Translations under genes and position numbers: made by a program
Notes under the pieces: model-generated
The model's database searches: none
The model's input: only the letters and a program-made list of their open reading frames with translations
What the model was told of the DNA's origin: nothing
Source of the DNA: Gemmatimonadaceae bacterium
GTDB taxonomy: Bacteria > Gemmatimonadota > Gemmatimonadetes > Gemmatimonadales > Gemmatimonadaceae
Length of the DNA stretch: 64,000 nucleotides
Direction: 5' to 3'
Assembly: GCA_025930755.1 (NCBI GenBank)
Contig: JAICOJ010000007.1
Span: 1-64,000 of the forward strand
Shown: in pieces, positions 1 to 64,000 of the stretch
How the letters are laid out: every line of letters begins with the position of its first letter
How positions within the stretch are numbered: the first letter of the stretch is position 1

Positions 1-164
1 CCGGGGGGGTTGGCGGGGCCCCCGGCTTTTGGGCGGCGTGTTTTGTTGGGTTTCTCTCCTACGCCTTGGGGCTACACTCCTTGGTGGGGGGGGGTTTTTC
101 TCGGGGGGTTAATCCCCCCCCGGGGTAACCCCCGCCCCCTCAGCGTTTTACCCCCGCCCCTCCT
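1..164. other. G/C homopolymer-rich window edge without a gene
   Basis: This stretch holds several runs of five to nine G or C and short T runs, unlike anything else in the window. No reading frame here continues the peptidase gene that stops at 165, and I see no plausible gene. It could be real low-complexity DNA, but it looks like a poorly resolved assembly or read end. Any ORF called here is probably spurious. Confidence 0.5.
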
Positions 165-1556
165 CTACTCCATGATAGTCCCGAAGGGCTTGATTTGCTC
201 TTCGATAACACGACGGTCGCCGGCGATGACGATCGTCATCGTGTCATCCTTCAGGTACTCGCGCGCGATGCGCTGCACGTCGGCCGGAGTCACCGCGTAG
301 ATCTTCCGCACCAGGTCGCGCAGGTAGTTCTCGCCCAGGCCGTGCAGCTCCGTGAACTGGAGCTGGTTGATGATGCCGTTGCGCGACGAATTCTGGAGCA
401 CGAAAATCCCGGCGAGGTACCGTTGAATCGACTGGAGCTCCTGCGCCGATGGGGCCTCGGATTGCAGACGGTCGATCTCGAAGAAGATCTCCTTCAGCGA
501 CGGGCCCGTCACGTTCGTCGTCACGTCCGCGATCTCCGCCCAGTACGCGTTCTTGAGGTAGGGGTTGATCGTGCTGAACGGGGAATACGTGTACCCCTTC
601 TGCTCGCGGATATTGCTGGTGATGCGGGATCCGAACGAGCCGCCGAGGATCGCGTCGGTCACGCGGAGCGCGACGTAGTCGGGGTGGGAGGGGTCCACCA
701 CGGGCAGTCCGAGGTAGATCGTACTCTGCACGGCACCCGGACGATCGACGACGTGAATTACGCGCGAGGTTTTCGGCGCAGGCGCGTTGAACACCGGCTC
801 CGTACCCGGCTGCCAGTCGCCGAGACTCTGGCGGATGGCGGCTTCCATCGCGGCGGCATCGAACCGGCCGACGACGTAGAAATGTGAGCGACGTGCGCCG
901 TAGTTCGCGGTGTGGAAGGCTCTCACCTGATCGAGCGTGTAGCTCTGGACCTGCGACTCCGTCGGGAACATCCGCCCGTACGGGTGGTTCGGGTAGAGCA
1001 CCGAGAGGAACTTCTCGTTCGCGAGCTGCTGTTGCTGGCTCTTGGCCACGGTGATCTGGCGCAAGCGGTTGGCCTTGAGGCGCGCCAGCTCGGTCTCGGG
1101 GAATTTCGGGTTCCGCGCGATGTCGGCGACGAGCCGCACCATGTTCGGACCGAACTCGGAGAGCACGTCACCACCGATCGAGCTCTCGTTCATCCCCACG
1201 TTGAAGGCAACGGCGCCACCATACTGCGCCGCTTCCTCGGCGATCTGCTGCGCGGTGCGCGTCGTCGTGCCCTCGAGCATCAGGTCGCGCGTGAGATCGG
1301 CGAGCCAGGTCGTCTCGGCGGTCTCGTCGATGTTGCCGCTCTGGACCACGAGGCGGACGGCGACCTTCGGCGTAATGCCGTAGGGCGCCATGGTCACTTC
1401 GAGCCCGTTAGGCAGGGCGAAGCTGCGGACCGCCGCGAGCGCGAAGTCCTTCGGCGCGCCCGGTGCGGGTGGTGTTTCGCGTGGCGCTTGCGCGCGCGCG
1501 GGAAGCGCGGCGGCCGCGAGCGTCGCGATGGTTACGAGAGGCGTGAGCCGCTTCAT
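165..1556 (-). CDS. M16 family peptidase, non-catalytic partner subunit
   Basis: A 463-residue exported protein with a signal peptide (about residues 1-23, ending ALPARAQA) and the two-domain M16 (insulinase/processing peptidase) architecture. At the position of the zinc motif HxxEH it reads WLADLTRDLM (about 84-93), so the zinc ligands are missing. In two-gene M16 systems such a subunit pairs with an active one to form the closed chamber that degrades peptides in the periplasm. The active partner lies directly upstream and overlaps this gene by 4 bp (ATGA), which implies translational coupling. The downstream side runs into the abnormal window edge. M16 membership is clear from the LPNGLEV start and the conserved C-terminal half; the substrate is unknown. 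Confidence 0.9.
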   Translation of the reverse strand: MKRLTPLVTIATLAAAALPARAQAPRETPPAPGAPKDFALAAVRSFALPNGLEVTMAPYGITPKVAVRLVVQSGNIDETAETTWLADLTRDLMLEGTTTRTAQQIAEEAAQYGGAVAFNVGMNESSIGGDVLSEFGPNMVRLVADIARNPKFPETELARLKANRLRQITVAKSQQQQLANEKFLSVLYPNHPYGRMFPTESQVQSYTLDQVRAFHTANYGARRSHFYVVGRFDAAAMEAAIRQSLGDWQPGTEPVFNAPAPKTSRVIHVVDRPGAVQSTIYLGLPVVDPSHPDYVALRVTDAILGGSFGSRITSNIREQKGYTYSPFSTINPYLKNAYWAEIADVTTNVTGPSLKEIFFEIDRLQSEAPSAQELQSIQRYLAGIFVLQNSSRNGIINQLQFTELHGLGENYLRDLVRKIYAVTPADVQRIAREYLKDDTMTIVIAGDRRVIEEQIKPFGTIME

Positions 1557-2971
1557 GGCGTGGGCTTCCTTGGCTCAATGGTGAGAATGGTGCGATTCGT
1601 CGACCGCAGATACTCCTGGGCCGTCCGCTGGATCAGCTCCGGGGTGACTTTGGCGAACTCGTCCTCCAGGCGGTTGATCCGTGCCGGATCCGAGTCGAAC
1701 AGGGCGAAGACGGCAAGCAGGTCGGCGCGGCCGAAGCCGCCGAGGGCCTCGAGATACGAGTAGAAGCTGGACCGGGCCTTGGTGCGCGCGCGCTCGAGCG
1801 TTGCGGCATCGACGGGCCGGGTCCGGAGCTCTTCGATGACGCCATCGATCGCGGCGATGATCGAATCGGCCGGCTTGTCCGCATCATGGATGAGCGAGCC
1901 GATCATCAGCATCGGGCCATCGTAGTTGAGCATGTTGCCGAGCCCGAAATTGATTCCCCCGTTCACGCCTCCGGTGTAACCGCGGCGCTGCACGAGCTCC
2001 TGGAAGAGGCGGCTGTCGCGCCCCTGCAGGAGGATCTGCTCAATCAGGCCCATGGCCCAGTACTCGGGCGAGTTGCGCGGCGGCATGTGGTACGCGAAGC
2101 CGAGGGCAGGGCGTTGCGCGAGACGGTCTTCCTTGCTCTGCCGCTTTTCGACGGTCTGCCGCGGTTCGGCGATGTCGGGCTTCGGCGCGAGCTGGACGCG
2201 CGGGATGTTGGCGAAATACTTCTCGATCCACGCCTTCGTCTGTGCCGGGTTGTAGTCGCCGACGACGACGAGCACGGCATTGTTCGGGGCGTAGTATTGC
2301 TTGAAGAAGCTCTGGACGTCCGCGAGCGTGGCCGCGTCGAGGTCCTCGAGGTCGCCGTAGAAGTTGTGCGCGTTATACCAGTTCTCGTTGGCGATCTGCG
2401 GCATGTCGAGCCAGGGGAAGCCCCCGTACGGCTGATTCAGCACGTTGACGCGGACCTCATTCTTCACGACGCCCTGCTGATTGGTGAGGTTCTCCTGCGT
2501 GATCGCCAGGCCGCGCATGCGATCCGCCTCGGCCCAGAGCATCGTCTCGAGCGTGTTTGACGGCACGACCTCGAAGTAGTTCGTGAAGTCGAAGCGGGTC
2601 GATCCGTTGAGGACGCCGCCGTTCGACTGCACGAGCTTGATGAACTCCATCTTTCCGAGGTTGTTCGAGCCCTGGAACATCATGTGCTCGAAGAGGTGCG
2701 CGAAGCCGGTGCGATCGCGCGGCTCGATGCGGAAGCCGATGTTGTAGTAGACGGCGACGGCGGCGACCGGCGCGGTCGTGTCACGCGAGAGGACGACTTT
2801 GAGGCCGTTGGGAAGCGTGTCGTAGTCGACCGGGATGGAGAAGCGAGCGGGCGCTCGTGGTGCCGCGGCCGCCGGGGCGGGTGCGCTCGCGGGCGCACTC
2901 GCACCGCCGCCGGCGCACGCGGCGGCGCTGACGGCGATCGCCAGCGACGCGCAAGGACGGAGAAATGCCAT
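1553..2971 (-). CDS. M16 family zinc peptidase, catalytic subunit (lipoprotein)
   Basis: A 472-residue M16 zinc metallopeptidase. The inverted zinc motif HLFEH is at about residues 92-96, followed by the expected downstream acidic region. The N-terminus has a lipoprotein signal with lipobox SAAAC (Cys about 19) and then an Ala/Pro-rich linker, so it is probably anchored in the envelope. The start at 2971 is preferred over the track start at 3034: a GGAG sits 6 bp upstream, and the extra residues (including ASSFLVPRS) are a translation of the intergenic GAACGAG repeat. The inactive partner follows with a 4-bp overlap. Together they should form a heterodimeric peptide-degrading peptidase. It is divergent from the S9 peptidase gene. 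Confidence 0.92.
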   Translation of the reverse strand: MAFLRPCASLAIAVSAAACAGGGASAPASAPAPAAAAPRAPARFSIPVDYDTLPNGLKVVLSRDTTAPVAAVAVYYNIGFRIEPRDRTGFAHLFEHMMFQGSNNLGKMEFIKLVQSNGGVLNGSTRFDFTNYFEVVPSNTLETMLWAEADRMRGLAITQENLTNQQGVVKNEVRVNVLNQPYGGFPWLDMPQIANENWYNAHNFYGDLEDLDAATLADVQSFFKQYYAPNNAVLVVVGDYNPAQTKAWIEKYFANIPRVQLAPKPDIAEPRQTVEKRQSKEDRLAQRPALGFAYHMPPRNSPEYWAMGLIEQILLQGRDSRLFQELVQRRGYTGGVNGGINFGLGNMLNYDGPMLMIGSLIHDADKPADSIIAAIDGVIEELRTRPVDAATLERARTKARSSFYSYLEALGGFGRADLLAVFALFDSDPARINRLEDEFAKVTPELIQRTAQEYLRSTNRTILTIEPRKPTP

Positions 2972-2990
2972 TAGAGCTCCATGTCGAGAA

Positions 2991-3096
2991 GGAGAACGAG
3001 GAACGAGGAACGAGGAAGCTGCGACGAGGCCCACGAAACGGACCGGCGGGGAAGGATGTATAATCCACTTCCTCGTTCCTCGGTCCTCGTTCCTCA
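2991..3096. repeat. Inverted GAACGAG heptamer array (family A)
   Basis: The left arm (about 2991-3018) is tandem GAACGAG units and the right arm (about 3068-3096) carries the complementary CTCGTTC units, so the whole can fold as a long hairpin. It sits in the divergent promoter region of the M16 pair and the S9 peptidase. Related copies lie at 5206, 9534 and 57047. Confidence 0.85.
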
Positions 3097-3114
3097 GCCG
3101 CTCCCTGGACGATC

Positions 3115-5205
3115 ATGATTATGCGCGACCTAGCCAAGACCTCTTACATCATACTTACATCGCTGGCCGCGGTGGCATCGGCGAGCCAGGCGCAGCAGGC
3201 GAAGCGCGCGCTCACGTTCAATGATTTCGCGGCCGTCCGGCTCGTCTCCGATCCCCAGCTATCGCCGGATGGGCGGAGCGTGCTGTACGCGCTGCGAACG
3301 ACCGACGTCGAAGCGAATCGCCGCCTCACGTACACGATGCTTGCCCCGGTAAATGGAGCGGGGATGGCGCGGCGGTTCCCCAACGACACGACGCGAGCGA
3401 CGGAGGCTCGGTGGTCGCCTGACGGGTCCCGCATCGCCTACATCGCCGGCGGACAGCTCTGGGTGTCGGACGTGCGCGGTGGCAACTCGTGGCGCATTAC
3501 CAATCTGGTCGGCGGCGCGAGCGGCATCGTCTGGGCACCGACCGGAACGCACCTCGCGTTCGTCTCGACGGTGACGCCCGAGTGCACGGACGACGCGTGC
3601 AATCGTGCCCGTGACAAAGCCCGCGAGGAGAGCAAGGTCAAGGCGTATACCGCGGATCGCCTCCTGTACCGCCACTGGACGGCCTGGGACGTTGGAACGC
3701 GCTCACACCTGTTCGTCGTCAACGTCGATGGGACGGGGTTGCGCGACGTGACCGCCGGCGCGCGCTACGATGTGCCCGTGCCGCCGTTCGGCGGAAGCGA
3801 GCAGTACGCGTGGTCGCCCGATGGTCGAGAGATCGCGTACACCGCGAAGGAGCCTACGCGCGATGAAGCGTGGAATACCGATGTGAACGTCTATGTCGTC
3901 CCGATCGCCGGTGGCGCTCCGCGGGTGATCACGGCGGGGAACAAGGGCGCGGATCAGAATCCGCTCTATCCGCCGAACGGTCCGTTCATCGCCTACGTCT
4001 CCCAGGAGCGCGCCGGGTTCGAGTCCGATCGCTGGCGGCTGATGCTCCAGCGCCGCAACGGCGGGGAGACTCTCGAAGCACCTCTCAGCTGGGACCGGAG
4101 CGTGGACGGCTATTTCTTTTCTGCCAGCAACCCGTGGCTATTCGTCGTCGCGCAGGACCACGGGCGGGAGAAGCTGTTCCGTTTCCGCATGGACGGCATG
4201 GGCGCTCAGAAGCCCGAGCTCCTCATCGGCGAGGGGAACAACACGCAGTTCACGCTCGCGAGAAACGCGAATACGATCGCGTGGGTGCGCGACGGCGCCC
4301 ATCGACCGCACGAGGTGTTCGTCGCGACGGTCACCGACCGGGGCGTGACTGGCGTTCGTCAGCTGACCCACCATAACGATTCGCTGGTGGCGCAGCTCCA
4401 GCTGCATCCGCTGCAGGAGATGTGGTCGCGCGGGGCGCTTGGCGACAGCGTGCACAGCTTCGTCCTTCGCCCACCGCAGTGGGAGGCAGGCAGGAAATTC
4501 CCCGTCGTCCTTCTCATCCATGGTGGGCCGCAGGGCGCGTGGCTCGACACCTGGCATTCGCGCTGGAACTATCAGATGCTGGCCGCTCCGGGATACGGGC
4601 TCGTGATCGTGAACCCGCGTGGGTCGACCGGGTACGGCCAGGCTTTTCTCGACTCGGTCACGAAGAACTGGGGCGATGAGGTCTATACCGACCTCATGCA
4701 GGCGCTCGACGCCGCACTCGCCCGCAACGCCTGGATGGACTCGACCCGGCTCGGGGCCACCGGGGGCTCGTTCGGCGGCTACATGACGAACTGGATCGCC
4801 GGTCACACGAATCGCTTCGATGCTCTGGTGACGCATGCTGGTGTGTTCAACCTCGAAGCGATGTACGGCGCGACGGAGGAGCTCTGGTTCACCGAGTGGG
4901 AATTCGGTGGTCCCTGGTGGGACTCGACGGCGATGGCGACGCAATATCGCCGCTACTCCCCGCACCTCTTTGCCCAGAACTTCGAGACGCCGACGCTGGT
5001 GATTCACGGCGAGCTGGACTACCGCGTGCCCTATACGGAGGGCCTGTCCCTGTTCACCGCACTTCAGCGCCGCGGCGTTCCCAGCCGTCGGGTGGTGTTC
5101 CCCGACGAGGGCCACTGGATCCTCAAGCCGCAGAACCAGCGACTGTGGTGGAGTGAAGTACAGGGATGGTTCGGGCGATACCTCCTGGGGGCGGCGATTC
5201 CCTGA
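3115..5205 (+). CDS. S9 family prolyl oligopeptidase/acylaminoacyl-peptidase
   Basis: A 696-residue exported serine peptidase. It has a signal peptide (about 1-28, ending SASQAQ), an N-terminal beta-propeller with TolB-like repeats (LSPDGRSVLYA, WSPDGSRIAYIA, WSPDGREIAYTA), and a C-terminal alpha/beta-hydrolase domain. The catalytic triad can be seen: Ser in GGSFGGY (about 552), Asp in GELDYRVP (about 635) and His in DEGHW (about 666). It should cleave short peptides in the periplasm, fitting with the divergent M16 peptidase pair. ATG 3115 is followed by a second in-frame ATG at 3121; neither has a strong Shine-Dalgarno. The stop codon is immediately followed by a family A repeat. Confidence 0.93.
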   Translation: MIMRDLAKTSYIILTSLAAVASASQAQQAKRALTFNDFAAVRLVSDPQLSPDGRSVLYALRTTDVEANRRLTYTMLAPVNGAGMARRFPNDTTRATEARWSPDGSRIAYIAGGQLWVSDVRGGNSWRITNLVGGASGIVWAPTGTHLAFVSTVTPECTDDACNRARDKAREESKVKAYTADRLLYRHWTAWDVGTRSHLFVVNVDGTGLRDVTAGARYDVPVPPFGGSEQYAWSPDGREIAYTAKEPTRDEAWNTDVNVYVVPIAGGAPRVITAGNKGADQNPLYPPNGPFIAYVSQERAGFESDRWRLMLQRRNGGETLEAPLSWDRSVDGYFFSASNPWLFVVAQDHGREKLFRFRMDGMGAQKPELLIGEGNNTQFTLARNANTIAWVRDGAHRPHEVFVATVTDRGVTGVRQLTHHNDSLVAQLQLHPLQEMWSRGALGDSVHSFVLRPPQWEAGRKFPVVLLIHGGPQGAWLDTWHSRWNYQMLAAPGYGLVIVNPRGSTGYGQAFLDSVTKNWGDEVYTDLMQALDAALARNAWMDSTRLGATGGSFGGYMTNWIAGHTNRFDALVTHAGVFNLEAMYGATEELWFTEWEFGGPWWDSTAMATQYRRYSPHLFAQNFETPTLVIHGELDYRVPYTEGLSLFTALQRRGVPSRRVVFPDEGHWILKPQNQRLWWSEVQGWFGRYLLGAAIP

Positions 5206-5264
5206 AGGAACGAGGAAGCTGCAGAGAGAGTTCTGTCGGGCCGCTTCCTTGTTCCTCGTTCTTC
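5206..5264. repeat. Inverted GAACGAG-type array (family A)
   Basis: It starts directly after the S9 peptidase TGA as AAGGAACGAGGAAGCT. A complementary arm, GCTTCCTTGTTCCTCGTTC, lies at about 5243-5262. This is a short member of the family A hairpins and could act as a transcript-end structure. Confidence 0.75.
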
Positions 5265-5344
5265 TTTGGTGATTCGCATCACGACACGGATCGACCACCG
5301 TCGGCACGCTTTCTGCCGCACTCGTCAGGCATCCAGGAGGGGTG

Positions 5345-5806
5345 ATGTCGGCCAGTTGGAGCGGGTTGCGCAGGGCGGCGGCGGTGGGACTCATGACGAT
5401 TTCCGGACTCATGCTCGGCTGCCGCGCCGAAGGGAGTGAGGAATCGCGGGGCGACGTCGTCATCGAGCGGGTCAGCGATCCCTTGCGCGTGGTGGAGATC
5501 GACCTGGGCCGCGCCATCGGCCCGGACAACCGCGTGGTCGAGCCCACCGATGAGTTCCGGATCACCGATACCATCTACGCGTCGGTCGTGATGCTCGGTC
5601 GAGCGAACTCGGCCACGCTCAAGGCACGGTGGAGCGGGGAATCGGGCGAGGTCATCGACGAAACGGTGAGGACAGTGACCCCCGTCGGCGAGACGATCGC
5701 CGAATTCCATCTGGTGCAGCCCGCCGGCTGGCAAAAGGGGAAGTACCGGGTCGAGATCCTTCTCGACGACGCAACGGTCGGCCAGGAAGAGTTCGAGGTA
5801 TCGTAA
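5345..5806 (+). CDS. Small lipoprotein of unknown function
   Basis: A 153-residue protein with a lipoprotein signal peptide (lipobox LMLGC at about residue 26) and a soluble beta-rich remainder that I do not recognise. An AGGAGG lies at 5335-5340, 4 bp before ATG 5345; an in-frame GTG at 5342 is also possible, but is too close to the ribosome site. It lies between two exported hydrolases and is bracketed by repeat arrays, so it is probably its own unit. The repeated pattern of polar strands such as RITDTIYASVVMLG suggests a small beta-sandwich, but this is only an impression. Confidence 0.75.
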   Translation: MSASWSGLRRAAAVGLMTISGLMLGCRAEGSEESRGDVVIERVSDPLRVVEIDLGRAIGPDNRVVEPTDEFRITDTIYASVVMLGRANSATLKARWSGESGEVIDETVRTVTPVGETIAEFHLVQPAGWQKGKYRVEILLDDATVGQEEFEVS

Positions 5807-5808
5807 AG

Positions 5809-5882
5809 GGAGAGGTGGTCGAGGCGGTCAAGGAGACGTCACCTCGATCACCTGGATTGCCTCGACATTCCTCGACTACCTC
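5809..5882. repeat. Inverted GGTCGAGG-type array (family D)
   Basis: It begins 2 bp after the lipoprotein stop. The left arm reads GAGGTGGTCGAGGCGGTC and the right arm carries complementary CCTCGA/CTCGACTACCTCC units. Unit spacing is about 9 bp rather than 7. The right-hand end, CCTCGACTACCTC, recurs at 7542. Confidence 0.65.
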
Positions 5883-5917
5883 CGACGGCATTGAATCCAG
5901 CGGGCCGCCGTCGCATC

Positions 5918-7465
5918 ATGCGAGCGTACACACTCCGCCGAGGATTGCTCGTGCCTTCCATTCGACCCGCCGTCGCCGTCGTCGCGCTTCTCACCGCCGC
6001 GACACTCTCCGCGCAGGCGCCATCGCCGTCGACCGGCCAGCGCTACAACCGGCTGCTGATCCGGAACGCAATGGTGATCGATGGAACGGGCAATCCGGCG
6101 CGCGGGCCGATGGACATTCTGGTCGAAGGATCGACCATCGCGCGGGTCGCACCGACGACCGCGCCTGACGAGTTCGGCACCGGACGGCGCGATAGCGCGC
6201 GCTCCCCTGCGGCGGATCGGGTCATCGACGCGACGGGCATGTACGTGATGCCGGGGATCGTCGACCTGCACGGTCACATCCACTTCTCGCGCAACCGGCA
6301 GGCGATGCCCAAGGATTACGTCTACAAGCTCTGGCTTGGCCACGGCATCACCACCATTCGCGAGCCCGGATCCGGCGAGGGCACCGACACGACCGTCGCG
6401 CACGCGCGGTTGTCGTCGGAGAATCGTATCGCCGCGCCGACCATCATCCCGTACGTCACGGTCGGGGGGGAGACGCCGGCCGCCGCGCGTGAGGCGGTGC
6501 GTCGCGCAAAAGCGAAGGGTGGCGTCGGCCTCAAGGTCTTCATTAACCGTCTCGACGTGTGGGATGCGATCGCCGAAGAGGCGAAAGCGCTCGGGCTGCC
6601 GATTGCGACCGATCTCAAGATTCAGGAGCTCGACGCGGTCGGCGCCGCGCGACTCGGCGTTCGCTCTCTGGAGCACTGGTACGGCGTGCCTGATGCGGCG
6701 ATTCCCGGCCCGCAGAACTTCCCTGTCGATTACAGCTACGACGACGAGCTCGACCGCTTTCGCTGGGCGGGCGATCTCTGGCGGCAGGCGGATTCCGCGC
6801 GCCTTTCGGCGGTGCTCGACACGATGCTCGCGCACAACGTGACCTGGGACCCCACGTTCGCGGTGTACGAAGCCAATCGCGACCTGGCGAGAGCGCGCAC
6901 GCTCCCCTGGTTCGCCGAGTATGCGATGCCCAACGTGCTCGCCTTCTTCGAGCCCGATCCGCATCGGCACGGGTCCTATCACTTCGACTGGACGACGACC
7001 GACGAGATCATGTGGCGCAACAACTACCGCATCTGGATGCGGTGGGTACGCGAGTACGCCGCTCGTGGAGGAAACGTGACGGTCGGTTCGGATGCAGGAT
7101 TCATCTACCATCTCTATGGGTTCGCGACCATTCGGGAGATGGAGCTGCATCAGGAGGCGGGCTTTCATCCGCTCGAGGTGATTCGCCACGCGACGTCGAA
7201 CGGCGCGAAAGCGCTCGGGCTTCCCCACACCGGCGTCATTCGGCAGGGGTTCGAGGCGGATCTGGCGATCGTCGATGGGAACCCGCTGCACAATCTCAAG
7301 GTCTTATATGGCACGGGCGTCGAGACCGTGGAGAACGGTCGCACGGTGCGCCGCGGCGGCGTGCGCTGGACGATCAAGGACGGGATCGTCTTCGACGCGC
7401 CGCAGCTGCTCGCCGAGGTCCGCGACATGGTGCGTCGCGCGAAAGAGACCCCGACGGCGCCATGA
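5918..7465 (+). CDS. Exported amidohydrolase family protein
   Basis: A 515-residue metal-dependent hydrolase with a long signal peptide (about residues 1-36, ending TLSAQA). The small beta domain (LLIRNAMVIDGTGNP) is followed by the TIM-barrel metal motif HGHIH, and toward the C-terminus by the metal aspartate motif GSDAGF and the amidohydrolase tail EADLAIVDGNPL. The family hydrolyses C-N bonds such as those in cyclic amides or dipeptides; the substrate cannot be read. The start is placed at ATG 5918, since the track start at 5891 is a TTG that adds residues before the signal peptide. It stands between two family D repeats. Confidence 0.88.
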   Translation: MRAYTLRRGLLVPSIRPAVAVVALLTAATLSAQAPSPSTGQRYNRLLIRNAMVIDGTGNPARGPMDILVEGSTIARVAPTTAPDEFGTGRRDSARSPAADRVIDATGMYVMPGIVDLHGHIHFSRNRQAMPKDYVYKLWLGHGITTIREPGSGEGTDTTVAHARLSSENRIAAPTIIPYVTVGGETPAAAREAVRRAKAKGGVGLKVFINRLDVWDAIAEEAKALGLPIATDLKIQELDAVGAARLGVRSLEHWYGVPDAAIPGPQNFPVDYSYDDELDRFRWAGDLWRQADSARLSAVLDTMLAHNVTWDPTFAVYEANRDLARARTLPWFAEYAMPNVLAFFEPDPHRHGSYHFDWTTTDEIMWRNNYRIWMRWVREYAARGGNVTVGSDAGFIYHLYGFATIREMELHQEAGFHPLEVIRHATSNGAKALGLPHTGVIRQGFEADLAIVDGNPLHNLKVLYGTGVETVENGRTVRRGGVRWTIKDGIVFDAPQLLAEVRDMVRRAKETPTAP

Positions 7466-7555
7466 GGCAACGGTGGGCGAGGGCGTCGAGGTGAGCGTGG
7501 AGAGGCAACGACGTCCCGTCGATCGCCTGGAGCACCCTCGACTACCTCGGAAATC
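7466..7555. repeat. Degenerate GTCGAGG-type array (family D)
   Basis: It starts right after the amidohydrolase stop. The left part has GTCGAGGTGAGCGTGGAG, the right part the complementary GATCGCCTGGAGCACCCTCGACTACCTC. The inverted pairing is looser than in the copy at 5809, but the right end is nearly the same. Confidence 0.5.
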
Positions 7556-7579
7556 ACACAGGAGATCAGCGAGAGACTT

Positions 7580-7981
7580 ATGAGCGATACGTCCAGCAAG
7601 ATCGACAAGGACTGGAAGAAGGAGCTCACGCCCGAGCAGTACCACGTGCTGCGGGAGAAGGGCACCGAGCGCGCCTTCACCGGTGCCTACGTCAACACGA
7701 AGGAACGGGGTAGGTATCTGTGCGCCGGATGCGGCACCGAGCTCTTCTCGTCGGAGACGAAGTACGACTCCGGCAGCGGGTGGCCGAGCTTCTGGGCGCC
7801 CATCTCGGAGAGCAACGTGGCGACGGAGGAGGACCGCAAGTTCGGCATGCGGCGCGTGGAGGTGCACTGCGCCAACTGCGGCGGCCACCTGGGTCACATC
7901 TTCGAGGACGGTCCGAACCCGACCGGGATGCGCTACTGCATCAACTCGGCGTCGCTCAAGCTCGAGAAGGAGCAGGGGTAA
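7580..7981 (+). CDS. msrB: Peptide-methionine (R)-S-oxide reductase MsrB
   Basis: A 133-residue cytoplasmic MsrB that reduces the R-epimer of methionine sulfoxide in proteins. The four zinc-binding cysteines are visible in two CxxC pairs (C48/C51 and C97/C100), the substrate loop reads GSGWPSF, and the catalytic cysteine is C120 in RYCINSASL. The length is typical for a stand-alone MsrB. The stop codon overlaps the apparent start of the DUF486 membrane protein, so the two are probably co-transcribed. It sits in a run of plus-strand genes without an obvious pathway link. Confidence 0.95.
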
Positions 7982-8316
7982 TCATTCTCCGCACGATCAT
8001 CCTGCTGGCGTGCTCGAACGTCTTCATGACGTTCGCCTGGTACGCACACCTCAGGAACATGAGCGCGAAGCCCTGGTGGGTGGCCGCGCTGGCCAGCTGG
8101 GGAATCGCGCTCTTCGAGTACATGCTGCAGGTGCCGGCGAATCGCATCGGCTATCAGGTGATGAGCCTCTCGCAGCTGAAGATCCTCCAGGAGGTTCTCA
8201 CCCTCACCGTGTTCGTGCCGTTCGCCGTGCTGTACATGCGCGAGCCCGTGAAGCTCGATTACCTCTGGGCGGGTCTCTGCATCCTGGGCGCCGTCTACTT
8301 CATTTTCAGGGCGTAG
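7981..8316 (+). CDS. DMT-fold DUF486 membrane protein with a non-standard start
   Basis: About 111 residues with four predicted membrane helices and the DUF486 signature SNVFMTFAWYAHL near the N-terminus. The family is of unknown function, related in fold to small drug/metabolite transporters. No ATG, GTG or TTG lies where the family normally starts. In this frame the sequence reads GTA-ATC-ATT-CTC, with AAGGAG at 7967-7972, 8 bp before ATC 7981. I infer an ATC or ATT start overlapping the msrB stop; a sequencing error that removed a start codon is the alternative. The first in-frame ATG would cut off most of helix 1. Confidence 0.75.
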   Translation: MILRTIILLACSNVFMTFAWYAHLRNMSAKPWWVAALASWGIALFEYMLQVPANRIGYQVMSLSQLKILQEVLTLTVFVPFAVLYMREPVKLDYLWAGLCILGAVYFIFRA

Positions 8317-8320
8317 ACTC

Positions 8321-9535
8321 GTGAGGGGCGCGGGGAAGATCGCCGGCATCGTTGCCGTGACCGTTGCGCTGACGCCTCCGGTCGAGCAGCCTCGCGACGC
8401 GCTGCCGCTCGTCGTGCCGGAGAGCGTCGGCATGTCGACGGCACGGCTCCGCGACATCGACCGCGCATTGCTCGAGGGTCTCGCGGCGGGCGGGTATCCG
8501 GGCATCGTGACCGTGGTCGGCCGGCGAGAGGGCGTCGTGTGGCGGCGCGGATTCGGGCGGATGACGTGGTCGATGCTCAGCGCGCCGGTGACGCCGATGG
8601 AGACGATGTACGACGTGGCGTCGCTGACGAAGGTCGTGTCCACCACGATGGCGGCGATGCTGCTGTGGGATGAGGGGCGTCTCAGGCTCGACGCGCCGGT
8701 GTCGCGCTACCTTCCCGAGTTCCGTGGGGAAGGGCGCGATCGCGTGACCGTCGAGCATCTGCTGACGCACCGCTCGGGGCTTCCCGCGGCGCCGGCGTTA
8801 GGCGGTGCATCGTCCCCGGAGGGCGCCCGACGCGCCATGCTCACGACGCCGGTGACGCGCGAGCCCGGCGCGCGGGGCACGTACTCCGACGCCGGACCGG
8901 CGATCCTTGCGCTGGTCGTCGAGGCGATCGCGCGTGAGCCGATCGACCGGTTCGTCGAGCGGCGCGTCTACCGCCCACTGGGCATGCGGCATACGAGCTT
9001 TCGTCCCTCCGCGTCGCATCTCGAGCACATTGCGCCGACGTCGCGCACGCTCGGGGCGGGGGTCGTGCACGATGGCAACGCCCGTCGCCTCGGCGGCGTC
9101 GCCGGGCATGCGGGACTCTTCTCGACCGCGGACGACCTCGCGCGGCTCGCGCTCGCGCTGTTGAATGGCGGCGCGGCCGGTCACGTCCGCATCGCGAGCG
9201 ACAGCGCCGTTGACCGCTTCACACGCCGCAGCGCCGGATGGCGGGCGCTCGGATGGGATACGTGCGCGGGGGGCGCGAGCTGCGGTCAACGGATGGGTGA
9301 GCGCGCCTTCGGCCACACCGGATTCACCGGCACATCGATGTGGATCGACCCCGTGCGCGAGCTGTTCGTGATCGTGCTGACGAATCACGTGCTGCCGCGC
9401 GAATCCCCGGTGCCGAACGCGATCCTCGCCGACGTGCGCGCGGACGTCGCCGACGTGGCGACGATCGCGATGGACGCGGTTGGGGACTCTTCCTTCGTCC
9501 TGAGATCGGAACGGAAGATCGGATGGAGAGAATGA
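8321..9535 (+). CDS. Serine hydrolase, beta-lactamase/esterase fold (class C-like)
   Basis: A 404-residue protein of the beta-lactamase-related serine hydrolase family (EstB/AmpC-type fold). The motifs are SLTK (S101, K104), Y188-S-D in place of YxN, and HTG (about 332) as the third box. An N-terminal hydrophobic stretch suggests export. Members cleave esters or D-amino acid peptides; resistance to beta-lactams should not be assumed. The start is GTG 8321, four bases after the DUF486 stop. One of the rare TTA leucine codons lies in a CGTTAGG motif. The TGA stop is also the first base triplet of the family A repeat. Confidence 0.88.
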   Translation: MRGAGKIAGIVAVTVALTPPVEQPRDALPLVVPESVGMSTARLRDIDRALLEGLAAGGYPGIVTVVGRREGVVWRRGFGRMTWSMLSAPVTPMETMYDVASLTKVVSTTMAAMLLWDEGRLRLDAPVSRYLPEFRGEGRDRVTVEHLLTHRSGLPAAPALGGASSPEGARRAMLTTPVTREPGARGTYSDAGPAILALVVEAIAREPIDRFVERRVYRPLGMRHTSFRPSASHLEHIAPTSRTLGAGVVHDGNARRLGGVAGHAGLFSTADDLARLALALLNGGAAGHVRIASDSAVDRFTRRSAGWRALGWDTCAGGASCGQRMGERAFGHTGFTGTSMWIDPVRELFVIVLTNHVLPRESPVPNAILADVRADVADVATIAMDAVGDSSFVLRSERKIGWRE

Positions 9536-9608
9536 AGAACGAGGAACGAGGAAGTCGATCAGCGAAGGTTGTCCTCGAATCAGCTTCCTCGTTCCTCGTG
9601 CTTCTTCA
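9534..9608. repeat. Inverted GAACGAG array between convergent genes (family A)
   Basis: A near-symmetric palindrome: TGAAGAACGAGGAACGAGGAAG on the left and its complement CTTCCTCGTTCCTCGTGCTTCTTCA on the right. Both flanking genes end inside its outermost TGA triplets, one from each strand. It may serve as a bidirectional terminator. Confidence 0.85.
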
Positions 9609-10037
9609 TTCGGGATCCGTCGGGGGAGGGTTGCGCGCCAGCCCGATCCCGATTCCTCCGTACTTTCCATCCGGCGTCAGCACGATGCGCAGGAGCACCG
9701 GACCCGGCGCATGCTCGAAATCGGCGGTCCGCCAGTACTGGTAGCTGCCAAGCCGGCGCACCACTTTCTCCTCGGTGACCTTCACCTGATTCCCGCCGTG
9801 GATGGCGATCTCGCCAACGAGGCGGGTGAGCTCCATGCGGGCGGTATCGGCGTTGGAGTTCGGTGCCAGGTTCAGGACGACGCTGTCGAGCTGATTGGCG
9901 AGAATCCAGTCGGCGAGCTTGCGGCCGGCGACGACGAGATCGGTCGTCGGCGGGGGCGGCATCGCTGGTGAAGACTGAGCGGTCGCGGTGCTGGTCAGCA
10001 GAACGACGCTGGCGATCGCGAGAAGGCGGAAGGACAT
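9606..10037 (-). CDS. Small exported protein of unknown function
   Basis: A 143-residue protein with a clear signal peptide (about 1-20, ending STATAQ), a Pro-rich linker, and a compact domain ending FEHAPGPVLLRIVLTPDGKYGGIGIG. That ending is reminiscent of small NTF2-like DUF3887 domains (a beta strand carrying TPDGKYGGI), but I cannot assign the family firmly. It is convergent with the serine hydrolase, and its stop codon lies at the edge of the family A palindrome. The fpg-like gene runs away from it in the opposite direction. Confidence 0.75.
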   Translation of the reverse strand: MSFRLLAIASVVLLTSTATAQSSPAMPPPPTTDLVVAGRKLADWILANQLDSVVLNLAPNSNADTARMELTRLVGEIAIHGGNQVKVTEEKVVRRLGSYQYWRTADFEHAPGPVLLRIVLTPDGKYGGIGIGLARNPPPTDPE

Positions 10038-10123
10038 CGGATCCCTCGAGAGGGTAGGAGGCTTTCGACCGTACGCCGGGGTGGACCCCCCAGTTTCGCA
10101 GGATCAGCGGCCGCTATCGATCG

Positions 10124-11011
10124 ATGCCAGAGCTCCCGGACATCCTCGCGTACCTCGAAGCGCTCGGCCCACGAGTGGTGGGCCGGCCCATCGAGCGCGC
10201 GCGCGTGCTCAGTCCCTTTGTGCTGCGCACCGTGGAACCGCCGTTCCCGGAGATCGAAGGAAAATCCGTGCGTGGGCTCCGGCGTTTGGGGAAGCGAATC
10301 GTGTTCGAGCTCGATGATGAGCTGTATCTGGTGATTCATCTCATGATCGCCGGACGGCTGCGCTGGCGCGCGCGTGACGGAAAGCTGTTCGGGCGCATGA
10401 CGCTCGCCGCCTTCGACTTTCCGGACGGAACGCTCGCGCTCACCGAGGCCGGAACCAGACGGCGCGCGTCCATTCATCTCGTGCGCGGAGAGGCGGCGCT
10501 CGAGCCGTTCCGGCGAGGCGGGCTCAACGTGCTCGAGATCACCGAGGCTCAGTTCGCCGAGCGTCTGCGCTCGGAAAGCCATACGCTCAAGCGCGCCCTC
10601 ACCGATCCCCGACTCTTCGACGGCATCGGCAACGCATACTCCGACGAGATCCTTCACCACGCACGCCTCTCACCGCTTCAGCTCACGCGGCGGCTCGATG
10701 ACGACGCGGTGAGCCGTCTCTTCGTGAGCGCGCAGGCGACGCTGCGCGAATGGATCGATCGTCTGGGGGCGGAGGCCCGAAACGGGTTTCCGGAAAAGGT
10801 GACGGCGTTTCGCGATGGCATGGCCGTGCACGGTCGATTCAAGCAGCCATGTCCGGTGTGCGGCGCGCCGGTGCAGCGCATTCGCTACGCGGACAACGAG
10901 ACGAACTATTGCGCGCGATGCCAGACCGGCGGACGGCTGCTCGCCGACCGGGCGATGTCGCGACTCCTCAAGGAAGACTGGCCGCGAACGCTGGAGGAGC
11001 TCGAAGCATGA
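10124..11011 (+). CDS. Formamidopyrimidine-DNA glycosylase family protein (Fpg/Nei)
   Basis: A 295-residue base-excision repair glycosylase/AP lyase. The catalytic N-terminus reads MPELPD (Pro2 nucleophile, Glu3), a helix-two-turn-helix spans about 150-185 (FDGIGNAYSDEI), and the C-terminal zinc finger has C243, C246, C263 and C266 followed by QTGG. These are the family hallmarks. Whether it prefers 8-oxoguanine (Fpg) or oxidised pyrimidines (Nei) cannot be read; PELPD rather than PELPE is common in the less-studied branches. It overlaps the phospholipase D gene by 4 bp (ATGA), so the two are translated together although no functional link is obvious. Confidence 0.93.
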   Translation: MPELPDILAYLEALGPRVVGRPIERARVLSPFVLRTVEPPFPEIEGKSVRGLRRLGKRIVFELDDELYLVIHLMIAGRLRWRARDGKLFGRMTLAAFDFPDGTLALTEAGTRRRASIHLVRGEAALEPFRRGGLNVLEITEAQFAERLRSESHTLKRALTDPRLFDGIGNAYSDEILHHARLSPLQLTRRLDDDAVSRLFVSAQATLREWIDRLGAEARNGFPEKVTAFRDGMAVHGRFKQPCPVCGAPVQRIRYADNETNYCARCQTGGRLLADRAMSRLLKEDWPRTLEELEA

Positions 11012-12501
11012 CCACTGCGCCGGTCTCGGGTGCGGAGTCTCGCCGGTCGTCCGAGCGCAGCCTGATCGAGCAGGCGTTTTCGCGCGCGGCGGGTGGGCCG
11101 CTCATCACCGGGAACAGCGTTCGGCTGCTTCGTGATGCCGCCGAGAACTATCCGGCATGGCTCGACGCGATCGCGGCCGCGGAGCGGACGGTCCACTTCG
11201 AGACCTACATCATTTGGGATGATGCATCGGGGGCGATGTTCGCCGACGCGCTGACGGCCAAGGCGCGCGACGGCGTCCGCGTCAGGGTGCTGTACGACTG
11301 GCTGGGTGGCGTCGGCAAGACTCCGCGTCGTTTTTGGGACGCGATGAGTCGCGCCGGCGTCGAAGTGCGCTCGTTCAATCCGCTGCGCCTCTCGAGCCCG
11401 TTAGGCTGGGTGCACCGCGACCACCGCAAGGCCCTCATTGTCGATGGTCTGGTCGGGTTCGTGTCGGGCCTGTGCGTTGGCCAGCAGTGGGTCGGGTACC
11501 CGCAGCGCGGCATCGCGCCGTGGCGAGACACCGGGCTCGAGCTTCGCGGCCCGGCGGTCGACGACGTGGAGCGCGCATTCGCTCGCGCGTGGTCGGTCGC
11601 GGGCGCAGCGAACGCTACCGAGGCGCATCTCGAGGTTCGCGGCGCCGCACCGGCGGGTAACGTCGCCGTCCGGGTCATCGCGAGCGAGCCGTGGAGTGCG
11701 CGGATGATCCGCGTCGCGCACCTCATGGCATCGGCCGCGCGCGAGCGCTGGTGGCTCACCGACGCGTATTTCGCCGGGACGCCGGAGTACGTGCAGGCGT
11801 TGCGCGCCGCGGCACGCGACAGCGTCGACGTCCGCCTGCTGGTGCCGGGAACGACGGACATTCCGGTGCTCCAGGCGTTCACGCGCGCCGGCTACCGTCC
11901 GCTCCTCGAGGCTGGCGTTCGCGTCTTCGAGTGGCGGGGCTCCATGCTGCACGCGAAGACGGCCGTCGGTGACGACGAGTGGGCGCGGGTGGGATCGAGC
12001 AACCTCAACATTGCGAGCTGGATCGGGAACTGGGAGCTGGACGTGGCGGTGAACGACAAGGCGTTCGCCGACCAGATGGTCGCGATGTATATGGCGGATC
12101 TCGAGAACGCGACCGAGATCGTCCTGCGTGAGGCGCGGGTCACCGATCGGCGCCGGTTCGTGCGCTCACCGGTGGCGACGCGGCGCCGGGTGGGGAGCGC
12201 CGGCCGCATCGCGGCGGGTGCGCTTCGACTCGGCAACACCGCCAGCGCCATGCTCACCGAGCACCGCGTCCTCGGCCGGGTCGAAGCGCGGGGCGCGGCG
12301 GCACTCGGCGGCATCTGCGTCGCGATTGCCCTCGTCGTGCTTTTCTGGCCCCGACTCCTCGCCCTGCCGTTCGGGGTGGTTCTCGCTTGGATCGGTACGG
12401 CGATGCTGCTCAAGGCGCACCGACTCCGCCGCGAGCGCGAGCAGCGTGGGGAGCGGCGGACCCGCGTCGTCGAGGCAGGCTCGGAGGGCACACGCACCTA
12501 G
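11008..12501 (+). CDS. Phospholipase D-family cardiolipin synthase-like protein
   Basis: A 497-residue protein with two phospholipase D HKD motifs: HRKALIVDG (H139, K141, D146) and HAKTAVGDDEWARVGSSN in the second half. Two hydrophobic helices at the C-terminus (about 430-475) anchor it to the membrane, which differs from the usual N-terminal anchor of bacterial cardiolipin synthases. The likely reaction is phosphatidyl transfer between phospholipids. The track ORF starts at 10750, but ATG 11008, overlapping the glycosylase stop, gives the natural N-terminus. A CGTTAGG motif supplies a TTA leucine codon in SPLGW. Confidence 0.88.
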   Translation: MTTAPVSGAESRRSSERSLIEQAFSRAAGGPLITGNSVRLLRDAAENYPAWLDAIAAAERTVHFETYIIWDDASGAMFADALTAKARDGVRVRVLYDWLGGVGKTPRRFWDAMSRAGVEVRSFNPLRLSSPLGWVHRDHRKALIVDGLVGFVSGLCVGQQWVGYPQRGIAPWRDTGLELRGPAVDDVERAFARAWSVAGAANATEAHLEVRGAAPAGNVAVRVIASEPWSARMIRVAHLMASAARERWWLTDAYFAGTPEYVQALRAAARDSVDVRLLVPGTTDIPVLQAFTRAGYRPLLEAGVRVFEWRGSMLHAKTAVGDDEWARVGSSNLNIASWIGNWELDVAVNDKAFADQMVAMYMADLENATEIVLREARVTDRRRFVRSPVATRRRVGSAGRIAAGALRLGNTASAMLTEHRVLGRVEARGAAALGGICVAIALVVLFWPRLLALPFGVVLAWIGTAMLLKAHRLRREREQRGERRTRVVEAGSEGTRT

Positions 12502-12648
12502 CGCTCGCCGGAGACGGGCGCGGTAGGAGAATCCCTGACTCGGGTCGTCGTTCTGCCCGACGTGATTTCCCCCTTCTCCCGACCGAGAAAATGTCGGCTC
12601 CGAAGCAGTTTCATGGCGAAGGAAGCAACCGCCACTCAGGAGACCGAC

Positions 12649-13662
12649 ATGCAAGTCCCGAAGATCATGCTATCGACCGTGGGCGCCGCTCTCGTGGGCG
12701 CGAGCTTTTTCGCTCTCACCGACGTTGGCGGTACCTCGACCGAGGTCATCGACTTCGGCACCAGGGTGACGGCGACGACTCCAGCCTACGACGCGCGCCT
12801 TGCGCGCGCCTCGGATGCGCGGATCAAGGAATTCATCATTCCGGTCACGCACGACACGATCGAGATCGCGAACGGCGTGAAGTACGAAGGATGGACCTTC
12901 GGCGGCACCGTTCCCGGGCCGGTGATTCGCGTGCGCGAGGGCGATCTCGTTCGGATCAAGGTCGTAAACAAGTCGCCGATGCCGCACTCGATCGATTTTC
13001 ACTCGGCGCGCATCCCGGCGAACATCGCGTACCGCACGTTCAATCCTGGCGACTCGATCAGCTTCGAGTTCGTGGCGCGTGATCCGGGCGCCTACATGGT
13101 GCACTGCGGAACGCCGCCGGTGACGATGCACATCATGCAGGGGATGTACTTCGCGATCATCGTCGACCCGAGAAACGGCTGGGGGACCAAGGCGGACAAG
13201 GAGTTCGTGCTGGTCCAGAGCGAGTTCTATACGATGAAGGACTCGACGACTGGCGCCGTCATCCCCGACTGGAACGGCGCGATGTCGAAGCAGGCGACGC
13301 AGGTCGTGTTCAACGGCCGTGCATTCCAGTACAAGGACAACCCGATCAACGTGGACGTGGGCGATCGCGTGCGGATCTTCGTCGTGAACGCGGGCCCGAC
13401 GTTCCGGAGTGACTTTCACGTGGTGGGTGCTGTGTTCGATCGCGTGTACGCGGACGGCAATCCCGCGAACGTGATGGAGCGGGTGCAGACGCAGAGCATC
13501 CCGGCGGGTGGCGGCGCGGTGTTCGAGACCGTGTTCGACGCCGACGCCAGCGGCGAAGGCCTCTATCCCTTCGTGACGCACAGCTTCGCGGACGCGGAGA
13601 AGGGAGCGGTCGGGATCATCAAGGTGGGTACGCCCACGGCGTTTGCCCACATGGATCACTAA
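12649..13662 (+). CDS. nirK: Copper-containing nitrite reductase (NirK-type), divergent
   Basis: A 337-residue two-cupredoxin-domain protein with an N-terminal hydrophobic export signal. Type 1 copper ligands are H113, C153, H161 and M166; type 2 copper ligands are H118, H152 and, from domain 2, H311 in FVTHSF. The catalytic Asp116 (in HSIDFH) and His257 (RSDFHVV) are also present. It should reduce nitrite to nitric oxide in the periplasm. The Cys-to-His spacing is 8 rather than the common 9 residues, as expected for a divergent class. ATG 12649 is chosen because CAGGAGA lies 6 bp upstream; the earlier ATGs lack a ribosome site. The following genes are nitrosative-stress accessories, which supports the call. 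Confidence 0.88.
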   Translation: MQVPKIMLSTVGAALVGASFFALTDVGGTSTEVIDFGTRVTATTPAYDARLARASDARIKEFIIPVTHDTIEIANGVKYEGWTFGGTVPGPVIRVREGDLVRIKVVNKSPMPHSIDFHSARIPANIAYRTFNPGDSISFEFVARDPGAYMVHCGTPPVTMHIMQGMYFAIIVDPRNGWGTKADKEFVLVQSEFYTMKDSTTGAVIPDWNGAMSKQATQVVFNGRAFQYKDNPINVDVGDRVRIFVVNAGPTFRSDFHVVGAVFDRVYADGNPANVMERVQTQSIPAGGGAVFETVFDADASGEGLYPFVTHSFADAEKGAVGIIKVGTPTAFAHMDH

Positions 13663-13663
13663 G

Positions 13664-13876
13664 ATGATCAATCGACCGATCGACGCCGGCATCACCGTCA
13701 ACGAGATGCTCCGCGTGTACCCGGCGACCGTGTCCGTTCTCAATGCCTTCGGAATCGACGCCTGCTGCGGCGGCGCAGCCGCACTCGGTGAGGCGGCCCG
13801 CCGCGACGGCGTCGACCTCGACGAGCTCCTCCGTGCGCTGGCAGCTGTGACGGCGGTCGCGGAGGTAGCGAGATGA
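13664..13876 (+). CDS. DUF542 (ScdA/RIC N-terminal) domain protein
   Basis: A 70-residue protein that is all DUF542: VNEMLRVYPATVSVLNAFGIDACCGG, with the conserved CCGG cysteine pair. In RIC/ScdA/YtfE proteins this domain precedes a hemerythrin-like di-iron domain and is linked to repair of iron-sulfur clusters damaged by nitric oxide. Here it is free-standing. It begins 1 bp after the nirK stop and overlaps the cupin gene by 4 bp, so it belongs to the nitrite/NO operon. The missing hemerythrin domain may be encoded elsewhere or be unnecessary. Confidence 0.87.
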   Translation: MINRPIDAGITVNEMLRVYPATVSVLNAFGIDACCGGAAALGEAARRDGVDLDELLRALAAVTAVAEVAR

Positions 13877-14223
13877 CCATCATCGATCCTCGTCAGGCGG
13901 CGGCCGACGCCGTGGCGCACGACCCCCGTCGCCCGGCGACCGCCATCGTATATGACTCACCGGACGCTCGCTCGATCGTGTTTCGTCTCGCCGAGGGCCA
14001 GCAAGTTCCCCCGCATCGGAGCCCGTCGACGGTCATGCTCACCGTCCTGTTCGGGCGCGGCATGGTGTCAGGTGCCGATGGCGAGAAGCAAGTCGAGGCG
14101 GGAGAGGTTATCGTGTACGAGCGCGGTGAGCTTCATGGCATGCGGGCGAGCGAGGGGTCGTTCGTCCTGCTCGCGACCATCACTCCAAGGCCTGGCGAGC
14201 GCCCCCCGTTAGGAGTGGTCTGA
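13873..14223 (+). CDS. Small cupin protein in the nirK operon
   Basis: A 116-residue single-domain cupin. The first cupin box is degenerate (GQQVPPHRSPSTVMLTVLFGRG) with one clear His, and the second contains GEVIVYERGELHGMRA with a second His, so a metal site is possible. Such cupins recur next to DUF542 and NO-handling genes, but their reaction is not established. It overlaps the DUF542 gene by 4 bp and its stop overlaps the next start by one base (TGATG). A CGTTAGG motif lies near the 3' end. Confidence 0.83.
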   Translation: MTIIDPRQAAADAVAHDPRRPATAIVYDSPDARSIVFRLAEGQQVPPHRSPSTVMLTVLFGRGMVSGADGEKQVEAGEVIVYERGELHGMRASEGSFVLLATITPRPGERPPLGVV

Positions 14224-14657
14224 TGGACTGGTTCGTGAAGGCATTCATCAAGGCGAGCCTCGCGTGGCTGGTGCTTGCCGTCTCGATGGGTGTCGCCATG
14301 GCCGTGCGCCCGCAGTGGCTCGTCTACCGCCCTGCCCACTTGCACATGGCGTTGCTAGGATTCGTAGCGATGATGATCTTCGGCGTGGCCTACCACGTGA
14401 TCCCGCGCTTCACCGGCAACCCGTTGCATAGTCGCACGCTCGCCGGGGTCCATTGGTGGCTCGCCAACGTCGGCCTCACCAGTCTCGTGGGCGGCTTCGT
14501 GATGCGCGTGCATTTGGGCGAAGGGGCGATCCCGGTGCTCGCCGGCGGCGGGGTGGTTGCCGCGGCTGGTGCCTACGCGTTCGCGTACAACCTCTGGCGG
14601 ACGCTCGACGCTGCGCCTCGCCCAGCCCTGGCTGGAGTGCGCGTGTCTCGCGCCTGA
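14223..14657 (+). CDS. Four-helix membrane protein resembling heme-copper oxidase subunit I
   Basis: A 144-residue integral membrane protein with about four helices. Helix 2 carries RPAHLHMALLGFVAMMIFGVAYHVIPR, which resembles the helices of cytochrome oxidase/NO reductase subunit I and NnrS proteins with conserved membrane histidines (AHxH and YHxxPR). Short proteins of this kind sit beside NirK/DUF542 genes, and a role in heme/copper or NO handling is likely but unproven. It is coupled to both neighbours by TGATG overlaps. It shares the AHxH-xxLxGFVxMMIxGVA pattern with the next gene, so the two may be a duplicated pair acting as a heterodimer. Confidence 0.8.
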   Translation: MDWFVKAFIKASLAWLVLAVSMGVAMAVRPQWLVYRPAHLHMALLGFVAMMIFGVAYHVIPRFTGNPLHSRTLAGVHWWLANVGLTSLVGGFVMRVHLGEGAIPVLAGGGVVAAAGAYAFAYNLWRTLDAAPRPALAGVRVSRA

Positions 14658-15112
14658 TGCATTCGCTCGTCAGGCGGTTTCTCAAGACCGCCATCACGTT
14701 CCTGGTGATTGGGCTGCTCCTCGGCCTCTGGATGATGGTCGAGCGCGAGCTCGGCGGCCGCATGGCCGGGCCGTACGCGGTGAGCGCGCACACGCACGCC
14801 ATTCTCGTCGGCTTCGTCATGATGATGATTCTTGGCGTCGCCCTTTGGCTTTTCCCGAGACCGTCGAAGGAGGACACCCGCTATACGCCTCGCGCGGCCG
14901 AGGGGGCGTATTGGCTGGTGACGGTCGGCACGGCGGTGCGGGTCGTTGGTGAGCTCGCCCGGCCGAACGTGCCGGCGCGCTGGATGGGGATCACGATCGT
15001 GATCGCCGGAGCGCTACAGGTGATTGGCATCGCGCTGTTCTTCTATACCATGTGGCAGCGGATCCGGCCGGCCGGAAGCCAGGCTCGCGAGGCGCAGGGA
15101 GAGAGGTTCTAG
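14657..15112 (+). CDS. Second four-helix oxidase-like membrane protein
   Basis: A 151-residue membrane protein that parallels the previous gene: AHTHAILVGFVMMMILGVALWLFPRP matches the same helix, including the AHxH histidines. It starts at ATG 14657 in a TGATG overlap; the track start at 14453 is an artefact of reading through the previous gene. It has four membrane segments and a charged C-terminal tail. As the last gene of the nirK operon it probably works with its paralogue in NO/nitrite metabolism or as a heme-binding sensor, but no activity is known. The gene ends just before a TCGCGATCGCGA palindrome. Confidence 0.8.
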   Translation: MHSLVRRFLKTAITFLVIGLLLGLWMMVERELGGRMAGPYAVSAHTHAILVGFVMMMILGVALWLFPRPSKEDTRYTPRAAEGAYWLVTVGTAVRVVGELARPNVPARWMGITIVIAGALQVIGIALFFYTMWQRIRPAGSQAREAQGERF

Positions 15113-15143
15113 TCGCGATCGCGAGGCGCGCGGCCTGACTCGC

Positions 15144-15542
15144 CTACCGGCGTACGACGCGGGCCGCGAGCGTCATGTCCCACAGGCCGCTCACCGGCTC
15201 GCCATTGCGCATGGCCGGACGAAAGGTAACGCTCTCGAGCCAGCGCTCGATGGCGATACGATCTTGCGTGCCGACAACGCCGCTGAGTTTGAGCGTCCGC
15301 ACATCGGCCCGTCCAAGGGCATCGACCATCACCTGGATCCGTATTCGCACCGTGGCCCGCCCGCCGGCGTTGGACTCGGGGACCGCTATGTCCGGGGCGG
15401 ATGCGCGCGTCAACAACCGAGGTGGTTCGGTTTGCGCTGGCGCTGGGGACGCGCTTGGCTGAGCGGCTTTCGCGCACGCGACCGCGCCGAAGGCGCATAG
15501 CGCGCCGAGCGGCACCAGCCGTATCAGTCTGAATCTCGCCAT
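15144..15542 (-). CDS. TonB C-terminal-like domain lipoprotein
   Basis: A 132-residue protein with a lipoprotein-type N-terminus (GAVACAKAAQ, Cys about 23), a Pro-rich spacer, and a domain reading VRIRIQVMVDALGRADVRTLKLSG... LESVTFRPAMRNGEPVSG, which is the TonB C-terminal fold (strand, SG, FxPAxxNGxPV). It lacks the inner-membrane helix and long PxPx arm of true TonB. It could be a periplasmic partner of envelope proteins rather than an energy transducer. It ends an apparent minus-strand group with the next three genes and converges on the nirK operon. Confidence 0.78.
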   Translation of the reverse strand: MARFRLIRLVPLGALCAFGAVACAKAAQPSASPAPAQTEPPRLLTRASAPDIAVPESNAGGRATVRIRIQVMVDALGRADVRTLKLSGVVGTQDRIAIERWLESVTFRPAMRNGEPVSGLWDMTLAARVVRR

Positions 15543-15545
15543 GAC

Positions 15546-16046
15546 TTAGAGATCCTCGCCGATGAGGTTGCCGAGCGCGCTCCGGAACAACTGGAACTCC
15601 TTGGTCATCTCGAGCTCGTGCTCGCGTCCAAGCGCGTCGGGATATGCGTTGGAGCCGCTCGATGTGAGGCGGAAGTCGCCAGCGGTGAGCCGGAGCGTCC
15701 AGCCATCTCCGTCGACGACGCCTTCGGCCGCATACCGGGGGCGCCAGCGCTGAACGCCCGCCCGCTCGGTAGCGACCCAGAACTCACGCCACGCGTCCGC
15801 GGTCGGTGCACTTCGGATCGTGTCGATGGCGACGCCAGGCCGCCAATCCCACGGCGTTCGCCACATGGCGATCGAAGTGCCTTCGAGCTCGACGGTCACG
15901 GCATCCATCGCGAACCCGCCGTAGATGAAGCGGAGCTCGTCCGGCGCTCCTTCTCGCGGAAGGGGCGCGGTCGGCGCCTCACAGCGGGTGAGCGCCATGA
16001 ACGCGATGCTTGCAGCGACGATACGGGCGGTCAGAAGCGACATCAT
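15546..16046 (-). CDS. Lipoprotein of unknown function
   Basis: A 166-residue protein with a signal peptide and probable lipobox ALTRC (Cys about 22). The rest is a beta-rich soluble domain with several Trp residues and no motif I know. Two ATGs in a row (16046 and 16043) start it. It lies 3 bp upstream of the TonB-like gene, so the two are very likely co-transcribed. A CGTTAGG motif occurs just upstream at 16060. Confidence 0.72.
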   Translation of the reverse strand: MMSLLTARIVAASIAFMALTRCEAPTAPLPREGAPDELRFIYGGFAMDAVTVELEGTSIAMWRTPWDWRPGVAIDTIRSAPTADAWREFWVATERAGVQRWRPRYAAEGVVDGDGWTLRLTAGDFRLTSSGSNAYPDALGREHELEMTKEFQLFRSALGNLIGEDL

Positions 16047-16061
16047 GGCCCTAAAATATCG

Positions 16062-16469
16062 TTAGGACTGGGCTTGGCCAGACCGCGCCGGGTGGCCCGT
16101 GCGAGACTCGGCCACCGCGAGCAGGAGGCCGGCCGCGATTCCGAGGCTCCAGCTCTTCGGATCCTGCCAGAGCCAGAGCTTGAACACCGTGGTCTCGAGC
16201 ATCAAGAGCAGCGCGAGCACGCGGTAGCCGCGATGCGGCGTGACGATGCCGGAGTACGTGAGAAAGAGCGTATGACCGGAGAAAGGGAGACCGGGCACAC
16301 CGATCCCGCGCAGCGCCGACACGAATACCACGACTGCGTCCAGCAGCCATCGGCGAGAGAACGACAGCGGGCCTTCGGCGAGGCGAAGACGCAACCAGAT
16401 CGGCGTGGCGATGAGCATCGGCGCCACGTACAACAGGAAGAAGCGGAGTCCGCGCACCTCCAGGCTCAT
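16062..16469 (-). CDS. Small integral membrane protein of unknown function
   Basis: A 135-residue protein with about four hydrophobic segments (FFLLYVAPMLIATPIWL; LLDAVVVFVSAL; VLALLLMLETTVFKLWL; LGIAAGLLLAVAE). I do not recognise the family. It lies 46 bp downstream of the M61 peptidase and 15 bp upstream of the lipoprotein, in the same orientation, and is probably part of that transcript. The start may be ATG 16469; no clear Shine-Dalgarno was seen. An overlapping ORF in another frame (16051-16488) is rejected. Confidence 0.65.
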   Translation of the reverse strand: MSLEVRGLRFFLLYVAPMLIATPIWLRLRLAEGPLSFSRRWLLDAVVVFVSALRGIGVPGLPFSGHTLFLTYSGIVTPHRGYRVLALLLMLETTVFKLWLWQDPKSWSLGIAAGLLLAVAESRTGHPARSGQAQS

Positions 16470-16515
16470 CCTGCCGGCTGCGTCTCACGCGGAAGAACGA
16501 GATCGAGGCTCCGGC

Positions 16516-18381
16516 TCACTGCGTGCCGCGCTCACTTGGCGCCCTGGATCCCAGCCACGCATGGCGAAACGCGCGGATCTCGTCCGTCAGCGGAAGGCCT
16601 GCACTCTCGTACGTGACAAGGCGAAGCCGCGGCTGCCCGCGAAGCGTCATGGATACGACCCTTCGCTGCGCGCGCTGGGTCACGTCGACGCGAACGAGGT
16701 CACCAACCCGGCGTTGCCCGATGATGCTATCGAGCGCGTTCACGGATGGCGTCGCCTGGCCATCGATCGCATGGATACGGTCGCCGTTCACAATGCCCGC
16801 GCCGTAGAGGGAGCCGTTCTCGATCGACCAGTTCACGAACACAGCGGTGGAGTCGTCGGCGAGCGATCCCCCGAGGTAGGGCGTCACGACGCTGTCGGCG
16901 GCGAGTCTGAAGCCGGCGCGGTCGAGCAGCCGCCCGTAGTCCGGAACGTCGCGACCCTCGATGTAGCGCCGGAAGAAATCGTTGGCGAACGCCGTGTCGC
17001 GAGCCACGCGTCCCAACGTCGATCGCAAATCGCGAAGCGTGTACGTGCGCGCGGGAGCAAGCGCGGCTGTCTGGCGGCGGCCGTACTCACGCCACATGGC
17101 TCGCATGAAGTCCTCGAGCGTCGCGCCATGCTCGGCACGCAGAGCAAGGTCGAGCGCGACACCGATGGCCGAGCCCCACGTGTAGTACGAAAGGAAGGCG
17201 TTCTGCCGGTTGGTGGGATCGAGATGGCTTCCGCCGTCGAAGAAGGGCGCGAGCCGGCTCATCTCGACCGCCGAGCCGTGAGTGCGCGCGGGCGATTCGA
17301 TGGTGGCGATGATGTTGCCGGCCAGGCTCCTCGCATACTCGTCGTCGGTGTAGTAGCCGGCGCGGCGGATGAAGAGATCATCGAAATAGCTGGTGAACCC
17401 CTCGGCGAACCAGAGCTCGCCGGACATGTTCTCGCGCTCGAAATCGAACGGCTCCAGGGAGCGCGCACGCAGCCGCTCGCCGTTCCAGGCATGAAAGAGC
17501 TCGTGCGACAGTGAGCCGAGCTGCGTCACCCGGCCCGCACGCTCGGCGATCGGAGTGCGACCGGTGAGGAAGGTCGAGTTGCGGTGCTCCATCGCATCTC
17601 CGTTCACCCATGGCAGGTAGTCGGCAATGAACGTGTAGACGCCGTAGTCCAGGCGCGGCGGCTCCCCCCACGACGCGATCTGCTCGGCGACGATGCGCTG
17701 CGCCATCTCCGCGAACGAATCCACCTGTGCTTCGGTGCCGAGGTGGTGGACGGCGAGCCGCCAGGTGGACGGACGCCCCGCGTGCGTCGTCTGCCAGCTC
17801 CGAATGGTGACCGGTCCCACCTCCGTGGGAGAATCCAGAAAGTACGTGACGTTCGGTGCGGTGAAGATCGTGGAGTCGCGCGTGGGCACGAGCTGCGTGA
17901 CGACACGCCAGCCGTCTCGGGGGCGGACGGTCAGTCGCACTGGCGCCGCGTCGAAGCCACGAGCCCAGACGAACGTCGCCGGCATGTTGAGGTGCGCGTG
18001 CGAGGCGTCGATCTGGAGATACGTGCCGTCCGCTCGGTCTCCCCACACGGTGTACGTCATCCGAACCGTTCCGTTGTGTCCGGCTACGTCCCACCCGTGT
18101 GGATCGGGACGCGTGATCTCCAGCCGGCGTCCGCGACCATCGGCGGCGGTGACGTCATAGACGTTCTTCGCGAATTGGGTGATCGCGTACCGGCCAGGGG
18201 ACGCGCGGCTCATGCGGACGCGGAGGGGAGTCCCCGGCGGAACGCCGACGAACGTGGCCGTCACGCGCGCCTCGTGCTGCGCCGCATTGGGGAAGGAAAT
18301 CTCGTACTCGACGCGACGGGCTTGCGCGTGAAGCGCGCCGGTCGCGGCGACGGTGGCGATGGACAGGAGGGCGAGGCGCAT
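16516..18381 (-). CDS. M61 family aminopeptidase with C-terminal PDZ domain
   Basis: A 621-residue exported zinc peptidase (signal peptide about 1-19, ending GALHAQA). The N-terminal beta domain precedes the catalytic domain, which has the zinc motif HELFH (about 293-297) and the third ligand in WFAEGFTSY about 30 residues later. A PDZ-like domain near the C-terminus contains the typical YGAGIVNGDRIHAIDG. This is the arrangement of glycyl aminopeptidase-type M61 enzymes, which remove N-terminal residues from peptides. It probably acts in the periplasm together with the other peptidases at the left of the window. It is first in a minus-strand group with three small envelope genes. Confidence 0.92.
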   Translation of the reverse strand: MRLALLSIATVAATGALHAQARRVEYEISFPNAAQHEARVTATFVGVPPGTPLRVRMSRASPGRYAITQFAKNVYDVTAADGRGRRLEITRPDPHGWDVAGHNGTVRMTYTVWGDRADGTYLQIDASHAHLNMPATFVWARGFDAAPVRLTVRPRDGWRVVTQLVPTRDSTIFTAPNVTYFLDSPTEVGPVTIRSWQTTHAGRPSTWRLAVHHLGTEAQVDSFAEMAQRIVAEQIASWGEPPRLDYGVYTFIADYLPWVNGDAMEHRNSTFLTGRTPIAERAGRVTQLGSLSHELFHAWNGERLRARSLEPFDFERENMSGELWFAEGFTSYFDDLFIRRAGYYTDDEYARSLAGNIIATIESPARTHGSAVEMSRLAPFFDGGSHLDPTNRQNAFLSYYTWGSAIGVALDLALRAEHGATLEDFMRAMWREYGRRQTAALAPARTYTLRDLRSTLGRVARDTAFANDFFRRYIEGRDVPDYGRLLDRAGFRLAADSVVTPYLGGSLADDSTAVFVNWSIENGSLYGAGIVNGDRIHAIDGQATPSVNALDSIIGQRRVGDLVRVDVTQRAQRRVVSMTLRGQPRLRLVTYESAGLPLTDEIRAFRHAWLGSRAPSERGTQ

Positions 18382-18477
18382 ACCGGACGGGATAGGAGGA
18401 CACCGAAGCTACGTGCGTGCACGGGCAGGCGGCAGGTTACCGTCGGCGCTCCCGAGTGACCCGCCGAGTGGCGGCCC

Positions 18478-18993
18478 CTACCGATGGATGGCGCCCCTCG
18501 GCCTCTGCGTCGGTCGACCAGTGGGGCGCCACACCAGCGTCATCGACTCGCCGACCTGAAGGCGAGACCATTGGGCACTCGCCTGCTCGAATCCGCGGCA
18601 CACGCGCGCGATGTCCTCGGCGTTCACGCCCTCGACGCCCGCAGCCGGAATAGTCGCGCCGGTGGTCCAGAGCCGCCACGCGATACCGACGATCTTCTCG
18701 GACCGCATCGCGTCATCGCGGTTGGCGATGGCGAGGCGGTTCCCGCGCTTGACGACGCGTGTCCGCGGCCGTTCACCTAACGGGCGAAAGGTGTTCACGT
18801 GCCCGCCATCGGCGAGCTGACCGAAGACTCCTCCCCGAATCCCCAGCTCGCTTTCGACGACGAAGTGCGCCATGTCATGTGGCAGGCGGGCGTCGTAGCC
18901 GGGCGCCGGCTCCATGAATGACGGCCCGAGCCCCTCGCCCTCGACCGACACGCGGTAGCGTCGCTCGGCGGTTCGCGTAAATCTGACGTTCAT
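18478..18993 (-). CDS. Conserved hypothetical protein (HDMAHFVVE-type)
   Basis: A 171-residue soluble protein without a signal peptide. Its most conserved-looking part is LPHDMAHFVVESELGIRGGVFGQLADGG, a pattern I associate with an uncharacterised family common in high-GC bacteria (LPHDLxHFVVE). The C-terminal third is predicted helical (AEDIARVCRGFEQASAQWSRL) and then turns basic. I cannot give a function. It has its own gap to neighbours on both sides, and CCTAACG occurs within the coding sequence. Confidence 0.72.
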   Translation of the reverse strand: MNVRFTRTAERRYRVSVEGEGLGPSFMEPAPGYDARLPHDMAHFVVESELGIRGGVFGQLADGGHVNTFRPLGERPRTRVVKRGNRLAIANRDDAMRSEKIVGIAWRLWTTGATIPAAGVEGVNAEDIARVCRGFEQASAQWSRLQVGESMTLVWRPTGRPTQRPRGAIHR

Positions 18994-19018
18994 CGGCGTT
19001 GACTCCAGCTCTCACACC

Positions 19019-19522
19019 CTACAACAACTTCGCCAGGCACACGCTCGTTCCCGGTGACATCGTGTACTCCCCGTAGGCGGGGATTCCAGTGAACCCCGCG
19101 TTCCGATAGAGGGCGAGCGCCTCCGCCTGACGGGTTCCCGTCTCCAGCACGAGCCGGGTGAGGCCGAGCGCGCGCGCTTCGTCCTCGAGGCGGGCGAGAA
19201 GGGCGCGGCCGATTCCGTGGCCGCGGACATCGGGCGCGACGTACATGCGCTTCAGCTCCCCGACGCCGGGCCCGAGCTCACGCACCAGTGCTGGCTCGCG
19301 CAAGGTGCGGACCGCTCCGCACCCGACCGGCCGACCGGACAAGCGGGCGACAACGAATGCACCGGTGCCGGGAGCGACCTCGGTGGGATCCAAACGGAAA
19401 TGCGTCGCTCCCGGTTCGGGGTACCTCGTTGCGAGCTCGGCATTCAGCGCGCCGATCAAGCCCGCAGCGACCTCGCTCGTTAGGGATTCCGGCACGATGG
19501 TCAGCGCCGGCGAAGCACGCAC
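19019..19522 (-). CDS. GNAT family N-acetyltransferase
   Basis: About 167 residues of the GNAT fold. The acetyl-CoA loop is RGHGIGRALLARLEDEARALGL, preceded by strand 4 VGELKRMYVAPDVRG and followed by LETGTRQAEALALYRNAGFTG, the standard order. The acceptor is unknown. The track ORF runs up to 19765, but its first 80 residues are a shadow of the upstream gene; GTG 19522, just after that gene's stop, or GTG 19495 are better starts, and neither has a clear ribosome site. It is probably co-transcribed with the small lipoprotein gene upstream. Confidence 0.85.
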   Translation of the reverse strand: MRASPALTIVPESLTSEVAAGLIGALNAELATRYPEPGATHFRLDPTEVAPGTGAFVVARLSGRPVGCGAVRTLREPALVRELGPGVGELKRMYVAPDVRGHGIGRALLARLEDEARALGLTRLVLETGTRQAEALALYRNAGFTGIPAYGEYTMSPGTSVCLAKLL

Positions 19523-19533
19523 GCGACGGAGAG

Positions 19534-19821
19534 TCAACGCGCGACGGTCTGTTGCCGGGAATCGCGAATGGGATCGCCGCTCCAGAGGCACCAGACCTTC
19601 GAGCCGATCTTCGTTCGCTCGAAACGGTCCTTCGACGTCTGGCAGCGCGTTCCGTCCTCCGCGACCAGGTCGAGTGGGGCCTCTTTGCCGATGACGAGCT
19701 TTCGCCCCAGCTCTTTGGTTGGCTCCGGGCTTCGGTGACCGCGCGTGTGCAGCGGCACCACGCAACCGGAGAGCGCAAGGGCGAGGAAAAGTGCGCGGCG
19801 AAGCGAACGGGTCGCGAACAT
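19534..19821 (-). CDS. Small lipoprotein of unknown function
   Basis: A 95-residue protein that starts at ATG 19821 with GAGGGG upstream. A lipoprotein signal ends in ALSGC (about residues 16-20). The mature part has two cysteines (RCQTSKDRF and VWCLW) that could form a disulfide. I do not recognise it. The longer track start at 19899 overlaps the DinB gene and is rejected. It lies between the DinB gene and the acetyltransferase on the same strand. Confidence 0.65.
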   Translation of the reverse strand: MFATRSLRRALFLALALSGCVVPLHTRGHRSPEPTKELGRKLVIGKEAPLDLVAEDGTRCQTSKDRFERTKIGSKVWCLWSGDPIRDSRQQTVAR

Positions 19822-19895
19822 AACACCCCTCGGCGGCGTCACTGGAAAGACCTCTGCAGGCTCGTGGAGGTCACGACAGCGGAACTCGGAGCCTC

Positions 19896-20384
19896 TCATT
19901 GCTCGGCAGGGCGCGCGAGTGCGGCTCGGATCTGATCGAGGTGATGCTCGTTATGGGCCGCCACCTTCTCGAATTCGTCCTTCAGCGTTCGCACGCCGGT
20001 AACGCTGTGCACGAACTCGAGGTGTCCTTTGGCCTCGTAGTACAGCTCGGCGTAGTAGATGATGGCTTGTCGGACCGACTCATAGACTCGGCGCGAAAGG
20101 TCGAGCGGAACGCGGGAATAGTCGAGCCCTTCCGCCCAGGCGTCCTGATCGAAGACCCACAAGACCTGCCGGGGCTCGCTCAGGACGCGTCGAATGCGAT
20201 CGAAGAGAACCGTTTCAGCGTCGGCGAGGTGCAGCAGGATGAATCGGACCGGCCATTTCCCGGGCGCGTACGTCCGCGCGAGATCGTGGTCGCCGAGCGC
20301 GAAGAGCGCGAGGGTCTCGTCGCGGGTTGCTTCCAGCCGTTGAAGGAGATCCGCGGTCGGGGAGAATCGCCTAACGCCAGTCAT
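19896..20384 (-). CDS. DinB family protein
   Basis: A 162-residue four-helix-bundle protein of the DinB/YfiT-like group. The metal-binding histidine pattern is present: HLADAE in helix 2 (His about 52) and HNEHHLDQIR in the last helix. KWPVRFILLHLADAE matches the typical KWSxxExxxHL region. Members bind a divalent metal and some are thiol-dependent transferases; despite the name, a role in DNA damage is not implied. It is followed closely by the small lipoprotein gene. Confidence 0.87.
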   Translation of the reverse strand: MTGVRRFSPTADLLQRLEATRDETLALFALGDHDLARTYAPGKWPVRFILLHLADAETVLFDRIRRVLSEPRQVLWVFDQDAWAEGLDYSRVPLDLSRRVYESVRQAIIYYAELYYEAKGHLEFVHSVTGVRTLKDEFEKVAAHNEHHLDQIRAALARPAEQ

Positions 20385-20414
20385 CGGAACGTCCGCCGCG
20401 GCCGCGGGGGATCC

Positions 20415-20960
20415 TCATACGGCACAGTCGGCCGGCACACGATGACCGCGAGCGTGACCGCTCGTGATGCGGAGCATGCGTTGACCCCGCACAGTCCAGT
20501 CTCCCATGAGGTCACGGACGAGCTCGTACTCGTCATCCTGCGCGAAGGCGCGGTGCACGCCCGCTGTGGCTCGGCAGTGTCGCAGGACGAGAACGCGAGC
20601 CGTATCGCCTCGGAACGTGATGCGAGCAATGGAGATTCGAAATCCCGGCCGTGTGGGAGGATCGGTCTCCCAGGGACATGGCGGGACTCCGGAGGCGCCG
20701 CGATCGACGAGTTGAGCCCCCGCCTTCTCCGCGAAATCACGAATCAACGGGTTGGGCGTTGATGCATCGGGGTTGGGGCACGTGTACGGGTGCGAGCCGT
20801 CGTGGCATGCGAACCACTGGACCACGGTGCGGGCGTCCTTGCGCAGCTCACTCGCAAGCGTCTGGAGCACGAAAAGCGAGTCGAGGCGACCCTGCGCGTC
20901 CACCCGGGCCGCGAAGGTGAACGCGATCGTGGCGACGGCGAGCAGGCACCGGAGCAGCAT
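20415..20960 (-). CDS. Exported protein of unknown function
   Basis: A 181-residue protein with a clean signal peptide (about 1-22, ending ARVDAQ). The mature protein contains five cysteines (FACHDG, YTCPN, PPCPW, LRHCRA, PADC), most of which could pair in disulfides. ISIARITFRGDTARVLVLRHCRA looks like two beta strands of a small sandwich, then VRDLMGDWTVRGQRMLRITSG resembles the end of an NTF2-like domain. I cannot name the family. It lies 30 bp upstream of the DinB gene. Confidence 0.7.
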   Translation of the reverse strand: MLLRCLLAVATIAFTFAARVDAQGRLDSLFVLQTLASELRKDARTVVQWFACHDGSHPYTCPNPDASTPNPLIRDFAEKAGAQLVDRGASGVPPCPWETDPPTRPGFRISIARITFRGDTARVLVLRHCRATAGVHRAFAQDDEYELVRDLMGDWTVRGQRMLRITSGHARGHRVPADCAV

Positions 20961-20981
20961 ATTCTGAACCCCGAATGCGAG

Positions 20982-21233
20982 CTACTGGTGCGACGGCGGA
21001 CGCGGACGAGGATCCCAGATCTCGTCCTCGGTTCGAGCGATCATCACGTGGGCGAGGTCGACCGTGAGGGCGGTAAGCCCCATCAGTGGCAGCGCCACCA
21101 GAGTAGCGCCGAAGCTTGCCAGCGTACGGTGATCCGGGGCGACCGGGAGCTGCACCGCCTGCTCGAGCAGCGCGTCATAATCCCGCGTCATCCGCTCCGT
21201 GCGAGCCAGGAGCTCCGCCTTCCTGGGATGCAT
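20982..21233 (-). CDS. Small protein with a central membrane segment
   Basis: An 83-residue protein: a charged helical N-terminus, one hydrophobic stretch (FGATLVALPLMGLTALTVDLAHVMI), and a polar tail ending in PRPRPPSHQ. I do not recognise it. It sits 12 bp downstream of the ExbD/TolR-like gene in the same orientation, so it may be a subunit or accessory of that transport system. Coding is supported mainly by position and composition. Confidence 0.5.
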   Translation of the reverse strand: MHPRKAELLARTERMTRDYDALLEQAVQLPVAPDHRTLASFGATLVALPLMGLTALTVDLAHVMIARTEDEIWDPRPRPPSHQ

Positions 21234-21245
21234 AGCCGTTGGCGG

Positions 21246-21746
21246 CTATTTACTCGACTGTCGCGCGCGTGACCCAAGCGCCACTGCCTGGGGCGCGACG
21301 TGCTGCACTTGCTCGAGCACGTGGACCACGTCGTCGTACGATACATCGTCGGATGGAACCACCGTGATCCTCGCGCGTCGGCCCAGTCCCTCAGTGAGGT
21401 CGGTGAGGCTTTGTCGCAGCCGAGCGAATGCGCCCTCGTCGGTGGGGTCAGCCCGGTAGATCAGGGTTTCTCGATCGCCACGTCGCACTACCAGTTGGTG
21501 GCGATCGAGGCGCACGACGACGTCTGGGGTGCCGGTTGTTGCAGCGGTACCCTCATCGACGTCGACGGTCGCAGGCGGCGCCACGAGGTCGAAGCTGGCA
21601 AGCGCCGACCGAAGTGTTACGGCGCTCAGTAAGCTGAAGAACACGATGGCCGTCAGGATATCGACGAGCGGCACGAGGTTGAGCGGGCCGTGCGCGCGTG
21701 CGAATTCGCTGCGGCGAGCGTGGAAGCGTGAGCGGGCGAGCGCCAT
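21246..21746 (-). CDS. ExbD/TolR-like biopolymer transport protein
   Basis: A 166-residue single-pass inner-membrane protein. The N-terminal part contains the family pattern LNLVPLVDILTAIVFFSLLS, with the membrane Asp (VDI) that in ExbD/TolR carries protons for energy transfer, followed by a periplasmic domain ending ITVVPSDDVSYDDVVHVLEQVQ, the usual ExbD tail. No ExbB/TolQ partner is adjacent, so it would have to use one from elsewhere. Start ATG 21746 is preferred over 21800, which adds a non-conserved extension. The TonB-like protein at 15144 is a possible distant partner, but this is speculation. Confidence 0.82.
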   Translation of the reverse strand: MALARSRFHARRSEFARAHGPLNLVPLVDILTAIVFFSLLSAVTLRSALASFDLVAPPATVDVDEGTAATTGTPDVVVRLDRHQLVVRRGDRETLIYRADPTDEGAFARLRQSLTDLTEGLGRRARITVVPSDDVSYDDVVHVLEQVQHVAPQAVALGSRARQSSK

Positions 21747-21852
21747 ACGTAGTTCCTCGACGAGATGTGATCGACAGACCTCAAGGGCCGTGCCATGCAC
21801 TTCGACCTAACGGCGAGGGAGTCGGCGCCTAATAGGCCGAACTGCCGCGACG

Positions 21853-22029
21853 TCAGCTCACGACGACGGAACCCTGATACACGCCGCCCCCCGCCAGCTG
21901 CGCGTCGACCTCCAGCGTCGGCTGTACGCCGTCGGCGAAGACGAGACGACCCGTGATGCGTCCGCCAGGCCGCGATCGACCGATGTGGAGTACGTTGCCG
22001 CTGGCCGGTTCCCGTCGAGGGAGCCGCAT
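21853..22029 (-). CDS. Possible 58-residue small protein
   Basis: This ORF is below the track cut-off. It starts at ATG 22029, ends in QGSVVVS, and its second half (GRITGRLVFADGVQPTLEVDA) has the alternating pattern of a small beta domain rather than random sequence. It lies downstream of the Ig-like lipoprotein gene on the same strand, and may be a small protein or the leftover end of a longer gene. There is no clear ribosome site. An overlapping 89-residue ORF in another frame reads as Arg/Ser-rich noise. Confidence 0.3.
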   Translation of the reverse strand: MRLPRREPASGNVLHIGRSRPGGRITGRLVFADGVQPTLEVDAQLAGGGVYQGSVVVS

Positions 22030-22080
22030 CGGTCGCGCAACGATGGGCCCTCGTTAGGACGGCGGTGTCGCGTCACCCGC

Positions 22081-22950
22081 TCACAGGCACAGAAGCGCCA
22101 CGTCCGCCGCCGCTGGAATCCCGGCACTGACCACCGAAGAATGCGATGTCGTCTGCCTCCGTGGAGCCACGCTCTCCGGCTCGGCGGTGACGTGCAGCAG
22201 ATACGGCATGCCGAGCGACTGGAGGTGGGTGTCGAAATACTCGAATCGGCGGGAGGGCCCGCACCCCCAGCCGACCGTCACCCGGCCGAGCGTCCACGCG
22301 CCGGTTTCGGCTCCCTGTGGGACGGTGATCGTCGCCTTCCAAAGCCCGTCCGCCGGGGTGCCGGTGCTGAGGGCGAGCGCCTCGTAGAGCGATTCGAAAT
22401 CGGTCGATGTCGCCGTGGGGTTGTAGAACTGCACCGCGCCATAGGCGATACCCCAGGTCGTGCGGTCGTCGGTTGCCCACACGGACACCGTCGCCGAGGC
22501 GTCGCTCGATGCGACATTCACGTGATCCGGGGTGATCCACACTCCCCGAAGCACGGCGCCTCGTCTGACGTAGCCCGTGAACCTCGCTGAACCAGCTCCT
22601 TCGACCGTCGCCGTGGCGTGGTGGTCTCCAAGGGTTGAATTCCCGGTCTCGACGGAGTGGAACGACCAGCTTGCGCTCGCCACACCGTCGCCACCGGTCG
22701 CCGTCGACGCCGGCGAAATCGCGCCCGAGCTCGCCGTCCAGCTGACGCGCACTCCGGCGAGCGGATTGCCGGCGCGGTCGAGGACGCGTACGCGCAGCGA
22801 GTCCGGCAGGGTCTCGTACCCGAGGCCCTCCTGGCCGTTGCCGGCCGCGATTTCAATGGACGCGGGAGCGCTGCCAGGCGCAGTGGAATCAGCGCAGGCA
22901 GCAAGACCGCCGGCAAGCACGACCGCGGAGAGCAGGGGAAGTGTACGCAT
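22081..22950 (-). CDS. Lipoprotein with an Ig-like (invasin/Big-1 type) domain
   Basis: A 289-residue lipoprotein: lipobox LAAC (Cys about 19) followed by ADSTAP, a frequent start of surface lipoproteins. The first domain reads LRVRVLDRAGNPLAGVRVSWTASSGAISP, then ATGGDGVASASWSF, the hallmark of Big-1/invasin-like Ig domains. The second half is beta-rich, with several Trp residues. It probably sits on the cell surface or periplasmic face, with a structural or binding role. Its C-terminal sequence turns irregular near the end. It has its own upstream gap of 165 bp. Confidence 0.8.
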   Translation of the reverse strand: MRTLPLLSAVVLAGGLAACADSTAPGSAPASIEIAAGNGQEGLGYETLPDSLRVRVLDRAGNPLAGVRVSWTASSGAISPASTATGGDGVASASWSFHSVETGNSTLGDHHATATVEGAGSARFTGYVRRGAVLRGVWITPDHVNVASSDASATVSVWATDDRTTWGIAYGAVQFYNPTATSTDFESLYEALALSTGTPADGLWKATITVPQGAETGAWTLGRVTVGWGCGPSRRFEYFDTHLQSLGMPYLLHVTAEPESVAPRRQTTSHSSVVSAGIPAAADVALLCL

Positions 22951-23115
22951 GGACTGAGGGTTCAGGCTCCTGATCGGCCGGTCCAGGACACTATGCTATG
23001 CGAGCGCCGCCTTGTAAAGAAATTGTCCCCGTGGCGAGTTAGCGAGCTGCGGCACGGAACTGCCCTTCCGTCGCGCCGAACGCTGTCGGCGTCAGGCGGA
23101 GGTTAGGCGACGCCC

Positions 23116-23520
23116 TCAGGCACCCTTGTTCTTGTCATCCCACAGCTTCGGCTCCCAGAGCTCGACCTTGTTGCCGTCCGGGTCCATGATCCAGGCAAAT
23201 CTGCCATTCTCGTGCGATTCGGGTCCTTGAAGGATCTCCACACCACCGGCCCTCAGCTGCTCGAGCAGCTCGCCAAGGTTGTCGACCCGGTAGTTGATCA
23301 TGAAGGACGACTGGCTTGGGCTGAACCATTGGCTGTCGTGCGCGGCGACATGCCACACCGTCAGGCCTTGATCGTCGGCCTTGTCGTCCGGCCATCGGAG
23401 GATCGCGCCGCCAAAGTCTTCCAGCGGCAGGCCCAGGTGCTTCCGATACCACGCCGCCAATCCCGCGCCGTCACCCTTGCTCTTGATAAAGACGCCGCCG
23501 ACTCCGGTGATCTTCGCCAT
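23116..23520 (-). CDS. Glyoxalase/bleomycin-resistance (VOC) fold protein
   Basis: A 134-residue vicinal-oxygen-chelate protein. One paired beta-alpha-beta-beta-beta module is visible at each end: GVGGVFIKSKGDGAGLAAWYRKHLGLPL at the start and WIMDPDGNKVELWEP at the end, the latter carrying the usual metal Glu. Such proteins range from lyases to antibiotic-binding proteins; the substrate is unknown. ATG 23520 has GGGAGTG just upstream and fits the family start better than 23532. The gene is flanked by the large SARP-type regulator. Confidence 0.87.
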   Translation of the reverse strand: MAKITGVGGVFIKSKGDGAGLAAWYRKHLGLPLEDFGGAILRWPDDKADDQGLTVWHVAAHDSQWFSPSQSSFMINYRVDNLGELLEQLRAGGVEILQGPESHENGRFAWIMDPDGNKVELWEPKLWDDKNKGA

Positions 23521-23612
23521 GGTCACTCCCATGCCTCGAGCTGGCTAACGGTTTCTCATCAATGCGCCGGCGTTGGCGACGGTTGCCGTTGTCGCCTTCG
23601 GACAGCGTTAGG

Positions 23613-26474
23613 TCACGATGCCTGCAAGCGCGTCAGAAGGCGCGTCGTCTCCTCTTCGGGCTCCGCCTCGAGTTCCGTCCGCAGCCGGTCGGCAAAACGT
23701 CGATAGGCCCGAAGCGCTTGTGAGCGGTCGCCGGCTTCCGCGAGGCAGTACATGAGCGCTCGCAACGCCTCCTCGTGCAGCTCGTCGCGCGCGAGCACGC
23801 GCCGGTACAACTCTGCGGCCTTCGCGTACCGCTCCTCCCGGGCGTAGTGAGCGGCGAGCTCCATCAGCGCATCGACGTAGACGCGCTGGAGGCGCTCACG
23901 ATGCTCCACGTGCCAGTCGCCCACCGGCTCACCATCCAGGAAGTCGCCCCGGTACCGCAGCAGCGCCTGATCAAGCGCCACCGCGGCTCGGTCGGACTGC
24001 CGCTTGAGCGCATGGCGCGCCGCGGACACCTCACGTTCGAAAGCGATCGCGTCGAATTCCTCGACCAGCGCCGGGTCGACGCGGTACCGGTCGTTGACCA
24101 CAACGACGATCTCGGGGCTGCCTAACGCCTTGCGAAGACGGTGGAGCGTGACGTGAAAGTTGTTTCGCAGCTGCGCCGTACTCGCGTCGGGCCAGAAGGC
24201 GAGCCCCGCCTGCTCCTTCGTGCGCCCTTCCGGATGCATGAGGAGATAGACGAGCAGCTCACGCGGCCGCGCCGACCCCCACGCGGATGGATCGACCGAC
24301 CGATCCCCGAGGAAAACCTGCAACGGCCCAAGCGCCAGCACACGCAGTCGCGAGCGGGCTCCATCGGTCGCGGACGTGTCATCCGCGTGTACGATGCGAT
24401 GCTCGGCGGTGTGGCGCGCGGCCTCGGCGAAACCGAGCTGCACGACTTCCGTGGTCGACAACGAGTGACCCGCGGCATAGATCTCGTCGAAGCGCGCGCC
24501 GAGCGATCCGCGCAGGCTCGCGAGCAGCTCGACGCGCTCGGCCGGGGTCGGCTCCGGGAGGGCGACCGCCAGCCGAGCGCGGTGCGCCTCCGTGCCAGCG
24601 ACGAGCCTCGCAGCGTCCTCGAAACGGCCACGACGTACCGCTAGGAACGCGACGACGTCCAGCGCGAGTGCGATTCCCCACCCGTCATTGATCGCCACCT
24701 CGCGCTCGAGGCTCTCCATGACGAGAGCGCACGCGTCCTCCATCCGCCCCCGCGCAAACTCGATGCGCGCCAGCGTCGCCAACGCGTGAGCGAGCGTCGT
24801 GGGGAGGTGATGCGTGCGTCCGACCTCCACGTTGGCGGCGATGAGCTCGTGCGCCATGTCGAAATCGCCCTGCGCATACGCCGCCCACCCGCGCCAGAAC
24901 CTGGCGAAGATCACGGCAATGTCGTGGGCTGGCCAGCCGCGCGTGAATCCGAGCGCTTCTTCCAGAATCGGCAGCGCGCGACCGATGTCGCCCCCGAGGA
25001 GACAGGAGGCACCGTACTTGGCGAGCGCGGACGCCGTGCCGGCGACGTCTCCGGCCGCACGCAACAGCGGGATTCCCGTCTCGAAGTCCATGCACGCGCG
25101 GTCGTACTCCCCCTGCGCAAGGGCGGTGAGGGCACTCGTCACCCAGGCGCGGCCACACAAGCGTGGCGTGCAGTCGGCGCCGAGGTCGAGCGCTCGGTCG
25201 GTGATCTGCCGGGCCTCGCGGAACTGCCCCACGGCGTACCAGAACCAGTACATCGCGCCGACGAAGCGCAGCGCGAGCTCGGCCCGCGACCTATCCGCGG
25301 CCGCCCAACTACACGCTGCGCGGAGGTTGTCGTGCTCGGCCACGAGCTGTGCGAGCCCCCGGGGAGAGTTCGAGCCTCCGACGATGTTAGGCTCCGCTTC
25401 TTCCACCACCGCGAGGAAGTACCTCGCAAAGCGCTCCTCGAGCGCCGGATTTTCACCCGCCTCGCGCAGTCGCTCGACGCCATACTGCCGAACCGTCTCC
25501 AGCATTCGGTAGCGCGCGATTCCGTCGCCCGGCTCCATGACGACGAGCGACTTGTCTACGAGCGCCGAGACGCCATCGAGGATGTCCTCCGCTTCGAGCG
25601 GCTCACCGGCGCAAATCGCCTCGGCGGCGTCGAGCGTGAACGTGCCGGCGAAGACCGCCAGTCGGCGGAGCAGCACCTGCTCGCGAGCGCCGAGGAGGCC
25701 ATGGCTCCAGTCCATCGCCGCGCGCAGCGTCCGATGGCGGGGAAGGGCGGTACGACTGCCTCCGGTGAGGAGACGGAAGGCGTTGTCGAGGCGATGCGCG
25801 ATCTGGTCGGGCGAAAGCACGCGCACGCGAGCGGCAGCCAGCTCGATGGCGAGTGGCATCCCATCCAGCCGGCGACAGATCTCGCCCACTGGCCTCGTGT
25901 TCGCGGACGTGAGCACGAACGATGGCAGGACGGCCTGCGCGCGGTCCACGAACAGCTGGACCGCCTCTGCGCTCGCGAGTGGTGGGACGAGCCACGCGGT
26001 CTCACTCGCGACTCCCAGCGCCTCACGACTGGTGGCGAGAACCGTTAGGCGCTGGCAGGCCCGGAGGAGCGAATCGACGAGCTCGGCGCAACGCTCGACC
26101 ACGTGCTCGCAGTTGTCGAGGACGAGCAGGACGCGCTCATGGGCGTGGGTGGCAGCGAGGAGCTCGGGCAGCGGTGTCCCGCCGACCTCGTGTACCTGAA
26201 ACGCGGCGGCGACGTGCTCGGGAAGGAGCTCCGCGTCGGCGAGCGGGGCGAGGTCGACCCACACGACGCGCTCGACGCTCGCTTTGGCGCGCGCCGCCAC
26301 CTCGGCGCCAAGGCGCGTCTTTCCGCTTCCGCCGGCCCCGGTGAGCGTGAGCAGTCGCACCGAGCCAACGAGACGCGTGAGCTCGCCGAGCTCACGCTCG
26401 CGGCCTACGAAACGCGTCAGATGGACCGGGAGCTCCGGGGCGGCGCTGGCGCTTTGGGACTCGAGGATGGTCAT
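23613..26474 (-). CDS. Large ATPase-TPR-SARP/BTAD transcriptional regulator
   Basis: A 953-residue regulator. An N-terminal STAND-type ATPase domain has Walker A GAGGSGKT (about 46-53) and VLLVLDNCEHV as the Walker B region. A long helical TPR-like middle follows. The C-terminal third carries an OmpR-like winged helix (LRVLALGPLQVFLGD... RPRELLVYLLMHPEGRTKEQ, then TLHRLRKALG) and a BTAD domain (YRGDFLDGEP... AAELYRRVLARDELHEEALRALMYCLAEAGD). This is the SARP/AfsR toolbox but with the DNA-binding part at the C-terminus rather than the N-terminus. It probably activates transcription after nucleotide-dependent assembly. Targets are unknown. It ends inside a CGTTAGG motif region. Confidence 0.9.
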   Translation of the reverse strand: MTILESQSASAAPELPVHLTRFVGRERELGELTRLVGSVRLLTLTGAGGSGKTRLGAEVAARAKASVERVVWVDLAPLADAELLPEHVAAAFQVHEVGGTPLPELLAATHAHERVLLVLDNCEHVVERCAELVDSLLRACQRLTVLATSREALGVASETAWLVPPLASAEAVQLFVDRAQAVLPSFVLTSANTRPVGEICRRLDGMPLAIELAAARVRVLSPDQIAHRLDNAFRLLTGGSRTALPRHRTLRAAMDWSHGLLGAREQVLLRRLAVFAGTFTLDAAEAICAGEPLEAEDILDGVSALVDKSLVVMEPGDGIARYRMLETVRQYGVERLREAGENPALEERFARYFLAVVEEAEPNIVGGSNSPRGLAQLVAEHDNLRAACSWAAADRSRAELALRFVGAMYWFWYAVGQFREARQITDRALDLGADCTPRLCGRAWVTSALTALAQGEYDRACMDFETGIPLLRAAGDVAGTASALAKYGASCLLGGDIGRALPILEEALGFTRGWPAHDIAVIFARFWRGWAAYAQGDFDMAHELIAANVEVGRTHHLPTTLAHALATLARIEFARGRMEDACALVMESLEREVAINDGWGIALALDVVAFLAVRRGRFEDAARLVAGTEAHRARLAVALPEPTPAERVELLASLRGSLGARFDEIYAAGHSLSTTEVVQLGFAEAARHTAEHRIVHADDTSATDGARSRLRVLALGPLQVFLGDRSVDPSAWGSARPRELLVYLLMHPEGRTKEQAGLAFWPDASTAQLRNNFHVTLHRLRKALGSPEIVVVVNDRYRVDPALVEEFDAIAFEREVSAARHALKRQSDRAAVALDQALLRYRGDFLDGEPVGDWHVEHRERLQRVYVDALMELAAHYAREERYAKAAELYRRVLARDELHEEALRALMYCLAEAGDRSQALRAYRRFADRLRTELEAEPEEETTRLLTRLQAS

Positions 26475-26520
26475 TCGCGGCGGGCAGGCGGGTCAACAAT
26501 AGGGCCGGGACCCGCTCGCA

Positions 26521-27021
26521 TCAAGCAGCGAGAAATCCTGTAATGAGTCGGACGATTTCCTCTACCGGTTGGCCGTCGCGGACGATGATCAGCGGCACCG
26601 AGGCCTGCCCGGTTGCGGCCGCCAACGCTCCTCCGACATCGTGCTCGCCCCCAGCGTCGTGTGGCACGAGGGCGATCCGCGCGACCTGATCGAGGCCGAG
26701 CAGCGTCAACTCCAGAATGGGAATGCAGAAGCGGTCCGCCCCCACGATGCCGACGTTCGACATTCCCAGACCTTCGAGGAAATCGGCGAGCCAATCGGCG
26801 ATGTCTGCGTCGGCCTCCGGGGGTTCCGGGAGGATCACGCGAAAACGCGAACCAAGCGTCGCGAGAAGCTCGGGCCACGGGGGCTTCGGGTAGCCGGTCG
26901 CGAGGATGATGACGATAGTGCGGCCCGTCCCGCTGCGGCGATAGCGCATGACTCGGTCGTTGGCGCGCACTTCCGCCCACTCCTGAGGGATGCGAGGGGG
27001 CTCGAGGGACAGGTTCGGCAT
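26521..27021 (-). CDS. Alpha/beta-hydrolase-like protein with an unusual nucleophile elbow
   Basis: A 166-residue compact alpha/beta-hydrolase-like protein. It has the first strand TIVIILATGYPKPPW, the later VGIVGADRFCIPILE, and a C-terminal VPLIIVRDGQPVEEIV. At the nucleophile elbow the GxSxG serine is replaced: GADRFC has Asp at the Ser position, as in haloalkane dehalogenase-like enzymes, or else the protein is inactive. No signal peptide. It lies 46 bp upstream of the large regulator in the same orientation, so the two may be co-transcribed. Confidence 0.65.
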   Translation of the reverse strand: MPNLSLEPPRIPQEWAEVRANDRVMRYRRSGTGRTIVIILATGYPKPPWPELLATLGSRFRVILPEPPEADADIADWLADFLEGLGMSNVGIVGADRFCIPILELTLLGLDQVARIALVPHDAGGEHDVGGALAAATGQASVPLIIVRDGQPVEEIVRLITGFLAA

Positions 27022-27186
27022 GCCGCGGATAGTAGGCTCGACCGCTTACCGACCGCTTACGGCGTATGGGCGGTGGAGGTGGCCTGGTCGCGTTACGCGG
27101 GTCGTAAGCGGCGGGTGCGATCGTCTCCGGCGTTCACCGCGTCCGACATCACGCCGCCCCCGCGGCCTGTACACAAGGAGGGCCCA

Positions 27187-28074
27187 ATGCCCCGCATCCG
27201 CATTTTCTTCGCTGCGAGCGCCGTTCTCGCGACTGTCCTCGCTGCTACCAGCGTTTCGTCGCTCTCCGGTGCCGGCAAGGAGGCGCCGGAGATGACACGG
27301 CGCTACGGAACGACCGTGAAGCTCGGGAACGCACGCGCTCGCGCGTACGTCAACGTCGACGACAAGAGCGGCGCCCCGATCGAGATCGGCGTGGCGCTCG
27401 ATGAGAAGGCGCTCGAAGGTCTCCCGTCGATTGGCACCGGCCATCACGGCACGCACGTGATGCCCCACACCTATATCCTCGAGCTGCCCGAGCAGTATGC
27501 GAAGCCGTTCAAGTTCGTAGAGCTGAACTGGAACCCCGCGGGTCACGAGCCCACCGGTGTGTACGAGGGTGTGCCGCACTTCGATTTCCATTTCTACACG
27601 ATCACGCAGGCGGAGCGTGAGGCGATCGTCCCGGGCGATCCGCAGTTTGCGGCGAAGGCGAACAACGTCCCGGCGCCCGAGTACGTGCCGCCGTTCAACG
27701 CGGCACTCGCGCCTCCCGGCCTCAACCCGTCCGATGTCGCCGTCCCGAAGATGGGCGTGCACTGGGTCGATGTGCGCTCTCCCGAGCTGCAGCGTCTGCT
27801 CAACAAGCCGGAGGCGTACAAGCCGTTCACGGCCACGTTCATCCACGGATCGTGGGACGGACGCCTGACGTTCTGGGAGCCGATGATCACGCGGTCGCAC
27901 ATTCTCGAAACGAAGACGGCGGTTGATCCGGCGGTACGCGACCAGATCATTCCGATCCCGACGCCTGCGCGCTACCAGGCAGCGGGGTACTACCCGAGCG
28001 CGTATCGTATCACGTGGGACGGAAAGGCGAAGGAGTATCGCATCGCGCTGACGCAGCTCACGTGGTGGGAGTGA
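27187..28074 (+). CDS. Exported TTHB210-like (DUF5602) domain protein
   Basis: A 295-residue protein with a signal peptide (about 1-26) and the TTHB210-like pattern, including HGTHVMPHTYILELP, ELNWNPAGHEPTGVYEGVPHFDFHFYT and a C-terminal FWEPMITRSHIL. The many His/Asp residues (HFDFHFY) suggest a metal site, but no function has been established for the family. ATG 27187 has a strong AAGGAGG 8 bp upstream; the track ORF starting at 26569 merges an unrelated upstream frame. A hairpin 40 bp downstream likely ends the transcript. Confidence 0.82.
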   Translation: MPRIRIFFAASAVLATVLAATSVSSLSGAGKEAPEMTRRYGTTVKLGNARARAYVNVDDKSGAPIEIGVALDEKALEGLPSIGTGHHGTHVMPHTYILELPEQYAKPFKFVELNWNPAGHEPTGVYEGVPHFDFHFYTITQAEREAIVPGDPQFAAKANNVPAPEYVPPFNAALAPPGLNPSDVAVPKMGVHWVDVRSPELQRLLNKPEAYKPFTATFIHGSWDGRLTFWEPMITRSHILETKTAVDPAVRDQIIPIPTPARYQAAGYYPSAYRITWDGKAKEYRIALTQLTWWE

Positions 28075-28113
28075 ATCGCGGTCCCGCTCGCGCCTCGGTT
28101 CGCGGTTGACCGG

Positions 28114-28143
28114 CGGGCGCCTGCGTAGTCGCGCAGGCGCCCG
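28114..28143 (+). terminator. Stem-loop after the TTHB210-like gene
   Basis: A perfect 12-bp stem, CGGGCGCCTGCG, pairs with CGCAGGCGCCCG around a TAGTCG loop. It lies about 40 bp after the stop at 28074. There is no clear T tract, so it is either a weak intrinsic terminator or a 3'-end protecting hairpin. Confidence 0.6.
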
Positions 28144-28324
28144 CTTCGCACGCTCAGCAGGCAGTCCTGGCGCGCAAGGGCCGCCGAGACCTCGTCACCG
28201 CGCGCCCAACGATCGCTCGGGAGGAATGTTCGAGTTGCTCGGTCGAGTCTCGTGATGCGGGATCGTCGAAGTGTTGGCCGCTGTTCCGGGATCAAACGCG
28301 CACCCATGGCCGACAAGTCTCGAT

Positions 28325-28732
28325 CTACTTGATCTTCACTTTCTCGATCTCGGGGTTCGGCGTGAATGCGTCACCGAAATCCTCGACCTCCGACACCTTG
28401 CGGATCTCGACCTGCGCCTCGCCGTTCGGAAAGATGTTCGGAGTGCGCTTCACCCACTCGATCGCGGCTTGCAGCGACTCCACCTGAATGATCGAGAAGC
28501 CCGCCACGAGCTCCTTCGTCTCGGTGAACGGGCCATCGATGACGGTGCGCTTGTCGCCGCTGAAATTCACGCGCGCACCCTGCGAGGTCGGGGCGAGCCC
28601 CTCAGCGGCGAGGAGGATACCGGCCTTCGCGAGCTCCTCGTTGTACGTCTGCATCGCGGCAAACTCTTCGGGCTTCGGCAGATCGCCCGCCTCCGATTCC
28701 TTCGTCGCCATGACCATGACCATGAAACGCAT
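28325..28732 (-). CDS. YCII-related (DGPF) domain protein
   Basis: A 135-residue YCII/DGPF-family protein: MRFMVMVMATKESEAGDLPKPEEFAAM at the start and the diagnostic VIDGPFTETKELVAGFSIIQVESLQAAIEWV in the middle. These ferredoxin-like fold proteins often accompany ECF sigma factor genes; none is adjacent here. ATG 28732 is supported by AGGAG 6 bp upstream, while the track start at 28912 adds a non-conserved stretch. The function is unknown beyond family membership. Confidence 0.87.
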   Translation of the reverse strand: MRFMVMVMATKESEAGDLPKPEEFAAMQTYNEELAKAGILLAAEGLAPTSQGARVNFSGDKRTVIDGPFTETKELVAGFSIIQVESLQAAIEWVKRTPNIFPNGEAQVEIRKVSEVEDFGDAFTPNPEIEKVKIK

Positions 28733-29023
28733 TGCGCTCTCCTGAATTCGGCTCGTGACGGATGCCGCACGCTTCGCGGCCTCACTACACGTCGAACAAG
28801 ACCGGTGAAAATCGACACGAGCTTCGAGAAAGTCGCAAAACTGTCGGGTTGAAGAACTTGGCTCATCCGGGGAGTGAAACGGCCAGCGATGTCCCGTTCC
28901 GGCCGATCGCACGCGCCCATGATTTCATGAGTGCTTCGCTACCACCGGCGGAGGAGTGGCCGACTACCGGAAGCCGGCCCGGTCGCCCGTCAGCCGCAGC
29001 CCTCGTTAGGTGACACGGCGCCC
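28733..29023. other. Intergenic gap with no recognised feature
   Basis: About 290 bp between the YCII protein start and the TspO stop. It contains the YCII ribosome site at its left end and one CGTTAGG at 29004. I see no plausible gene, tRNA or strong terminator in it. Confidence 0.5.
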
Positions 29024-29566
29024 CTACAGCTGGCCGGGATTGCGCTGCCAGATTGCCCAGGTCAATGCCATCGCGAAGCTCACCCAGCCCAGGTACGGCG
29101 CGAGGCACCACGCGGCCACCGGTCGCACTCGGCCAAAGTGCCAAGTCGTAATGGCCACGGCCAGCCACAGCAAGGCGATCTCGCCAAATGCGATCGCGCC
29201 CTCTCGCCAGGCGAAGAAGAGCCACGTCCAAAGAGCGTTTAGCCCCAGCTGGCCCACGAATAGCGCCAGTCCACGTCGTCGGCTGGAGCGTCCCGCGGAC
29301 GTCGCGGGCTGGGCGCGCCATACCGGCCAGGCCGCGACACCCATGAGTACGTAAAGGGCCGACCAGACCGGCCCGAACAGCCAGCCCGGAGGTGCCCAGC
29401 TTGGCTTCGACAAGCTGCCGTAGAAGACCCCGGCGTCGCGCGATGCGATCCCACCGATGGCGCCCGCCGTCACGGCAAGCACGACCCACCCGAGGAGCGC
29501 CAACCAACTCGGCGCTCCGCGCCGCGCGGCCGTGGTCTGCGCGTCCAATGCATTGTGTTGACCCAT
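29024..29566 (-). CDS. tspO: TspO/MBR family membrane protein
   Basis: A 180-residue membrane protein with five helices and the TspO signatures LSKPSWAPPGWLFGPVWSALYVLMG and LNALWTWLFFAWREGAIA. TspO proteins bind tetrapyrroles such as protoporphyrin and affect pigment and stress regulation. There is a longer than usual polar N-terminus (about 20 residues). It lies on its own between two unrelated genes. TspO is frequent in bacteria that make or handle porphyrins, which would fit the oxidase-like genes in this window, but I infer no direct link. Confidence 0.93.
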   Translation of the reverse strand: MGQHNALDAQTTAARRGAPSWLALLGWVVLAVTAGAIGGIASRDAGVFYGSLSKPSWAPPGWLFGPVWSALYVLMGVAAWPVWRAQPATSAGRSSRRRGLALFVGQLGLNALWTWLFFAWREGAIAFGEIALLWLAVAITTWHFGRVRPVAAWCLAPYLGWVSFAMALTWAIWQRNPGQL

Positions 29567-29737
29567 GGCTCACCGAGAATGTATGCGTGTCACCGCTTCG
29601 TGTTCTGCGGCATGGCCGCGGACATCGTCCGAGCTGCGGAGGCGGGCGCCGCTACGCGTTAGGATCGGACGATGAGCCATGGCCGTGGCGCCGGCGGGTT
29701 GCCGCATCCTGGATGTGCGAGGGCCGACCGGCCAGGT

Positions 29738-30913
29738 CTATCGCGCCGCCTCGAGCAGGGATCGGCTGAGGGCTCGCGGGTCAGCGCCGCTGGCGTTGAT
29801 CAGCACGACGACCCCGATCTGTTCTGACGGAGAGAGGAGTACGTTGCTCGCAAACCCCGGATCGCCGCCGCTGTGATAGACCAATTGGCGACCATCTTGT
29901 ACCGGAAGGAACCAGCTGAGACCAATGGCCAGGCTGTCGTATGGGAACACGTAGCCCGCCCTGCGTGTCTGCTCCGCGATGGTCGCTCGGATGTCCCGAT
30001 GTGGACGCCACAGGTCATCGTAGGCGGACGCGGGCAGAATCCGTCGCTGGTCTAGGGTACCGCGCCCGAGGTTGGCGGCTGCCCATCGAAGCATGTCGTC
30101 GAGGGTGGAGTGCAGCGTGGAGCTCCCCGCATGGCGGCGATTGTAGGGATAGTAGCCGACGAGACTGCCATCGCGCCGGTGACCACGCGCCATCCGTGCG
30201 GAGTCGAGATCGCTCATCAACAGCGTGCTCCGGCGCATGCCCAGCGGCGTCAGGATGCGCCGTTGAACAACGGCTTCGAAGGGCTGGCCGTCGGCCTTGG
30301 CGATCGCGTCGGCGAGCACGTCGAAGCCGCGGTTGCTGTAGCGCCACTCTGATCCGGGGACGAAGTCGAGACGCAGGGACGCCAGGCTCCGAACGTATCG
30401 CTCAACCGCCCCGTCATCGTACTCCGGGGTGGTCCAGCGGAAGTCGTTGGTGTCGCCCGTGCCGGCGGTGTGGGTCAGCAAATGCCGGATGGCGATCTGG
30501 TCAGCGCCCGGTCCCTGCATCGAGAAGTACGGCAGATACCGTTGCAGCGGACAATCGAGGCACATCTTGCCGTCCGCCACGAGCTGCATAACGGCGGTCG
30601 CGACGAACGTCTTGGTGACCGACGCGAGGTGGAAGACGGTCTCGCCGTCGATCGGCGGCGACCCGGCTCCGGCCTGATGGCCCACGCCCATTCGAAGAAC
30701 GACCTCGCCGCGCCGCCAGACCCCCGCGGCAAGCCCGGGCAGTCGATGCTGGTCCGCAAAGTCGCGGACGATCGCCTCGAGTGCCTCGGTGCTACCTGAC
30801 TGGGTGCGAACCGGCTGGCTGCTGCGCGGGCATGCCAGAACGCACAACAGCGCTCCGATCGCCACCCATACGGCGCTCCCGCGAGCGATGATCGAGTGCG
30901 GCAGAATGCTCAC
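29738..30913 (-). CDS. Beta-lactamase-fold serine hydrolase lipoprotein
   Basis: A 391-residue serine hydrolase of the beta-lactamase/D-alanyl-D-alanine carboxypeptidase-like family. Motifs: SVTK (S98, K101), YSN (Y192-N194) and HSGG near the C-terminus, the standard set. The N-terminus has a lipoprotein signal, VLAC (Cys about 28), so it is likely envelope-anchored. Probable substrates are esters or short D-amino-acid peptides. It is a second, more typical member beside the one at 8321. Downstream of the large MoxR/vWA operon, it has its own upstream region with a hairpin. Confidence 0.9.
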   Translation of the reverse strand: MSILPHSIIARGSAVWVAIGALLCVLACPRSSQPVRTQSGSTEALEAIVRDFADQHRLPGLAAGVWRRGEVVLRMGVGHQAGAGSPPIDGETVFHLASVTKTFVATAVMQLVADGKMCLDCPLQRYLPYFSMQGPGADQIAIRHLLTHTAGTGDTNDFRWTTPEYDDGAVERYVRSLASLRLDFVPGSEWRYSNRGFDVLADAIAKADGQPFEAVVQRRILTPLGMRRSTLLMSDLDSARMARGHRRDGSLVGYYPYNRRHAGSSTLHSTLDDMLRWAAANLGRGTLDQRRILPASAYDDLWRPHRDIRATIAEQTRRAGYVFPYDSLAIGLSWFLPVQDGRQLVYHSGGDPGFASNVLLSPSEQIGVVVLINASGADPRALSRSLLEAAR

Positions 30914-30978
30914 TTGACTGAGCGGAACAGGGGCGTTTCACCTTCCAGCAGTCTGCCCCGAAGGGGCGGGGCGCTCCG

Positions 30979-30999
30979 CCGTCGCACGGAGTGCGACGG
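30979..30999. terminator. Stem-loop between the DUF4175-like and serine hydrolase genes
   Basis: A 9-bp perfect stem, CCGTCGCAC and GTGCGACGG, with a GGA loop. It is the only strong hairpin between the end of the long operon (31098) and the start of the serine hydrolase (30913). No T tract follows in either direction, so its role as terminator is uncertain. Confidence 0.45.
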
Positions 31000-31097
31000 G
31001 CAGTAAAATGTGATGGCTTTCTCAACATTCGCGCTCGACAGGTGCAGACGCTAGTTCTGCCGCGCCCTTTCGGCCACGCCGCTATCCGCGCCTGACC

Positions 31098-34000
31098 CTA
31101 CCGCTTCTGCGCCGCCGCTTCGCGCCGCGCCAATGCCTTGTAATACTCCTCAACCATCTTCCGATACTCCGCCGGCACGTCCGACGTCCCGCCCAGCAAC
31201 GGCCGATCCGTCAGATCCCCCTCCATCGCCCGCCGCAGCGCGAACTCGAATCCCTTGAAGCCCTCGACCACCGCGCTCTGCAACCGCTGCAGCTCCTCCG
31301 CATCGTCGTACACCCGCGCCGATTCCAGTGCGCGAAGCTGCGCGATCATCCGGTCGAGCTGCGACACATCCACGCCTTCGCGCGAAAGCTCCCGCCGCAG
31401 GGCCTCCGCATCCGCCCGGCGCTCACGATATTCACGCGAGAACTGACGAATCTGCTCCGGCGTAAGATTGCGTCCGCCACCGACGCGCGCACCCTGGCCA
31501 CCGCCTGACGAGGCCGTCGGACTCCCCTCACGACCGCCCTCTCCCTGCTGCCCCTGCTGCCCCTGCTGCCCCTGCTGTCCCTGCTGCCCCTGCTGCCCCT
31601 GCTGCCCCTGCTGCCCCTGAGGACCCTGAGGACCCTCCGCTTCCCGCGCCCTCTCCTCCAGCGACTCCAGTCCACGGGCGATATCGCGCGCCTGGTCCAG
31701 CGCCCGGCCCGCTCGCCGCTCACTCGGCTCACGCACCGCGCCCGCCGCCTCCTCGATCCGCTTCTTCACATCCTCGACCGAGCTGCCGATCTGCTCCTCC
31801 ATGCTGCGGGCGTACTCCGGCGATCCACCCTGCACGACGCCCTTCGAGAAGAGAATGCGCTCGCGGAGGCGAGTCTCGCGAATCGCGTTCGCCGCTTCCT
31901 GCAGCTTGCGCGACGCATCACGCTGCTCGCGCCGCGCCTCGGCTGACATACGATCCAGGCGCGCTTCAATGTCCGCCACCTCGTTCGCCATCGCGTCCTT
32001 CCGCTGCATGAGACGCGTCGACGCCCCCAGCTCACGATTGTCGCCCGCACGCAACTCCTCGACATCCTTCGCCACGTCACGCTGCTCTTGGGCCAGACGC
32101 TCCGCACGCTGCACGAGATCGCGCGCGTCGCGCTCCAGCCGCGACGTTCTTCCTTCGTCGAGTCGACGACGCGCCTCCTCCAGGCGACGCAGCGCCGCCG
32201 CCGCCTCGGCCGTCGATTGATCGCCCTGACCAGTCGCGGAACGGCGCATCGCGTTCGCGGCATCCCGGAGCCGGCGCGCCGCCTCGTCCATCTGCTGCGA
32301 TGACTGCTCGCGTGCCAGACGCTCGAGCTGACGCGCCAGCGCCTCCGTCTCCTGTGCCAGCTGCCGCTGCGATCCACCACCGGTCCCCGAGCGGGACATC
32401 TGCTCCGCGCGTGCCCGCATGCGCTCCGCCTCCTGCTGCTGACGGGCCGCGAGCTGCCGAAGACGCTCGAGCGCCTCGTCAACGCTGCGGTCCGCCTGCT
32501 CCCGCTCGCCTCGCTCCACCTGCTCGTACTGATTGCGCAGCTTGTCGTTCTCCAGCTCGAAGAGATCGGCCAGATCCTCGGCGTTCGGCTGCTCGCCACC
32601 GCCGCCGCCACCGGGCTGCCCATCGAAGCTCACCTGCACTTCCCGATAGGCCGCCTCGGCGCGCTGCAGATGCTGCAGCGCCTTCTGCTCGTGAGGCAGC
32701 GCTTCGCTCGCCTCACGCCGCGCCAGCCGCTCTTCCGCCTCCTTCATCGCCGCGATCGCCTGCGGTAGCTCGGCCGCGATCTTCTCCATCGTCGAGTCCG
32801 CCCCCAGCACGCCGCGCTGCTGCAATCGCTGCTCGAGCGTCGCCACCTGCTCGCGCAGCCGTCCCTGCGAGAGCAGGATCGTCGAGATGTTCTCGCGGGT
32901 CTCCTTGTCCGACGTCGCCGCGCGATCACGCACGGTCTTGAACGTCGCGGCGATGATCTCGCGCTGCCGTTGCGAAAGGGCGCCCGCCGCCGCGTCACCA
33001 CGCGAGCTTCCCGCGCCGCCGGCCTGCTCCGACTGACGATACTCGCGGTTGAACGGACGAATTTCCAGGAAGTAGATGTCGGTCGTCGCGGTCTTCGCGC
33101 CGGCGCGATCGGCGTCGGTGGCACGGGCAAAGTACGCGATGACGTCGCCAGGCTCGAGCGTCATCTCCTCCAGGTACAGCGTATGCCCCGCCGAGACGTC
33201 CTTCAGCCCGCGGCCGCCGTGGAGCGATACCTTCTTCTGCTCGCCGCCATTCACCGAGTACACGAGCTCGAGTCGCTGCACGCCGAAGTCATCCTCGGCG
33301 CGCGCTTCGATGAACACTTCCTCGAGCGACGACACCTTCGCGTCCCGCCCGGGCTTTGTGATCGAGACCGACGGCGCGCCGTCCTCCAGCATGTCGATCG
33401 CGTAGTCGAGCGACGCCGGCACGTACCGGCCGGCGGCGTCAGCCAGCTCCACCTTGTAGAACCCGCTGCGTGAGACGGTGATCTCTCCCGCAAGCGTGCC
33501 GCTATCACCCGGCGCGAGGAGGATGGTGTCCTTGCCGTCGAGCACGAGGCGACCTGCCGCCGTCGCGATCGTCGGCGTGATGGCGACGGTCACTTTGGTT
33601 GCACGCACGGCGGCGATGTCACCGCCATCCTCGACGTGATGCGGAGCCAGGCGCGTGTAGTCGGGATACCGATACTCCAGATCGATCTGCTTCACCGACG
33701 GAAGATCCGCGACGGAGATGCGGAACGCCGGGGACCGCACGGGTCCCGCCTCGACGTAATACTCCGTCTGCTGATCGACGTCGAAAAGCCGAATGGTGAA
33801 CCGCGCCGAGTCGGCGCCGCGTGGCATCGCGATGCGTTCGGGGTCACCGGTGCCGCGTGTCGCCACGAGCGTCACCTCCTCGGCGTCGAAGCCGCCGAGG
33901 TGCGCGTGGACCTCGAGATCGCCGCCCCGCGGAATCGTCGTGTCGCCGGGCGCGACCTGCACGGTGTACGGCATCGCCGCCTCCGCGGACCGCCATGGCG

Positions 34001-34538
34001 CGAACAGCGCCCGCGCGCCGTGACGCAGGAACGCCGGACCAGCGAGGATCAGCACGATGACCGCGAGCAGCACCGCGCCGAGCACCGCGGATCCCCGTTG
34101 CAGCTCGCGTCGCTCGACACGCCGACCGCGCTCGACGGCGCGAAGGCGCGCCAGCGCCGCCGCAGCGACACCCTTCGCCAGCGCCTCCGATTGAGGCGCT
34201 CGCACCGATCGCATCTGGCGCTGCTCTACCGCACTGACGACGGCCGCGTCCAGGGTCGGCTCGTGCTCCTCCAGATAGAGCGCCACGCGCTGGTCGGGAA
34301 CGCGCCGCACGAGCGGCCGCACGAGAAACACCAGTGCGACGCCGAGGATGGCGACGTAGGCCATGACTCGCGCAACCAGAATCGATTGTGGAGTGAAGCC
34401 GAGTCGCTCCATGCCGAACGACGCGACCAGGAGCATCACCGCCGTCACGCCAATGACCCACGTGAGGCCGCGAAGCGCCAGTCTCAGCCGCCAGCGCCGG
34501 CGAACATCGCGAATGACCGACCCAAGCTCGTCATGCAT
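31098..34538 (-). CDS. DUF4175-like membrane-anchored coiled-coil protein
   Basis: A 1146-residue protein, last of the MoxR/vWA operon. Two membrane helices near the N-terminus (about 15-75) are followed by a beta-rich periplasmic part (about 150-480), then a long, very charged Arg/Glu/Gln-rich coiled-coil region, and a C-terminal head rich in helices (LRALESARVYDDAEELQRLQSA). A low-complexity QGQQ tract sits at about residue 975-1000. The layout matches DUF4175-type proteins found beside BatA/vWA genes; the function is unknown but probably structural, spanning the periplasm. ATG 34538 has GGGAGA 7 bp upstream; the longer track start overlaps the vWA gene. It overlaps that gene's stop by 8 bp. 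Confidence 0.82.
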   Translation of the reverse strand: MHDELGSVIRDVRRRWRLRLALRGLTWVIGVTAVMLLVASFGMERLGFTPQSILVARVMAYVAILGVALVFLVRPLVRRVPDQRVALYLEEHEPTLDAAVVSAVEQRQMRSVRAPQSEALAKGVAAAALARLRAVERGRRVERRELQRGSAVLGAVLLAVIVLILAGPAFLRHGARALFAPWRSAEAAMPYTVQVAPGDTTIPRGGDLEVHAHLGGFDAEEVTLVATRGTGDPERIAMPRGADSARFTIRLFDVDQQTEYYVEAGPVRSPAFRISVADLPSVKQIDLEYRYPDYTRLAPHHVEDGGDIAAVRATKVTVAITPTIATAAGRLVLDGKDTILLAPGDSGTLAGEITVSRSGFYKVELADAAGRYVPASLDYAIDMLEDGAPSVSITKPGRDAKVSSLEEVFIEARAEDDFGVQRLELVYSVNGGEQKKVSLHGGRGLKDVSAGHTLYLEEMTLEPGDVIAYFARATDADRAGAKTATTDIYFLEIRPFNREYRQSEQAGGAGSSRGDAAAGALSQRQREIIAATFKTVRDRAATSDKETRENISTILLSQGRLREQVATLEQRLQQRGVLGADSTMEKIAAELPQAIAAMKEAEERLARREASEALPHEQKALQHLQRAEAAYREVQVSFDGQPGGGGGGEQPNAEDLADLFELENDKLRNQYEQVERGEREQADRSVDEALERLRQLAARQQQEAERMRARAEQMSRSGTGGGSQRQLAQETEALARQLERLAREQSSQQMDEAARRLRDAANAMRRSATGQGDQSTAEAAAALRRLEEARRRLDEGRTSRLERDARDLVQRAERLAQEQRDVAKDVEELRAGDNRELGASTRLMQRKDAMANEVADIEARLDRMSAEARREQRDASRKLQEAANAIRETRLRERILFSKGVVQGGSPEYARSMEEQIGSSVEDVKKRIEEAAGAVREPSERRAGRALDQARDIARGLESLEERAREAEGPQGPQGQQGQQGQQGQQGQQGQQGQQGQQGEGGREGSPTASSGGGQGARVGGGRNLTPEQIRQFSREYRERRADAEALRRELSREGVDVSQLDRMIAQLRALESARVYDDAEELQRLQSAVVEGFKGFEFALRRAMEGDLTDRPLLGGTSDVPAEYRKMVEEYYKALARREAAAQKR
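31542..31620 (-). repeat. Nine-base tandem repeat encoding GQQ units
   Basis: CAGCAGGGG-type 9-bp units, about eight in a row, translate to QGQQGQQG within the DUF4175-like protein. The repeat is in frame and would tolerate unit loss or gain without a frameshift, so copy number may vary between strains. Assembly collapse is possible. Confidence 0.85.
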
Positions 34539-36627
34539 GGTCCATTCTCCCTTCGGCGAGCGCGACATCGAGGCGCGCCGAGCGTGACAGGCGATTCGAG
34601 AGCAGTGACTCCGCCGCGAGGAGGAGTAGCGCAACGACCAGCACGTACCACCACAAGGTCTGACGACGCTCCCGCTCGGCCAGACTCAACGTGGTCGTGG
34701 CGGCCGCGGTCGCGTCGACGGTGCCCACCGGCGATACCGCGCGAGAGAGCTCCTCGGGCGCAAAGGCGCCGAGCTCGGACTCGGCCGGGTCGGGATTGAC
34801 CGCGACCACGCGGCTCGCCGCAACGGCGTCGGCGTCGCGAATCTCGTAGAAGCCCTGCTCGCGAAGGGGGAGGGAACGCAGCGAGTCATCTTCCGTCCAC
34901 CGCGTGCGCTCTCCCGATGGTGCGACGGCGACCAGCGCCTCGCCCCGTCGCGCGTCCGAGAGTGCGAGCACCTGACCCACCGTCTCCCACGGACGCTGCG
35001 GCGTCCACCCCGCCGCGTGCCTCACGAGTGACTGCACCAGCGGCAGGAACACCGGCTGCACCGGCAGATCGTTCCAGTATCCATCGAACGTCGAGCCGAA
35101 GACGAGGACGCTCCCCTCGCCGACCCGCCGCTCGGCGAGCGCGACACTCCCGTCGTCGAAGCGCGCGAGCACCGCGTCGGTCGCCGTTGGCGACAGCGAG
35201 CGGTAGCGCAGATACCGGGCGCTGGTGAAGTCGCCGCTGCGCGTGCCGCGGAAGCTCTCGAGCGCCGGGTGGTTTCGATCGAGCGAGCCCATGGAGCCGC
35301 CGCGCTCCGCGGAGCGGTCGATGATTTCCCCGACCGTGCCCGGGATGAGCTCGGCGGCACCGCTCCAGGCTCGCGTGCTGCTGTTCTCACCCAGCGCGAC
35401 GATGAGCCCGCCGCCACCGCGCACCAGCGCGCGGATGCGATCGCCGACCGCTCCGGCCGGCATGCCCACGCCGTGCAGGATGACGACGCGCGCGTCATCG
35501 ACGTCCGCCGCCGTCACGCGATCGGACCGCCGTTGCACGACGCGGAACGTGGGGCGATCGCCGATGCCGAGCGCGCGCGGCAGGAACATGGTTCGTCCCG
35601 CAGGGGAGCCCGGACTCTCGACGATCAGTACGCTGACGACCTGTGCCCGCGCGATGACGAAGTGAAAGACGTCATCGACCGCAAGCTTATCGTCGCTCGA
35701 GGTAACCCGTACCGTGCCTCGGGTCGTTGCCTCGGGAACAGCGACCGACGCGAACGTCACCGACGTCGCACCGCTCGCCGGAAGCGCCGCGCGCTTCGCT
35801 TCGATCTCGCGCCCATTGAGCTCGAGCGTCACGCGCGCGTCAGGAACGGGGCGTTGTCCCTTTCGGGCGAGGCGCGCCGCGACGACCGCACGGTCGACGC
35901 CGTCGCGCGCGTCACGAGTGACGTCGACGCCGGTCACCAGCGTATTGGCGGTGGTCGAGTCGCCGACGTCGACCGTCGTCAGCGATGCCGGCGCCGCCAG
36001 CCGCGGCAGCTCCTGACCATCCCACCCCGCGCGCTGGAAGTCGCTGATCACGACCACCTCGCGACGCGGACGCTCGGCGCGGTCCATGAGCTGCTGCGCC
36101 ACGGAGAGCGCCGGAGCATAACGGGTAGCGCCGGCGCCCGGACGCGCCTCCTCGAGCGCGGCGCGCACGAGGGCGACGTCGCTCGTGGGCCCCGCGGCGG
36201 CGGTCGCCTCGTGATCGAAGAGCACGAGCGTCGCGCGATCGGCGGCGCTGAGACCGGCGATCGCACGCTCCGCCGCGGCGGTCGCGCGCGACCAGCGATC
36301 GCCATAGCCCATGCTGTACGAGCGGTCGAGCAGCACGACGAGCTCGCGTGGTCCGCCCGCGGCGTTCGCGGTCTGGGACTCGCGGTCGAAGAAGGGGCGC
36401 GCAAACGCCAGCGCCAGCAGGATCAGCGCCAGGCAGCGCAGTGCAAAGAGGGCCCAGTGCCGAATGCGCTGGCGCCGCACCGAGCGGAACGGCACGCGTC
36501 GCAGGAACATGAGCGACGGGAACGCAACAGCGTTCTGCCGCTCACGATTCACGAGGTGCACGATAATCGGCACCGCCACCGCGAGGAGGCCGACCAGGAA
36601 GAGCGGAGCGAGGAAGGTGAGACTCAT
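34531..36627 (-). CDS. BatA-like vWA membrane protein
   Basis: A 698-residue membrane protein starting with the BatA N-terminal pattern (FLAPLFLVGLLAVAVPIIVHLVNRER), a second helix, then a von Willebrand factor A domain with MIDAS motif DRSYSMG and VVISDFQRAGW. The middle is beta-rich and followed by a domain like class I glutamine amidotransferase (VVILHGVGMPAGAV... GGGGLIVALGENSSTR); a final helix lies at about 665-685. It overlaps DUF58 by 4 bp. In known MoxR systems the vWA proteins are clients or adaptors of the AAA+ protein. Confidence 0.88.
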   Translation of the reverse strand: MSLTFLAPLFLVGLLAVAVPIIVHLVNRERQNAVAFPSLMFLRRVPFRSVRRQRIRHWALFALRCLALILLALAFARPFFDRESQTANAAGGPRELVVLLDRSYSMGYGDRWSRATAAAERAIAGLSAADRATLVLFDHEATAAAGPTSDVALVRAALEEARPGAGATRYAPALSVAQQLMDRAERPRREVVVISDFQRAGWDGQELPRLAAPASLTTVDVGDSTTANTLVTGVDVTRDARDGVDRAVVAARLARKGQRPVPDARVTLELNGREIEAKRAALPASGATSVTFASVAVPEATTRGTVRVTSSDDKLAVDDVFHFVIARAQVVSVLIVESPGSPAGRTMFLPRALGIGDRPTFRVVQRRSDRVTAADVDDARVVILHGVGMPAGAVGDRIRALVRGGGGLIVALGENSSTRAWSGAAELIPGTVGEIIDRSAERGGSMGSLDRNHPALESFRGTRSGDFTSARYLRYRSLSPTATDAVLARFDDGSVALAERRVGEGSVLVFGSTFDGYWNDLPVQPVFLPLVQSLVRHAAGWTPQRPWETVGQVLALSDARRGEALVAVAPSGERTRWTEDDSLRSLPLREQGFYEIRDADAVAASRVVAVNPDPAESELGAFAPEELSRAVSPVGTVDATAAATTTLSLAERERRQTLWWYVLVVALLLLAAESLLSNRLSRSARLDVALAEGRMDHA

Positions 36628-37544
36628 CGCGTGCGGCTCAGGCGCTGGCGGTCGGCGAGATACGCGAACAGTGCGTGATCGAGCGGCTGCGCGGTGTTGA
36701 AGAGCGCGTAGTCGATGCGCTCCTCGCGCATCAGGCGCGCGAGCGTCGCCGTATGCTCCTGGACGAGGGTGCGATACTGCTCGCGCAGCAGGCTCGGCAC
36801 GACGGGAATCGCTTCCCCGGTCTCCATGTCCTCGAAGTTGGCGGCATGGTCGAACGGCAGCTCGAGCTCGGCGGGATCGAGCACCTGCAGCACGATGAGG
36901 TCGTTCCCGCGGTTGCGCAAACGCGCGACGGCACGCACGACCCGCTCCGGCTCATCGTACAGGTCCGAGATGATCACCACGATCTGCCGGCGACGGGCAT
37001 GCTCGGCGACGGCGCGCAGCGCCGCATCGATGTTGCTCTGGCCCTCCGGCTTCGCGCGCGCGATCGTCTGGAGCACGATCGGGAGGTGCTTGGCGGCGGG
37101 CGGCACGTAGTCGACGATCGTGTTCTCGAACGTCGCGAGCCCGACGCGATCGCGCTGGCGGCTCGAAAAGTAGCCGAGGCAGGACGCGAGGTACTTCGCG
37201 TACTGGAGCTTGGAGATGCCGCTGCTCGCGAAGCCCATCGACGCCGAGACGTCGAGCAGCAGCAGGAGATTGGTGTTGGTGTCGGCCTCGAACTCCTTGA
37301 CGAAGTAGCGGTCGCTGCGGCCGAACAGCCGCCAGTCGATGCGCCGCAGGTCGTCGCCGGGCATGTACGCGCGATGCTCGGCGAAGTCCATCGACGCGCC
37401 GAGGTTGGGCGAGCGATGCAGACCATTGATGAAGCCTTCCACCACGGTCCTCGCCAGCAGCTCGAGGCTGTCGATCTTCGCCAGCGCCTTGGGATCGATG
37501 AAGCTCGTTCCCGCGGCGACGCCCGTCGTCCGGCCGATGTGCAT
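36624..37544 (-). CDS. DUF58 (vWA-like) protein of the MoxR operon
   Basis: A 306-residue soluble protein with the DUF58 signature RAYMPGDDLRRIDWRLFGRSD, then a vWA-like fold with LLLDVSASMG as the metal-ion-dependent adhesion site. DUF58 proteins are nearly always encoded next to MoxR AAA+ ATPases and are thought to be partners in maturing or assembling other proteins. The gene lies 6 bp after the MoxR gene and overlaps the BatA-like gene by 4 bp (ATGA), so expression is tightly linked. There is no membrane segment, unlike some DUF58 proteins. Confidence 0.92.
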   Translation of the reverse strand: MHIGRTTGVAAGTSFIDPKALAKIDSLELLARTVVEGFINGLHRSPNLGASMDFAEHRAYMPGDDLRRIDWRLFGRSDRYFVKEFEADTNTNLLLLLDVSASMGFASSGISKLQYAKYLASCLGYFSSRQRDRVGLATFENTIVDYVPPAAKHLPIVLQTIARAKPEGQSNIDAALRAVAEHARRRQIVVIISDLYDEPERVVRAVARLRNRGNDLIVLQVLDPAELELPFDHAANFEDMETGEAIPVVPSLLREQYRTLVQEHTATLARLMREERIDYALFNTAQPLDHALFAYLADRQRLSRTR

Positions 37545-37550
37545 CCTGCG

Positions 37551-38582
37551 TTACATCCCTGAGCGCGGGGTGGGGACGGTGCGAACCAGCTGCTCGATGA
37601 GCTGATCGGTCGTCACCCGCTCCGACTGCGCGTTGAAGTTCGTGATGATGCGGTGCCGCATGACGGGGCCGGCCAGCGCGCGAACGTCCTCGAAGCCGAC
37701 GTGGTAGCGTCCGTTCATGAGCGCCCGCGCCTTGCCGCCGAGGATGAGATATTGCGCCGCGCGCACCGACGTGCCGTAGGCGACCCACTTCTTGATGAAG
37801 TCGGGCGCGTCCTTCGACGTCGGCCGACTCATGCGCGCGAGCGTGACCGCATAACGCGCGACCGCGTCGGACACCGGCACCTTGCGGACCAGCTGCTGGA
37901 AGGCGATCAGATCGCTGGCCGACACCGCACGGCGCGGCCCTGCGCCGGCGATCGAGGTCGTCGTCTGCACGACCTCGACCTCCTGGTCCTCGTCGAGATA
38001 GTCGATCACGATCTCGAACATGAACCGGTCGAGCTGCGCCTCGGGAAGGGGATACGTTCCCTCGAGCTCAATGGGATTCTGCGTCGCGAAGACGAAGAAC
38101 GGCTCCTCGAGCGTGTAGGTGCGTCCCTGAATGGTGACGCGATGCTCCTGCATCGCTTCGAGCAGCGCCGACTGCGTCTTGGGTGGCGTGCGGTTGATCT
38201 CGTCGGCGAGAACGACGTTGGCGAAGATCGGTCCGGGCATGAAGACCATCTGCCGCCGCCCCGTCGTCGGATCTTCCTGAATGAGGTCCGTGCCGGTGAT
38301 GTCCGACGGCATGAGGTCGGGTGTGAACTGGATGCGCGAGAACTTGAGATCCAGCGCCTGCGCGATGGTGTGGATGAGGAGCGTCTTCGCCAGCCCCGGC
38401 ACGCCCACGATGAGGCAGTTGCCCCCCGCGAAGAGCGCGGTGAGCACCTGCTCGATCACCGCCTCCTGGCCGATGATGCGCGTGCGGAGCTCGGTAATGA
38501 TCTGGTCGCGACCTGCCTTGAGGCGCGTCGCGAGGTCGATATCCGGAGTGGTGGAGAGCTCGGGGGACTGGAGCGAAGTCAT
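37551..38582 (-). CDS. MoxR family AAA+ ATPase
   Basis: A 343-residue MoxR-type ATPase. Walker A is GVPGLAKT (about 60-67), Walker B and the adjacent sensor region read VVLADEINRTPPKTQSALLEAMQEHRVTI, and FVFATQNPIELEGTYPLPEAQLDRF is the typical MoxR core; the lid domain ends the protein. MoxR proteins act as chaperone-like remodellers for vWA partners, here DUF58 and the BatA-like protein. The ATG is only about 6 bp from the inner end of a family B repeat and has no recognisable Shine-Dalgarno. Confidence 0.95.
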   Translation of the reverse strand: MTSLQSPELSTTPDIDLATRLKAGRDQIITELRTRIIGQEAVIEQVLTALFAGGNCLIVGVPGLAKTLLIHTIAQALDLKFSRIQFTPDLMPSDITGTDLIQEDPTTGRRQMVFMPGPIFANVVLADEINRTPPKTQSALLEAMQEHRVTIQGRTYTLEEPFFVFATQNPIELEGTYPLPEAQLDRFMFEIVIDYLDEDQEVEVVQTTTSIAGAGPRRAVSASDLIAFQQLVRKVPVSDAVARYAVTLARMSRPTSKDAPDFIKKWVAYGTSVRAAQYLILGGKARALMNGRYHVGFEDVRALAGPVMRHRIITNFNAQSERVTTDQLIEQLVRTVPTPRSGM

Positions 38583-38587
38583 TTGAA

Positions 38588-38698
38588 AAGGTGTCAGGAG
38601 TCAGGAATCAGGGGTCAGGGGGTGTCAGGGGTGAGGACCTGGGGTTCCCTGATTCCTGGAACCCCCTGATCCCTGACTCCTGACTCCTGACACCTAGG
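38588..38698. repeat. Inverted AGGAGTC heptamer array (family B)
   Basis: The left arm reads GTGTCAGGAGTCAGGAATCAGGGG and the right arm CCCTGATCCCTGACTCCTGACTCCTGACACC, making an approximately 35-bp inverted repeat around a short centre. It fills almost all of the gap between the second DUF4159 gene and moxR, the only real gap inside an operon otherwise joined by overlaps or a few bases. Confidence 0.9.
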
Positions 38699-38706
38699 GA
38701 TGAGGG

Positions 38707-39510
38707 TCATCTCGTCATCCCGTAGATGATGTAATTCACCGCCAGCTTGTACGCGTCATTCGTGATGTTCACCGGCCACCATCCGTGGCCCGACCATTCC
38801 ATGTAGTCGCCAATGTCGTTGTTGTAGTTGATCACGACCATCAGCGGCTTCGACGGATCGTTGTCCTCGTGGATTCCCAGAAACTCGGCGGTGAGGTTCG
38901 CGTTGTGCGGATACTTCATGTCGAGCGACGGGATCCGGAAGAACACATCGAAGATCGGATGCGTGACGTCCAGACGGTCGATGCGCGCCTCCGGCAGCAC
39001 CCGGCGGATCTGCGCCTCGAAGTTCAGCCACTCGCTCCGCATGAAGTCGTCGACGATGAGAAAGCCGCCTTTCATTAGATAGCGCCGCAGCCCCTCGACC
39101 TCCGCCTCCGACGGGTGCCAGTAGCCCGGCTCGGAGAGATACGCCACCGGATAGCGCAACAGCTCCGGATCGTCGAACGTGTGGATGTTGCTCCCCTCGA
39201 CGTGCGCGCGCAGCGTCGTGAGCTCGCGCATCATCGTGAGCAGGTTGCGCTCCATCTGCGGATAGTCGAACTCCCATCCACTCCTCCCGTACACCGTGTA
39301 ACGAATGCGGGCGAAGGTGAACCGCCCGTCGTACGGCAGGTTCGGCTCGAGGGCCATCCCGAAGCCACCGTTCCGCCATCGGCCGCGTTGTGCCTGCGCC
39401 GTCTCAGCACCCATCACGAGCGCCGCCACCAGCACGCAGCACGCAGTACGCAGTACGCAGCACGCAGTACGCACTTCGCAGTTCGCAGTTCGCAGTTTGC
39501 AGCTCCTCAA
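38707..39510 (-). CDS. DUF4159 protein with repeat-derived signal peptide
   Basis: A 267-residue exported DUF4159 protein. The domain has the family features FTFARIRYTVYG, the repeated LTTLRAHVEG region, GGFLIVDDFM, THPIFDVFF and VVINYNNDIGDYMEWS. Its N-terminus is unusual: residues 5-27 (LRTANCEVRTACCVLRTACCV) are a 7-residue repeat, the translation of a 21-bp period made of three GCAGTTC-type heptamers. They blend into a short hydrophobic stretch VLVAALVMG that looks like the end of a signal peptide ending ETAQAQ. The start overlaps the upstream DUF4159 gene by 4 bp. GTG codons inside the hydrophobic stretch are less likely alternatives. The domain is a glutamine amidotransferase-like fold, probably not an enzyme. 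Confidence 0.87.
   Translation of the reverse strand: MRSCKLRTANCEVRTACCVLRTACCVLVAALVMGAETAQAQRGRWRNGGFGMALEPNLPYDGRFTFARIRYTVYGRSGWEFDYPQMERNLLTMMRELTTLRAHVEGSNIHTFDDPELLRYPVAYLSEPGYWHPSEAEVEGLRRYLMKGGFLIVDDFMRSEWLNFEAQIRRVLPEARIDRLDVTHPIFDVFFRIPSLDMKYPHNANLTAEFLGIHEDNDPSKPLMVVINYNNDIGDYMEWSGHGWWPVNITNDAYKLAVNYIIYGMTR
39431..39502 (-). repeat. GCAGTTC-type heptamer array inside the DUF4159 gene (family C)
   Basis: About ten direct 7-bp units of the form GCAGTAC, GCAGCAC or GCAGTTC. They lie in the first 80 bp of the second DUF4159 gene and are translated. Only one arm is seen here, unlike the copy at 47405. Confidence 0.9.
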
Positions 39511-40277
39511 TGAGTCAACGCATACATGAGGTAATTCACCCCAAGCTTGTACGCTTCATTGGAGAGCTCGATCGGCACGAACCCCGCGTCCGACCACTCC
39601 CAGTAATCGCCAATGTCGTTGTTGTAGTTCACGATCACCATCAACCGCTTGGACGGATCGTTGTCCTCGAAGATCCCGTAAAACTCCGATGGGTGGCCGA
39701 AGTAGGGATGGCGATAGTCGAGCGTCGTGATGTGAAAGAACGAGTCGAAGATCGGGTGCGATGTGTCCAGTCGAACGAGGCGAGCCTGCGGTAACACCTT
39801 GAGCATCTGCGACTCGAAGTTGAACCAGTGCTCGCCAAAGAAGTCGTCGAAGATCAGGAAGCCGCCCTTCTGCAAATACGTGCGCAGTCCGGTGGCCTCG
39901 GCATCGGACAGCGTCCAGAAGCCCGGCTCCGACAGATAGGCGATCGGGAAGCGGTGCAGCTCCGGATCGTCCGCGGTGAACACGTTGCCACCGTTCATGA
40001 ACGGCTCGATCGAGCTCAGCTCCTTCACGATCTTCATCAGGTTCCGCTCGGCCCGGGGGAAGTCGTGATCCCACTTGAGATCGCGACGCCATCCCCCCTC
40101 GCCGCCGAGTGGCTCGAACTTGATGCGGGCGAAGGTGAAGCGTCCGCTGTAGGGCGTGTTGCCCGTGAACGGCGCCTCGTCGCGATCCCGCCGCCCACCC
40201 CCACGCATCTCCTGCGCGGCCAGCGTTGCGGCACAGAGCAGCGCGACGGCGACGGCGGACCTCGTGAACCGGCTCAT
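39507..40277 (-). CDS. DUF4159 protein (first copy)
   Basis: A 256-residue exported protein with signal peptide (about 1-21, ending ATLAAQ) and the same DUF4159 features as the next gene (FTFARIKFEPL, FLIFDDFFGEHWFNFE, THPIFDSFFHI, VNYNNDIGDYWEWSDAGFVPI). The two are clear tandem paralogues. It has a charged linker GGGRRDRDEAP after the signal. It overlaps both the TPR/gluzincin gene before it and its paralogue after it by 4 bp. DUF4159 proteins regularly accompany MoxR-vWA clusters; a glutamine amidotransferase-like fold suggests ligand binding, but no activity is known. Confidence 0.9.
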   Translation of the reverse strand: MSRFTRSAVAVALLCAATLAAQEMRGGGRRDRDEAPFTGNTPYSGRFTFARIKFEPLGGEGGWRRDLKWDHDFPRAERNLMKIVKELSSIEPFMNGGNVFTADDPELHRFPIAYLSEPGFWTLSDAEATGLRTYLQKGGFLIFDDFFGEHWFNFESQMLKVLPQARLVRLDTSHPIFDSFFHITTLDYRHPYFGHPSEFYGIFEDNDPSKRLMVIVNYNNDIGDYWEWSDAGFVPIELSNEAYKLGVNYLMYALTH

Positions 40278-42880
40278 GGCGTTGTGCTCCCGGCCCGCCG
40301 GAGCTCGAGCAGCAGCGACTGCGCCCGTTCGAAGCTCGGCGCTTCCTCCAGCGCCATGAGCACTTCGCGACGTGCCGCCACCCGATCCCCCGCGTCCGCC
40401 AGCGCCCGCGCCAACTGGTATCGCGCCTCGGCGCGATCGACAGGATCGAGGGCCACGACGGCCCTGCGCTCACGAACGGCTTTCTTATGATTGCCTGTCG
40501 CCGCCAGGTGCTCGGCGAGCCGAGTGTGCACCGTGGGATCGTAGGGTGAGATCCAGATCGCGCGCTCGAGCGCCGCGGCGGCGCCTGCGCGATCACCGAG
40601 CTGCTCCATCATCTCGGCAAGCGCGAGGTTGGACGCGTAGTCCGACTCGTTGAGCAGCGTATGCGCCTGAAGCTCGGCGGCGGCGCGCTTGAGATCGCCG
40701 GTCGCCTGGTACGCCGCGGCCAAATGCCGATACGGACTCTCGTCCTCGGCGTACTCGGGAAAGAGTGCCTTGGCGCGCTCGAACACGGCGATCGCTTCGG
40801 CGTGCTGGCCGCGCTGGATGAGACCCCGTCCCTCCGCGATCAGCGAGATGAACTGCCCGCGCGGTGGCGCGTCGCTCGCGTCATCCGCCCCGGCCCCCAG
40901 TGCCGCGATCTGGCGTGCGAACCGCTCCCGCACGTAGGCGTCGAGCTGCTTGTCGAGCTGTTGCGCGGTAACCTTGAGCGTCCGCTGAATGACCCGTTCC
41001 GTCCCGTCGCCTGCCCGGTACGCCTTGAGTATGTCGGTCATCGCGCGTGCCCCGAAATGCTCCTCGATCATCTCGACCACCAGCGACGCCTGGTAGTAGG
41101 CGAGTGCCGTCTGCTCCGGAAAGGCCGGTCGCGTGAACGCGTCGTTCATGCGGCTCACGGGCGGCATTCGGCCCCGCGCGTAGGCGACGAGAAACCCCAA
41201 CGGCGTATCGGCGCCCCAGCCCGGCCGCGCGCGTCGCTCCTCGAGTACCGAGATCCCTTCCGAGAGCCATCGCGGAATCCGGTGGTCGGTCATGCCTAAC
41301 GTGAAGGCATGCGCCAGCTCGTGCCACACCGTCGATCCCCAGTTGTACTCGCCGATCTGTCTCGCCGACGGCGAGTGCATCGCGAGCACGCTGCCGAAGC
41401 TGACGCCCAGGGCCCCGAGTCCGGGCAGGCCGACGGTGCGCACCGAGAAGTCGCCGTGACTGCGGTAGACCTCGAGTCGAATGGGCGTGGGCGGCTCGTA
41501 CCCATACCGGGCCGCGAGCTTTCCGTATGCCTCATCGAGGAGATCGAGTAGGTAGGGCGAGAGCAGCGCGGCCTCTCGGCCATGGACGATCAGATGAAAG
41601 CGATTCGTCCGTGTCTCGCGGTACTCCCCGAAGGTGTCGAGCAGGTCGAGCGTGTTCTTGATCCAGACGTGATACGGATCGCGCGCGAAGGCGCGGTCGA
41701 GATGCGCGCGCGCGACGTCGAATTGCCCGAGGCGCAGCGCGTTCATTCCGAGCGCGCCCTGCGCGAGCGCGGATGACGTATCGAGCGCCACGGCCTGGCG
41801 CGAGAACGTGATCGCGTCCTGATATCGCCGGTTGCGGGTTGCGACCTCGGCCAGCGTCGTGTGGAGCACGACGGAGCGGGGATCCCGCTCGAGGGCCCGG
41901 CGGCTCGCCTCCTCGAATCCCTTGCGATCGTCGCGCATGTACCGGCTCGCCGCGATGAGCGCGTGAGGTACCGGACTCCCGGGATCGGTATCGAGCGCGC
42001 GCGTGGCTTCACGCTCCGCCTCCTCATAATCCTCGCTGTCCAGACGCAAGCGGGCGAGCATCACCCGCGCGTCCACCAACCGCTCGTTCACGGACAGCGC
42101 GCGCCTGACGAGGGAGTCCGCACCGGGTGCGCCGTCGAACGCGAGTGCCCGCGCCATGCCGAGCAGGGCGCGTGGGTGCGACGGATTCTCGCGCAGGACA
42201 CCGGTGAGCATCTGTCGCGCATCGGGACCGTTGTACTTCTCGAGGAACATCTCACCGAGCTCCACGCGCGCATCTACGTTGCCCGAATCGGCCGCGATCG
42301 CGGCATCGTACGCGCGCAACGCATCCTTGAAGAGCTGCGGATCGGTGGTGCCCAGGTGGCGAGTGGCCCGCGCGACCGCGAGCAGCTCGGCGGACGTGAG
42401 CCGACCCTGTCGAGTGTTGTAGATGTCGATGAAACGGTCGAAGATGCGCGTCGCGCCGGCGCGGTCGCCACGGTCCAGGCGCAGCTCGCCGAGGCGTCCA
42501 TGAGCCGTTAGGCTGTCCGCCGCCCGTGCCGAGACGGCGCGGGCATACACGCTCTCGGCTGCGGCGAGGCGGCCGCGCGTGCGGAGGACGTCACCCAGTG
42601 GGACGAGGGCCGACGCTCCGTAGCGTCGCCCGGCCCCCTCGGCGTCATCGTATCGACCACGCTCGGCCAAAGCGCGCACGTGGTAGTGGCGGGCGCTCCT
42701 GGCGACAGCGCTGTCGGGCGACGAGGCGAGCTCCCCCAACGTCGTCGCCGCACTGTCATACGCGCCGCGACGCAGCTGGGCGCGTGCCTGGGCGAGGCGC
42801 GATGGATCATCCTGCGGCGCCGCGGCCGCGCACGCGACGAGCGCCACGAAGAGGAGCCCGCTCCACTGGGCGCGAATCAT
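40274..42880 (-). CDS. TPR lipoprotein with a gluzincin (peptidase MA-like) domain
   Basis: An 868-residue protein with lipobox LVAC (Cys about 17). Nearly the whole protein is TPR repeats (about 25-420 and 640-860), interrupted by a metallopeptidase domain with VWHELAHAF (HELAH about 517-521) and LSEGIS about 20 residues later, the peptidase MA/gluzincin pattern with Glu as third zinc ligand. This is the only apparent active peptidase in the operon. TPRs suggest it docks onto operon partners at the membrane. It overlaps both neighbours by 4 bp. A CGTTAGG motif lies in frame near the HELAH motif. Confidence 0.88.
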   Translation of the reverse strand: MIRAQWSGLLFVALVACAAAAPQDDPSRLAQARAQLRRGAYDSAATTLGELASSPDSAVARSARHYHVRALAERGRYDDAEGAGRRYGASALVPLGDVLRTRGRLAAAESVYARAVSARAADSLTAHGRLGELRLDRGDRAGATRIFDRFIDIYNTRQGRLTSAELLAVARATRHLGTTDPQLFKDALRAYDAAIAADSGNVDARVELGEMFLEKYNGPDARQMLTGVLRENPSHPRALLGMARALAFDGAPGADSLVRRALSVNERLVDARVMLARLRLDSEDYEEAEREATRALDTDPGSPVPHALIAASRYMRDDRKGFEEASRRALERDPRSVVLHTTLAEVATRNRRYQDAITFSRQAVALDTSSALAQGALGMNALRLGQFDVARAHLDRAFARDPYHVWIKNTLDLLDTFGEYRETRTNRFHLIVHGREAALLSPYLLDLLDEAYGKLAARYGYEPPTPIRLEVYRSHGDFSVRTVGLPGLGALGVSFGSVLAMHSPSARQIGEYNWGSTVWHELAHAFTLGMTDHRIPRWLSEGISVLEERRARPGWGADTPLGFLVAYARGRMPPVSRMNDAFTRPAFPEQTALAYYQASLVVEMIEEHFGARAMTDILKAYRAGDGTERVIQRTLKVTAQQLDKQLDAYVRERFARQIAALGAGADDASDAPPRGQFISLIAEGRGLIQRGQHAEAIAVFERAKALFPEYAEDESPYRHLAAAYQATGDLKRAAAELQAHTLLNESDYASNLALAEMMEQLGDRAGAAAALERAIWISPYDPTVHTRLAEHLAATGNHKKAVRERRAVVALDPVDRAEARYQLARALADAGDRVAARREVLMALEEAPSFERAQSLLLELRRAGSTTP

Positions 42881-43857
42881 GGCGACTTGCCCTCGCGAAT
42901 CGTTTGACTCACCTGCGCCAGCTCCACGAGCAGACGCTCGAGCTCACGCTCGTACGCATCGGCGGCCATCGTCTCCTTGCGCCGCCTGAGCGAATCGACC
43001 TGCGCCTCGAGTTGCGTTTTCTTCGCCACGAGCTCGCTTCCACCCGGCGTACTGGCAGCAGCAGCTGCGGCCGTCGTCGCTCCCCCGATGATGAACCGCC
43101 GCGCCCGCGAGCCATCGCCGGCGCGAGGATCGGGCTCGGCCGATCCGCGCCGATCGCCATCATCGTCCAGCATCGCATGCTCGGTCGGAAGCCGCGTGTC
43201 CGTCTCGTATGCACGCGCAACCTCCCGCTTGGCATACACGAATGCCTCGAGCAGAGAAACGCGCTCATCCTTGTCGGTGTCCGCCCCAGGTGTCGTGAAC
43301 GCGGCCACGAAGAATCGCGGAAAGAGCGTCTCATTCCGCTCGTACGACGACTTCGTTGCGGTGACGACGATGCGATTCTTCGCCGAAAGCGCGGCAACGA
43401 AGTCCCCGCTCGCGCTGGCCGCGTTGACGACGGCGACCTGCATCGCCTCGAGCGGCTCCAGCATGACGCCCAATTCAGCGGCGGTGAGATCGGGCCCCGG
43501 CAGATTGAACCGCGAATCGCTGCCCGCGTGGCTGCCGTGCCCGATGAGCAGGAGCAGTACGCGATCGCCCGCCCGCGCGCGTCCCGCCACGCGCGCGATG
43601 GCCCGTGCCACTTCCGCCTTGCTCGACTTCCCATCGATGCGCTTCGGATCCTTCGTGGGATCCTCGGCGAGGTAGGTCACGTCGTCAGGCGTAAGCCCGT
43701 GCTTGGTCACCAACGCGTCAACCAGCGCCGAGCCCGTGGCGTGAAACGACGCGGCGTACTTAGGCTCGCCGCTGGCACCAGTAACGATGATGACCTGCGT
43801 CTGAGCCGCGAGTGACGCGCCCATGAGCAATCCGCAACCCGCAATCAGCAATCTCAC
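42877..43857 (-). CDS. Caspase-fold (C13-like) protein lacking the catalytic Cys
   Basis: A 326-residue exported protein. The caspase-like fold shows the catalytic His in LLLLIGHGSHAG (about 104) and the region that should hold the Cys as VAVVNAASASGDFVAAL (about 146), where a caspase/legumain has DACxSG or ECxSG. Cys is replaced by Ser or Ala, so it is probably a pseudo-enzyme, or uses Ser. The C-terminus has a low-complexity AAAAAA stretch and a coiled coil (KKTQLEAQVDSLRRRK). Start GTG 43857 forms a GTGA overlap with the upstream stop; the track start at 43887 is less likely. Confidence 0.8.
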   Translation of the reverse strand: MRLLIAGCGLLMGASLAAQTQVIIVTGASGEPKYAASFHATGSALVDALVTKHGLTPDDVTYLAEDPTKDPKRIDGKSSKAEVARAIARVAGRARAGDRVLLLLIGHGSHAGSDSRFNLPGPDLTAAELGVMLEPLEAMQVAVVNAASASGDFVAALSAKNRIVVTATKSSYERNETLFPRFFVAAFTTPGADTDKDERVSLLEAFVYAKREVARAYETDTRLPTEHAMLDDDGDRRGSAEPDPRAGDGSRARRFIIGGATTAAAAAASTPGGSELVAKKTQLEAQVDSLRRRKETMAADAYERELERLLVELAQVSQTIREGKSP

Positions 43858-46139
43858 GCGAGCCCCCGCTTGCGCCTCAACAACCATTCAACAGCGATCA
43901 ACCCAATGAGCGCGACGAACATGAAAGGCGTATCCCACAGATCGAGCTGCTCCGTCACCGTCGTCCCGCTGCTCGTGTACATCATGTCCCGCGCGAGCGC
44001 CTCGGCGGTCTCCGGTGTGTAATACTTACCGCCAGTCTCGCGGGCGACACGCTCGAGCAGCGCGGGACGCTGCGCGGCACCGAACATCTCCTGCTGAATG
44101 TCGTGCGCGATGACGTAATCGTCGCCGCCGGTGATCACACTGTCTCCGACGCGGGCACTCATGCGCACGCGGTACAGGCCCGGCTCGCTGGCGGTGAAGC
44201 TGCCGCGATACTCGCCGTCCTTGTCCACCATCCACTCGAAGGGCACCTCGCGCGGCTCACCATTGGGGCCGAGGACGCTGGCGCTCACCGCCGCGCCGTT
44301 CACGGCGAGGAAGCTCTCGTTGTTCACCTGCGCGCGAACCGCGACGACCTCGCCCGGCGCGACATGATCGGGCGCGGTCATCGTCACGCGCTCCGGGACC
44401 TCGCTCACGAGCCAGCGCAGCATCTGCCGCCAGAACGTCTCATGCGTCGCGTCATCGACCTCCATCGACGCGTGCATCTGCCACACCCACGAATCCTGCA
44501 CCGGGAAGGCGATCGCCTTCCCGCGCCCATAGCGATGATGCGCCAGCACGATCTGCCGCTCTCCGCCGCCCCCGGAGATCGTCTGGCCGAGCAGGAGTGC
44601 AGTCGCACCCGGTTTCGCGCGGCCAATGCGATTCACCGTCGACAACGCTGGCATCGTCTTCCACCGCTCGAGCGACGCCTGCTCGTTCGCGCCGAGCTGC
44701 GTCGCCGGATGCATGGCGCCGGCGGGAGTCGGCGAGATCTGCAGCTCGGCGAAGTACTCCTCACCATTCTCATCCGTCCGCGTGACCTCCACCGGCATCA
44801 CATCGGCGAGCGGTGTGTCGGCGTATCCACCTTCCGCAAAGGCCCGCCGGCCGCCGAGCAAGAGCAGCCCGCCCCCGCGCTCGCCAACGAAGTCCGCGAG
44901 CATCCGCATCTGCTCGAGCGTGAAGAACGCCGCTTCGACGCTGCCGAGGATCACGGCGCGGTAGGTGAACAGCTCTTCGCGCGTCTTCGGGAATCCAGCG
45001 ACGAGCTCGAGACTGTCTTCGACACCCAGCCGCAGGAACTTGTTCTCGGCGGTGCGTTGCAGTGCGACGAGGCGGAGATTCGCATCCTCACGCACCGCGC
45101 GCCGCATGAACTTGAGCTCGAAGCGCGGCTCGCCCTCCACATAGAGAACTTTCTCGGCGCGATCGGTCACCGTCACCAGGGCTTCCCGCGCATTGTTGTC
45201 CGCGATGAGCTCGCCCTCCTCCCGCGCGATGCGGAACCGCAGCTGACGCGGCCCCGTCTCCTGCGTGACGACGCGCATGCGTACCGGCGATTCTTCCCCG
45301 TCGCCGCGCAGCGTCACCTCCTGGGACGCGACGATGCGTCCGGCATCCTCGGCGAGGAGCTTCACCTTCCGCCCCGCAAAGCCACGCTGGGCCACGACGA
45401 CGTTCGCGACGAGCGCCGTGCCGCGCAGCGCGGTGTGCGGTACCTCGACGCGCGTGATCTCGATGTCGCGCTCGAAGCGCGGAGACCCGACGCCGATCGT
45501 ATAGACCGGAAGTCCGCGCGCCTTGAGCGCGAGCAGCGGCTCGGCGAGCGCGCTCGCGGAGTTGTCCGCGCCGTCGGTGATCACCACGAGCCCGGCGAGC
45601 GGGACGGTCGACAGCTCCTGGCGCGCGCGGTCGAGCGCGGCGCCGAGGTGCGTACGCCCGCCCGCAAACGTCATTCCCCGCGCATCCGGCATCGGCTCGG
45701 CGCCTGACGAGAAGCGGAAGTACCTCAGCTGGAAGCGGTCACCGAGGGCGCGGGCGAGAGCACTGTCGCGAGTGCCGAAGAGCCGCTGGGCAACGGCGGC
45801 GCGTGCATGACCGTCCGCATCGGTGATGCGCATGCTGCGCGAGTCATCGATGAGGATGGCGACCGCATTCTTCTGCGGGACGGCCGTCGAGACCAGGAGC
45901 GTCGGGCGAAGCAGCGCGAAGCCGGCCAGCGCGACGATCGCGACGCGCACCGCCGTCAGCACCACGCGATCCCGCGGCGTGCTCTTCCCGCGCGCGCGAC
46001 GGTACGCCCACGCGAGGACGAACCCGATCGCGGCGACCGCGACGATGATCAGCATCGGCCAGGGAGCGGCGAGCACGAAGTCCCCGCGCTCGTACACCAC
46101 CGGGCGATACTTGAAGAGGGTCTCGACGAATGCGTCCAT
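43854..46139 (-). CDS. vWA/glutamine amidotransferase-like membrane protein
   Basis: A 761-residue membrane protein. Two helices at the N-terminus (about 28-48 and 63-83) are followed by a vWA domain with MIDAS DDSRSMR and VVITDGADNSASA, a beta-sandwich part, then the amidotransferase-like domain (RAVILGSVEAAFFTLEQMRMLADFVGERGGGLLLLGG), further beta domains, and a last helix at about 730-750. This matches large BatA-like proteins of MoxR clusters. It overlaps the caspase-like gene by 4 bp and lies 15 bp downstream of an amidohydrolase gene. Likely periplasm-facing scaffold of the system. Confidence 0.87.
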   Translation of the reverse strand: MDAFVETLFKYRPVVYERGDFVLAAPWPMLIIVAVAAIGFVLAWAYRRARGKSTPRDRVVLTAVRVAIVALAGFALLRPTLLVSTAVPQKNAVAILIDDSRSMRITDADGHARAAVAQRLFGTRDSALARALGDRFQLRYFRFSSGAEPMPDARGMTFAGGRTHLGAALDRARQELSTVPLAGLVVITDGADNSASALAEPLLALKARGLPVYTIGVGSPRFERDIEITRVEVPHTALRGTALVANVVVAQRGFAGRKVKLLAEDAGRIVASQEVTLRGDGEESPVRMRVVTQETGPRQLRFRIAREEGELIADNNAREALVTVTDRAEKVLYVEGEPRFELKFMRRAVREDANLRLVALQRTAENKFLRLGVEDSLELVAGFPKTREELFTYRAVILGSVEAAFFTLEQMRMLADFVGERGGGLLLLGGRRAFAEGGYADTPLADVMPVEVTRTDENGEEYFAELQISPTPAGAMHPATQLGANEQASLERWKTMPALSTVNRIGRAKPGATALLLGQTISGGGGERQIVLAHHRYGRGKAIAFPVQDSWVWQMHASMEVDDATHETFWRQMLRWLVSEVPERVTMTAPDHVAPGEVVAVRAQVNNESFLAVNGAAVSASVLGPNGEPREVPFEWMVDKDGEYRGSFTASEPGLYRVRMSARVGDSVITGGDDYVIAHDIQQEMFGAAQRPALLERVARETGGKYYTPETAEALARDMMYTSSGTTVTEQLDLWDTPFMFVALIGLIAVEWLLRRKRGLA

Positions 46140-46154
46140 CAGCGACGGGCGTCC

Positions 46155-47246
46155 TTACGGCGGAAACGCCGAGGCGTCGAGCCCCGGGATGATGCGGAGC
46201 GCGTTCTTGTAGTAGATCTTCTTGAGCACCTCGTCAGGCAGCGCGAGGCCGTACATCTTCCAGAACGCGTGGCGCCGGCGGTAGTAGTCGAAGTACTCGT
46301 CGGCAGTCTCGAGCACGCGAAAATACGTGTGATACTCCGTGGGCTGATAGCTGTCTTTCCCGAAGAGCACGCGATCCTGGTACTTCGTCAGGAACTGCTT
46401 CGCGAAGCGCGGCTGACGGCCGAGCTCCGCGAGCACGGCGCCGATCTCGGTGTACATGTTCGGCAGCGAGTCCATGAGGGCACCCAGGTGCGCGAGATCG
46501 CCGCCGAGCCAGCCGAGGTGGGCGTTGATGAACGTGGTGCGTGGGTGCTTGCGGAAGACACGGTGCTGCTCGCCGATGATCGTCGCCCAGGACGGGTACT
46601 CGGCCGGCGGACGCGCGCGCTCGGGGCGCTCCTTGAGCTCGAGCCACCGCTCGTTGGTCTTGTCGTGCGGCTCGAAGAACTGGCGCGGCTCGGCGGTGTG
46701 GATGAGGACGGGAATGCGCAGCTCACCCGCCTTGCGCCACACCGGGTCGAGGCGCGGGTCGTCGACGGGAACGCGCTTCCCGGAGCGATCCTTGAGATCG
46801 AGGCCGAGGTTCTTGAAGATCTTGAGACCGCGCGCGCCCGCTTTGACGTCGCGCTCGAGCTGAGCCGCGGCGTTTGCGCCCCACTGCGGGTCATCGATGC
46901 CGGAGAAACTCAGATTGGCGAAGAAGACGAAACGCCCCGCCCCGGCGGCCTGCGCGTTGCGGACGGCCGTCGCGAGTGCCTCACCGGTGCGACCGCTGAG
47001 ATTGACCATCGCGCGCATGTTCATCGCATCCATCTCGCGGCTCAGCCGCTGATAGTCCGCGGACAGCGACTGGTGGCTGTGAACGTCGATGAACGGGTAC
47101 TTCGCCCGCGTCACCCGGTGCTCGGGAACAACGAGCGAGGACGGCGGGTCGTACTCCTCGAACGACATCGTTTGTGCGTCCGAGCGGACGGTCAGCGCCA
47201 CCGCCCCGCCGGCGACGAGCGTCAGCGTGCGCCCCACAGCGATCAT
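46155..47246 (-). CDS. Exported amidohydrolase (amidohydrolase_2-like)
   Basis: A 363-residue protein with a signal-like N-terminus (ending SDAQT) and a TIM-barrel amidohydrolase core: metal motif FIDVHSHQS, later PVLIHTAEPRQFF, NAHLGWLGG and FGKDSYQPT. These fit the amidohydrolase_2 group, which includes decarboxylases and lactonases. An exported member is less common. It lies upstream of and 15 bp from the vWA gene in the same orientation, so it may be the first gene of the long operon, or a separate gene with its own function. The region upstream carries a family C repeat and the divergent promoter. Confidence 0.87.
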   Translation of the reverse strand: MIAVGRTLTLVAGGAVALTVRSDAQTMSFEEYDPPSSLVVPEHRVTRAKYPFIDVHSHQSLSADYQRLSREMDAMNMRAMVNLSGRTGEALATAVRNAQAAGAGRFVFFANLSFSGIDDPQWGANAAAQLERDVKAGARGLKIFKNLGLDLKDRSGKRVPVDDPRLDPVWRKAGELRIPVLIHTAEPRQFFEPHDKTNERWLELKERPERARPPAEYPSWATIIGEQHRVFRKHPRTTFINAHLGWLGGDLAHLGALMDSLPNMYTEIGAVLAELGRQPRFAKQFLTKYQDRVLFGKDSYQPTEYHTYFRVLETADEYFDYYRRRHAFWKMYGLALPDEVLKKIYYKNALRIIPGLDASAFPP

Positions 47247-47566
47247 TGTGCGGATCTCCCAGGAGAGGCTTTCGAAATCTTACGCTTAGGACCGAGGTGC
47301 CGCACCCGGTAACCATGGACGTATTGTAAGAAACCGGTGGGACTTCGGCGCTTTCAGCGTCCTGAGCCCCTCGTGCGTAGAATACAGTTTGGACATCTGA
47401 AAGGCACTGCGAGGTACGAGCTGCGAAGTGCGAACCGTGGGGTACGGCTTGGCCGAGCGAATTCGTCGGCTCGCAGTTCGCAATTCGCAGTTCGCAATTC
47501 GCAATTCGCAGTTCGCAGTTCGCAGTTCGCAATTCATGTTCTCACCCCACGCGTTGGAGGTACTTC
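47247..47566. other. Divergent intergenic region of 320 bp
   Basis: Between the amidohydrolase start and the Vgb-like gene. It holds the inverted family C heptamer array at 47405-47535 and a GGAGG ribosome site at 47552-47560 for the plus-strand gene. The promoters for the long minus-strand operon and for the Vgb-like gene should lie here, but I cannot place -10/-35 elements with confidence. The ORFs in this stretch are heptamer translations. Confidence 0.6.
47405..47535. repeat. Inverted GCAGTTC heptamer array (family C)
   Basis: The left arm, TGCGAGGTACGAGCTGCGAAG and onward, carries units complementary to the right arm (about 47470-47535), which is nine or so direct units of GCAGTTC and GCAATTC. 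It ends about 30 bp before the Vgb-like start codon. Mixed T/A substitutions are limited to one position of the unit. Confidence 0.88.
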
Positions 47567-48570
47567 ATGCGTGCTTTGGCGATTCTCTTCGTGACACCCG
47601 TGCTTCTCTCGATGACGTCCGCGACCGAGGCGGTCGCACAGCAGGCGGTCGAGATTCGCGAATGGGACGTTCCCTGGGCCGATTCCCGTCCGCGCGACCC
47701 GTACGTCGACGCGAAGGGCCGCGTGTGGTTCGTCGGCCAGGTGGGCGACTACGTGGCGATGCTCGATCCGGAAAGCGGGCAGTTCACGAAGTATGACCTC
47801 GACAAGGGTGCTGGACCCCACAACCTGATCGTCGACAACAAGGGCATCGTCTGGTACGCGGGCAACCGAGCCTCGCACATCGGCCGGCTCGACCCGTCGA
47901 CGAAGGCCATCCGAAAGATCGCCATGCCGGACGCGGGCGCTCGCGATCCACATACCCTGGTGTTCGACCCCAAAGGTGACATCTGGTTCACCGTGCAGGG
48001 CGGGGGCTACGTCGGCAAGCTCACCATGGCCGATGAGTCGGTGAAGCTGGTGAAGATCCCGGGCTCGGGGACGAGGCCGTACGGGATCGTCGTCGACCCA
48101 GAGGGCCGTCCCTGGTTCAACGAGTTCGGGACGAACAAGATCGGGACCGTCGACCCGGCGACGATGACGCTGAAGGAGTACGCCCTGCCTGACGCCGGCG
48201 CGCGCGGGCGGCGCATCGAGCGCACCTCGGACGGCGCGCTCTGGTACGTGGATTACGCACGCGGCTTTCTCGGGCGGCTCGATCCGGTCACCGGAAAGGG
48301 CGAGGAGTGGGCGAATCCAGGCGGCGCAGGCGCTCGCCCTTACGCGATGGTCGTCGACGAGCGCGACCGCATCTGGTACGTCGAGACGGGCACCGCTCCG
48401 AACCAGCTGGTCGCCTTCGATACGAAAGCGAGGAAAGTGGTGAGCACGACGCCGATTCCCAGCAACGGCGCCGCGCGCAACACCGTGCGCCACATGATCT
48501 ACCACGCACCGACGAAGTCGATCTGGTTCGGCACCGACGCGGGGACGATCGGACGGGCACGACTCGGCTC

Positions 48571-48574
<4 letters not shown>
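47567..48574 (+). CDS. Vgb-like beta-propeller protein
   Basis: A 335-residue exported protein with a signal peptide (about 1-24, ending EAVAQQ) and repeats of the virginiamycin B lyase-like/streptogramin lyase propeller: DPYVDAKGRVWFVGQ, HNLIVDNKGIVWYAG, HTLVFDPKGDIWFT and YGIVVDPEGRPWFNEFG. Family members include lyases that open streptogramin rings, but exported relatives are usually uncharacterised binding or redox proteins. A GGAGG sits 6 bp upstream of ATG 47567. The stop overlaps the next gene (GTGA), which has a CxxCH heme motif, suggesting the pair work together, maybe in periplasmic electron transfer. Confidence 0.9.
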
Positions 48575-49232
<658 letters not shown>

Positions 49233-49235
<3 letters not shown>

Positions 49236-49805
49236 GGTCAAACGTTCCCAGGACGGAGGATACCGGACCACCAGCCCCAGGTGGTCCACCTCGATATCTG
49301 CCGTAAAGGCCCCGCCGCCACTCGCGTACCGATAATGATTCTCTCCCGACCGCACGTACCGCTGCGGTAGCGCCTCGATGGCCAGGTCCGGGAAGTGAAT
49401 CCATGCCGCCACCACATCGGCCTCGCCCCCGCGAGCCAGCGATAGCCGCCGAATCGGAAGCGTATTCGTCGACGGGCTGAGGCTGATGTCGATGTCAATG
49501 CAGCCAGCGACCTCGGCGATCTCCTTGCCCTCTCTCCACCAGCGCTTCTGATCGTCCACGACCAGCGCCATCTCGTTCGTCGTCGCGCCGTGCGTGACCG
49601 CGATGCGAGCGGATCGGGTAGCCCAGTCGCGATCGCACTGCACCGTGTACTCGACGCGGAGCGGCTGCGCCTCTTCGACGGTGAGGATCGTTCCCGACAA
49701 GCGAATTCCCGCCGGCGTCTCATCGAGCTGGAAGAACTCGAGCGAGACCCGATCATGGCGGGTCCAGAGTACGGGTCGGGTGATCGGCGCGGAGCGAGAT
49801 GCCAT
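49233..49805 (-). CDS. Putative glycolipid-binding protein (PF06475-like)
   Basis: A 190-residue soluble protein. The family signature is visible: RVEYTVQCDRDWATRSARIAV, KEIAEVAGCIDIDISLSPSTNTLPIRRL and VVAAWIHFPDLAIEALPQRYVR. Proteins of this family form a beta-barrel that binds lipids or glycolipids; the ligand here is unknown. No signal peptide. Its TAG stop lies at the start of a family B array, and its ATG is about 7 bp from another such array, so the gene is boxed in by two repeats. No Shine-Dalgarno can be seen upstream. Confidence 0.85.
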
Positions 49806-49811
49806 GTCGAC

Positions 49812-53179
<3,368 letters not shown>

Positions 53180-53705
53180 TAGGGGTCAGGAGTCAGGAGT
53201 CAGGGATCAGGGGGGTGGAGGTGAATGGGATCGGTCACGTCGAGTGGGAGAGATCGCTTACCCTGAACCCTTCCCTGATCCCATTCCTTCGTGATACGCA
53301 GCTATCGCGACCTTCACGTCTGGCAACTCGGCATCCGCCTGGTCATCGAGGCCTACAAGGTAGGACACCAGCGGCCATCGGATGAACGATTTGGCCTAGT
53401 AGCTCAAATCCGCCGGGCAGCCGTGTCCGTGCCTGCGAACATCGCCGAAGGCCATGGACGCTCATCGCGCGGTGACTATCGCCATCACGTGTGGATAGCC
53501 GCCGGTTCACTGCGCGAATTGGAGACACTGTTCGAGATCCTCACCGTGCTGAAATACGTCGATGAGAAGTCACTCGAGAGGGTGCGAGGGCTATGCGACG
53601 AACTCGGCCGCATGCTGACACGCCTCGCCAAGCGCCTCGAATCCCCGGCTCCCAGGCGTTCCCCTACAACCCCCTGACCCCTGACTCCTGACTCCTGACC
53701 CCTGG
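53180..53705. mobile_element. 526-bp element with inverted AGGAGTC ends carrying a four-helix bundle gene
   Basis: The left end (53180-53215) reads TAGGGGTCAGGAGTCAGGAG and onward; the right end (53669-53705) is its inverted copy, CCTGACCCCTGACTCCTGAC and onward. Together they form inverted repeats of about 35 bp. Between them a plus-strand four-helix bundle gene (53291-53677) runs antisense to imuB and dnaE2 and ends in the right arm. The element and 6 further bases are the entire gap between the imuB stop (53712) and dnaE2 start (53179). It is the only family B copy with a gene inside. No transposase is present, so any mobility would depend on a partner in trans. Confidence 0.6.
53291..53677 (+). 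CDS. Four-helix bundle protein (S23/IVP family)
   Basis: A 128-residue helical protein of the four-helix bundle (23S rRNA intervening sequence protein) family: SYRDLHVWQLGIRLVIEAYK at the start, then GLVAQIRRAAVSVPANIAEGHGRSSRGDYRHHVWIAAGSLRELETL, which is the family core. Such genes occur in 23S rRNA intervening sequences and dispersed repeats of many bacteria, and their role is unknown. It starts at GTG 53291. Its stop codon (TGA) is created by the right arm of the flanking inverted repeat. It is the only plus-strand gene inside the minus-strand repair cassette. Confidence 0.9.
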   Translation: MIRSYRDLHVWQLGIRLVIEAYKVGHQRPSDERFGLVAQIRRAAVSVPANIAEGHGRSSRGDYRHHVWIAAGSLRELETLFEILTVLKYVDEKSLERVRGLCDELGRMLTRLAKRLESPAPRRSPTTP

Positions 53706-53711
53706 TCGCCC

Positions 53712-55031
53712 TCAATCCCAGATCCCATGAAGAAACCACGTCTCATCAATCGCGTCCCGAAACAACCACACCAGTACGCCATCTTCCCTGACTCCCCTGA
53801 AGTACTCCCGCGCATATCCTCCCTCCCAGTGCCCTCCCGAAGTCCTATCCGGCCCTGCCACCTCTTTCAGATCGTGCCAGACGGCGTCATCCCGGTAGCG
53901 AATGGGGAAGGAGTGATCGCGGCGCTCGCTCGTGATGACCGCGATCGGCTGTGGCTCGGGGAGAAGCTGCAGCGTGAGGCTGGGCAGGGCAGGGGCGCGC
54001 GCGGCGCCGACCTCGCTCCCGCTACGCTCGACGAGTGTCGAGGGGCTCTCGGCGACCCACCGGGTCCGCCGGTCGAGCAGGCCGTGGCGGGAGCGCTGCG
54101 GCGTGAGCAGGATCTCTCCCTGATCATCGATGAGCTGCGCCAGTGTCTGCTCCGTCGCACCGGCGCTGGCGAAGCCGCGGTCGAAGAGGTCGCCTTGCGG
54201 GCTTCGCTTGGCGGCGAGGGCGTCGACGCGCAGCACGACGCCGGTGATCGCGTCGCCTAACGTGAGCCGCTCGAGCTGCGCGCGGAGCTGACGCATCCAG
54301 ATCTTGCGGCTCGTCGTCGGTCGCGTGAAGCGCACCCGGCTGATGCTGTGCTCGCGATTGGCGAGCGCGAGGACGAGCGCCAGCTCCCGCGCGCTCTCCC
54401 CCTGCTCATCGAGCGACGTGATCACACGCTCGGCCAGCGCATTGATGATGAAGACGAGCCGTTCAGGATCGGTGAGGGTGTAGTCGGCCCACTCGACCGA
54501 CGCGTGCGGGAGCTCGCGCGGGACTTCTGTGAAGATCGGCCGCCGGTCATCGGCGCGCGCCAGCTGCCAGAGCCGCACGCCCTCGATGCCGAAGCGCACC
54601 TCGACCGCCTCGAGATCCAGGATCGCCAAATCGCCACAGGTGGCGATGCCGGTCCCGTCGAGCAGCGGAAGAAGCTTTGCCGAGGGAGACAGCACATCGA
54701 TCGACAGCGGCGCGAGAAATCCAATCTCCAAACCACACTCGACAAAAACGCAGTTCGCAGTTCGCAGCCCGCAGTCCGCAGTCGCAGCCAGCTCCGCGAC
54801 GATCGGCACCGACGCGACCCCGGCATGCACGTCGACCACCTCTCGCGCTCGCATGAGCTCGAGCAGCTCGCCGGCGACGGCGCGCGCATTCATCCCCCGC
54901 GCATCCGCCCACAGCAGGCCGCGCGCATCGGTCGCGACGCGCGGCACCGCCGCCAGGAGGATCGGCGCGAGCTCAGCGGCGGACGCCGCGCCGGTCCGCC
55001 AGCGTGGCGTCCAGAGACAGACGAAGCTCAT
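53712..55031 (-). CDS. imuB: ImuB-type Y-family polymerase-like protein
   Basis: A 439-residue protein related to Y-family DNA polymerases but, as typical for ImuB, without a clear catalytic acidic set in the N-terminal part; it is the adaptor that links ImuA, DnaE2 and the sliding clamp. The little-finger-like part reads LVLALANREHSISRVRFTRPTTSRKIW, and the C-terminus EGGYAREYFRGVREDGVLVWLFRDA matches ImuB/DinP-like tails. Residues about 82-95 (AATADCGLRTANCVFV) translate a family C heptamer array placed in frame inside the fold, an unusual change. It overlaps imuA by 59 bp; downstream it is separated from dnaE2 by the repeat-bounded four-helix gene. Confidence 0.88.
   Translation of the reverse strand: MSFVCLWTPRWRTGAASAAELAPILLAAVPRVATDARGLLWADARGMNARAVAGELLELMRAREVVDVHAGVASVPIVAELAATADCGLRTANCVFVECGLEIGFLAPLSIDVLSPSAKLLPLLDGTGIATCGDLAILDLEAVEVRFGIEGVRLWQLARADDRRPIFTEVPRELPHASVEWADYTLTDPERLVFIINALAERVITSLDEQGESARELALVLALANREHSISRVRFTRPTTSRKIWMRQLRAQLERLTLGDAITGVVLRVDALAAKRSPQGDLFDRGFASAGATEQTLAQLIDDQGEILLTPQRSRHGLLDRRTRWVAESPSTLVERSGSEVGAARAPALPSLTLQLLPEPQPIAVITSERRDHSFPIRYRDDAVWHDLKEVAGPDRTSGGHWEGGYAREYFRGVREDGVLVWLFRDAIDETWFLHGIWD
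54750..54788 (-). repeat. GCAGTTC-type heptamer array inside imuB (family C)
   Basis: About five direct heptamers (GCAGTTC, GCAGTTC, GCAGCCC, GCAGTCC, GCAGTCG) read in frame in imuB. Thirty-nine bases encode about 13 residues. The reading frame is kept, as for the copy in the DUF4159 gene. Confidence 0.88.
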
Positions 55032-55662
55032 GATGGAGGATGGGAATCGAGAGATCGGTGTGGACGTTCCATCCCGGCGCCTGCGCGTGCACGCGGATCA
55101 CGGCGGCCTGCGCCTCGGCGGGACCGCCGAAGGGATCGCGACGCCAGCGATAGCCGTTCGGCAGCAGACGCGATGTCAGGCGCAGGCTCGCCATCGAGGA
55201 TTCGCGCGCGACCGTGACGAACGCTGCGCCTCCCTCGCGAACGGCGCGTGTCAGGCGCACCGTTTCGGTGCGGGCGGGCTCGAGACCGCTCAGCACGACC
55301 AGGCCGAACCCGCCCGACCGGAGCAGCTCCTCGGCGGTGCGCAGTGCCTGGGGACGAGTCTTCGGCCGGAGGAGGATGGGTCCGTCGTCCCAGATGACGC
55401 CGCCGACCACGCCGCGTCCGTCGATCCAGGCGGCGCGCTCGCCAACCCGGACGGTCGTTAGGCATGTGGCCCGCAGAATGGCCGTCGCGCCACCCTGCGA
55501 GTGCCAGGCCGAGAGCCGCCCACGCGGGAGGCCGCCGCTGGGGAGGATGTGGTCGAGCGCGGCCAGCCCGGTCGCGACCGCCGTCGTCCGATGCGTGATG
55601 GGAAGCGCATCGGGAAAACGCTGTTCGACGAGCGCGCGAAGGGCGGCGACGGAAGAGGACAT
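54973..55662 (-). CDS. imuA: ImuA-type RecA-like protein
   Basis: A 229-residue protein of the ImuA/SulA-related group. It begins MSSSVAALRALVEQRF and has TGLAALDHILPSGGLPRGRLSAWHSQGGATAIL, which is the RecA-like N-terminal region of ImuA with a relaxed nucleotide loop. GFGLVVLSGLEPARTETVRLTRAVREGG follows. ImuA is needed for damage-induced mutagenesis with ImuB and DnaE2. Start ATG 55662 is preferred to 55731, which is upstream of the natural N-terminus. No certain LexA box was seen upstream. It overlaps imuB by 59 bp. Confidence 0.87.
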   Translation of the reverse strand: MSSSVAALRALVEQRFPDALPITHRTTAVATGLAALDHILPSGGLPRGRLSAWHSQGGATAILRATCLTTVRVGERAAWIDGRGVVGGVIWDDGPILLRPKTRPQALRTAEELLRSGGFGLVVLSGLEPARTETVRLTRAVREGGAAFVTVARESSMASLRLTSRLLPNGYRWRRDPFGGPAEAQAAVIRVHAQAPGWNVHTDLSIPILHHELRLSLDATLADRRGVRR

Positions 55663-55722
55663 GAAGTAGGGTACCGAACAAAGACCGAAGTATAGAAGCC
55701 GAATGCTACCAAATCGGCTACC

Positions 55723-55740
55723 GCCAGTCAAGCGACTGGC
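55723..55740 (-). terminator. Stem-loop between the radical SAM and imuA genes
   Basis: A perfect 7-bp stem, GCCAGTC and GACTGGC, around AAGC lies just past the stop at 55746 on the minus strand and upstream of imuA. T-rich tail is weak (ATTTGG). It may end the radical SAM transcript or modulate imuA expression. Confidence 0.5.
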
Positions 55741-55745
55741 CGACC

Positions 55746-57014
55746 CTACCTGAACGTGCCCGGACTCACGTCATACACGAGCTGGTAGGCGCCCGCTTCC
55801 TCCTCCGGCTGCCAGAATCCCAGCTGCTCGCTCCATCGCACATCCTGGAGCCGTCGTCCGCCTAACGTGAGAAAGCCGGCCGCCCGCGAGGTGAGCACGC
55901 CGAGCTGGCGGAGATCGGCGATGCCTCGTAGCAGCGCCGTCCCGCGCTCGGCCACGATGCGGCGCGCCGTGCCCAGACCGATTCCCGGCACGCGAACGAG
56001 CTCGTCGTACGACGCCGTGCGCACCTCCACGGGAAAACGCTCGACGTTGCGCAGTGCCCACGCCGCTTTCGGATCGATGCCGAGCGGCAGATTGCCGCCG
56101 TCGTCGTAGACCACCTCATCGCGCTCGAAGCCGTAGCGGCGGAGCAGCCAGTCGGCCTGATACAACCGGTGCTCGCGCAGCGCCGGCGTGCCGCGCACGT
56201 TCTCCATCGGCGTCTCGCTGATGGGGCGAAACGCGCTGAAGTGGGCGTGGTGAATGCCGCCGCCGGAATAGAGCTCGGTGACCTTGGTGAGGATGCTGCG
56301 ATCGGAGTCGGGCGTCGCGCCGACGACGAACTGCATCGTCATTCCCGCCGTGCCGCCGGGATGGATCGGATCGCGCGGCTTGCCCTCCTGCCGGGCCGCC
56401 CGCTCGAGCGTGACGAGCGAGCGCACCTGCTCGAGCCCCGCGACCGTGACATCGAAGTTCTTGTCGGGCGCGATCTGGGCGAGACTCGCCCCGCAGGGTG
56501 CCTCGAGGTTGAGCGACACGCGAGTCGCCAGCGAGGTGAGCCGCTCGACCTGCGCCGCCTCGGCGCCCGGCACCATCTTCACGTGGATGTAGCCGGCGAA
56601 GCTGTGCCGCTCGCGCAGCAGCTCGAGCACGGTGATCAAATCATCCATCACCTTCACCGGACGTCCGGGGATGCCGGTGGTGATGAACAATCCCTCGCAC
56701 CACCCGCGGCGATGGGCGCCGAGGAAGATCCTAACGAGCTCGTCGGGCTTGAGGAGGGTGCGCGGGAGCTTGCGATCCCGCCGCATCGGACAGTAGTGAC
56801 AGTTGTAGCTGCACGCGTTGGTCATGAGGATGCGCAGCAAGGGCACGCGCATTCCGTTCCCCGGTCGCACGGTGCGGATGTTGAGCGGCCGCAGCGCGCC
56901 GACCTCTTTCGTGTGCCGCAGCCTTGGCGGCAGCGTCTGTGATCCCGGTGGACCGTCCTGATCGTCGGTCGCGAGCGTCATCAGAATGTCGAGCTTCTGC
57001 TCCAGCGTCAGCAT
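55746..57014 (-). CDS. Radical SAM DNA modification/repair-type protein
   Basis: A 422-residue radical SAM protein of the group annotated as putative DNA modification/repair proteins. The 4Fe-4S motif is CSYNCHYC (C68, C72, C75), and the C-terminus has a helix-hairpin-helix (ELVRVPGIGLGTARRIVAERG) that binds DNA nonspecifically. Start ATG 57014 has a strong GGAGGT 7 bp upstream; the track start (57143) reads through the repeat region. It does not show a photolyase-like C-terminus. Closely linked to a second radical SAM gene and imuA-imuB-dnaE2, suggesting a damage-response island. Confidence 0.9.
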   Translation of the reverse strand: MLTLEQKLDILMTLATDDQDGPPGSQTLPPRLRHTKEVGALRPLNIRTVRPGNGMRVPLLRILMTNACSYNCHYCPMRRDRKLPRTLLKPDELVRIFLGAHRRGWCEGLFITTGIPGRPVKVMDDLITVLELLRERHSFAGYIHVKMVPGAEAAQVERLTSLATRVSLNLEAPCGASLAQIAPDKNFDVTVAGLEQVRSLVTLERAARQEGKPRDPIHPGGTAGMTMQFVVGATPDSDRSILTKVTELYSGGGIHHAHFSAFRPISETPMENVRGTPALREHRLYQADWLLRRYGFERDEVVYDDGGNLPLGIDPKAAWALRNVERFPVEVRTASYDELVRVPGIGLGTARRIVAERGTALLRGIADLRQLGVLTSRAAGFLTLGGRRLQDVRWSEQLGFWQPEEEAGAYQLVYDVSPGTFR

Positions 57015-57046
57015 GGCCCCACCTCCCCGAAGAGTCCCCACCCAGT

Positions 57047-57175
57047 TCGAACGAGGAACGAGGAACAAGGAAGCGTCCGAACGAGGGAGAAGGAACGAGG
57101 AAGCGCCTTGGACGCTCCTGCGCACCAGAGCTCGACAGCTCACTTCCTCGTTCCTCGTTCCTCGTTCTTCTCCCT
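57047..57175. repeat. Inverted GAACGAG heptamer array (family A)
   Basis: The left arm (about 57047-57100) has several GAACGAG/GAAC units and the right arm (about 57151-57175) the complementary CTCGTTC units. It fills the gap between the two radical SAM genes. The left arm is interrupted by CGTCC and AGGGAG. Confidence 0.85.
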
Positions 57176-57182
57176 TGTCTCA

Positions 57183-58265
57183 TCACTCTCCCCAAAGCCC
57201 CAACTGTGCCGGAAGCCGAGTTTCCCGCTCCGCTTCCCCCTCCTCCTCCGCATCGCTCCGCCCCATTCCACCCTCCACCCCGTACTTCCGGCACAGCTTG
57301 TCGAAGAACGTCCCTAACGACGCGCGATAGCGGTCGCTCAAATGCCAGGTCGTCGCGTAGGCCTTGCGGTAATGCGCGGCCAGATGCGGAAACTCGCGCT
57401 CGATGAACGGGAAGTACCGCTGCTGCGCGGTCTTCCGCAGTCGGAGCGACGAGACGCTCACGAAGGTCGCGCCCAGCTCCGAGGCGCGTTTCACCAGCGC
57501 CTCGAGGCCGCGCGGATCGTCGGTAATGCCCGGCAGCACCGGCATGCAGTTGATGCCGGCGTCGATCCCGGACTCGCGGAGCCGCGCCAGTGCGCGCAGC
57601 CGCGCTTCGGGCGTCGGTGCCCGCGGCTCGATGCGGCGTGCCAGCGCACGGTCGAGCGTGATCAGCGACAGATGCACCGACAGCGACGAGTGCCGAGCGA
57701 TGCGGCGCAGGACGTCGACGTCACGCGTCACGAGCGGGCTCTTCGAGATGATGACGATGTCCATCCCCGGATGCTCGGCCAGTACCTCGAGGATGCCGCG
57801 CGTCACGCGATAGCGCCGCTCGGCCGGCTGATACGGATCCGTCGCGGTGCCAATGAGGATCGTCTCGCCCTGGATGAGGCGCAGGTGCTTGTCACTGCCA
57901 TGTCGCAGCGTGCGCGCGAGGACCTCGGCCGCGTTCTGCTTGACGAAGATCCGGCGCTCGAAGGCGAGCCACGGCGGCATGGCCGCCGCCGACTGCCTGA
58001 CGTCCTCCGTCAGCACGTCGGCGGTGACGGAGCGCTCCATGACGTAGCGGTGCGTGTAGCGAGCGTAGCAGTAGGTGCAGCCAAAGGCGCAGCCGATGTA
58101 GGGGTTGATCGACCAGAACCCCATCTTCGTGACCTGCGGATCGTTCAGGACGTTCTTCGCCCGCGTGCCCACGTACGCGATGTCACGCTGCTCGCCCAGC
58201 ACGGGGAGCTGACGCGACGAGCGCTCGTAGGCGTCGGAGAAGAGAGGGGTCTGGACGAAGGTCAT
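57183..58265 (-). CDS. SPL family radical SAM protein (Rv2578c-like)
   Basis: A 360-residue radical SAM protein with the iron-sulfur motif CAFGCTYC (C59, C63, C66) preceded by GFWSINPYIG, characteristic of the Rv2578c/spore photoproduct lyase-like group. Later parts include ILIGTATDPYQPAERRYRVTRGILEVL, which is typical of the family. SPL-like proteins repair thymine dimers in spores, but non-spore relatives are of unknown substrate. Its place in the imuA-imuB-dnaE2 neighbourhood supports a DNA repair role. Length is usual for the family. Confidence 0.9.
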   Translation of the reverse strand: MTFVQTPLFSDAYERSSRQLPVLGEQRDIAYVGTRAKNVLNDPQVTKMGFWSINPYIGCAFGCTYCYARYTHRYVMERSVTADVLTEDVRQSAAAMPPWLAFERRIFVKQNAAEVLARTLRHGSDKHLRLIQGETILIGTATDPYQPAERRYRVTRGILEVLAEHPGMDIVIISKSPLVTRDVDVLRRIARHSSLSVHLSLITLDRALARRIEPRAPTPEARLRALARLRESGIDAGINCMPVLPGITDDPRGLEALVKRASELGATFVSVSSLRLRKTAQQRYFPFIEREFPHLAAHYRKAYATTWHLSDRYRASLGTFFDKLCRKYGVEGGMGRSDAEEEGEAERETRLPAQLGLWGE

Positions 58266-58378
58266 GGGAGAAGGAAGCGGGGCAACTTATGTACCGAATA
58301 TATCCCGAAGATGCAAGGTACGCCTGAGCCTGCCACCAATCGGCAGCGTCATGGAAATCGCTAACTCACTGCAGTGAA

Positions 58379-58407
58379 AAGCCCTCGCCGATACTCGGCG
58401 AGGGCTT
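58379..58407 (-). terminator. Rho-independent terminator of the 58436 gene
   Basis: A perfect 13-bp stem, AAGCCCTCGCCGA with TCGGCGAGGGCTT, and a 3-bp loop. On the minus strand it is followed by TTTT. It lies about 28 bp after the stop at 58436. This is the clearest intrinsic terminator in the window. Confidence 0.88.
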
Positions 58408-58435
58408 ACGATACGTCCCGTAACCGGCCGCGGAG

Positions 58436-59056
58436 TTATGGCGACGGTTCGGTCGGCGCCGGTTCCCCAACGAACATTTCGGGTGGAAGTCTCGTCTCGT
58501 CCTTCGGGTAGACGCACCAGTCCGACCCGCAGTCGGAGCAGATGTACCTCGGCGACGCGATGACGCCAGGGGCCGGATCGCCGGGCAGAAACGCGAGCTC
58601 AGACGTCGTGACCGGAGCCGTCTCCTGCTCGGGCACCAGCGTCGCCGTGTAGGGATTGGTGCTGTCCGCCCAGACATAGGTCCACCCGGCGCCCAGGCCG
58701 ACCGCAGCGTCGGCGCTGGTGCTGCGAATGCGCGCGATGAGACACCCATCTTGAATCTGGGCCCGAGTCACGGAGTCGCTGCCGCGAACACGGTGCACGC
58801 TGATGCCGGTCGCTCCGGTGCCGTGTGCACGACCCGCCAGCGTATCAACCGCCTCGTACGGCATCGCGGCCGCCCATCTGACGAAGTCCCGGCGGGTCAT
58901 CCGTCGCACTGAGTCGCTCGAGAGGTCACACGGCGACCCGACACCGGCAGTCGTGACGCCGCCGCCGTCCCGCGTCCTCTGGCAGACGATGCCGATGACG
59001 AGTGCCGCGACGACCAGCGCCGCGGCGACGAGCGCAAACTTCCGCGAGTCCTTCAC
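58436..59056 (-). CDS. Membrane-anchored exported protein of unknown function
   Basis: A 206-residue protein with one N-terminal helix (FALVAAALVVAALVIGIVCQ) that is either a signal anchor or a lipoprotein-like segment (Cys 25). The middle is a beta-rich domain (IQDGCLIARIRSTSADAAVGLGAGWTYVWAD), and the C-terminal part has a cysteine cluster (YICSDCGSDWCVYP) that may bind a metal. I do not recognise the family. A strong terminator follows. It sits 26 bp downstream of the kinase gene on the same strand, so it is probably transcribed with it. Confidence 0.72.
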   Translation of the reverse strand: MKDSRKFALVAAALVVAALVIGIVCQRTRDGGGVTTAGVGSPCDLSSDSVRRMTRRDFVRWAAAMPYEAVDTLAGRAHGTGATGISVHRVRGSDSVTRAQIQDGCLIARIRSTSADAAVGLGAGWTYVWADSTNPYTATLVPEQETAPVTTSELAFLPGDPAPGVIASPRYICSDCGSDWCVYPKDETRLPPEMFVGEPAPTEPSP

Positions 59057-59082
59057 GCGAGCCTCCGGAATGGGGTGAGCGC

Positions 59083-62241
<3,159 letters not shown>

Positions 62242-62314
62242 AATACGGACCGAGGGCTCCGAGACGCCAGAGCGCCCCTGTCGCCCTGGCCGCCCCTCCC
62301 GTAACCTGCTCCAC

Positions 62315-63376
62315 ATGGCCGATCCATCGATCCTCGCCGAATGCGCACGCCTCGCCGCAGGCGGGGGTGAGGGCGCGCTCGCCACCGTCGCGCGGCGCCA
62401 TGGATCCCTGCCCATGAGTGCCACCGCGAAGATGCTCGTTACAGCACGCGGCGTCCGCCTCGGTACCGTTGGAGGCGGATGTCTCGAGGCCGAGATCACG
62501 GAGCGCGCGCTCGAGGTGGCGGCGAACCGACGCCCCACCATCAGCGAGCACACGCTCAACTCGGAGCTGGCTGGCGACTACGGGCTCACCTGCGGCGGGA
62601 CGGCGGTGATGTTCATCGAGCCGCTGTACGTCGACGAGCGGCTCGCTCACGTATACAACGCCTGCCTGGCAGCGCTCGAGAAGGGCGAGGGAGCCGTCCT
62701 GTTGACCGACGCGAAATGGGAGCCCGGACCCCACAAGGCTCTATTCAGGGGTGACCACATCGTCGGGAACGCGTCGCCCGCCATGCGAGACGCCGCCCTT
62801 TCGTTCGATCGGCGCTCGGAGCTTCCCGCGCTATCCGGCGACGTGCTCGCCGAGCCTCTCGTGGGCAAGCCTCGACTGGTGGTCTTTGGTGGGGGACACG
62901 TTGGCGCCAAGGTGGCCGAGGCAGCGGCATTCGCCGGTTGGCGGGTGACCGTCGTGGACGATCGGGCGGAGTTCGCTGACCCGGCGCGACACGTGACCGC
63001 GGAATCGACGGTCGCCTGCGACTATCACGACCTGCCTGCCGGGCTCGGCATTGGTCCGGATACCTATGTCGTCGTGGCGACCCGCGGTCATCAGCACGAC
63101 GCGGTGGTCGTCGAGCAATTGGCTCGCATCGACACGCGATACCTCGGGATGCTCGGGAGTCGGAGGAAGGTGGCGCTGACGTGGAAGCTGTTGGAGGAGC
63201 AGGGGATATCGCGCGCTCGGCTCGACCAGATCCATGCACCGGTGGGTCTCTCGATCGGGGCTGATACCCCCGAGGAGATCGCCATCAGCGTGGTGGCCGA
63301 GCTCGTCGCGACCCGCCGAACAGGATCCCGTCGCCGTGGTGGGCTGGGCCTTCGGGAAATCTCTCCTACAAAATGA
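62315..63376 (+). CDS. XdhC/CoxI family protein (molybdenum hydroxylase maturation)
   Basis: A 353-residue XdhC-type protein. The N-terminal XdhC/CoxI domain starts ADPSILAECARLAAGGGEGALATVARRHGS, then ATAKMLVTARGVRLGTVGGGCLE; a Rossmann-type C-terminal domain follows with VVFGGGHVGAKVAEAAAFAGWRVTVVDDR and YLGMLGSRRKVALTWK. XdhC proteins bind the molybdenum cofactor and insert it, often after sulfuration, into xanthine dehydrogenase-type enzymes. No such enzyme is encoded in the window. ATG 62315 is preferred over 62192. It is divergent from the kinase. Confidence 0.92.
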   Translation: MADPSILAECARLAAGGGEGALATVARRHGSLPMSATAKMLVTARGVRLGTVGGGCLEAEITERALEVAANRRPTISEHTLNSELAGDYGLTCGGTAVMFIEPLYVDERLAHVYNACLAALEKGEGAVLLTDAKWEPGPHKALFRGDHIVGNASPAMRDAALSFDRRSELPALSGDVLAEPLVGKPRLVVFGGGHVGAKVAEAAAFAGWRVTVVDDRAEFADPARHVTAESTVACDYHDLPAGLGIGPDTYVVVATRGHQHDAVVVEQLARIDTRYLGMLGSRRKVALTWKLLEEQGISRARLDQIHAPVGLSIGADTPEEIAISVVAELVATRRTGSRRRGGLGLREISPTK

Positions 63377-63421
63377 ACGGGAATTGCGTATGATTGTGAC
63401 GCACATCACGAAGAGAGGGAC

Positions 63422-63742
63422 ATGCATCGCAATGACATTGTGCGCGCGTTGGAGGAACGGCAGGTGGTTTTGATGACCTACGTGTCCGGGGGCCCACGCA
63501 CGGTGCAGCCGCACGCGATCGTTCGAAAACCAGACGGGACGGAGCTCCTCGAGGCGTATCAGGTTCGAGGGTATACGGAGACCGACTCGGAGCATGGCTG
63601 GAAAAGCTTCGAGATCTCTCGAATCGAGACGTTCGAGCTTCTGTCGGAGCGCTTCGAGCCGCGTCGCGATTTCCGCCCGGTGAGCAGCTCGTCAGGGCAG
63701 GTCGTGGCGGCGGTGAGGGTGGGGGCAGAGACGGCGATCTAG
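63422..63742 (+). CDS. Stand-alone WYL-like domain protein
   Basis: A 106-residue protein resembling a single WYL domain: VLMTYVSGGPRTVQPHAIVRKPDGTELLEAYQVRGYTETDSEHGWKSFEISRIETFELL. WYL domains bind nucleotides or other ligands and usually join a helix-turn-helix or a helicase, so a free-standing one is unusual. No DNA-binding part is seen. The ribosome site is weak (AGAGGG 3 bp before ATG). It follows XdhC with a 45-bp gap. Its TAG stop is the first triplet of a family B array. Confidence 0.7.
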   Translation: MHRNDIVRALEERQVVLMTYVSGGPRTVQPHAIVRKPDGTELLEAYQVRGYTETDSEHGWKSFEISRIETFELLSERFEPRRDFRPVSSSSGQVVAAVRVGAETAI

Positions 63743-63874
63743 GGGTCAGGAGTCAGGAGTCAGGGGTCAGGGGGAAAAGCAAACGGCGGCGCGAATGCGC
63801 CGCCGTTTGCCCATCTGATGAGGCGCCTGCGGCGTAGCCGCGGCGCCCTTTCCACCCCTGACTCCTGACTCCTA
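63740..63874. repeat. Inverted AGGAGTC array with nested hairpins (family B)
   Basis: Left arm 63740-63773 (TAGGGGTCAGGAGTCAGGAG and onward) and right arm 63851-63874 (CCCCTGACTCCTGACTCCTAG) are inverted copies. Two strong hairpins lie between them, including one of 14 bp at 63779-63810. Both outer TAG triplets are the stop codons of the convergent WYL-like and DUF4097-like genes. Confidence 0.9.
63779..63810. terminator. Stem-loop inside the family B array
   Basis: A perfect 14-bp stem, GCAAACGGCGGCGC and GCGCCGCCGTTTGC, with a GAAT loop. It is placed midway between two convergent genes, and likely ends transcription from both sides; the left side is preceded by GGGGAAAA. Confidence 0.72.
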
Positions 63875-64000
63875 GACTCGCTTCCGAATCTCCACATTCC
63901 CATTCACCGTCGTGAACGACAGCCGCGTGCCGCCCTTGCCGATCGTCGCCCGCATGTTCTGCGGGTTGAAGCGTCCGGTGACGGTGAGCGGGTAGTCGCG
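63872..64000 (-). CDS. C-terminal end of a DUF4097-like protein (partial)
   Basis: Forty-two residues at the window edge with no start: RDYPLTVTGRFNPQNMRATI, then GKGGTRLSFTTVNGNVEIRK. The pattern TGRF...IGKGG..LSFTTVNGNVEIRK is that of DUF4097 beta-solenoid-like domains, which end many exported proteins. It is absent from the ORF track because the start is beyond 64000. The TAG stop (63872-63874) is the outer triplet of the family B array. Confidence 0.75.
   Translation of the reverse strand, partial: RDYPLTVTGRFNPQNMRATIGKGGTRLSFTTVNGNVEIRKRV

Follow-up and report, generated by a model that had tools for sequence, protein, structure and literature searches.

In marine Beggiatoaceae, the heptamer TAACTGA forms direct repeats throughout the genome, mostly in intergenic regions but also in some ORFs, with one set falling in what is predicted to be a surface loop of an RpoC-like protein (PMC4679880). 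The repeats analyzed here, from the genome of a soil bacterium of the Gemmatimonadaceae, resemble this system (PMC4679880) in being genome-wide heptamers that are mostly intergenic, with some intragenic copies, including a set in a protein loop. However, TAACTGA is a single dominant unit that contains stop codons on one strand and is found near start codons (PMC4679880), whereas here several units coexist in a genome and are private to it, many arrays form inverted pairs, and insertions recur in orthologous loops. The GGGAATC/GGGGATT repeats of Xanthomonas and Nostoc, for which a role via G-quadruplex formation has been proposed, are likewise dispersed, variable in copy number, rare in coding sequence, located near gene ends and in some cases inverted (PMC4692102). 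The GAACTGC unit differs from these in having no G-tracts, and coding insertions were outside the subject of that study (PMC4692102).

The Rickettsia palindromic elements (RPE; Ogata 2000, as summarized in PMC2229807) are palindromes of 105-146 bp with terminal inverted repeats. They resemble the present case as a dispersed intergenic repeat that is also present in frame in conserved proteins and is near-neutral (PMC2229807). Unlike RPE, the array on which this analysis centers consists of 35 nt of direct repeat and lacks an inverted arm, and its 7-nt units give the same reading whichever of the three frames is used. Hairpins do occur among the other elements of this genome, but they are built of heptamers. 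A Rickettsia-type element was ruled out for the imuB array because the complementary arm is missing.

The comparison described below indicates that heptamer DNA enters working enzymes of one bacterial family, at the same orthologous loops and with different units. Such loops represent natural before-and-after pairs that bear on how repeats spread, why their units are private to a genome and how loops are acquired by proteins. Because the period is 7 nt, the same peptide is encoded whatever the frame, so that an array should be more easily accepted if its total length keeps the frame.

The imuB array and its gene

The window (the whole stretch of DNA analyzed, 64 kb) contains the following features relevant to the array.

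49952-53179, minus strand: dnaE2, error-prone DNA polymerase III alpha, completing an imuA-imuB-dnaE2 cassette
53712-55031, minus strand: imuB, 439 aa, Y-family polymerase homologue with an IMS_C domain and a QGDLFD motif at residues 279-284
54973-55731, minus strand: imuA-like gene with a RecA fold, located upstream of imuB; its true start is uncertain
54749-54783, minus strand: five tandem heptamers in imuB (minus-strand units GACTGCG GACTGCG GGCTGCG AACTGCG AACTGCG), encoding TADCGLRTANC
54784-54788, minus strand: remainder of a shortened sixth unit (GCAGCC)
39430-39502, plus strand: GCAGTTC/GCAGTAC copy, of the same family as the imuB array
43827-43853, plus strand: array of similar units (GCAATCC), weak and degenerate
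47471-47535, plus strand: GCAGTTC-family copy, in a stretch of ~155 bp that is missing from the sibling, a genome of the same genus (G001)

The name imuB is correct because the protein has a Y-family IMS_C domain and the gene is located between the imuA-like gene and dnaE2; as in other ImuB, the Y-family domain is C-terminal and both partner genes adjoin. The protein is a short form (~440 aa), other relatives having 550-700 aa with a longer N-terminal part.

According to the original prediction, about five GCAGTTC-type heptamers lie inside imuB and preserve its reading frame, and both statements are confirmed. The plus strand at 54749-54783 reads CGCAGTT CGCAGTT CGCAGCC CGCAGTC CGCAGTC, Tandem Repeats Finder delineates 54749-54787 (period 7, 5.7 copies), and the array is in frame within the intact imuB ORF, where its translation, ATADCGLRTANCVF, corresponds to residues 83-96 of 439. 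The array is impure, with three kinds of unit among the five and at most two identical units adjacent. A search for a complementary partner near 54749-54783 that could form an inverted arm found none.

Heptamers across the window and the genome

Period 7 is the only strongly enriched short period in the window compared with Markov-shuffled sequence: 17 arrays with a score of at least 12 were detected against 0.05 expected, and at this threshold there were none of periods 4, 5, 8 and 10-13. Beyond the window, 683 kb sampled from this genome, a draft of 275 contigs, contained 94 period-7 arrays with a score of at least 13, along with 25 arrays of period 9 and at most three for each of periods 4-6, 8 and 10-13. 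Apart from period 7, period 9 is the sole short period enriched in this genus; at 31543-31636, 8.6 copies of the 9-nt unit CCCTGCTGC form an almost pure tandem array. In samples drawn from the imuB contigs of other genomes, the density of period-7 arrays was 33 per 100 kb in G006, a distant family member, but at most one per 100 kb in G005, G020 and G031.

Three main units are present in this genome, namely GAACGAG, AGGAGTC and GCAGTTC (reverse complement GAACTGC), and the imuB array is a member of the GCAGTTC family (GAACTGC/GGACTGC). Many arrays pair as complementary inverted copies, that is, hairpins, unlike the imuB array. A 20-mer pattern for the heptamer family matched 677 times here, compared with 381 times in G003, 70 in G016 and 52 in the sibling, and was nearly absent from the remaining 56 genomes of the search; as a control, the reversed pattern matched this genome 4 times. 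Exact GAACTGC dimers are found at 123 per Mb here and at 0 in the sampled G001 and G006, GATTCCC dimers at 40 per Mb in G006 but not in the samples of this genome and G001, and GGACTGC dimers at a similar low rate in this genome and its sibling. The repeats thus have the marks of dispersed heptameric SSRs: period 7 is over-represented relative to neighboring periods, one unit occurs at many loci, and the location is mostly non-coding, the imuB copy being an exception.

How exceptional that location is can be judged from the heptamer elements, 101 after merging, in 949 kb of the 4.27-Mb genome, evaluated with a rough codon-usage gene model and approximate gene calls. Only three are in frame inside coding sequence, one of them N-terminal, which bears out the claim that a location away from gene ends sets the array apart. 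The three are the imuB array, a heptamer hairpin between the two ATPase domains of an ABC transporter ATPase, and an array (L217) right at the N-terminal end of a dehydrogenase. Most of the other elements are at gene edges or intergenic, and 23 lie too close to a contig end for a judgment or have no judgeable frame. The units GAACTGC, GGACTGC and GAACGAG contain no stop codon on either strand in any frame, whereas AGGAGTC has a stop codon in all frames of the reverse strand, which fits its mostly intergenic location: of its arrays, 14 lie between genes and a single one overlaps an ORF, although ORF extension blurs the corresponding counts of the other families. AGGAGTC hairpins at 38589-38695, 49114-49234, 49812-49953 and 63741-63873, some of which have AGGGGGTGTCAGG or a similar sequence as their inner motif, resemble a family of short inverted-repeat elements.

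ImuB and other proteins in relatives

Alignment of ~70 ImuB homologues from the family and the order showed that the stretch lying between two conserved segments, xxAExAA and FLAP, which includes the array, ranges from 15 to ~50 residues. In many relatives, including the heptamer-poor samples G005 and G031, it consists of 15-16 residues of unrelated sequence with no array. The same loop of the sibling is encoded by GATTGCG GATTGCG GATGGTT GATTGCG (unit family GGATTGC) and is one codon longer, with the frame kept. In G006, the loop contains GATTCCC and GGTTCCC, which are common elsewhere in that genome and absent from the samples of both siblings. Main-loop arrays are limited to this genus and the one independent case of G006. 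In-frame heptamers also occur at a second ImuB site, the linker before the LTLQL segment (G006, G020 and G147), and an in-frame GCAGTTC-type array at a third, a loop near the C-terminus (G002).

In the alignment with E. coli Pol IV, the main loop stands in place of the DMNKPNG turn, which we take to lie between the palm helix and the next strand of the Pol IV fold; by this homology, the loop is probably at the protein surface. An AlphaFold2 model based on a two-sequence alignment has a mean pLDDT of 41.6, too low to place the loop. The original prediction offered two alternatives, a lineage-specific insertion accommodated in a surface loop or a drifting gene. The insertion is supported, given that the loop varies in length, that it is short and made of other residues in array-poor relatives, and that the array is limited to this genus plus one independent case; the surface position is suggested by the Pol IV alignment. 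The observation that would have refuted the prediction, identical residues from unrelated codons, was not made: where the repeat is missing, homologues differ in their residues.

The imuB genes of the two siblings share 82% identity with no frameshift, and imuA and dnaE2 are conserved neighbors. For the whole gene, dN/dS is 0.19, and the loop (0.18) hardly departs from the remainder (0.19), the loop rates being rough values from two sequences; dS is 1.5 in the loop against 0.52 outside, about three times the divergence. Hence imuB is under constraint while its loop changes fast. The comparison covers two close genomes, a contig scan having returned the sibling alone.

In-frame insertion extends to unrelated conserved proteins, namely ImuB, TGT (tRNA-guanine transglycosylase), the ABC ATPase and DnaE2 of G006. 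One loop of TGT carries distinct, genome-specific heptamer arrays in four repeat-rich genomes: an in-frame heptamer hairpin in the sibling, GAACGAG here, a GGGAATC hairpin in G003 and a GATTCCC-like array in G006; the TGT loop of ten other genomes has no heptamer array. Given the presence of other heptamers in the same loops of relatives, the lineage appears to keep adding repeat-coded stretches to working enzymes. At L145:12300-16032 of G006, dnaE2 and imuB contain several different in-frame arrays in the stop-free orientation, with insert peptides including GHESRVTSHE and ASGIRHQAS. All five in-frame arrays in the 100-kb sample of G006, which was partly picked around the imu-dnaE2 cluster, are at or near this cluster, which, given that choice of sample, is at most a faint hint of a concentration of such arrays there. 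Judging by match lengths, the PCC-beta (carboxylase) stretch is probably just as long in this genome, in which case it may not be a recent insertion.

Among four orthologous gene-end places of the imu region, three contain repeat hairpins of differing units in both siblings, one of them having a 9-nt repeat in the sibling, and the fourth (~47397-47552) is a stretch missing from the sibling. A wider comparison of syntenic gaps revealed the same mixture. At the gene-end hairpins 57049-57167 and 49812-49953, the sibling has hairpins of different heptamers (GATTGCG, GGAGTGA), so that the place is kept and the unit changed.

Origin of the imuB array

We consider it likely that the array is heptamer DNA of a dispersed kind that a permissive loop of ImuB tolerates, without a dedicated function and with purifying selection around it. 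Under this scenario, GAACTGC/GGACTGC heptamers would have multiplied across this genome, chiefly at gene ends, and one array would have landed, or been copied, in the imuB loop between the palm helix and the next strand (by Pol IV homology). It would have been kept there with little effect for several reasons: neither strand has a stop codon in any frame, three units span 21 nt and therefore yield one and the same heptapeptide cycle (ELRTANC or GLRTADC) in each frame, the length of the array keeps the frame, and the loop tolerates varied length. We infer both the arrival through dispersal, as opposed to local slippage, and the neutrality of the array. No target-site duplication or transposase was identified for the arrays. 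Given the similar rates of GGACTGC dimers in the siblings, part of the imuB array may simply have been inherited and altered in place.

A less probable, although not far-fetched, reading is that array positions are old and inherited whereas the units are repeatedly overwritten by whichever unit expands, amounting to genome-wide concerted replacement. If so, the imuB and TGT loops and the gene-end hairpins with kept positions and changed units would be its traces; new arrays arriving in the same few permissive places may equally account for them.

Dispersal into a tolerant loop is also to be weighed against local slippage, whereby a native 7-nt stretch of imuB was duplicated in place, with the likeness to the family arising by convergence or later conversion. 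Among the longer repeats of bacteria, heptamers are reported to be the commonest, and polymerase slippage has been proposed as their source (PMC4692102, PMC4679880); the differences between units within the array, as well as the single transitions by which the sibling's units differ, are compatible with such an origin. Nevertheless, in each genome the units match the families private to it, and the presence of an entirely different unit in this loop of G006, as in TGT, argues for dispersal, so that we regard slippage as improbable.

We see little prospect for a phase-variable switch, in which gain or loss of one 7-nt unit would shift the frame and toggle ImuB and mutagenesis. As 7 is not a multiple of 3, a one-unit change would indeed truncate the protein, and heptanucleotide repeats are discussed for phase-variable loci of Haemophilus influenzae (PMC2651432, PMC8262952). 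The imuB array, however, is short and impure, the sibling differs by a whole codon with the frame intact, and like repeats occur in genes, TGT among them, for which a role as a switch is not obvious. Marginally weaker still is the case for a repeat-coded loop selected for function, such as contact with DNA, DnaE2 or the clamp: the DCGLR core and the cysteine before V are common to both siblings despite the high divergence of the loop, but these shared residues follow from the shared heptamer family, and other relatives have unrelated residues and lengths at this position. Finally, the notion of a drifting gene, in which the array is a sign of decay, draws on the faster evolution of the loop compared to the rest of imuB and can be dismissed given the low dN/dS, the intact ORF, the identity to the sibling and the conserved imuA and dnaE2.

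Next to imuB, a 524-bp unit (53181-53704) consists of a 23S_rRNA_IVP four-helix-bundle gene (53291-53677) between complementary AGGAGTC-type arrays. The sibling has only ~100 bp at this place, with a different 9-nt repeat hairpin, and another IVP copy, in the sampled part of this genome (L107), is without arrays. The outer ends of the 524-bp unit are common to short hairpins elsewhere, and the unit may be mobile, with short derivatives.
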